Origin: Bacteroidota bacterium
Lineage (GTDB): Bacteria; Bacteroidota; Ignavibacteria; Tepidaquicellales; Tepidaquicellaceae
Length of the DNA: 32,724 nt
Assembly (NCBI GenBank): GCA_021286895.1
Contig: JAJTBN010000008.1
Span: 1-32,724, forward strand
Reading direction: 5' to 3'
In this document: piece by piece, positions 1-32,724 of the stretch
Layout: each line of letters starts with the position of its first letter
Position numbering within the stretch: position 1 is the first letter of the stretch
The notes under the pieces: model-generated
The model's input: only the letters and a program-made list of their open reading frames with translations
What the model was told of the DNA's origin: nothing
Database searches by the model: none
Position numbers and translations under genes: made by a program

Positions 1-189
1 GACGTCAGAATATGGGGCGCGAGAATACTTGTGAATGTCGCCTACCTTTTATTCGCGATATTGCAATTCACCGGCTTGCCGAAATTTAAGGGGACCTTGA
101 TGAGTCTTACGGTAATATTTCTGACGTATGTTACTTATTCACTTTTTGTGCTGGGAGTACTTTTCTATTTCATTTCTTTTCTAAAGTAA
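1..189 (+). CDS. C-terminal fragment of a small membrane protein
   Basis: An open frame enters from the left edge in frame 1 and runs 62 codons to a TAA at 187-189, so the start lies outside the window. The fragment is very hydrophobic. One likely membrane segment covers about residues 8-28 and a second about residues 34-60, separated by a short Lys/Pro-containing loop, and the protein ends almost directly after the last segment with Leu-Lys. No catalytic motif is visible and I do not recognise the family. A gap of about 200 bases without a clear hairpin separates it from the aquaporin gene, so co-transcription cannot be judged. Confidence 0.55.
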   Translation, partial: DVRIWGARILVNVAYLLFAILQFTGLPKFKGTLMSLTVIFLTYVTYSLFVLGVLFYFISFLK

Positions 190-387
190 AGACAGTTAAC
201 CGGACTTGTCGGAATGCCGGCAGTTCATTCAGCGTTTATTTGTCTATTAAGTGCTCTTACCGGCTTAATAAATTCCGTCAGCGCAAATCAGGAAAAAAGT
301 AAAATCATGGATATTGGAATAAAAAAAATATTATTCTATATTAATAAAAACACTTTATTCGTTTAACTTCATTAACTAAAGCATAAT

Positions 388-1065
388 ATGAAAAAATACA
401 TTGCAGAATTAATCGGAACGTTCACGCTTGTATTGTTCGGATGCGGAACTGCTGTCGTCGCGGGTGCATCGGTTGGAGTAACGGGAATTGCATTTGCGTT
501 TGGGTTTGCCCTTATAGCCATGGCATACGGAATAGGCCCGATATCAGGATGCCACATCAATCCGGCCGTAAGCCTGGGAGTATTCGCCGCGGGAAGGATG
601 AGCGGGAAAGACCTGGCGGGATATATAGTATTTCAGTTTGCCGGAGGCATTATTGCGGCCGGAGTTCTCGCGCTGATAATGAGCGGAAAAGCGGGATACG
701 ACATCAGCGTCAACGGTCTCGGACAGAACGGCTGGGGTTCCGGATATCTCGGCGAATACTCGCTGGTATCCGCTCTGATATTTGAATTCATCGCGACGTT
801 TTTATTTCTTGTTGTAATACTCGGTTCAACACAGGAAGGCGCGCCGTCGCAGTTCGCGGGCCTTGCAATCGGTATCACACTTGTTGTAATACACATATTC
901 GGAATTCAGATTACAGGAGTCTCTGTAAATCCCGCAAGGAGTCTCGGACCCGCTTTATTTGCAGGGAGCAAGGCACTTGAGCAGATATGGTTATTCCTTG
1001 CGGTTCCAAGTCTGGCAGGTATAGCCGCGGGAATATTATTCAGGATAAAAGCGCTTAGCAAATAA
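388..1065 (+). CDS. aqpZ: Aquaporin Z-like water channel (MIP family)
   Basis: A 225-residue integral inner-membrane protein of the major intrinsic protein family, which forms tetrameric pores for water or small solutes. Both half-helix signatures are present: HINPAVSLG (NPA at residues 58-60) and VNPARSLGPAL (NPA at 181-183). His169, Thr176 and Arg184 fall where the selectivity-filter residues of bacterial AqpZ lie, and a Phe in the FAFGF stretch near residue 38 could supply the fourth. That favours a water-selective channel over a glycerol facilitator. Length is normal for AqpZ and six membrane segments can be drawn. The ATG is preceded by an AT-rich leader without a strong Shine-Dalgarno sequence. 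The next gene starts 26 bases downstream on the same strand, so the two may be co-transcribed. Confidence 0.93.
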   Translation: MKKYIAELIGTFTLVLFGCGTAVVAGASVGVTGIAFAFGFALIAMAYGIGPISGCHINPAVSLGVFAAGRMSGKDLAGYIVFQFAGGIIAAGVLALIMSGKAGYDISVNGLGQNGWGSGYLGEYSLVSALIFEFIATFLFLVVILGSTQEGAPSQFAGLAIGITLVVIHIFGIQITGVSVNPARSLGPALFAGSKALEQIWLFLAVPSLAGIAAGILFRIKALSK

Positions 1066-1091
1066 ATTTTGAAGAATTAATTTTTTCCACT

Positions 1092-1937
1092 ATGAAGAGG
1101 ACAACAACTGTATTATTGCTGGCTTTTATTATTTTCGCGTCAAAATCTTATTCGCAGACAGACACAACTCTTAAATTAGGATGGACTCCGAGAGGTTCCG
1201 TCGCGCTTAACCTCAGCCAGATTTCATTTTCAAACTGGGTGCAGGGCGGAGAGAATTCAATGTCTTTCGCCGGACTCGGCAACTTCGGAGTTCTTTATCA
1301 CAGCAAGAAATGGGATTTTTATAATTCTCTCAAACTTGCCTACGGAAAGTCAAAGACGAGCGGTTCGGTCAAGACAACGGATAACGAACTGCGACTGAAC
1401 ACGATATTAATAAGATATCTCGGATGGAAAATCAATCCCTATGTCAGCAACGAAGTCCGTTCGAGCATCTCCAACGGTTACGATTACAGTGTAACGCCGG
1501 AGGTACAGACAACGGCTTTTTTCGACCCGGGATATATCACTCAATCCCTCGGTTTCATTTACACTTTAAAACGTTTTTCAACGAGGCTCGGCGTCGGTCT
1601 TCAGGAAGTCGTGACAAACAAGTTCACGAATTTTTCGGATGATGCAGACACACCCGATAAAATCGAAAAATTCAAACTCGATACTGGCATTGAATCGGTA
1701 ACAGAAGCAAACCTTGATTTAATGCAGAATATACTATACGCGTCGAGGCTGAGGTTGTTTTCAAGGTTCAATTCGTTAGATGTCTGGGACGTAAACTGGG
1801 ACAACATCATAACGGCGAAAGTGAATGATTATATTAACGTCAACCTCGGCGTAAATATAATTTACGAAAAGAAAGCGTCATTCAAGACCCAGACAAAGGA
1901 AGCGCTGCAGGTGGGATTTTCTTATGTGATTTTTTAA
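1092..1937 (+). CDS. DUF3078 family outer-membrane protein
   Basis: A 281-residue protein with a cleavable signal peptide (MKRTTTVLLLAFIIFASKSYSQ, cleavage probably after Ser21 or near it). The rest is rich in alternating hydrophobic and aromatic residues, with the pattern SFSNWVQGGENSMSF followed by many short amphipathic strands, and it ends in Phe (SYVIF), as outer-membrane beta-barrels often do. This resembles the DUF3078 family of Bacteroidota, whose function is unknown. I infer a small barrel in the outer membrane. It lies 26 bases after the aquaporin gene. No enzymatic motif is visible. The family name is from recall and has not been checked by a profile search. Confidence 0.75.
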   Translation: MKRTTTVLLLAFIIFASKSYSQTDTTLKLGWTPRGSVALNLSQISFSNWVQGGENSMSFAGLGNFGVLYHSKKWDFYNSLKLAYGKSKTSGSVKTTDNELRLNTILIRYLGWKINPYVSNEVRSSISNGYDYSVTPEVQTTAFFDPGYITQSLGFIYTLKRFSTRLGVGLQEVVTNKFTNFSDDADTPDKIEKFKLDTGIESVTEANLDLMQNILYASRLRLFSRFNSLDVWDVNWDNIITAKVNDYINVNLGVNIIYEKKASFKTQTKEALQVGFSYVIF

Positions 1938-2025
1938 TCGTATATTATAATTCTTTTATTTCGCTGATCTTTATTTTTATAACTGAATATCTCAATTTAA
2001 ATAAAAGTAACTGAAAGGAGATAAC

Positions 2026-3543
2026 ATGAAAAAAATTTTCACCCTGTTAATTTTACTGTCAGCGCTCTCCGCGTACACGCACGCGCAATCGCCCCGCGCC
2101 GAGATTTACAATCCCCCTCTTCCGTTTATCGCCGATAACACAAACTGGGGTACTGACTACGTGGTTTCATCGACCGAGTCTTTGGGGAGGCCATCGGGAG
2201 TTTACAGAACAACAAACCAGCAGGTTTATGTAGCCGTCCCGGATACTAATATCATCGCCGGGAAATGCATCGTCCTTCTTATGTCGACGAACAACGGGGC
2301 CAACTGGTCTGTAGCGGGTTCAATTTCACCCGCGACAATAATACCGAAGACTAAAATGGTCGCGAAGGGTGATTCCGTATATTGCTTCTTCATGTACGGG
2401 ACATCCGTTTATACATGGAATGTGGTAACCAACAATCTCAGTCAGTTTACAAATTACACAAACGTCCGGGATTTTGACGTTACGATATCATCCACAAGCA
2501 GCCTTTATCTGATTTGTGACATTCTCGGAAACAACGACGTCAGGGTGTTTGGTTCAGCAACAGGCGGAACAACATGGCCAAACGCTATCTATTTAACTTC
2601 CACGGGAGCATTTCCGAGAATTTACATGTCAGGTTCCGGAGACACCTGCCTCATTAATTACTACGGTGTATCCATTACAGCGGATACTTTGTCATCCGCG
2701 ATAAGAAGCGTCAGGTACAGGGAATCCGCTTTGGGAGCGCTTTCGATTGTGGGTTCGTTCTCAACTCCAATCGCCGGGGGCACCGTGAAAGACGAATTTA
2801 TCGGTGTGAGAAATTTCGACAAGGCCTGGATATTCTACACAAGCGGAACGACCGGAAATATAGACCTGAACTGCATTGTGAGCACTGACGGAGGTGTGAC
2901 ATTCGGCACGCCTTTCACCATAGGCGCGATGCCTTCGAGGGATGAATACTGGTTCGACGCTAAAGTTTACAATTACGGCGTCGACCTGATTTATTATTCC
3001 GATTCATTGCAAACGGGCAATCCGACGAACCAATCCGATAAACTGTTTGAGTGCTACGCGCTCGCGACTAATCCTTCAAGTTTTTCAACGCCGGTCGCTT
3101 TTACCCAGAACCCGCCGTTCTGGTCGGCAACCGGTTACATTCCGACTCTGATTGAATATTATGATGCAGGAAGCGACGCGGCCGCAATATGGGTCGGGCT
3201 CAGCGGAACGAGCAAAAAACTTTTCTTTGACAGATACGGAGCGATCACAAGAATCCGCGGCGGCGAAAATACAATTGCCGATAAATATTCTCTCGGACAG
3301 AATTATCCGAATCCGTTTAACCCCGAAACAAAGATTGATTTCACTGTCCCGGTTAACGGTCAGGTTATCGTAAAGGTATACGATGTAACGGGCAAGGAAG
3401 TAATGACGCTGATCAACAAGGAGATGAGCAAGGGCAGTTACAGCGTTACGTTTGACGGAGCAAAATTAAATTCCGGAGTTTATTTCTATAAACTTACTTC
3501 CGGCAATTATTCTGAAACGAAGAAGATGATACTGGTAAAGTAG
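2026..3543 (+). CDS. Secreted protein with T9SS type A sorting domain
   Basis: A 505-residue exported protein. It has a signal peptide (residues 1-20, ending AYTHAQ), a large beta-rich central region with weak Asp-box-like strings such as MSTNNGANW near residue 88, and a C-terminal sorting domain of about 80 residues. The sorting domain begins at SLGQNYPNPFNPETK (about residue 423) and ends GVYFYKLTSGNYSETKKMILVK-type. Such domains direct proteins through the type IX secretion system and are then cleaved or anchored at the surface. Unlike most genes here it has a strong Shine-Dalgarno sequence (AAAGGAGA, 7 nt before ATG). A strong terminator follows the stop. The central region could be a sialidase-like propeller, but no catalytic residue is identifiable. 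Confidence 0.88.
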   Translation: MKKIFTLLILLSALSAYTHAQSPRAEIYNPPLPFIADNTNWGTDYVVSSTESLGRPSGVYRTTNQQVYVAVPDTNIIAGKCIVLLMSTNNGANWSVAGSISPATIIPKTKMVAKGDSVYCFFMYGTSVYTWNVVTNNLSQFTNYTNVRDFDVTISSTSSLYLICDILGNNDVRVFGSATGGTTWPNAIYLTSTGAFPRIYMSGSGDTCLINYYGVSITADTLSSAIRSVRYRESALGALSIVGSFSTPIAGGTVKDEFIGVRNFDKAWIFYTSGTTGNIDLNCIVSTDGGVTFGTPFTIGAMPSRDEYWFDAKVYNYGVDLIYYSDSLQTGNPTNQSDKLFECYALATNPSSFSTPVAFTQNPPFWSATGYIPTLIEYYDAGSDAAAIWVGLSGTSKKLFFDRYGAITRIRGGENTIADKYSLGQNYPNPFNPETKIDFTVPVNGQVIVKVYDVTGKEVMTLINKEMSKGSYSVTFDGAKLNSGVYFYKLTSGNYSETKKMILVK

Positions 3544-3561
3544 TCACGCGAATAATTATTT

Positions 3562-3597
3562 AAAACCCGTTACCCGTAAGAGTAACGGGTTTTTTTA
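3562..3597 (+). terminator. Rho-independent terminator after the T9SS cargo gene
   Basis: A 12-bp perfect stem, AAAACCCGTTAC at 3562-3573 pairing with GTAACGGGTTTT at 3582-3593, with an 8-base loop. It merges into a run of T from 3590 to 3596. It begins 18 bases after the stop codon of the upstream gene. Confidence 0.9.
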
Positions 3598-3696
3598 AAT
3601 AGTTTTAGTGTACCTTTCGACAATAACAAATTAAAATTATAATAGATTTACGACCAGTGTTTTTCGGAAGCGGGAATAAGAGAGAATCAGCGTTCG

Positions 3697-4773
3697 TTAA
3701 AGTTTTTTAAAACTACCGGCTTTAACGCCTTCCGCCATATACCTCCGCCAGTAACGTGTCAGCGAAGTGTACTCAAAAATTCTGTTTATGAATTTCATCT
3801 TGAGCAGAAATGAAAATATTCTGTAGGTAATAACGAGAAATATAAACACCGCAATCCAGTTAACAACGCGAACGAGGACTTCCTGAAGAAATCCACCGTC
3901 AGTGTTAAGTCCGAGCAGGTTAACAAAAGAAGCAACAACAGGAATAAGGGAATACGCATACATAACCGGAACGATGAAGGAATGTGCCGTCTGTATGGAC
4001 TTATTCGGGCAAATGCCGATGCACCTCATGCAGCTTTCGCAGGTGTATTTCCAGAACGGGCGGTTGTTCACGAGTGTTATCGAATTCGTCGGGCATTTGT
4101 CTATGCAGATACGGCAGTCGTTGCAGTCGGCGGAGGCGTAGAACGATTTGGCGAACATGTACCTTCCGCAGAAATAATATCCTAAAGTAACCGGAGCAAC
4201 TGCCAAGTCGAGAGGCATATAAACAAAGAATTTATAACTGAAAGCGTATCCTTTTTTGAAAAGTCTTTCTGCGAATCGATATATTTCAGTTTGTCTCCTC
4301 CGCGTAATGTCGTTTATCGCCGAATCTGTAAGTCCCGGATGCACAGAGACCCAGTTAGACGGCATATCAAACGGAAGCGAGCCTTTTATTCTACACCCTT
4401 TCAGGGAGAGAAAAAGCATCGGTAAGAACTGCGCGAGCCCGCTAAGTCCCGGGAAGTAAACTTTTCCGAATTTCAGCCCGCCCCGGGTATTCAGAATCAG
4501 CACATCGGAACTTCCCCGTGGAAACCTCACGATATACTTAAGCATAAGAGGCGCGGCATTAAATCCGTGCGTGGGGAAACAAAACGCGATAAGAGTTTTT
4601 CCGTTTATTTCGGGAGCGGCAACGGTTTGGAATCTTTCGATGGAATGCATGTTCACGCTAATGCCGTATTCCAGGGCTTTTTCAGCGAGCCATCCGGCCG
4701 CTTTCAGGGCGTTTCCGGTACCCGAGAAATAATAAATCACTAACGATTTATACAAAGAAAACTTCGCAGACAT
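3697..4773 (-). CDS. EFR1-like flavodoxin/ferredoxin fusion with membrane tail
   Basis: A 358-residue predicted electron-transfer protein. The N-terminus has a flavodoxin-type FMN loop (YYFSGTGNALKAAGWLAEKA, residues about 14-33). Two classical [4Fe-4S] motifs follow: CNDCRICIDKCP (Cys 217, 220, 223, 227) and CESCMRCIGICP (Cys 245, 248, 251, 255). This order matches the EFR1 family (flavodoxin domain plus bacterial ferredoxin), whose physiological partner is generally unknown. After the clusters come about 90 more residues with two hydrophobic stretches (VMYAYSLIPVVASFVNLLGL and VVNWIAVFIFLVITYRIFSF), which suggests a membrane attachment that ordinary EFR1 proteins do not have. The stop of this gene and the divergent surroundings suggest it is transcribed with the lipoprotein gene upstream, 26 bases away. 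Confidence 0.82.
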   Translation of the reverse strand: MSAKFSLYKSLVIYYFSGTGNALKAAGWLAEKALEYGISVNMHSIERFQTVAAPEINGKTLIAFCFPTHGFNAAPLMLKYIVRFPRGSSDVLILNTRGGLKFGKVYFPGLSGLAQFLPMLFLSLKGCRIKGSLPFDMPSNWVSVHPGLTDSAINDITRRRQTEIYRFAERLFKKGYAFSYKFFVYMPLDLAVAPVTLGYYFCGRYMFAKSFYASADCNDCRICIDKCPTNSITLVNNRPFWKYTCESCMRCIGICPNKSIQTAHSFIVPVMYAYSLIPVVASFVNLLGLNTDGGFLQEVLVRVVNWIAVFIFLVITYRIFSFLLKMKFINRIFEYTSLTRYWRRYMAEGVKAGSFKKL

Positions 4774-4799
4774 TTTTCAAGGTATTTTAATACGCTCCG

Positions 4800-5612
4800 T
4801 TAATCAGCGGTGAAAACAAAGTCGGGCGGATTTGTTTTTGTTATTTTGTTATTATGATAGTAGATTGTATCCTGCACGTGCCATGTGCCGGTTTTATTGA
4901 AATTCACGGAGCCCTCGTACATGCCGCCGCCTTTCCAGACTGGATTCAAGCCGCCGGAAGATACGGAGCCTCCCGTTTCAAGATATGTTTTCAGGCGCAT
5001 CTCCGCCGAATCGACTTCATAAAAATGCTTATCGTCGGTTGTGCGGTGCAGTATAACCGTAAAAACATTGCTTCCTATAACCGAAGCCATGGGTTTCACA
5101 AGAGTCAGGCAGTACGTGTTCCCTCCGTAAATATCATCCCAATAACTTAACTGCCGTCCTGCCGTATAAATTACGCGGAAAAAAACCGAATCGGCGGCGA
5201 GTTCATCGTTGTAATTATAGTTTGCGAACCAGAATGCGGATGAATCCGAAAGCATGGTAAAACACGCGTAACCTGTGAACATATCATATTCACTGCTGTA
5301 ATAATATTTTTCGGATACCGGAGATGAATGCCCTGGTCCGCCTACGTCATGGTACATCATGGGGAGGTACTTTACGTAACCGGTTTTCTTTTCCGCGCCG
5401 TTTACAAAAACCCTGAATCCAATGTCATTGTAACCGTACTGCATCTCATAATTCGACGCGCTGTAAACGTCAAACCTGACAGAATCGTTCACGGCGGAAT
5501 ACAGTTTCAGGTAAACGGCATTTGTTTCCGGACCGGTAAACAAAGAATCGCTTTTATTACACGAGCAAAAAACCGCGGAAAGGAACAATATGATGTAAAG
5601 TAATAATTTCAT
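4800..5612 (-). CDS. Hypothetical lipoprotein
   Basis: A 270-residue protein with a lipoprotein signal peptide: MKLLLYIILFLSAVFCSCNK, with lipobox Cys at residue 16 or 18. It is therefore probably anchored to a membrane through an acylated cysteine. The mature part is rich in Tyr, Asp and Asn and looks like all-beta sandwich sequence, with strings such as GTWHVQDTIYYHNNK near the end. No enzymatic motif is recognisable. It is read toward the EFR1-like gene, 26 bases downstream, and divergently from the glycosyltransferase gene at 5723. Function unknown. Confidence 0.72.
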   Translation of the reverse strand: MKLLLYIILFLSAVFCSCNKSDSLFTGPETNAVYLKLYSAVNDSVRFDVYSASNYEMQYGYNDIGFRVFVNGAEKKTGYVKYLPMMYHDVGGPGHSSPVSEKYYYSSEYDMFTGYACFTMLSDSSAFWFANYNYNDELAADSVFFRVIYTAGRQLSYWDDIYGGNTYCLTLVKPMASVIGSNVFTVILHRTTDDKHFYEVDSAEMRLKTYLETGGSVSSGGLNPVWKGGGMYEGSVNFNKTGTWHVQDTIYYHNNKITKTNPPDFVFTAD

Positions 5613-5722
5613 CGCAATAAAATATCGCTTTGAGGTCTTTTTTACAACACAATTGGATTTTCAAAAACCGCCCGTAAGATAAATACATATTCTTTTTGCG
5701 CGAAAAACATTAATTTTTGACG

Positions 5723-6553
5723 ATGAAAATTTCACTGATAATATCCGTTTACAAGAAAATCCGAGAACTTGAACTGCTTCTGACCGCGCTGAAAGCCCAG
5801 TCGGAAAAGAATTTTGACGTGATAATAGCGGACGACGGTTCGGGCGCTGAAATGGAATCTTTCGTGAAAGGATTTTCGGATAACTGCGGATATGGAATTT
5901 CCTTCGTTACTCAGGAAGATTGGGGATTCCGAAAGAACAGAATACTTAACGAGGCTGTCACGCTTTCTAAAAACAATTATCTTATTTTTCTTGACGGCGA
6001 CTGCATTCCGCATAAAAACTTTATAAGGGCGCACTTCAATAACGCGGCGGAAAACACCGTTCTTACGGGCCGAAGGGTTCATCTCAGCAGGAAAATATCG
6101 GACAACCTTAATCCTGAATATATATCATCAAAAGAATTCTCGAAACTTTCGCGGAAGGCTTTTCTGAATTCATTTAAAAAGGAAGACCCGTCGACAACCG
6201 CCGAAGAAGGATTCATAATAAAAAGCGGATTTATCAGAAAATTGATATCGGGAAGGAACAGCCATATAGTAGGGTGCAATTTTTCGTTGTGGAAGAAAAT
6301 GCTTTTGAAAATCAACGGTTTCGACGAAAATTATGTAGGAGCCGGAATCGGTGAGGATACGGATATTGAATACAGACTTGGTCTTACAGGCGCGAAATTC
6401 AAATCGGTGAGAAACCTCGCTGTCGTCTATCACATTTACCATTCCAGAACAAAGGAGTCGGACACAAATTACAATTACTTTCACAACAACGTGAAACTCG
6501 GAAATCAGTATTTTTGCGTGAACGGAATTGTTAAGAAGGAAAAGGTTAAATAA
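5723..6553 (+). CDS. Family 2 glycosyltransferase
   Basis: A 276-residue cytoplasmic glycosyltransferase with the GT-A fold, transferring a sugar from a nucleotide-sugar donor to a growing polysaccharide or lipid acceptor. The N-terminus ISLIISVYKK and the IIADDGSG motif are standard GT2 features. The metal-binding DxD motif is Asp91-Gly-Asp93 in LDGDC. The C-terminal half carries FDENYVGAGIGEDTDIEYR, the acidic motif of the galactosyltransferase-like C-terminal region. I chose ATG at 5723; a TTG six bases upstream is in frame but less likely. The gene converges with and overlaps the next gene by 8 bp. Together the pair suggests envelope or lipopolysaccharide core synthesis; the sugar and acceptor cannot be read from sequence. 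Confidence 0.88.
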   Translation: MKISLIISVYKKIRELELLLTALKAQSEKNFDVIIADDGSGAEMESFVKGFSDNCGYGISFVTQEDWGFRKNRILNEAVTLSKNNYLIFLDGDCIPHKNFIRAHFNNAAENTVLTGRRVHLSRKISDNLNPEYISSKEFSKLSRKAFLNSFKKEDPSTTAEEGFIIKSGFIRKLISGRNSHIVGCNFSLWKKMLLKINGFDENYVGAGIGEDTDIEYRLGLTGAKFKSVRNLAVVYHIYHSRTKESDTNYNYFHNNVKLGNQYFCVNGIVKKEKVK

Positions 6554-7553
6554 ATTTTACCGCTTTCCGATACGCTTCTTCGACCGTAATATCGCTGACG
6601 TTTTCAGTGCGCGATTCAATTACTCCCCCCTCTTCATAATACTGATGCCATTCGTAAGCGTCGCCGCTGAAGAATAGACCCAGAGTCTTAGCGCCGCTGT
6701 ATGAAGCAAGATGCATTATTCCAGTATTGCCCGAAACGAACAGGTTGAGACGGCTTAAAACAGCCGCGGCTTTCATAACAGGCAGCCCCTGCATGGTTTT
6801 ATATCCGATTCCTTTTTCTTTCAGCAGTGATTCGAGATTGTTCATGATTTTTTTATCAATTGCTCCCGCGGAAATCAGATTGTAAGGTTTATATGTCCGG
6901 TCGATTCTCTCTATGAGTTCGGCATATTTCTCCGCTCCCCACAGATTCGCCGACTGCCCTGCTCCGGGATGAAAGCCGATAACTTTTCTGTCTTTATCGG
7001 GGAAATTTTCCGTAAAAAATTCGTCAGCGAATATCTTATCTTCGGCGGAAAGCGATATTCTCATGCTTTTCGCCTCTTCCGTACTCATTTGACATCCGAC
7101 CGCTCTGGCGGAATCAAGAAATCTTTCAACCTGATGGACCTTGTCTCGTTTCCAGTCGTATTCGGGTTTTACGTCCAGAATAAAACCAAGAAAGTTCTTT
7201 TCTTCGTCCATTCTCTTAACTCCTGTTTTAAATCTGCCTTCCGCAAGAGCCGCTATAACATACGACGTAACTGACATACGTATTGATGACGGAACAATGA
7301 CCAAATCATATTTTTTCTTTCTGAGGATTTTTATGAAATTAAAAAGCGCCCCAAATGATTCTTTACTGTAAACAATAACCTCGTCAAGAAACGGATTAAG
7401 TTCCTTCAGTTCTACGTCGTAGTTAGTCGGACATCCGACAAGTGTTATTCTCGAATTTTTATATTTATTCTTCAGCGCTTTATACATAGGGAGGGTGCAT
7501 ATTGTGTCGCCCAGTTGATTACTTTGAGGCCGTATTATAAGTATTTCCGTCAT
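6546..7553 (-). CDS. Family 9 glycosyltransferase (heptosyltransferase-like)
   Basis: A 335-residue GT-B fold protein of glycosyltransferase family 9, the family of lipopolysaccharide heptosyltransferases. Visible features are the N-terminal ILIIRPQSNQLGDTICTLPMYKALK (the LGD substrate loop), the IGFHPGAGQSANLWGAEKYAELI motif near residue 195, and the C-terminal SRLNLFVSGNTGIMHLASYSGAKTLGLF signature, with Gly-Asn-Thr-Gly-x-x-His as the donor-binding loop. Length is normal for the family. It probably adds a sugar to lipid A-core in the cytoplasm; whether the donor is ADP-heptose is not known. The 3' end overlaps the convergent GT2 gene by 8 bp. Confidence 0.88.
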   Translation of the reverse strand: MTEILIIRPQSNQLGDTICTLPMYKALKNKYKNSRITLVGCPTNYDVELKELNPFLDEVIVYSKESFGALFNFIKILRKKKYDLVIVPSSIRMSVTSYVIAALAEGRFKTGVKRMDEEKNFLGFILDVKPEYDWKRDKVHQVERFLDSARAVGCQMSTEEAKSMRISLSAEDKIFADEFFTENFPDKDRKVIGFHPGAGQSANLWGAEKYAELIERIDRTYKPYNLISAGAIDKKIMNNLESLLKEKGIGYKTMQGLPVMKAAAVLSRLNLFVSGNTGIMHLASYSGAKTLGLFFSGDAYEWHQYYEEGGVIESRTENVSDITVEEAYRKAVKFI

Positions 7554-7614
7554 CGGAAATAAAAATAAAATATTAGCGGAAAATGAAACATGCTTAAAAG
7601 GAGGTATAATAAGG

Positions 7615-10184
7615 TCAGCGCTTTTTAGTAAATGTGAAACTTACATTATCGATTGTATCTCCGTCTTCGCTCTGCTTTATCTCAACAAACTTTATTTCGT
7701 CTGTCGTTTCGAGAGAACGCCCGTTTAGTTCATCGGGCGAAGGATAGATTCTGTACTTGCCGGGGGGAACATTATCGAAAATGAATTCGCCGTCAGAAAA
7801 AGTACGCGTTTCCATTTTAATTTTTCCGTCAACGGATTCCAGTAAAATCTTCAGCATTGAAACATGTTTTCCCGCCTGTTCGCCCGAAATTCCGACACTG
7901 CCGTTTATGATACCCGCCGCGTAAACAGGAACGGGAACTACCTTGAACCTGTTCGGGTCCACTTCGACACCGAAGGTTTTGTATTTAGGTCTGTAAAGAG
8001 GATTATCGAAAGAAACAGGCGACAATTCAAGTCTGTAAGAGGCATAGGGGTCGAGATCCGTGTATCTGTATTCTCCGTTTGACTTAATAAGTTTGCCCGC
8101 GTTTATCCTTGAGTCGAATTCCGTATTAAGAATTTTTTCATTTTCGTCGGGATAACCGTTTCCGTTCATATCAAGGAATGGAACGAGCGACAGGCCGCCG
8201 CGCGACACCATGTTTTGATTGTCGAAGAAAAGACTTTTCCTGAACTGGTCGTAACCGACCGAGCCGTACAGTGATTGCTGAAAATCCCAACCCGTACCCG
8301 CTCCTGAATATCCCGCGTTGTATCTACCGAATGATAAATCGAACCTGAACGTGAGCCCGCCCGAATAGTCGTTGTTCATGAAATCCCTGAACGCAAAAAC
8401 AGTCAGCCATCCCGCACCGAACACGCCTTTATCTATGTAAATTCCCGCGTTTGAAAACCTGCCCGAAGCATGGTCTATTTCGGTCTGCTGTCTTACCAGC
8501 ATATCGCTTAATATTCTGTACGAAAGGTTCAGTGAACTTCTTGAACCAGCATCATCGTAAGTTTCCGAAGTTTTGCTCCATGACGCGTTCGTTACCACGC
8601 TTCCCTGAAATCTTCTGTAATTTACGAACACTCCAGAATTAAGGAAAAGAAGTTTATAATTATCCGAGACTACGTTGCGGAAATTCATTCTTACGCTCAG
8701 TGATACGCTTTTGAATACGAGCGGAACAAACGATGATATATTTTCCTCTTCCCTGTAATTAAACCTGTTAAAGTATTCGTTCCTGCCGTACCTGATATAC
8801 GAGGCCGTCATGTAAATCTGTGAAGGCAGAAGCAGGCTGATGTTCGCGCTGCCTTTAAGGTTATGAAAGTAATCCGCGCTGAATATCAGTTTTTCAAGGA
8901 ATCTCGCCGATGTGTTCGCGTACGGATAAAATTTATTAATTCCCGGCTCGTTAAAATAAAGCAGACCCGCGCCCGAAGTAACCGCTTTCGTAATTCCCCA
9001 GTTTACGTTCGACTCTGTGAAGAGGTTGTGATTCTCAGTTTTAAGCGTTCCGCCGCTGACATTGTATTCAACGGTTTTTTCGGGAAGAAAATTAAACGGC
9101 ACCTGTATGACACGCTCTTCCGTTCTGATTTCCCCGGAGTTTCCGTAATATTTCAGCGTGATGTAGTTGGAACCGTAAAGAAGAGGAACGTTGAATTCAA
9201 AATATCCGTTATCATCGGATTTTGTGTATGCGATAAGTTCGTTGTTGATGTATAGTTCAACATCCCATTTTGACCCTGTCCTGTCAAATATTTTATAACT
9301 CCCGATAGTCCTGCGCGAAACCGGAGGCGAATTTGTAATCTGGAAACCCTGAGTATTACCAAGCAGTCCCGACTGCAGGCGCATATTTCCCGCAATAGCC
9401 TGTTTGAACCATTTGCGGTCATCAACAAACCTCCACCGCCACTCGGCGTTGTTCTTATCGAAAGCGTTTTTGTCGTCTCCATTTATACGGGCAATAAAAT
9501 CACCGCCGAAAATTTCAGAGCCGTGAGAAAGATTGTAATAGTACCTGTCGGACGCGGGGGATGAATGCGCGTAATTCAGATTCCAGTCAAGCACACCAAG
9601 CCCGAGCAATTTCCTTTTTCTCGGTATGAACAGGTCGACATCCTTTACTCCTGTCTGTTCGAACATATTCCTTCCGCGCAGAAGATTTCTTTCGAGTTCG
9701 GCCACGACCGGTAATTTGTTCTTTGACGTAAGATAAATTTCAAGACGGCTGAAATCCGCATCGAGCCTGATACCGAAGATATTTTCGAAAACCGAAGGCG
9801 AAAAAAACACATCCGAGCCGTTTAATACAGCGTCATCAGGTGATAATGAGTATTTTTTGTCTTTGATTACCGCGGTTTTTGACGCCGCGTTTATTTCATA
9901 GACGCTGTTTTCTTCTATGAAAAAACCCGAAATATCCGTACAGCTTTCCGAAAGTCTGAAGTTAATTTTAAGGTTTGAGAACAGTTCCGCGGCAGGGACG
10001 TAGATTGTTTTTCCTTTTATGAAACAATTTAATATGAAAGAGCCCGCTTTATCGGCGTTGATGCGGACAGGCGCTTCATCGAAGGATGATATGTTTGAAA
10101 GGATAGAATCCTGCGGTACCGCGGGCTGCGCGGCCGCGAACTTAACGAGCAAAAAAAAACCATATTCAGGATAAAGCGCCTCAT
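7615..10184 (-). CDS. Usher-like outer-membrane protein, frame interrupted in the signal peptide
   Basis: A long reading frame of 845 codons (open from a TTG at 10152) resembling fimbrial ushers, which thread pilin subunits through the outer membrane. Numbering from that TTG: residues 30-150 form a beta-rich periplasmic N-domain, 295-350 a plug-like Ig domain (SKWDVELYINNELIAYTK ... GSNYITLKYYG), about 360-640 barrel-like amphipathic strands, and about 655-670 a Ca-binding-like DMNGNGYPDENE element followed by two small C-terminal beta domains, one carboxypeptidase-regulatory-like (FIFDNVPPGKYRIYP). The natural start is an ATG at 10184, overlapping the chaperone stop as TGATG. It encodes MRRFILNMVFF, and with one more base in the A tract at 10151-10159 would continue LLVKFAAAQP as a clean signal peptide. 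As given, that start runs out of frame. Usher identity is by architecture and context, not by a search. Confidence 0.68.
10151..10159. repeat. Homopolymer A9 (T9 on coding strand) at the usher signal peptide
   Basis: Nine consecutive A on the + strand, flanked by C on both sides, fall 26-34 bases after the coupled ATG of the usher gene. With nine bases the ATG frame and the 845-codon frame are shifted by one. Ten (or seven) would join them. Such tracts are prone to slipped-strand mispairing and also to sequencing error. Confidence 0.85.
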
Positions 10185-10999
10185 CAGTTTACTGTCAGAA
10201 TGATTTTCCTTTCCGCGGTGTTCCCTTTTATTATCCTGCTCCCGGGTTCTTCTCTGTCCGTATTAAGCGACACGCTGATGTTGTATTTCCCCGGAGCAAG
10301 TTTTCCGGTCTCTATTTCTATTCTTTTATTCAGATCGTAATAAACCGAGATTTCCTGTTTCGAATTTTTTATTTCGTTGTCTTTTGAATCAGTGACGGAG
10401 GTTATGATATTGCCGATATATGCCGCGTTACCATCGCGTTTAAGACCGGCTGTCAATATAAGTTTGCTCCCGTCGTAAGAGCATTTGAGGTCCTGAATGT
10501 TTACGCCTGTCGAGACCTTACCTTTCCTGTAATTCAGGGCGATAACGGTCCGGAATTCGACGCCGAGTCCCGCGTTGATATTTTCTTTTCCCGTCGAATC
10601 CTCGGCGGCAACAACCTTTGATTTTATTACAGGCCGTCCCCAGTACTCGCCGTCGGTAAGCCCTTTTGGCTTTGCCGAAATTCTTACAGTCTGTTCGCCG
10701 AGCGGCGGAAGGATGAATTTCCTCGGATAAAAACTTATAAATTTAACTGCAGAGGGATCCGTTTCGTTTTCTTTTTCCGGAAAGTACAAAACAGTCTTGC
10801 CGAGCGAATCGGAGACGGGATATCCGAATTTCATTTCAATACTTACTTCCCAGGAAGAGTTGCTGGAATTATTTCTTACGACTATATAACTGTTTTTGTC
10901 GGCGTCGCTCATATGAACCGTTACGGGAGCAACCGTAACCTGAGCGAAGCACGAAATCGCCGTAAATACAAATAATATTGCCGCAAAAATTTGTTTCAT
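10184..10999 (-). CDS. PapD-like periplasmic pilus chaperone
   Basis: A 271-residue protein with a signal peptide ending at about residue 20 (VFTAISCFAQ). The mature N-terminus VTVAPVTVHMSDADKNSYIVVRNNSS matches the first strands of the PapD-type Ig domain. FYPRKFILPPLGEQTVRIS matches the F-G strand region preceding subunit binding, and DGEYWGRPVI resembles the DGEY(R/W) string of alternate-class fimbrial chaperones. A basic YRKG segment (about residue 158) sits where PapD has its anchoring lysine region. The family caps pilin subunits in the periplasm by donor-strand complementation and delivers them to the usher. It starts 1 base after the stop of the upstream pilin-like gene, and its TGA overlaps the usher ATG by one base. 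It is slightly longer than PapD. Confidence 0.75.
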   Translation of the reverse strand: MKQIFAAILFVFTAISCFAQVTVAPVTVHMSDADKNSYIVVRNNSSNSSWEVSIEMKFGYPVSDSLGKTVLYFPEKENETDPSAVKFISFYPRKFILPPLGEQTVRISAKPKGLTDGEYWGRPVIKSKVVAAEDSTGKENINAGLGVEFRTVIALNYRKGKVSTGVNIQDLKCSYDGSKLILTAGLKRDGNAAYIGNIITSVTDSKDNEIKNSKQEISVYYDLNKRIEIETGKLAPGKYNISVSLNTDREEPGSRIIKGNTAERKIILTVN

Positions 11000-11000
11000 G

Positions 11001-11495
11001 TCAGTTTGATAATATTGTTAGAATAATAATCACGGGCGTGTTGTAATTTCCCGCTTTCTGAACCTCGACCGGATTAACCGTTCCGCCGATTCTTATATAA
11101 TACTCTTTTGTCTTATCGTCAAAAGTCAGAGTCGTACCCGAATACGGATTGAACGGGATTCCGGGCTGATTATCGTTCGGGTTGACGCTTTGTGTCGCCG
11201 TGAAAGTTGTCTGCATAAAATCGCCGCCCGATGAAATGCCGCCGGAAATATTAAACGAAACTCCGACCATACAGCCGACGCCATAATTTCTTATAACTAT
11301 CTTTCCCGCGTCCGGTGATGTTTCGGAAACAGTTTTTCTCACTCCCGGTATCAATTCCCTGAAATCGAGGTTTCTCGAATATGTTATCTGCAAATTATCC
11401 TGCTGGGAATAGCATTCCGCGATTGCCGCCAGCATGATAACGGCGGCGGTCAGGCACGTTATGAACTTTAATATTTTATCTTTTCCGTTTTTCAA
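11001..11495 (-). CDS. DUF4402-like pilin subunit, second in the locus
   Basis: A 164-residue exported protein with a signal peptide (hydrophobic CLTAAVIMLAAIAECYSQ, cleavage near residue 31). The mature part begins QITYSRNLDFRELIPGVRKTVSETSPDAGKI and ends in an alternating hydrophobic strand (TPVIIILTILSN). The dLDFG/RELIPG-type opening, a glycine-rich middle (RIGGTVNPVEVQKAGNY) and length fit DUF4402, a family seen beside chaperone/usher genes and proposed to be pilin-like. It lies one base before the chaperone gene and after a terminator-like hairpin that separates it from its paralogue, so it may be a minor or tip subunit. A single Cys (GCMVG) means no intramolecular disulfide in the mature part. 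Confidence 0.7.
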   Translation of the reverse strand: MKNGKDKILKFITCLTAAVIMLAAIAECYSQQDNLQITYSRNLDFRELIPGVRKTVSETSPDAGKIVIRNYGVGCMVGVSFNISGGISSGGDFMQTTFTATQSVNPNDNQPGIPFNPYSGTTLTFDDKTKEYYIRIGGTVNPVEVQKAGNYNTPVIIILTILSN

Positions 11496-11504
11496 TTTTT
11501 AAAT

Positions 11505-11541
11505 ACTTAAAAATAAAAGGGGATTCCTTTCGGAATACCCC
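11505..11541 (-). terminator. Intergenic hairpin with U-tract (candidate attenuator)
   Basis: Read on the minus strand, GGGG-T-ATTCC (11541-11532), loop GAAA, then GGAATCCCC (11527-11519) form a nine-pair stem with one bulged base, followed by TTTTATTTTT. It lies between the two DUF4402 genes. It would partly stop transcripts after the first gene, raising its level relative to the chaperone and usher. Confidence 0.75.
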
Positions 11542-11567
11542 TTCTTATTTTTACTGTTGTCAGGCTT

Positions 11568-12098
11568 TTAATTTCCGGTATAATAAAAAGTAACCGTTAC
11601 CGTTCCCGAGTAAAGACCTGCCGGCTGCGAATATGTAGGCTGAACAGTGCCTCCGAGAAGCACATCCATCGTGCCGTCAGAGCCGAATACGGCATTCACA
11701 GGATTAGCGGGATCGAAATCGACTACACTGCCTCCGGGAAGTTTATAACCGCCGTCAGTCGGCGTGAACGCGATTATCATGTGCTCTTCGCCGCTGATGA
11801 GTTCGGGCGGAAGCGAAACTTCAATGCTGATTTCCTTGCCTGATTCTCCCATAATCGAGAATTTTCCGGCCGATGTTGAATTCTTATCGATAGTTCTTGA
11901 TATTCCCGGAAGAATATCGTTTCCGAAATCAAGGTCCCGTGTTGATACGACTGAAATGGGCGCCAGTACGGTTCCTTTCGCGCTTATTGTTGCAGTAAGA
12001 GGTTTTGGTGAAATTCCGTCAGTTTTATTCTGCGCATATACAGTATTCTGCATTAGGAATCCAAAAATAAGCGGAAATATGAGAACAAAGTTTTTCAT
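11568..12098 (-). CDS. DUF4402-like pilin subunit, first in the locus (candidate major subunit)
   Basis: A 176-residue exported protein with a signal peptide ending near residue 22 (FLMQNTVYAQ). The mature N-terminus has an extension (NKTDGISPKPLTATISAKGTV) that could act as a donor strand. It continues APISVVSTRDLDFGNDILPGISRTI and ends AGLYSGTVTVTFYYTGN, the C-terminal strand pattern of DUF4402. No cysteine occurs after the signal peptide. First position in the cluster and a hairpin with U-tract right after it are the usual arrangement for the abundant structural subunit. A Shine-Dalgarno-like AAAGGGG lies nine bases before the ATG. It is paralogous to the next gene (shared LDF...PG(I/V)(S/R)(R/K)T and a GGTVxP motif). 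Confidence 0.74.
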   Translation of the reverse strand: MKNFVLIFPLIFGFLMQNTVYAQNKTDGISPKPLTATISAKGTVLAPISVVSTRDLDFGNDILPGISRTIDKNSTSAGKFSIMGESGKEISIEVSLPPELISGEEHMIIAFTPTDGGYKLPGGSVVDFDPANPVNAVFGSDGTMDVLLGGTVQPTYSQPAGLYSGTVTVTFYYTGN

Positions 12099-12362
12099 AT
12101 TTGTAACCCCTTTAGTTTAATAATTAAATTATAATTAATCTAACTACAATTTCCCTGCCAGAATATGCAGCCATTTTTTGATGAAAATGGCAACTATTCA
12201 TTGTTTATAAACAGATACCGCAGTATGCCCGCTATGTTTTAAATTACAACGTTCAAGGCTCGCCTCTGCAATATGTTGACAATATCCGGTACGTTTTTAT
12301 ATTATCGTATGATAAAAAGATTAATTTTTTCTCCGCGGATTATCTTTTGAAAAATTTCCGTT
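12099..12362. promoter_or_regulatory. Intergenic region upstream of the fimbria-like locus
   Basis: 264 bases without a gene, between the divergent first pilin gene (-) and the pseudogene (+). It is AT-rich next to the pilin start. A TATAAT sits at about 12135-12130 on the minus strand without a well-spaced -35 partner. No strong hairpin or repeat was found. The promoter of the fimbria-like locus must lie here or be read through from farther upstream. Confidence 0.35.
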
Positions 12363-13031
12363 ATGAAAAGAACAATTACCATATTTGTTTTTTTGCTTGC
12401 AGCGGTAACAATTATCGCACAGCCCAAATATGATATTCGAACCTGCCTCACAGACGCCGAGAAAAATCAGGAAACACGGTTTGATGCGGAAAACTTGCAA
12501 TATCACAGGGGGCTTTCTTTCAATATATATCGGCGGGATGGCATACATTACAGCCATTTCTTCGGATAACGGCAGTGTTGTTTATTCGGTGATTATGGAT
12601 TTCCTGAACCCCTATAAGGGAGGAAGATGCGCATACTTTGAGGATATAGCAGGCGATTTTGATTGGACGGTAGCAAGGTTGACATACGGTACGGCACTGT
12701 TGATAACACTGGAGAAAAATCTTTTTAGAACGAAAGAGAACTGGCGGTAAATTATATCTTATACCATGTGTCACAACTTCAAGAAGGAATGTTTTCGCTT
12801 TTGATTATGATACAGGCGACCTCGCAGACACGGCTTTCATTCCGTACAGCGGCCCTACTCACGGATACGACCTATATAAATTCGAGATTCACGAACGGCA
12901 ACACATACTACTTCTGGATGAAGGCAACGGACATTTACTGCAACCCGAAGACGAGCAACTGAGGAATTTACTTCTACAGCATTAAAGCCGTCGAATTTAC
13001 CGAAACCAGGAAGATGGTTCTTATAAAGTAA
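12363..13031 (+). pseudogene. Eroded T9SS cargo gene
   Basis: The remains of a secreted-protein gene. The 5' end encodes an intact signal peptide (MKRTITIFVFLLAAVTIIAQ). The frame then breaks repeatedly: recognisable pieces lie in different frames, such as VFAFDYDTGDLADTAFIPYSG near 12790-12850 and TNGNTYYFWMKATD near 12890-12940. The 3' end, 12963-13031, encodes GIYFYSIKAVEFTETRKMVLIK plus TAA, which is the exact ending of a T9SS type A sorting domain. The N-Y-P-N-P-F-N-P part of that domain is missing, so the gene has lost sequence by deletion as well as frameshifts. A good terminator still follows. Confidence 0.78.
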
Positions 13032-13047
13032 CGCTTTCTTGGATAAT

Positions 13048-13078
13048 AAACCGCCGGTAACTTGCCGGCGGTTTTCAA
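13048..13078 (+). terminator. Terminator after the eroded cargo gene, possibly bidirectional
   Basis: Ten-pair stem AAACCGCCGG (13048-13057) with CCGGCGGTTT (13065-13074), loop of 7, then TTTTC. The minus strand reads the same stem followed by TTTATTAT, so it may also serve the converging DoxX-like gene that ends at 13091. Confidence 0.85.
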
Positions 13079-13090
13079 AAATTCGACAAT

Positions 13091-13456
13091 TTAATTCTCG
13101 TCAGACGTCGCAGCCACAAGAAGGGCGGCGCTCATAAGAGAAAAATCTTTTAAAAATCCTATCATCGACATCTGCATCGTCTGAGGGTCGAACAGTCCGG
13201 GAAGCTGAATTGCGAATGCCAATATCGCGAGTTCCGCCGCCAGAAGAAGCGCTGCCAGTCTGACGTATTTATTTATTACGAAACTGATACCCGCGAGTAT
13301 CATACCCGCTCCCGAAATATATACAAGTATTATTGCCGCAGGCCATTTCGCGAGAACGTATCCGGCCAGCATACCGGCATTGAGGAAATGATTGATTCCA
13401 AACACGATAAAAGGTACCGCGAAAAGAATCCTTGCCGTTGTTTTAAGTGCTTTCAT
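13091..13456 (-). CDS. DoxX-like small membrane protein
   Basis: A 121-residue protein with four predicted membrane helices: residues about 6-24 (ARILFAVPFIVFGINHFLN), 38-60, 66-85 and 100-118. The first helix ending FGINHF(L/M) and the following helix IILVYISGAGMILAGISF match the DoxX/DoxD-like family in size and pattern. Roles reported for the family include quinone-linked oxidoreduction and stress tolerance; the substrate here is not known. It is monocistronic, with a perfect 20-bp palindrome about 46 bases upstream of the ATG. Confidence 0.78.
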   Translation of the reverse strand: MKALKTTARILFAVPFIVFGINHFLNAGMLAGYVLAKWPAAIILVYISGAGMILAGISFVINKYVRLAALLLAAELAILAFAIQLPGLFDPQTMQMSMIGFLKDFSLMSAALLVAATSDEN

Positions 13457-13806
13457 TGTTTTTGTTATTTAGTTTATAAATTTGTATTTATATGTCTCTA
13501 CATTATATGTATATACATATAAATTGAAAAACCGGGATAATAGTTCCCTATATAAATTTATTCCGGATTAATTGACGAGCGCCATTTTCAGTGTCCCTGA
13601 GAAATCCCCCGACATAAACGCATGATATCGGTTGCAGTTTGAGCAATTGCCGTCCAGACCGGGTGAAAGCGTCAACATTGAGGAAACAGAATAACTCGGT
13701 TACTGATATTCTTGTTTTCATATCAAACAAAATTTAAGGGATACGCTTAAATTTATCGCAGAGAAGAAATACTTGCAAGTTAATAGTAAGGCGATACACC
13801 GAATGC
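13457..13806. other. Gene-free stretch upstream of the DoxX-like gene
   Basis: 350 bases between two minus-strand genes. It contains an AT-rich promoter-like part next to the DoxX-like gene with a strong palindrome at 13503-13522. A 60-codon open frame on the minus strand (13730-13548) has no recognisable family, signal peptide or good ribosome site and is probably chance or a relic. No RNA gene is visible. Confidence 0.5.
13503..13522. promoter_or_regulatory. 20-bp perfect palindrome, candidate operator of the DoxX-like gene
   Basis: TTATATGTATATACATATAA is its own reverse complement over 20 bases and lies 47-66 bases before the DoxX-like ATG, where a promoter should be. Its half site TTATATGTAT resembles sites for dimeric winged-helix repressors, but no regulator gene is adjacent. 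A partial copy (TTATATGT) lies at about 13487-13494. Confidence 0.5.
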
Positions 13807-16350
13807 TTATTTCAGAAGTATCATTTTTATCACCTCAGAATAAGTATCAGCGGACAGTCTACAGAAATACACTCCGGACGGAAGATGCCCGCCGTCGAAT
13901 TTTATTTCATACTCTCCCGCGTGTATCTTGCCATTCGCCAGTACCGCGATTTCCCTGCCGGATACGTCATATACTTTCAGACTCACTAAACCGTTTTCGC
14001 TTTTCCGTTTTCCATTTTCGTCAGACGGGATGGAGAATTTTATTGTTGTCGAGGGATTAAAAGGATTCGGGTAATTCTGTTTTAATGAAAATGATTTTAA
14101 GAGCGTAACCTCATTCCGCACTCCCGTCTGGTATGCCGAAACTCTCGAAATCGTTTCTATCTCAGCGATACCTGCGGATGACATTCCGTTTACAGTTCCT
14201 GTGAAACTTTTCACTATCACTTTCATTCTGTCGGCTTTAACGTAAGGAGTCACTTTCACGGACTTGCCGTTTATATCGAGCGGGCCTGTTGACGCGATGT
14301 GCCCTGTTTCGCCTGACCCTTCATACAGAAAAATCTCGCAGTCATTTACCTGAATGTTTGTGCCGTTCTGAGGATTCGGATATATATTATATAATATTAT
14401 TTCTTTTATATCTATCGGTATCGGCCATTGAAGTTCTACATACTCATTGTCTCCGCCGGCCGCTATCCAGTTTACACCCGGGTCTGTATTCCGGGCTTTC
14501 CTGTCGACAGTGTTTTTACCATAATAACTAATACCGTTCTCGGTTCTGTAACTGCTCTGCGTTACAGAAGCGGATGTAGAATAATTTGTGAACTGGGCTG
14601 CCGTGTTGTTTGGAGGTACAATCATCAGAGAATGCCCCGCGTGACATCCTACGCATTTCGTACCCGAACCGTTTTTATCAAAATTCATTCCTGTAACGTG
14701 CGCGGTTTTTCCCATGCTGTTTACGAGTACATGACCGGAAGAGTCTGTCATCTGTTCGAACATTGAGAGATTAGCCGGAATGTCCTGCTGACCTATCTTT
14801 CCGTCATAATTTACCGTAACCTCTCTGAAAAGAATCGGCAGGTCAAGCCCGTCGGGACTCGTCCTCTGAAAATTAATGAAAAATCTGAACTTCGCGTTCT
14901 TCGTCAGCGGCGGCGCGTCGTCAATCGGAGCGTCAACAGGGGCATTTGCATATATATTCAGGTTGTCAAAACGGAAAAAACCGCCCTGCAAAAATGTTGA
15001 GGGATTCGAAGTCGGCGGTAATTTGTTTGTATCGTAATCCGTTAAATAGGCCGGAACAGGCGGCGGAGGTTTCGGCGCGAGAAGTTCGGCGTTAAGTTCC
15101 AGCGTACCGGGCAAGTCCACAACTTGCTGCATTCCGGTACCGTTTTTATTACAGACATAAACGCCGTAATCCTGCTGTTCAACTGAATTCGCGTAAGAAA
15201 ACAAAACTCTTCCGTCGGGAAGCGGCAGCGGGTCGGTCGCGTACGGCGGCAGACATGTACCTGTCGAAGGAGGATTCGTCACGTATAACGCTGTTGATGT
15301 ATCCACACCGGCTATGTGTGAATATTCGGAAAACCCGGACGGATAATACCTTATACCAGGGCTTCCTCCCGTGTACACCATCGGCATGTGCGGTATATAC
15401 ACTCCGTAAATTTCACCGGTCTGAGAAATCCGCGGCCTGTACGTAAAAAGTGTATTTCTTTTCCTCGGGTCGCCTGAGTAAAACCTTATCATATCACCGT
15501 CGGGATTTATTATATTTGCCTGCCATATATTTCCGATATCAGTGTTTAAAGCCTCTGATATATTTCTTGTCAAACCGCTCGCTGTAACATTACTCGGCAT
15601 GTCAATGTTCAGCCACCATCTTGAATAAACTATTCTGCCTGTGGCAGGGTCTATTGTCGGTTTTTCCGCGCCGTTCCTGTCGGAAGTTATCCTGAACATA
15701 TTATTGCCAGCGGTATCCGTTATAAAGAGGTTCGTAACAAGCGCGGAGCCAAACTGCGAAACAGCCGGATAGCGGGTGGAAGCGAAAACAATCTTCCCGT
15801 CGGATGTATAAACAGGGTCTATATCGTCGTACCTTACGAACCTATACGCCGCGGGTCCGAATTGTGAGAGGTCTATAAATCTGTCCGTATGTGTGATTTT
15901 CCTGAATCCAGTACCGTCTTTTTTAATTTCGTATATTCTCCATGAACTGTCGCGGCTTTCTATTCCCGCGAACAGAATCCTGAATCCGTCCCAGTTTACG
16001 CAAGGCTGCTGGACGTCAATAATTCGTATGCCGTTGAAAAGCATCGTGCTGTCAACAAGCGTTCTTACAGAGCCGTCGGACTCCCTGACCAGCAGCCTTC
16101 CGCCGGGAGATGAAAAACGCGAATGCGGGCCCATACCGGGGAGAAGACCTGAGGATGGAAAAAAGACATTACCGTTAGTTACATGATTTCTCGACACAAA
16201 AACGAGCGGCATGTCAAACGATGTCTGCAAAGAGGCGCTTTCATCAAAACACAAAAGTATAAATACCGCGGCAGCGGGATATAAGAATAAAATCCTGAAG
16301 CAACGTTCAAATAATTCAGTATTAAAAATATTTTTTTTGCCTTTGGGCAA
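13807..16350 (-). CDS. T9SS cargo: TolB-like propeller with a single CxxCH heme motif
   Basis: An 847-residue exported protein. After an N-terminal hydrophobic segment (about residues 21-38, FLYPAAAVFILLC) comes a beta-propeller region with PD40/TolB-like blades (DPVYTSDGKIVFASTR, DGTGFRKITHTDRF). KCVGCHAGH places a c-type heme motif at Cys566, Cys569 and His570. A discoidin-like region follows (ELQWPIPIDIKEIILYNIY, about residues 640-720). The T9SS domain begins near residue 755 (LKQNYPNPFNPSTT) and ends EVIKMILLK. The first in-frame start is TTG at 16350; a stop lies a few codons upstream and no ATG fits, so the start is uncertain. The overall layout recalls secreted proteins related to the hydrazine synthase alpha middle domain, but function is not established. 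It is divergent from the next gene. Confidence 0.8.
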   Translation of the reverse strand: MPKGKKNIFNTELFERCFRILFLYPAAAVFILLCFDESASLQTSFDMPLVFVSRNHVTNGNVFFPSSGLLPGMGPHSRFSSPGGRLLVRESDGSVRTLVDSTMLFNGIRIIDVQQPCVNWDGFRILFAGIESRDSSWRIYEIKKDGTGFRKITHTDRFIDLSQFGPAAYRFVRYDDIDPVYTSDGKIVFASTRYPAVSQFGSALVTNLFITDTAGNNMFRITSDRNGAEKPTIDPATGRIVYSRWWLNIDMPSNVTASGLTRNISEALNTDIGNIWQANIINPDGDMIRFYSGDPRKRNTLFTYRPRISQTGEIYGVYIPHMPMVYTGGSPGIRYYPSGFSEYSHIAGVDTSTALYVTNPPSTGTCLPPYATDPLPLPDGRVLFSYANSVEQQDYGVYVCNKNGTGMQQVVDLPGTLELNAELLAPKPPPPVPAYLTDYDTNKLPPTSNPSTFLQGGFFRFDNLNIYANAPVDAPIDDAPPLTKNAKFRFFINFQRTSPDGLDLPILFREVTVNYDGKIGQQDIPANLSMFEQMTDSSGHVLVNSMGKTAHVTGMNFDKNGSGTKCVGCHAGHSLMIVPPNNTAAQFTNYSTSASVTQSSYRTENGISYYGKNTVDRKARNTDPGVNWIAAGGDNEYVELQWPIPIDIKEIILYNIYPNPQNGTNIQVNDCEIFLYEGSGETGHIASTGPLDINGKSVKVTPYVKADRMKVIVKSFTGTVNGMSSAGIAEIETISRVSAYQTGVRNEVTLLKSFSLKQNYPNPFNPSTTIKFSIPSDENGKRKSENGLVSLKVYDVSGREIAVLANGKIHAGEYEIKFDGGHLPSGVYFCRLSADTYSEVIKMILLK

Positions 16351-16437
16351 TCCTGTAATAATAATTTATGAACCTGATAATTTTATTCGCTGTTCATTTG
16401 TTTTAATAATTAATTGTTAAATTAAGTTCCTTGGACA

Positions 16438-18594
16438 ATGAGAATGAAAACAACACTTTTACTTCTGGTTTTGTCCGCGTTTTTTCAAGTTGCATATACA
16501 CAGGGCTTTAACACGGTTTACAGCCCGGACGGAATATATGTTTTCGCGGCAGGAAATCAGGGCAGCATTTTTCGTTCCGCGGACGGCGGAGCGTCATACG
16601 CGTCTTATACTATCAACAACACCGTAAACTATCTGTCATGTTTCGCTTTCGACAGCACGGTCTGGTTCGGTGGTTCAAACGGCAGCGTATACAGAACTTC
16701 GAAATACTTCATGAACCCGTCTGCATACGCCACAGGAAGTCCTTATCCGGTAAACTCGGTATATTTTCTGAATAAAAGGCTCGGCTTTATTTGCGGTGAC
16801 AGCGGCGCTGTAATGCGGACTACGAACGGCGGGTTCAACTGGTCTCCGCTGAATACAGGAACGGCCGCCGTAAAATACAACAGCATATACTTTCTCGACA
16901 GCCTTAACGGCGCGCTGGCGGGAAACAACGGCTACATTTACATCACATCGAACGGAGGAGCCTCATGGACTATACAGACATCGGGCACTGCGCGGAATCT
17001 ACTGAAGATAAAATATTTTCAGGGCGGAATCGTCTCGGCCGGCGAGTATGGGACATTTGTAATCAAAGATGATACTGCTGCGTTTAAGTCCGTAAACATG
17101 AGAATTGATTCCGATATAAGAGGTCTTGCCGGAAACAGTATCGGGAAAGTTCATCTCTGCGGAGGCGGAGGATTTATAAGAAACAATTCGAACGGGTCAA
17201 AGGCATTTCTGAACTTCGAGATTAATCCTATGGTCGCCGATTTGAAGGATATCTGCTATACGGATTCGCTGACCGGTTTTGCCGTAAGCAGTCTTAATCA
17301 GGCGGTAATAAAGACAACCAACGGCGGCGCAAACTGGCAGCTGAGCCCGGGGACAACAGTGACATTCGCCTGGTCGACTAAGATGAGCACATCCGGCGGT
17401 ATCGGAAATAACCTGTGCCGTCATCCTTATGACAGGAACACGCTATTCTGCATGTTCGGAAACAGAGTGTATGTAAGCAGGAACAGGGGCGATAACTGGA
17501 GCCAGATTTCAACGACGTCTTTAGGAACAAACGCGCATGATTTTTTCGTCAGCCCTGTCGATACGAACATCTGGCTTTGCGCGATTGAAAGTTCGCCCGA
17601 CAAAGTTATACGTTCGACCGATTACGGAACTACGTGGAGCACGGTACTTTCGATTAACTTCAGCAATTACGGGACGCCGCTGGAAATCGACCAGAACAAT
17701 CCTTCCGTGTTTTATTACGCTCCCGACGGAGGGGGGTTCTACAAATCGACCGACAACGGCGCTACGTTCACGGAAATAAGCGGCAACTACCCGTTCAGAA
17801 GTCCCTGCGACGTAATGGTCATGCCGGACAGTTCAAACGTAATATTTATAGCGGACGGTGTGACAGGTTCAGGACTCGGCGATATTTTTAAAACAGTCAA
17901 CGGAGGCGTCAACTGGACAAAAGTCCAGACAAACACATCGTCGAGCGAAATTCCCGCTCTTTGCAATTCGGTTTTTGACAGAAGCACTATGTTCGCCACA
18001 AACTGGAGCGGAGGCGACATATATAGAACTACGAATTTCGGCGACAATTGGTCTCTGTTAAGAACAAACTCCGCTTCCGGATGGGCAGCGGATATATGCA
18101 GGGAAGACCCGACTTTAATAATAACGGGCAGTTACGGTTCAAGCACATTCCTTTCCACTGACAGAGGAGCCACATTTACGACTATCTCGATAAGCGGAGG
18201 AGCAGGCGCAGGCGAAATAGCGGTCGACAGAGGCTATGTTATCGACATGAGAACAGGGGCAATAATGAAACTCACCGCCAACTATACAGTTGTCACAAAA
18301 ACATCAGAAAACCTTATTTCGACAGTACCGTCGGATTTCAAACTTTATCAGAATTATCCGAATCCGTTTAACCCCTCAACAATAGTAAAATTCGATTTGC
18401 CTGAAAGCGGCCTTACAACAGTAAAAATTTTCGACGTGCTCGGCAGAGAAGTCATTTCTCTACTTAACGAACACAGAAATGCCGGCACGCACGAAATAGT
18501 TTTCAATGCTTCCGGTTTATCTTCGGGAGTATACTTCTGCAGGATTGACTTCGGAGGAAGAACTGACATTAAAAAATTAACGCTTATAAAATAA
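16438..18594 (+). CDS. T9SS cargo: BNR/Ycf48-like propeller protein
   Basis: A 718-residue secreted protein with a signal peptide (LLLVLSAFFQVAYTQ, cleavage near residue 21). About ten Asp-box-type repeats run through the body (FRSADGGASY, MRTTNGGFNW, YITSNGGASW, IKTTNGGANW, IRSTDYGTTW, YKSTDNGATF, FKTVNGGVNW, YRTTNFGDNW, FLSTDRGATF). They indicate two stacked propellers of the sortilin/Ycf48/sialidase-repeat type with no catalytic residues visible. A T9SS domain starts at LYQNYPNPFNPSTI (about residue 635) and ends DIKKLTLIK. ATG at 16438 or 16444 are both possible starts. Its TAA overlaps the start of the next gene (TAATG), so the two are translationally coupled. Confidence 0.87.
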   Translation: MRMKTTLLLLVLSAFFQVAYTQGFNTVYSPDGIYVFAAGNQGSIFRSADGGASYASYTINNTVNYLSCFAFDSTVWFGGSNGSVYRTSKYFMNPSAYATGSPYPVNSVYFLNKRLGFICGDSGAVMRTTNGGFNWSPLNTGTAAVKYNSIYFLDSLNGALAGNNGYIYITSNGGASWTIQTSGTARNLLKIKYFQGGIVSAGEYGTFVIKDDTAAFKSVNMRIDSDIRGLAGNSIGKVHLCGGGGFIRNNSNGSKAFLNFEINPMVADLKDICYTDSLTGFAVSSLNQAVIKTTNGGANWQLSPGTTVTFAWSTKMSTSGGIGNNLCRHPYDRNTLFCMFGNRVYVSRNRGDNWSQISTTSLGTNAHDFFVSPVDTNIWLCAIESSPDKVIRSTDYGTTWSTVLSINFSNYGTPLEIDQNNPSVFYYAPDGGGFYKSTDNGATFTEISGNYPFRSPCDVMVMPDSSNVIFIADGVTGSGLGDIFKTVNGGVNWTKVQTNTSSSEIPALCNSVFDRSTMFATNWSGGDIYRTTNFGDNWSLLRTNSASGWAADICREDPTLIITGSYGSSTFLSTDRGATFTTISISGGAGAGEIAVDRGYVIDMRTGAIMKLTANYTVVTKTSENLISTVPSDFKLYQNYPNPFNPSTIVKFDLPESGLTTVKIFDVLGREVISLLNEHRNAGTHEIVFNASGLSSGVYFCRIDFGGRTDIKKLTLIK

Positions 18595-19418
18595 TGAAAA
18601 AAATATTCATATTCGTTTCGATACTGCTGTTCATTACGATTCTTGTCTTTGAAACACTCAACGCGTTCAACGACGGAATAGTTAACCTGACGAGGAGGCG
18701 GGGAAACACCGAAGGATGCACATGTCACGGATTAAGCACAAGCGCGCAGGTTCACGCTTTCATTACCGGACCCTCAAGCGTCAGAGCCGGAGACACTGCC
18801 GAGTACAGGTTGAAGATAACCGGCGGACCGCTTGTACGCGCGGGCTGTGATATATCCGCCGCGAACGGATTGGTTATAGTATCGGCTCTCGACACGATGC
18901 TTCAGAGGATACAGGCAACAGTCGGAGTATACGAACTTACGCATAAATGGCCTAAACTTACCGCCGCGGATACCGTTACGTTTATATACAGGTACATAGC
19001 TCCGAATACTCCCGGGACCTTTGACACGCTTTACGCGAATGCAAATTCGGTTAACTTTGATTCTTTGGATACGGGCGATATGTGGAACTATGCCGCCGAC
19101 AGGATTATTTCAATCACAAGTTCGATTGACGTAAGAAACATCAGTACGAACGCGGCCGATTTCCGTTTAATGCAGAATTATCCGAACCCGTTTAACCCGG
19201 CTACGAAAATAGTATTCAGCATCAGGGAAAGCGGGAATGCAAAGCTCAGTATATTCGATCTGACCGGAAGAGAAGTGGCATCGCCTTTTAACGGATACAT
19301 GCGGGCGGGAACCTACGAATACACGTTCAGCGGCAACGGGCTCGCCGGCGGCGTTTATTTTTACAGGCTGATTTCGGGAGGCTTTACTGAAACGAAAAAA
19401 ATGATTCTCACAAAATAA
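18594..19418 (+). CDS. T9SS cargo with a choice-of-anchor V-like domain and CxCH motif
   Basis: A 274-residue secreted protein. Residues 1-24 are a signal peptide (IFVSILLFITILVFETLNAF). The next region, RRGNTEGCTCHGLSTSAQVHAFITGPSSVRAGDTAEYRLKI, matches the opening of choice-of-anchor V/Reeler-like domains, which usually carry a CxxCH heme-type motif. Here the spacing is shorter: Cys42-Thr-Cys44-His45. An Ig-like domain continues to about residue 175. The T9SS domain is at about 196-274 (LMQNYPNPFNPATK ... ETKKMILTK). Its ATG overlaps the stop of the BNR protein gene by one base, so the products are likely made together and may be partners. Confidence 0.84.
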   Translation: MKKIFIFVSILLFITILVFETLNAFNDGIVNLTRRRGNTEGCTCHGLSTSAQVHAFITGPSSVRAGDTAEYRLKITGGPLVRAGCDISAANGLVIVSALDTMLQRIQATVGVYELTHKWPKLTAADTVTFIYRYIAPNTPGTFDTLYANANSVNFDSLDTGDMWNYAADRIISITSSIDVRNISTNAADFRLMQNYPNPFNPATKIVFSIRESGNAKLSIFDLTGREVASPFNGYMRAGTYEYTFSGNGLAGGVYFYRLISGGFTETKKMILTK

Positions 19419-19431
19419 TACATGATTTCAC

Positions 19432-19467
19432 TTGACAAGTACGGACATTATCCATATTTTTATATGG
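19432..19467 (+). promoter_or_regulatory. Candidate promoter of the DinB-like gene
   Basis: TTGACA at 19432-19437 is followed after 17 bases by TATTTTTA (19455-19462), which fits both a relaxed -10 box and the Bacteroidota TAnnTTTG element. A six-pair hairpin CCATAT/ATATGG overlaps it. It lies about 60 bases before the DinB-like ATG. Confidence 0.35.
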
Positions 19468-19522
19468 CATAATTATTAAAGCCATATTATAGCAACAATT
19501 CAGTAAAAACAAAAACAACGAC

Positions 19523-20026
19523 ATGACAATTGCAGAAAAATTAGCGGCTGAACTGAAACACGAATCGGCTACTACAAGAAAAATCCTCGAACGCGTTCCG
19601 TTCGAAAAAGCGGGATGGAGACCCCACGAAAAGAGCATGACTCTTGCGCATCTTGCCACACATGTTGCGGAAATTCCTTTCTGGCTTGAAACAACTGTCA
19701 AAACCGACTCGCTTGACTTCGCCAATACCGATTACAAGATTGAAGACGCGGTTTCGACGGAAGTTCTGATTTCAAAATTTGAAAAATCGGTCAGGGGCGC
19801 GGAAGAAGCGCTCGCGGGTTGCGGCGATGAAGAGATGAAAAAAGGCTGGACGCTGAAAAACGGCGATACTGTCTATTTCACAAGATGCAAGGAAGAAGTA
19901 ATAAGAGACATGTGTATGAATCATCTTGTTCATCACAGGGCACAGCTCGGTGTTTACCTGAGGCTTCTCGGCATTCCTCTGCCCGGCTCATACGGTCCTA
20001 CAGCCGACGAGAAAGCAGGAATGTAA
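19523..20026 (+). CDS. DinB-like metal-binding four-helix protein
   Basis: A 167-residue cytoplasmic protein of the DinB/YfiT-like superfamily, four-helix bundles that bind a divalent metal through a His triad and often act as thiol-dependent S-transferases or are induced by stress. Typical features are WRPHEKSMTLAHLATHVAEIPFW (His43 and His47) and NHLVHHRAQLGVYLRLLGIPLPGSYGPT (His134, His137 and His138). His47, His134 and His138 are the best candidates for the metal site. The length is normal. It stands alone between a candidate promoter and a terminator; the substrate is unknown. Confidence 0.87.
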   Translation: MTIAEKLAAELKHESATTRKILERVPFEKAGWRPHEKSMTLAHLATHVAEIPFWLETTVKTDSLDFANTDYKIEDAVSTEVLISKFEKSVRGAEEALAGCGDEEMKKGWTLKNGDTVYFTRCKEEVIRDMCMNHLVHHRAQLGVYLRLLGIPLPGSYGPTADEKAGM

Positions 20027-20054
20027 ACAGCCGGAAACGCGGCAGTGTTTAAAG

Positions 20055-20079
20055 GCGGTTCGCATGAACCGCTTTTTTT
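20055..20079 (+). terminator. Rho-independent terminator after the DinB-like gene
   Basis: Stem GCGGTTC (20055-20061), loop GCAT, GAACCGC (20066-20072), then seven T. It overlaps the last codons of the converging DUF2007 gene. Confidence 0.88.
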
Positions 20080-20407
20080 ATTCTATAATGTTCAGGCCTT
20101 TCAGATATTCCACGGCTTTTTCCAAATCCTTTTTAAGCACCATCAGTCTTATCCCCTGCGAGAACGCGAGCGAAGGACGCATCGAACCGTCGCTGCTTCC
20201 GAGAAGATAACAGTCTATTCCCGCTTCTTCGAGCCGTTCCTTCGCAATCTCTGCGTCAACGTCGCTGTAAAACATGGCGGCTGTCTCAACTTCCATATTC
20301 TCTTCTGCTTGGGTCGCTTCAATAACGGCGCCGCAGTGCGGACAGATTCTGTCGCTTTCGCTTATTTCACCTCCGCATTCGGAACAGACAAATGAATTAT
20401 CATCCAT
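20078..20407 (-). CDS. Zinc-ribbon plus DUF2007 signal-transducer-like protein
   Basis: A 109-residue protein with an N-terminal zinc ribbon (FVCSECGGEISESDRICPHCG, Cys at about 8, 11, 22 and 25) and a C-terminal domain like DUF2007 (TAAMFYSDVDAEIAKERLEEAGIDCYLLG ... LMVLKKDLEKAVEYLKG). The latter is a ferredoxin-like fold annotated as a putative prokaryotic signal-transducing domain. No membrane segment is present, so it is probably cytoplasmic. Its partner is unknown. It converges with the DinB-like gene, and the shared terminator overlaps its 3' end. Confidence 0.82.
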   Translation of the reverse strand: MDDNSFVCSECGGEISESDRICPHCGAVIEATQAEENMEVETAAMFYSDVDAEIAKERLEEAGIDCYLLGSSDGSMRPSLAFSQGIRLMVLKKDLEKAVEYLKGLNIIE

Positions 20408-20674
20408 AATATGCTACAAAATATTATTGAATTGGTTTTTCAAAAATATGAATTTCAGTCTTTAAAATACATCGATATACTTTACAGTGTCAAATAATCT
20501 TCAAAATTTCACCATTTTTAAACAAAATACCTGTTTACAATCAATAATATTCTTTTTATATTATTGCGGGGAGAATATTGTTTACTACTAATACTCATCT
20601 GTAAAAATTGCTCGAGTAACTCCGCTTAAGATTTAAGAATAAAAGTCATTTTCTTTAATCAAAAGGAGACACAA

Positions 20675-22525
20675 ATGAGAACCAGATTTTTACTAACCCT
20701 GCTGCTAATCCTTTTTGCAGGAATTCTTATCGCTCAATCCGACAGGAATTCCAGCACGGTTATCAACACTGACAGGCTTTACGGTATAACCGACGGCGAA
20801 AGGAACTACGAACAAAACAGAACAACAATTCAGATTCCTCAGGAATTGTTCATACGTCTCGAGCAGGCGAGACAGAACGGCGATGTCACTGAAGCCGAAA
20901 GAATAAACAGTGAAATAGAAAAGTACACGCCGGGACTGATAAAAGTCAGGAACAACGAATCGAACGGCGTGACAATCGCGCCCCCGCCGCAATGCCCGCC
21001 TCCATACAGCCCTGACTGGATGACCACCGATGTGCTCATAAGAGCCGGAAAAGTCGGAGGTTATTATTCAACAGAAGGCTACAGAAGGACGCTCGACATC
21101 AAATCGGCCAAGGATGGAAACCTGTATCTCGCGCTCTGCACGGATTCTACCGCGGGAGTAACGCACTACCTTTATTTTTACAGGTCCACAAACACAGGTT
21201 TGACCTGGACAAACGTGGGCGGTATTCAGGGAACCGGTACCTTTACTTCCGTTTCAATGACGATTGACAGAAAGGGAACCGTTAACGACTCCATCAGAAT
21301 TTCGGCGTACTATACCTACGGAACCGGAGCCAATGGCAACGACGCGGGAGTGTATCTGTTCTCGTTCAGACCGAGGCTTGTGAATGACGATTACAGATTT
21401 TCGACACTATCCGCGCCGACAACAGGAAGAAAATTTAATTTTGTATCGGCGGTAAGCGACGGATGGTACTACGACGCTGTTACATATACGGGTGTCATAG
21501 TCGGTGAATATTCCAACGCGATGGACAGCTGCGCCTCAATGCGATTCTTCCGTTCCACCGATTGGGGAATAAATCACACCGGTGTTTCGCTTGCAGGCGT
21601 CTATACAGGCTATCAGGGCGATTTTTATCCCGTCGCGTGTCTGAAAAGAACACAGAACGTTTACAGCGATTCTGTTTATATTGCAGTGGAAAGAAGATTC
21701 TCCACTTCAAACATCGCTGTAAGAATCTTTATTACGCCATGGAGTCCGACAACAGCCACAACCATTAATTATCTGACTACGGCGACGGCTGTTTACAAAA
21801 GACCTTCACTTACTGTAAGAGAAACACAATACTCGCTTCCGAGGCAGATTCTCGTAACTTACACAAAGGACGGTGCCTGTTATTATTCTTATTCACTTAC
21901 GGACGGAGCCTCATGGATTCTTGACAACACACTTGACCCGCATTTATCAAGCACCGGTTTCTTTACATGTTGTTCATCAGATACCCTTACTACTACCGGC
22001 TGCTTCGCTGCTGTTTTCACTACCGCAGGGGGTGACTCTGTGTCAGTAAGAAGAGGATTCCCCGGAAACCTCAGCAGCGGTACGGTTCAGTACAAACTTA
22101 ACAGCGCTTATTCATCAGGAACGGCGATGCCTGTCGTCGCGATTTACAGGAACGGAACTTCGCAACTTGCGGACGTGACATACGCGGGCTCGGGACCGAG
22201 TGACTGCTGGTTCGACGCAGAGAACCTTCCGACGGGAATCAACGTGCCTATCGGTACGGCGGACAGGTACGACCTTGAACAGAACTTTCCCAATCCGTTC
22301 AACCCCTCAACCGCGATTATATTCAGCATTGCAAAACCTGAATTCGTCAAACTTGCTGTTTACGACATAAGCGGCAGAGAAGTCGAAGTTATGCTTAACC
22401 GTCAGATGAATCAGGGAAAATACAGCATAGATTTTAATGCCAAAGGACTTTCGAGCGGAGTTTATTTCTATAAACTTACAGCGGGAAATTTTACATCGGT
22501 AAAAAAGATGATATTGATTAAATAA
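20675..22525 (+). CDS. Secreted protein with T9SS type A sorting domain, sialidase-like repeats
   Basis: A 616-residue exported protein: signal peptide residues 1-20 (LLLILFAGILIAQ), then a helical, charged stretch (about residues 45-85, TTIQIPQELFIRLEQARQNGDVTEAE in pieces), then a beta-rich region with Asp-box-like strings (YRSTNTGLTW about residue 170, RSTDWGIN about residue 292). The T9SS domain begins at LEQNFPNPFNPSTA (about residue 535) and ends SVKKMILIK. It has a strong Shine-Dalgarno sequence (AAAGGAGA, about 8 nt before the ATG), as in the first T9SS cargo gene at 2026. The body may be a propeller, but no catalytic motif can be assigned. A terminator follows. Confidence 0.87.
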   Translation: MRTRFLLTLLLILFAGILIAQSDRNSSTVINTDRLYGITDGERNYEQNRTTIQIPQELFIRLEQARQNGDVTEAERINSEIEKYTPGLIKVRNNESNGVTIAPPPQCPPPYSPDWMTTDVLIRAGKVGGYYSTEGYRRTLDIKSAKDGNLYLALCTDSTAGVTHYLYFYRSTNTGLTWTNVGGIQGTGTFTSVSMTIDRKGTVNDSIRISAYYTYGTGANGNDAGVYLFSFRPRLVNDDYRFSTLSAPTTGRKFNFVSAVSDGWYYDAVTYTGVIVGEYSNAMDSCASMRFFRSTDWGINHTGVSLAGVYTGYQGDFYPVACLKRTQNVYSDSVYIAVERRFSTSNIAVRIFITPWSPTTATTINYLTTATAVYKRPSLTVRETQYSLPRQILVTYTKDGACYYSYSLTDGASWILDNTLDPHLSSTGFFTCCSSDTLTTTGCFAAVFTTAGGDSVSVRRGFPGNLSSGTVQYKLNSAYSSGTAMPVVAIYRNGTSQLADVTYAGSGPSDCWFDAENLPTGINVPIGTADRYDLEQNFPNPFNPSTAIIFSIAKPEFVKLAVYDISGREVEVMLNRQMNQGKYSIDFNAKGLSSGVYFYKLTAGNFTSVKKMILIK

Positions 22526-22556
22526 TAACTCCTTTTGGTTTGTTGAGATGATGGCT

Positions 22557-22585
22557 AAAGGCTGTTCGAGAGAACAGCCTTTTTC
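22557..22585 (+). terminator. Rho-independent terminator after the T9SS cargo gene
   Basis: Eleven-pair perfect stem AAAGGCTGTTC (22557-22567), tetraloop GAGA, GAACAGCCTTT (22572-22582), running into a T tract. It is shared with the end of the converging lipoprotein gene. Confidence 0.9.
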
Positions 22586-23010
22586 TATTTGTATAAAAAC
22601 GTTACCGTGCTTATGCCGTTCCTGCCCGAGGCTATCGCGACTGAAACGCTGCGGTTGTCATTCTTTCGTGTAAACGAAACCGAAAATGTGTTGCTCTCTT
22701 CCCGTCCGTTTATTTCCGGAGTCTGTTCCTCATAACCGGCAAGAGCCGCATTTTTTCTGTATTCGTGCAGGAGCCGCGCTCCGGGCATCTCCGCCTGCAT
22801 CATCACTGTAGTACCGTCTTTCGATATGTTTACAGACAGCACTTTGCCGTTAGGCGGAACGGGAAATTCCGAAGGATAATCCGCAGGCAGCGTCAAACCT
22901 GTCGAGCCGGCTTCCGTTCTGGTTTTATCCTGAACTCCGTCGTTTTGTTTCTTTCCGCACCCAGCCGCGAATACAGCAAGAATAAGTAAGAGTGTAATAA
23001 AATGTTTCAT
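22585..23010 (-). CDS. Hypothetical lipoprotein
   Basis: A 141-residue protein with a clear lipoprotein signal: LLLILAVFAAGCGKK, lipobox Cys at residue 18. A low-complexity Asp/Gly/Thr linker follows, then a compact domain with P-A-D-Y-P-S-E-F-P-V-P near residues 42-52 and strands such as GTTVMMQAEMPG and NTFSVSFTRK. The proline-rich string followed by a beta domain is common in small envelope lipoproteins, but I do not recognise a characterised family. The region between 23011 and 23105 is its promoter, shared divergently with the small membrane protein. Confidence 0.74.
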   Translation of the reverse strand: MKHFITLLLILAVFAAGCGKKQNDGVQDKTRTEAGSTGLTLPADYPSEFPVPPNGKVLSVNISKDGTTVMMQAEMPGARLLHEYRKNAALAGYEEQTPEINGREESNTFSVSFTRKNDNRSVSVAIASGRNGISTVTFLYK

Positions 23011-23105
23011 TGTCTGTTTATGATTTCGTAATATATAATAACTTTCTTTTATAAAAGAGACTGTATAATTTACAAATTACAGACAAAAAATTTTAGGAGA
23101 ATAAA

Positions 23106-23330
23106 ATGTCAGCAGATTCCACAGGTACAGACTCAAAAAAAGCCAATCCTCTTTTATCGGTTCTGGCGGTATTATGTTTTTTAGGAGCAATAATTACATT
23201 CGTACCATACAAGAATATAGACGACGCCTGCATGCTGGGATATAAGGCGCTCTGCGCTTTCACCCCCGTAAGTTCACTGGTGCTGATTGTGGCAGGAGCC
23301 GCTTTCTGGATGTTCAGGAAAAAATTCTGA
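23106..23330 (+). CDS. Small two-helix membrane protein
   Basis: A 74-residue protein. After a hydrophilic N-terminus of about 14 residues there are two hydrophobic segments, about 16-34 (LLSVLAVLCFLGAIITFVP) and 52-70 (FTPVSSLVLIVAGAAFWMF), ending in a basic FRKKF, which suggests an inner-membrane hairpin with the C-terminus in the cytoplasm. A good ribosome site (TTAGGAGA) lies seven bases before the ATG, which supports it as a real gene despite its size. It converges on kdpE, with 5 bases between stops. Function unknown. Confidence 0.65.
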   Translation: MSADSTGTDSKKANPLLSVLAVLCFLGAIITFVPYKNIDDACMLGYKALCAFTPVSSLVLIVAGAAFWMFRKKF

Positions 23331-23335
23331 TAAGG

Positions 23336-24019
23336 CTATTCTGTCATTTTCATCCTGTAGCCGATTCCTGATTCCGTGACAAAAATATCGGGAGAGGAGG
23401 GATTTTTTTCGAGTTTCTTCCTGAGTTGGGCTATATAAACCCTCAGGTACTGTACTTCGTCCGAAAACGGTTTGCCCCATACTTCTTTAAGTATATAACC
23501 GTGAGTTATCACCTTTCCCGCATTGCGTATAAATAGCGAAAGAAGTGAAAATTCCGTGGAAGTAAGTTTAACGGTTTTTCCTTCTTTTCTCACTTCCCGC
23601 GTCGAGAAATCGACCTCAAGGACGCCGTTCCTGAACAGCGGCGATTTTTCTTCCGGGCGGTAAAATCTCAGACAGGCTCTTATGCGCGCGAGAAGTTCGC
23701 CCGTGTTAAAGGGCTTTGTAACGTAATCATTGGCGCCCGAATCCAGAGCGGCGATTATATCCTTCTCCGAATTCCTTACTGAAAGTATTATGACGGGGAC
23801 TTCCTGAAACTCCCGGATTTTCTTAATCAGACTTAAACCGTCCTCATCGGGAAGCCCGAGATCGAGCAGTATAAGGGACGGCCGGCAGTTAACCGATTCC
23901 TGCAGCCCTTCCTTCGCGTCCGCCGCAAGAAACACTTTATAACCGGAATCCTCAAGGCTTATCCTAAGAAGCCGCCGTATCTGTATTTCGTCGTCTATGA
24001 CAAGTATGACGTCATTCAT
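23336..24019 (-). CDS. kdpE: Response regulator KdpE
   Basis: A 227-residue OmpR-family response regulator. The receiver domain shows the acidic pair Asp9-Asp10, phospho-acceptor Asp53 (LILLDLGLPDEDG) and the conserved Lys in YVTKPFNTGELLARI. The C-terminal winged helix reads LTSTEFSLLSLFIRNAGKVITHGYIL ... LRVYIAQLRKKLE. In the family KdpE, phosphorylated by KdpD, activates transcription of the kdp operon when potassium is limiting. It is the last gene of the operon, one base after kdpD, so the regulator pair should be autoregulated with the transporter if the operon is transcribed as one unit. Confidence 0.95.
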   Translation of the reverse strand: MNDVILVIDDEIQIRRLLRISLEDSGYKVFLAADAKEGLQESVNCRPSLILLDLGLPDEDGLSLIKKIREFQEVPVIILSVRNSEKDIIAALDSGANDYVTKPFNTGELLARIRACLRFYRPEEKSPLFRNGVLEVDFSTREVRKEGKTVKLTSTEFSLLSLFIRNAGKVITHGYILKEVWGKPFSDEVQYLRVYIAQLRKKLEKNPSSPDIFVTESGIGYRMKMTE

Positions 24020-24020
24020 T

Positions 24021-26660
24021 TTACCGGGGAAGTTTTATCGTAAATTTCAGTCCGCCCGATTTCAGATTCAATGCGTTTATTGTTCCTTTGTGCGCCTCCA
24101 CTATTCCCTTTGTGATTGAAAGTCCAAGACCCGTTCCCCCTGTGTTCTTTCTGTCGATTCTGTAGAATTTATCGAATATATGCTCAATATCGCTTTCAGG
24201 CGCCCCGGGTCCGTTATCTGAAATTGAAATGCTAACGCTTGACGTGTCGAATGAAAATTCTATTTTAACCGCAGCGCCGTTATGTGTGTACATATCAGCG
24301 TTCCTGAGAATATTAATCAATGCCTGCTCAAGCAGATTGTAGTCCGCCGAAATTAGCGGCATGTCTTCGGGCACAACGATGTCAATATTCTTAACCGATT
24401 TTTTTATTCCCGATTTCTCGACAGCGGTATTCGCTAAATCGCCCGCGTCGCAGGGTTTCAGGCTTACGATAAGCCGTCCGCTTTCGAGACGTGCCATATC
24501 GAGAAGATTCCCTACGAGTGTGTTGAGCCTCTCGGAGGCTGTGTTTATTTCTCCGTAAAGTTCCCTGACCGGTTCATCTTTCATATTTTCCTTTTCAAGC
24601 AGATAACTTACCGCTCCCATTATTGCGGCTATAGGAGTCTTAAGTTCGTGAGATATGCTGTCGAAAAGTGTCTTGTAAAGTTTCTCCGATTCTTCAAGTA
24701 TCATCGCACGTCCGGCTTTTTTATTCAGCAGTTCCCTTTCCACTGCGGAACCCGTTTGTTTCAGAAAGTTCTCAAGAAGAGATTCCTGCTCCAAGTAAGA
24801 ATTCCTGTCTTTAAACTTTACCGCGGCGACACCGTAAGTATCCCTCGGACCGTTAAGCGGATAATAAACGTATTCGGCGAACGGAAGAGAATCCGTAAAC
24901 CTGCCGGCTTTTCTGCCGTTCGAAAACACCCATTCCGCAACGCTCAGTTCTTTTGTTGAAAGACCGGTAACCGTCGTATTCTCAAGTTTTCCGCCGGATT
25001 CAGAGAGCAGTATAAAAGAATCGGCGCTGAAAACTTTCTTTATGTTCTTTACCGATTCGCTGACAGCCTCGGGTATTCCTTCGGCTTTCGAAAGGTCGTT
25101 GGCAAGACTGTACAGCGCCACAGCTCTTTCCTCCCTCTGTTTCATGACTTTTTCACGCTGCCTTATGCGCGTTGTAAGCACTCCTGTTACGAGCGCTATT
25201 ACAAGAAATGCGATGAACATAAGTATGTCCTCGCTCCTGCTGATGAGGAACGTAAATCTCGGAGGAACGAAAAAATAATTCCAAATCACCGGGCTAATAA
25301 CCGCGGCAAGCAGTACGGGACCAGGACCCATTATCAGCGGAAGAAGAGAGACTACAAGCAGAAGTATAAGCGCGACTGTCTGATAACCCATGTAAACGCT
25401 CAGCGGATAACAAAGAAGCGCGACGGCAAATACAAAACCCGCGGATATAAGATATTGCTTTATTCCTGACTGTGGCGCGGGCAGCCTGAACCCGGCTCCT
25501 GTTTCTCCGTTTACAGAACTTCCGGAAACTACGAAGACATCTATGCTGCCGCTTTCTTTAAGAAGACGGCTTGTAGTGCCGGGTACGAACAAGCGGGAAA
25601 AGAAACTTTTTTCCCCCGACTTGCCTATGACTATAAGCGTGGCGTTTTCATTCTTTGCCGTTCTGACAATTCCCTTCACAATATCGACATCAGACGTTAC
25701 TACAATCTCGGCGCCCAGTTCTCTCGCAAGTTCTATATTCCTGTTCAGCATCACTCTGTTTTTTTCATCGACCGGCTCCGGCGTTTCAACATGCACCGCT
25801 ATCCATGTCGCGTCCATCGTGTACGAGACCCGGCGCGCCCATCTAATCAGTTCGGCGGAATCGGGGCTTGAGCTTATTCCGGTCAGTATTCTCTGAGCCG
25901 TTTTCCACGGTCCCTGAATCCTGTTGCTCTGCATATAATCGCGCACCTGCCTGTCAACCCTATCGGCCGCGAGCCTTAGCGAAAGTTCTCTCAGAGCGCT
26001 TAAGTTTCCTCTCCTGAAAAAATTCTCCACCGCTTCCTTTGACTTGTCGGCTGTGTATACTTTTCCGTCCGAAAGTCTCTGGAGAAGTTCTTCGGGCGAT
26101 ATGTCCACAAGTTCTATTTCATCAGCCGTTTCCAGTATCGAATCGGGCACTGTTTCGTTTATCCTGATTCCGGTAATTTTACTTACCGTATCGGAAAGAC
26201 TTTCTATGTGCTGCACGTTAAGCGCCGTGTAAACATCTATGCCGTTATCGAGAAGTTCAAGCACGTCAAGATATCTTTTGTTGTGCCTGCTTCCCGGCGC
26301 GTTCGTATGAGCCAGTTCATCGACAACGACAAGTCCCGGTTTTTTCTCAAGCGCGGTGTCGAGATCGAATTCGGTTAATTCAATTCCCTTGTATGAGATA
26401 ATTTTTCTCGGCAGTTGAGGAAGATAGAACAGCAAAAATTCAGTTTCGGCTCTGCCGTGTGTTTCGACAAAACCTATCAGCGTGTCTATGCCCTTTCCGT
26501 GCGCCTTGGCCGCGTCCTGTAACATCGAAAATGTCTTACCGACACCCGCGCACATGCCGATATAGATTTTAAGTTTGCCCTTTTGATGATGCCGTTCAGA
26601 GATATTAATCTGCCTCAGCAGTTCATCAGGGTCAGGTCTGGACTCGTCTTCCATGTTCAC
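24021..26660 (-). CDS. kdpD: Sensor histidine kinase KdpD
   Basis: An 879-residue membrane sensor kinase of nearly the length of the E. coli protein. Domains in order: KdpD N-terminal domain with Walker A GMCAGVGKT (residues 35-43) and the VVVDELAHTN box (Walker B-like), a universal stress protein-like domain (about 245-375), four membrane helices (about 400-500), a GAF-like linker, the dimerisation/phosphoacceptor domain with His671 in SISHELKTP, and an ATPase domain with DNGPGAPESDIEHIFDKFYR and GTGLGLSI. It phosphorylates KdpE. GTG at 26660 overlaps the kdpC stop; ATG at 26654 is an equally possible start. Confidence 0.96.
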   Translation of the reverse strand: MNMEDESRPDPDELLRQINISERHHQKGKLKIYIGMCAGVGKTFSMLQDAAKAHGKGIDTLIGFVETHGRAETEFLLFYLPQLPRKIISYKGIELTEFDLDTALEKKPGLVVVDELAHTNAPGSRHNKRYLDVLELLDNGIDVYTALNVQHIESLSDTVSKITGIRINETVPDSILETADEIELVDISPEELLQRLSDGKVYTADKSKEAVENFFRRGNLSALRELSLRLAADRVDRQVRDYMQSNRIQGPWKTAQRILTGISSSPDSAELIRWARRVSYTMDATWIAVHVETPEPVDEKNRVMLNRNIELARELGAEIVVTSDVDIVKGIVRTAKNENATLIVIGKSGEKSFFSRLFVPGTTSRLLKESGSIDVFVVSGSSVNGETGAGFRLPAPQSGIKQYLISAGFVFAVALLCYPLSVYMGYQTVALILLLVVSLLPLIMGPGPVLLAAVISPVIWNYFFVPPRFTFLISRSEDILMFIAFLVIALVTGVLTTRIRQREKVMKQREERAVALYSLANDLSKAEGIPEAVSESVKNIKKVFSADSFILLSESGGKLENTTVTGLSTKELSVAEWVFSNGRKAGRFTDSLPFAEYVYYPLNGPRDTYGVAAVKFKDRNSYLEQESLLENFLKQTGSAVERELLNKKAGRAMILEESEKLYKTLFDSISHELKTPIAAIMGAVSYLLEKENMKDEPVRELYGEINTASERLNTLVGNLLDMARLESGRLIVSLKPCDAGDLANTAVEKSGIKKSVKNIDIVVPEDMPLISADYNLLEQALINILRNADMYTHNGAAVKIEFSFDTSSVSISISDNGPGAPESDIEHIFDKFYRIDRKNTGGTGLGLSITKGIVEAHKGTINALNLKSGGLKFTIKLPR

Positions 26661-27226
26661 AATTTATCTAACTCAACATTTAATTCAAGCACATTTATTA
26701 CGGGCTCGCCGAGAATACCGAACTGCGGTTTTTCAAGCATGGAATTTATCAACTCGTTTAATCTTTTCCTTTTGTCCTCGTCAAACTTCCGCGCATTTGA
26801 AATCCTCTCTGACTGCAGCCGGGCGTTTTCAAGACTGATATGCGGGTCCAGCCCGCTTCCCGAAGAAAATAAGGCATCGGATGGCGCGTGAATGTTTTTA
26901 TCAAGACCGTTTTGCAAGACATAGACAGCCTCAAGTGAATCCGATATATTTTTCAACTGTTTGCTCGTCGGACCGAGATTGCTGCCTCCCGACGGAAGAG
27001 GATTGCAATTGACAGCCGAAGGACGCGGATGAAAATATATGGTACTGTCAAAGTTCTGTTCTATCAGTTCTGAACCGATAATCTTTCCGCCGCGTTCAAT
27101 CAGGCTTCCGCTTGTTTTATACGGAAACATTAATCTGCCCGCCGCGAATATTATGAAAGGGTAAATTATTCCCGTAACCAGAGTCATTGCAAGAAGGAGT
27201 TTTATTGAAACGAATAATTTTTTCAT
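26657..27226 (-). CDS. kdpC: Potassium-transporting ATPase KdpC subunit
   Basis: A 189-residue subunit with one N-terminal membrane helix (about residues 8-30, [20 protein letters not shown]) and a periplasmic domain. Characteristic pieces are [22 protein letters not shown] and [22 protein letters not shown], both diagnostic of KdpC. KdpC stabilises the KdpFABC complex and assists its ATP-driven potassium uptake. Length matches the family (about 190). The 5' end overlaps kdpB by 4 bases and the 3' end overlaps kdpD by 4 bases (GTGA), so translation is coupled on both sides. Confidence 0.96.
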
Positions 27227-29307
27227 ACGAGTTTTAAAAAATTAATCAGCAAATCTATTAATTTAATGCCGATGAACGGAGCGATTATTCCGCCGAAACC
27301 GTATATCAACAGATTTTTTTTCAGAATCGCGGATGCGCCTATCGGATTGTATTTGACTCCTTTAAGTGCAAGAGGAACAAGCATAACAATTATAAGCGCG
27401 TTGAATATTACCGCGCTGAGAATCGCGCTTTCGGGCGAACCGAGGTTCATAATGTTCAATGATTCAAGCGGACCTTTGTGTCCCGGCAAAACGTACAAAG
27501 CAAAGAACATCGCCGGAAGTATCGCGAAATATTTCGCTACGTCGTTTGCAATGCTGAATGTAGTAAGCGCGCCTCTTGTCATTAGAAGCTGCTTTCCGAC
27601 TTCCACAACCTCGATAAGTTTCGTCGGGTTGCTGTCAAGGTCAACCATGTTTCCGGCTTCTCTCGCCGCCTGCGTTCCTGTATTCATGGCGATTCCGACA
27701 TCAGCCTGCGCGAGAGCCGGCGCGTCGTTCGTGCCGTCCCCTATCATTCCTACGAGATGGCCTTTTGACTGCTCTGACCTGATGCATACAAGTTTGTCTT
27801 CCGGCTTCGCTTCGGAAATGAAATCGTCGACTCCAGCCTCGGCGGCTATCGCTGCCGCCGTTACAGGATTATCCCCTGTTATCATTATCGTTTTTATTCC
27901 CATTTTCCGAAGATGCGCGAACCTGTCCCTTATTCCGCCCTTCACTATGTCTTTAAGCCTTATGACGCCCAGCACTTTGCTGTTCTCGGCAACTACGAGC
28001 GGGGTGCATCCTTCCGATGCAACCTGTTTAACCTTATCGTATGTTTCTTCGGGTACACTTCCGCCGGCCGATTCAACGAATCTTTCTATCGCGTCCAGCG
28101 AGCCTTTTCTTATATTTCTGTGCTTTCCCGTATCGGAATAAAGATTAATACCGCTCATTCTCGTCTCCGCTGAGAACTTAACATAAGTTGCATTCTCGGA
28201 ATGAATGTCTTTCGTTTTTATGCTGAAATTATCCTTGACGTATTTTATTATTGAGCGTCCCTCCGGAGTGTCGTCGGAAAGCGACGATAAAAGCGCGGCA
28301 TTTGCAAGTACAGCGGCGTCAACTCCGTTAAGCGGTATCAGTCCGGAAGCCATCCTGTTGCCGAGAGTAATAGTTCCTGTTTTATCGAGCAGAAGAACAT
28401 CGAGGTCACCTGCGGCTTCAATCGCGCGGCCGCTCATCGCAATCACGTTCCTTTTTATCATTCTGTCCATGCCGCTTATTCCTATCGCGCTAAGCAATCC
28501 GCCGATTGTCGTCGGAATAAGGCATACGAGAAGCGCTACGAGTACCGGTATTGTGATGTTTTGCGAGGCATTCAGTCCGGAGGAAACCATTCCGTAGTCA
28601 TAATAAAACGGAAGAGTCGCTACGGCAAGAAGAAAAATCACAGTCAGACCCGCAAGAAGTATTGTAAGAGCAATTTCATTCGGAGTCTTCTGCCGTTTTG
28701 CTCCTTCAATAAGCGAGATTATTTTATCCATGAAAGTAAACCCCGGGTCGGATACTATTCTTATTTTTATACTGTCGCTCAGCACTTTCGTGCCGCCTGT
28801 AACAGCGCTTCTGTCTCCTCCTGATTCCCGTATTACCGGAGCCGATTCTCCCGTTATTGCCGATTCGTCAACGCTTGCTATTCCTTTAATGATTTCACCG
28901 TCAGCGGGTATCGTGTCGCCTGCTTCGCAAATAACGACATCGCCTTTACGAAGGTCGTCGGCATTAATTTCAAACATAGCGATACCCATCACTTTTTTGG
29001 CGATAATCTGTTTCTTGTTTTTCCTCAGGGAATCAGCCTGCGCTTTACCCCGCCCTTCAGCCACCGCTTCGGCAAAATTCGCGAACAGCACCGTAAACCA
29101 CAGCCACAAAGATATCTGTAGAACAAAGCCGGAATACTTTCCGCCGAACATTCCGCCGAAGAAAATAACAGTGGTTATGACCGCACATACCTCTACTATA
29201 AACATAACAGGATTTTTTACAAGTGCGGAAGGATTAAGTTTCACGAAAGAATCCGTTACGGCCTTTAAGAATATTTCTCTCGATATTAATTTATTTTTCT
29301 TTTTCAT
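27223..29307 (-). CDS. kdpB: Potassium-transporting P-type ATPase KdpB subunit
   Basis: A 694-residue P-type ATPase, the energy-coupling subunit of KdpFABC in the inner membrane. Visible motifs are the actuator loop ITGES, the phosphorylation site DKTGT with Asp308 ([12 protein letters not shown]), the hinge [44 protein letters not shown] (in several parts) and the KdpB-type membrane helix [17 protein letters not shown]. Length is close to the E. coli subunit (682). It begins one base after kdpA and overlaps kdpC by 4 bases. No residue expected for activity is missing in the motifs I checked. Confidence 0.97.
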
Positions 29308-29308
29308 T

Positions 29309-30997
29309 TCAGAATAATACCCCCTGTCCCATTAATATGTGTTCCGCTATCGGTCCGAGGCAGAGCGCCGGAAAGAAAGTGAGAGCCCCCACTATTAATA
29401 TGACGCCTGTAAGCAAAAGTGCAAAAACGTAATTGTCCGTCCTGAAAGTCCCGGCGCTTACAGGTGAAATATTCTTCTTACCCAGGTTCCCCGCTATTAC
29501 CATAACTGGAATAATAACGCCGAATCTTCCCACAAGCATCGCTATTCCCGTGAGAATGTTGTAGAAAACAGTGTTCGCGTTAAGACCGGCAAAGGCGCTT
29601 CCGTTGTTACCTACAGCGGATGAGAACGTGTACAGGATTTCTGAAAACCCGTGCGGACCGGAATTAAGCGCCGACGACGTGCCCTGAGTGAGCACCGACG
29701 CCGCGGCCGTAAACATTAGTATAACAGCGCTTTGTATCAGTACGGCAATTATTGCCATTTTAATTTCGAGCGCTTCTATTTTCTTGCCGAGATACTCCGG
29801 CGTCCGGCCTACCATGAGACCGGCTATGAATACGGTTATAAAAATAAATATTAGCATACCGTAAAGTCCCGAGCCGACGCCTCCGAAAATTATTTCCCCG
29901 AGCATAATGTTTACGAGAGCGACCATTCCGGCAAGCGGAGAAAGACTTGAATGCATTGCGTTTACGGCTCCGCATGAAACGTCGGTGGTTATAGTCGAAA
30001 ACAATACGCTGTTAACTGTTCCGAATCTCAATTCCTTTCCTTCAAGCAGTGAAGCAGTGTTCAGAGCCGGGTTATAAGAAAGTTCAGAGAAAATCGAAAC
30101 AGCGAATCCCGAAACAAGCAGGAACATCATCACTCCAAAAATTATCCAGCCTTCTTTTTTCGAACCCGCTTTAAGTCCGTACGCGTAAGTCAGCGCGGCA
30201 GGAATAATAAGTATGCAAAACATTTCAATAAAATTCGAAAAGGGAGTTGGATTCTCGAACGGATGCGCGCTGTTGGAATTGAAAAATCCGCCGCCGTTTG
30301 TTCCCAGCATTTTTATCGCGACCTGAGAAGCCGCCGGCCCCATAGGTATTGTCTGCGAAATACCTTCAAGCGTAGTTACGTTCAGGTACTGACTGAAATT
30401 CTGTATTACACCCTGACCCATAAGCAGGACTGAGACGATAACCGACCCGGGAATCAGAATATAAAGAACAGAACGGACTAGGTCCTTCCAGAAATTTCCG
30501 AGGTTTTCGCTTTTCCTCGAAGTTATCCCTCTGGAAAGAGCGAGTATTACCGTTATTCCTGTCGCGGCGCTGAGAAAGTTCTGAACTGCAAGTCCGGACA
30601 TCTGCACGGCATAACTCATTGTTGTTTCCCCGGCGTACGCCTGCCAGTTTGTGTTTGTCACAAAACTCACCGCTGTATTGAAAGCAAGATCCCATGGCAC
30701 ACTACCGAATCCCTGCGGGTTCAGCGGAAGAAGATTCTGGAATATCTGAAGCAGGAATAATAGCATCATACCTGCAAAATTGAACGCAAGAACTGACCAC
30801 AGGTATGTCTTCCAGTTCATTTCCTCGTCTTGTCTTATACCGCATATTCGGTAAATCAGGGTCTCCGCCGCTTTGATAAATCCGGGTATTTTAATTTTTC
30901 CCTCAAAGACCCTAAACAAATATCTGCCAGCCGGCGGCGTCAGCAGCGTTACCGTTAGCAGCAGGAATGCAGGCTGTATGAAATATTTTATATCCAT
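29309..30997 (-). CDS. kdpA: Potassium-transporting ATPase KdpA subunit (channel-like)
   Basis: A 562-residue integral membrane protein related to K+ channels and transporters, forming the selective entry path of KdpFABC. The selectivity-filter segments are recognisable: [64 protein letters not shown] and [19 protein letters not shown]. About ten membrane helices can be drawn, as in the family (E. coli length 557). The start is four bases after the kdpF stop. Confidence 0.97.
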
Positions 30998-31001
30998 CTC
31001 A

Positions 31002-31091
31002 TTAGAATTTTTCAGGTTTGATTATAACATAGAACAGATACGCCAGCAGAACCAGCGCCGCTATCAAACCCGTAATGTACTCCGTATCCAT
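31002..31091 (-). CDS. kdpF: KdpF small regulatory subunit
   Basis: A 29-residue single-span membrane peptide immediately upstream of kdpA: MDTEYITGLIAALVLLAYLF, then YVIIKPEKF and TAA. Size, the hydrophobic span followed by a polar xxPEKF-type tail, and its position as first gene before kdpA match KdpF, which stabilises the KdpFABC complex. The gene is short enough to be missed by automatic gene callers. The ATG is at 31091-31089 and there is no strong ribosome site. Confidence 0.88.
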   Translation of the reverse strand: MDTEYITGLIAALVLLAYLFYVIIKPEKF

Positions 31092-31376
31092 TTACTTTTT
31101 TGTTCAAAAATACCTTTTAACTTATAAGTAAAAAATAAAATGGATACTAAAACGCATAAAGATTTTATAAAAACGCGGGTACTGCGCGTTAGAAGACGCT
31201 TTTCCGGACTTTATTACAAGGCTCCGGTACCGGAAAATAGGGATAAATTTTTCCCTTTTTTGTTACCCCCCTTGGGGGTATTTTTTTAGTGAAAAATGAA
31301 TGACGTTCCCGGAACAAGGAACATAATCTTCCGGAGATGCGTATAAAAAGCAGATACAATCTGAAAGGATACTGCG
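31092..31376. promoter_or_regulatory. Divergent intergenic region of kdpF and the DUF6600-like gene
   Basis: 285 bases that should hold the kdp promoter and the promoter of the DUF6600-like gene. It contains inverted repeats: TTTTCCGG (31200-31207) with CCGGAAAA (31230-31237), a 12-bp palindrome TCCGGTACCGGA (31223-31234), a small stem AGGGA/TCCCT (31240-31256), and a strong terminator at 31264-31287. A Shine-Dalgarno sequence GAAAGGA lies before the ATG at 31377. No KdpE site can be assigned by eye. Confidence 0.5.
31264..31287 (+). terminator. Orphan terminator upstream of the DUF6600-like gene
   Basis: Stem TACCCCC (31264-31270), loop CTT, GGGGGTA (31274-31280), then seven T. It is oriented on the + strand, yet no recognised + strand gene lies upstream of it; the minus strand version has no T tract. 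It may end a short leader or small RNA. Confidence 0.72.
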
Positions 31377-32724
31377 ATGAAAAAGATAAATGGAATATTA
31401 ATAATAGCCGCGCTGGCGATGCTGTTTTGCTACTCGCCTTCAAGGGCTCAGGAAAACAACGGCACGCTGCTCGACAGCCTGTCTGAGGAGGACGACCTCC
31501 TCGACTCTAACCTTGTTTACAAGGAAATGTACGAAGACACTCTGAAAGACCAGGGCAACTGGGTGAAGATTGTCAAATCGGATTTTATTAAAGACGTGAA
31601 CGGCACCGATACAGAACTCGATGACCTTTCGACTTCGGGAACTGACGATTACATGTACGTCTGGCGTCCGAATGCAATGGAATACAACCCCTACGTTAAC
31701 GGAAGATGGGTCTTCACGTACGACGGATGGGTGTGGGTATCGAATAATTACTGGGGCTGGACCTGCTATCATTACGGAAGATGGTGGTGGTCTCCATTCT
31801 ACGGCTGGGTATGGATTCCCGGACGTGTCTGGGCTTCTAACTGGTGTTACTGGAGAGAATACGGAGATTATTACGGATGGTATCCGTACGGACCGAGAAT
31901 TCACTGGCGTACGCATCACGGAAATCATCACAACCGAGTTATAATTACGCATCCGACAAAGTGGGTATTCGTTAACAAGAAGAAACTAAACGAGAATATA
32001 ACGAAGAAAGATGTTCTGAAAACGAATCTTAAGGATGTGGTAAAGAATTCGACACGAATTAACAACATAAATACTTACGATGGGAACGTCAAATATACAG
32101 GCCCTGACGTAACGGCGGTATCCGTAAATACCGGAAAAAAGATTACACCCGAGACTATTTCGACCGTTAAAACCAGGAATGAACAGGAAATAAAGACAAA
32201 GAATAACACGGTTTCTACGAAAGATGATAACAACTACGGTAAAAAGAACAACACGAATTACGAAGGCAACAAGAACAAGAGCACTGAATCCGGCAACAAC
32301 AACAATACTTATAACAGCAAGAAAGAAACGAATAAAAACAACGAATCAACAAGAAGCGGAAATAACGAAAACAGGGAATCGACAAGAAGCGGAAACAGCG
32401 AGAATAACGGTAACAGGGAATCGACAAGAAGCGGGAATAACGGTAACAGAGAATCCACAAGAAGCGGCAACAGCGGAAATAACGGTAACAGAGAATCCAC
32501 AAGAAGCGGCAACAGCGGAAATAACGGAAGCAGAAGCACAAGTCCGAAAAAAATAAGCGAGAATACGAATCAGAACAGCGTGAACAGTTCAAGCAATAAT
32601 AATTATGTCCAGAAACAGACTTACACTGCTCCAAAAACAGAAACGAAAACCTATACGCCGCCTAAGCAGGAAACGAAAACCTATACGCCGCCTAAGCAGG
32701 AAACGAAAACCTATACGCCGCCTA
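31377..32724 (+). CDS. DUF6600-like secreted Trp/Tyr-rich protein with repeats, 3' end outside window
   Basis: An open frame of 449 codons without a stop to the window end. Residues 1-25 are a signal peptide (IIAALAMLFCYSPSRAQ). Residues about 90-180 are extraordinarily rich in Trp, Tyr and Gly with the repeating pattern Y-x-x-G-R-W and Y-G-W-x-W (NPYVNGRWVFTYDGWVW, YHYGRWWWSPFYGWVWIPG), which matches DUF6600, a family of unknown function. A basic linker follows. From about residue 270 the chain is low-complexity, Asn/Lys/Ser-rich, with ESTRSGN repeats (about 323-390) and then ETKTYTPPKQ repeats cut by the window edge. Such a protein is probably periplasmic or surface-exposed. The start has a good ribosome site (GAAAGGA). 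It is divergent from the kdp operon. Confidence 0.82.
   Translation, partial: MKKINGILIIAALAMLFCYSPSRAQENNGTLLDSLSEEDDLLDSNLVYKEMYEDTLKDQGNWVKIVKSDFIKDVNGTDTELDDLSTSGTDDYMYVWRPNAMEYNPYVNGRWVFTYDGWVWVSNNYWGWTCYHYGRWWWSPFYGWVWIPGRVWASNWCYWREYGDYYGWYPYGPRIHWRTHHGNHHNRVIITHPTKWVFVNKKKLNENITKKDVLKTNLKDVVKNSTRINNINTYDGNVKYTGPDVTAVSVNTGKKITPETISTVKTRNEQEIKTKNNTVSTKDDNNYGKKNNTNYEGNKNKSTESGNNNNTYNSKKETNKNNESTRSGNNENRESTRSGNSENNGNRESTRSGNNGNRESTRSGNSGNNGNRESTRSGNSGNNGSRSTSPKKISENTNQNSVNSSSNNNYVQKQTYTAPKTETKTYTPPKQETKTYTPPKQETKTYTPP
32343..32545 (+). repeat. Nested coding repeats ESTRSGN, period 33/42 bp
   Basis: Copies of GAATC(A/G/C)ACAAGAAGCGG begin at 32343, 32376, 32418, 32451 and 32493. The spacings alternate 33, 42, 33, 42 bases (11 and 14 codons), so the array is a 75-bp higher-order unit. 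A degenerate sixth copy starts near 32535. Confidence 0.88.
32637..32724 (+). repeat. 30-bp tandem repeat encoding ETKTYTPPKQ
   Basis: Three consecutive copies at 32637-32666, 32667-32696 and 32697-32724 (the last is cut by the window edge) differ only in the first codon of the first copy. The array may continue beyond the window. Confidence 0.92.

Follow-up and report, generated by a model that had tools for sequence, protein, structure and literature searches.

How can an outer-membrane usher be made when the start of its signal peptide and its body lie in different reading frames? The window considered here, by which we mean the whole stretch of 32,724 nucleotides that was analysed, raises this question on its minus strand, at the junction between a chaperone-like gene and the usher-like gene that follows it. 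A preliminary description of this DNA had offered a choice between an error of one base and a mutational switch. This choice was incomplete, as it left out recoding at the level of the RNA or of the ribosome. Comparison of genomes leads us to propose that the usher is probably expressed by programmed recoding at a run of nine T, most likely through slippage of RNA polymerase, which would mainly add a U to the transcript.

One gene in two frames

On the coding strand, the region of the usher start reads AACTGATGAGGCGCTTTATCCTGAATATGG-TTTTTTTTT-GCTCGTTAAG. The TGA stop codon of the chaperone-like gene (10186-10184) is overlapped by an ATG (10184-10182). Twenty-five bases then lead to a T tract whose length is exactly nine (10159-10151, A9 on the plus strand), flanked by G on either side and followed by GCTCGTTAAG. 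The 0 frame opened by this ATG begins with MRRFILNMVFFCSLSS and stops after 51 codons (10029-10184, minus strand). It comprises the n-region of a signal peptide, then a non-conserved tail that looks like a dead end. Relative to this ATG, the usher body (7615-10188, minus strand) is shifted to the -1 frame, whose open stretch of 857 codons, between 10188 and 7618, is closed by a stop. Ahead of the conserved body, the only ATG, GTG or TTG codon in that frame is the TTG at 10152, at the very end of the tract. The preliminary description had placed the tract between signal-peptide start and body, with the ATG overlapping the chaperone stop and this TTG as the sole in-frame start: all this was borne out on the coding strand. 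It was also right in that translation from the ATG ends early, the length being 51 codons and not about 55. The locus is made of two overlapping open reading frames joined, in the sense strand, by an A/T run of a length at which bacterial polymerase slips.

Is the body truly that of an usher? Profile searches against Pfam and NCBIfam did not identify it as one, and it gave no match to the Pfam usher family PF00577. Its AlphaFold model, built on a 25-sequence alignment in replacement of a poor one based on five sequences (pLDDT 45), reaches a pLDDT of 87. The solved structures that resemble it most are FimD (E 3.9e-25) and PapC (E 3.6e-21), in a set of matches spanning E 3.9e-25 to 2.8e-18. As modelled, the body has the FimD/PapC usher fold, and the identity first proposed for it holds. 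Upstream of it, the chaperone-like gene (10184-10999, minus strand) codes for a secreted protein of 271 amino acids, 59-78% identical in four relatives, with no match of value in Pfam, NCBIfam or the PDB. Further upstream on the same strand come a small secreted protein without family match in Pfam or NCBIfam (11001-11495) and a DUF4402 protein (PF14352, E 1.3e-07; 11568-12098), both possible pilus subunits. The best reading of this gene set is a chaperone-usher-like cluster, in which the chaperone role is putative and without family match. It shares with the FimD and PapC systems the overall fold of the usher and an adjoining chaperone-like gene; it differs from them in the missing match to the Pfam usher model, in an identity of about 11-13% to FimD and PapC, and in its DUF4402 neighbour.

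The split in relatives

The search for homologues of the usher covered 29 genomes from the family of the home organism, which, like all our evidence, are assemblies, mostly MAGs. Five genomes besides the home genome gave a match, four of them close. Two belong to the same genus (G002 and G003, with 63 and 77% protein identity) and show an identical GG-TTTTTTTTT-GCTC, hence exactly T9 as in the home genome, in the same -1 relation to the TGATGA start. In another genus (G009, 55% identity) the run is T10 and the leader is 2 nt longer; the longer leader compensates for the longer run, and the relation is again -1. The last close relative (G007, contig C122) has kept T9, with two undetermined bases (NN) close before the tract. 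It lacks the ATG; if its sequence is taken at face value, the usher could be started in frame by a TTG that overlaps the stop of the chaperone, and the NN beside the tract led us to leave this locus out of the resolvable ones. In the small sample of four loci that can be resolved, run and frame relation are conserved in all. When the two frames are fused, each of these loci shows, as judged by eye, the parts of a signal peptide: a basic n-region, then a hydrophobic core, then small residues that resemble a cleavage site. The 0-frame reading frames extend over 51, 29, 13 and 24 codons, with unrelated tails. TGATGA is found at the chaperone/usher junction in four of the five loci (L001, L002, L003 and L006), which makes plausible the translational coupling to the chaperone stop that had been suggested before.

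The home genome is a draft in 330 contigs, where a wrong base in the assembly, or a decayed gene, comes readily to mind. This idea was rejected: three congeneric assemblies, independent of each other, share T9 and the split, and the usher body is intact and conserved. The preliminary description had itself set a comparison with homologues as a test; the relatives display neither ten T in a joined frame nor a tract replaced by other codons, and the split was kept.

Another proposal would make the upstream ATG irrelevant: the usher frame itself would supply the start, either TTG 10152 or some non-canonical codon. The TTG is indeed in frame in L001-L003, and ATC seems to be the start codon in distant relatives of family f8. 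Yet, in L006, the locus of G009, a TTA stands in place of the TTG, and the usher frame by itself has no normal start codon. Furthermore, an outer-membrane usher needs to be exported, while the start of the signal lies in the 0 frame, and a second split gene, described below, has a clearly conserved N-terminus in that frame. An own-frame start is accordingly most improbable at this locus.

The distant usher-like genes just alluded to (family f8, genus g25; L021, L025, L027, L028, L029, L030, L032 and L036) deserve a comment of their own. They have no ATG, GTG or TTG before the signal peptide. What they have is a conserved ATC codon, mostly as ATC TGC, often after a GGGAG-like motif. Their sequences suggest initiation at AUC, possibly another route to low translation of the usher.

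Similar runs in two other genes

An LpxL-type lipid A acyltransferase of the home genome is split at a T9 as well (G000:C165:13280-13289). The body of this lpxL-like gene matches PF03279 from position 52 of the profile onward (E 3.3e-45); the first 51 positions are absent, and the missing N-terminus is found in the other frame, ahead of T9. Exactly T9 with a -1 split is present in 20 of the 25 homologues in the family, over 12 genera (L067-L082, L084-L086 and L091), with a conserved N-terminus in the 0 frame and the body in -1. Of the remaining five, four lack the run and keep both parts in one frame; the fifth (L083, G006:C3) has T9 in frame. In the sister family, used as a control, all 12 lpxL genes are fused and without run. 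The constancy of this split over 12 genera speaks for its retention, not for any particular benefit. As for L083, slippage there would lower the full lpxL product rather than allow it.

A run of the same kind occurs in dnaX. It is A10 in 23 of 26 genomes of the family (L094-L119), A11 in one and A9 in one, and one genome has no run; in the home genome it is located at G000:C221:5853-5862. The protein has a conserved C-terminus that ends in LKELF-x-x-EEY; most genomes encode it in the 0 frame, the home genus in the -1 frame. The frame relation at A10 therefore flips between genera.

With these genes in mind, it is possible to weigh phase variation, which was the switch contemplated by the preliminary description: slippage during replication would toggle the length of the tract in DNA between cells. 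A repeat tract does lie at the coding start, a 5′ homopolymer in the gene of a surface organelle is the classical setting for phase variation, and slippage of DNA may occur at T9 regardless. Yet the joined state is found in none of the four resolvable usher loci and in none of the 20 lpxL loci split at T9. In this comparison, made at the species level, the length of the tract does not alternate between on and off states in related genomes, and it hardly varies across genera. Moreover, neither lpxL nor dnaX is a typical contingency gene. Phase variation is thus highly improbable. A conserved split in the usher, together with the same device in two unrelated genes, points to a built-in stutter site, and not to a sequencing error or a mutational switch.

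Polymerase or ribosome?

The stutter might be that of the ribosome. In a programmed -1 frameshift on T-TTT-TTT within the tract, the mRNA would be uniform and the protein product the same. An in-phase T-TTT-TTT heptamer is present in the 0 frame of both usher and lpxL, and the direction of the split is always -1 in these genes. Seven T would be enough for the heptamer, yet every split case has nine or ten. This length is kept whatever the codon phase, the usher run being read as TT TTT TTT T and that of lpxL as TTT TTT TTT. No stimulator recurs either: prediction of RNA structure near the run, limited to nested structures, gave no signal (mean z of 0.00 for lpxL and -0.69 for the usher), and no SD-like motif is recurrent near the run in usher or lpxL. 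Because there is no recurrent structure or motif, and because run length is independent of codon phase, -1 ribosomal frameshifting is disfavoured, and we hold it to be unlikely.

Slippage by RNA polymerase, the route that we favour, would work as follows. Translation would begin at the ATG overlapping the stop codon of the chaperone gene. On the T9 template the polymerase would slip in part of the transcripts, chiefly adding a U, and this would put the start of the signal peptide into the frame of the usher. Transcripts without slip would give nothing but a dead-end peptide of 51 residues. This would probably fix a ratio, one and the same mRNA giving less usher pore than chaperone and subunits. 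That the polymerase is the agent, how efficiently it would slip and what this would do to dosage are matters that we infer. A/T runs of nine are slippage sites in bacteria, and the polymerase slips efficiently at nine (PMC1088944; PMC5009743), with published efficiencies of about 15-55% (PMC4256274). At a similar efficiency, a minority to about half of the transcripts would encode an exportable usher. There is also a neutral alternative to a role in dosage: efficient slipping would let the frame at such runs drift, and the two states of dnaX fit this idea.

If polymerases slip at long runs, are these rare? The home genome has 24 A/T runs of at least nine in 3.07 Mb, some ten times fewer than the approximately 256 expected when counts of shorter runs, taken from 201 kb of this genome, are extrapolated geometrically, in line with slipping at such runs. 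As an argument for slipping this scarcity is weak, because G009 holds 179 of them (G002 has 63; both are raw counts): runs of nine or more are not generally avoided across the family. A mechanical screen for N-terminal splits, applied to all 24 runs of the home genome, was convincing only at the usher and the lpxL-like gene. When applied to 30 tracts each in G002 and G009, it returned, besides lpxL, candidates with ordinary starts nearby or of incidental appearance. The second GT9G of the home genome (L042) was discarded, as it is outside any open reading frame.

Known systems compared

The case nearest to the T9 site of the usher is that of mxiE in Shigella flexneri, subject to transcriptional slippage on a run of U (PMC1088944; PMC5009743). 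There too, two overlapping reading frames are joined when the run gains a base, and the long product is made only after slippage. MxiE, though, is a regulator of a secretion system and is not exported, whereas the run of the usher sits inside a signal peptide. In Thermus thermophilus, dnaX slips at A9 (PMC1088944): again a run of nine A/T acts as a polymerase slippage site, and dnaX of our home genome has its A10, but slippage in Thermus yields a shorter product, while here it would yield the only functional usher. Finally, in tssM of Citrobacter rodentium, slippage at A11 restores an interrupted gene of a secretion system, with an efficiency of about 20-25% (PMC4256274). Mending of an interrupted secretion gene is what the two would have in common; they differ in that both products of tssM are needed, whereas the short product of the usher is a non-conserved peptide. 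We found no earlier report of such recoding in Ignavibacterium, in lpxL or in ushers in the open-access papers searched, which leave out much of the literature. New elements are the gene itself, the placing of the run within a signal peptide, and the recurrence of such a site in genes that are unrelated, all within a single bacterial family.

What a stuttering site would mean for the cell

Under the preferred reading, recoding at T9, an apparently broken gene becomes a conserved recoding site that would gate the export of an outer-membrane usher, and in no fewer than 12 genera a core lipid A enzyme seems to rely on a slip of this kind. Automatic gene prediction would cut short or overlook the usher and the lpxL-like genes alike. 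It also becomes testable whether bacteria use polymerase slippage to set how much pore an assembly pathway receives for its chaperone and subunits. We may go one step further, tentatively, with an idea that has a small chance of being right: slips of RNA polymerase at unvarying A/T runs would serve this family of Ignavibacteria as a common layer of expression for core genes of the envelope and of replication, namely those for usher, LpxL and DnaX. Were this so, the efficiency of slippage, possibly dependent on conditions, would jointly set the dose of usher, the acylation of lipid A and the composition of the clamp loader.
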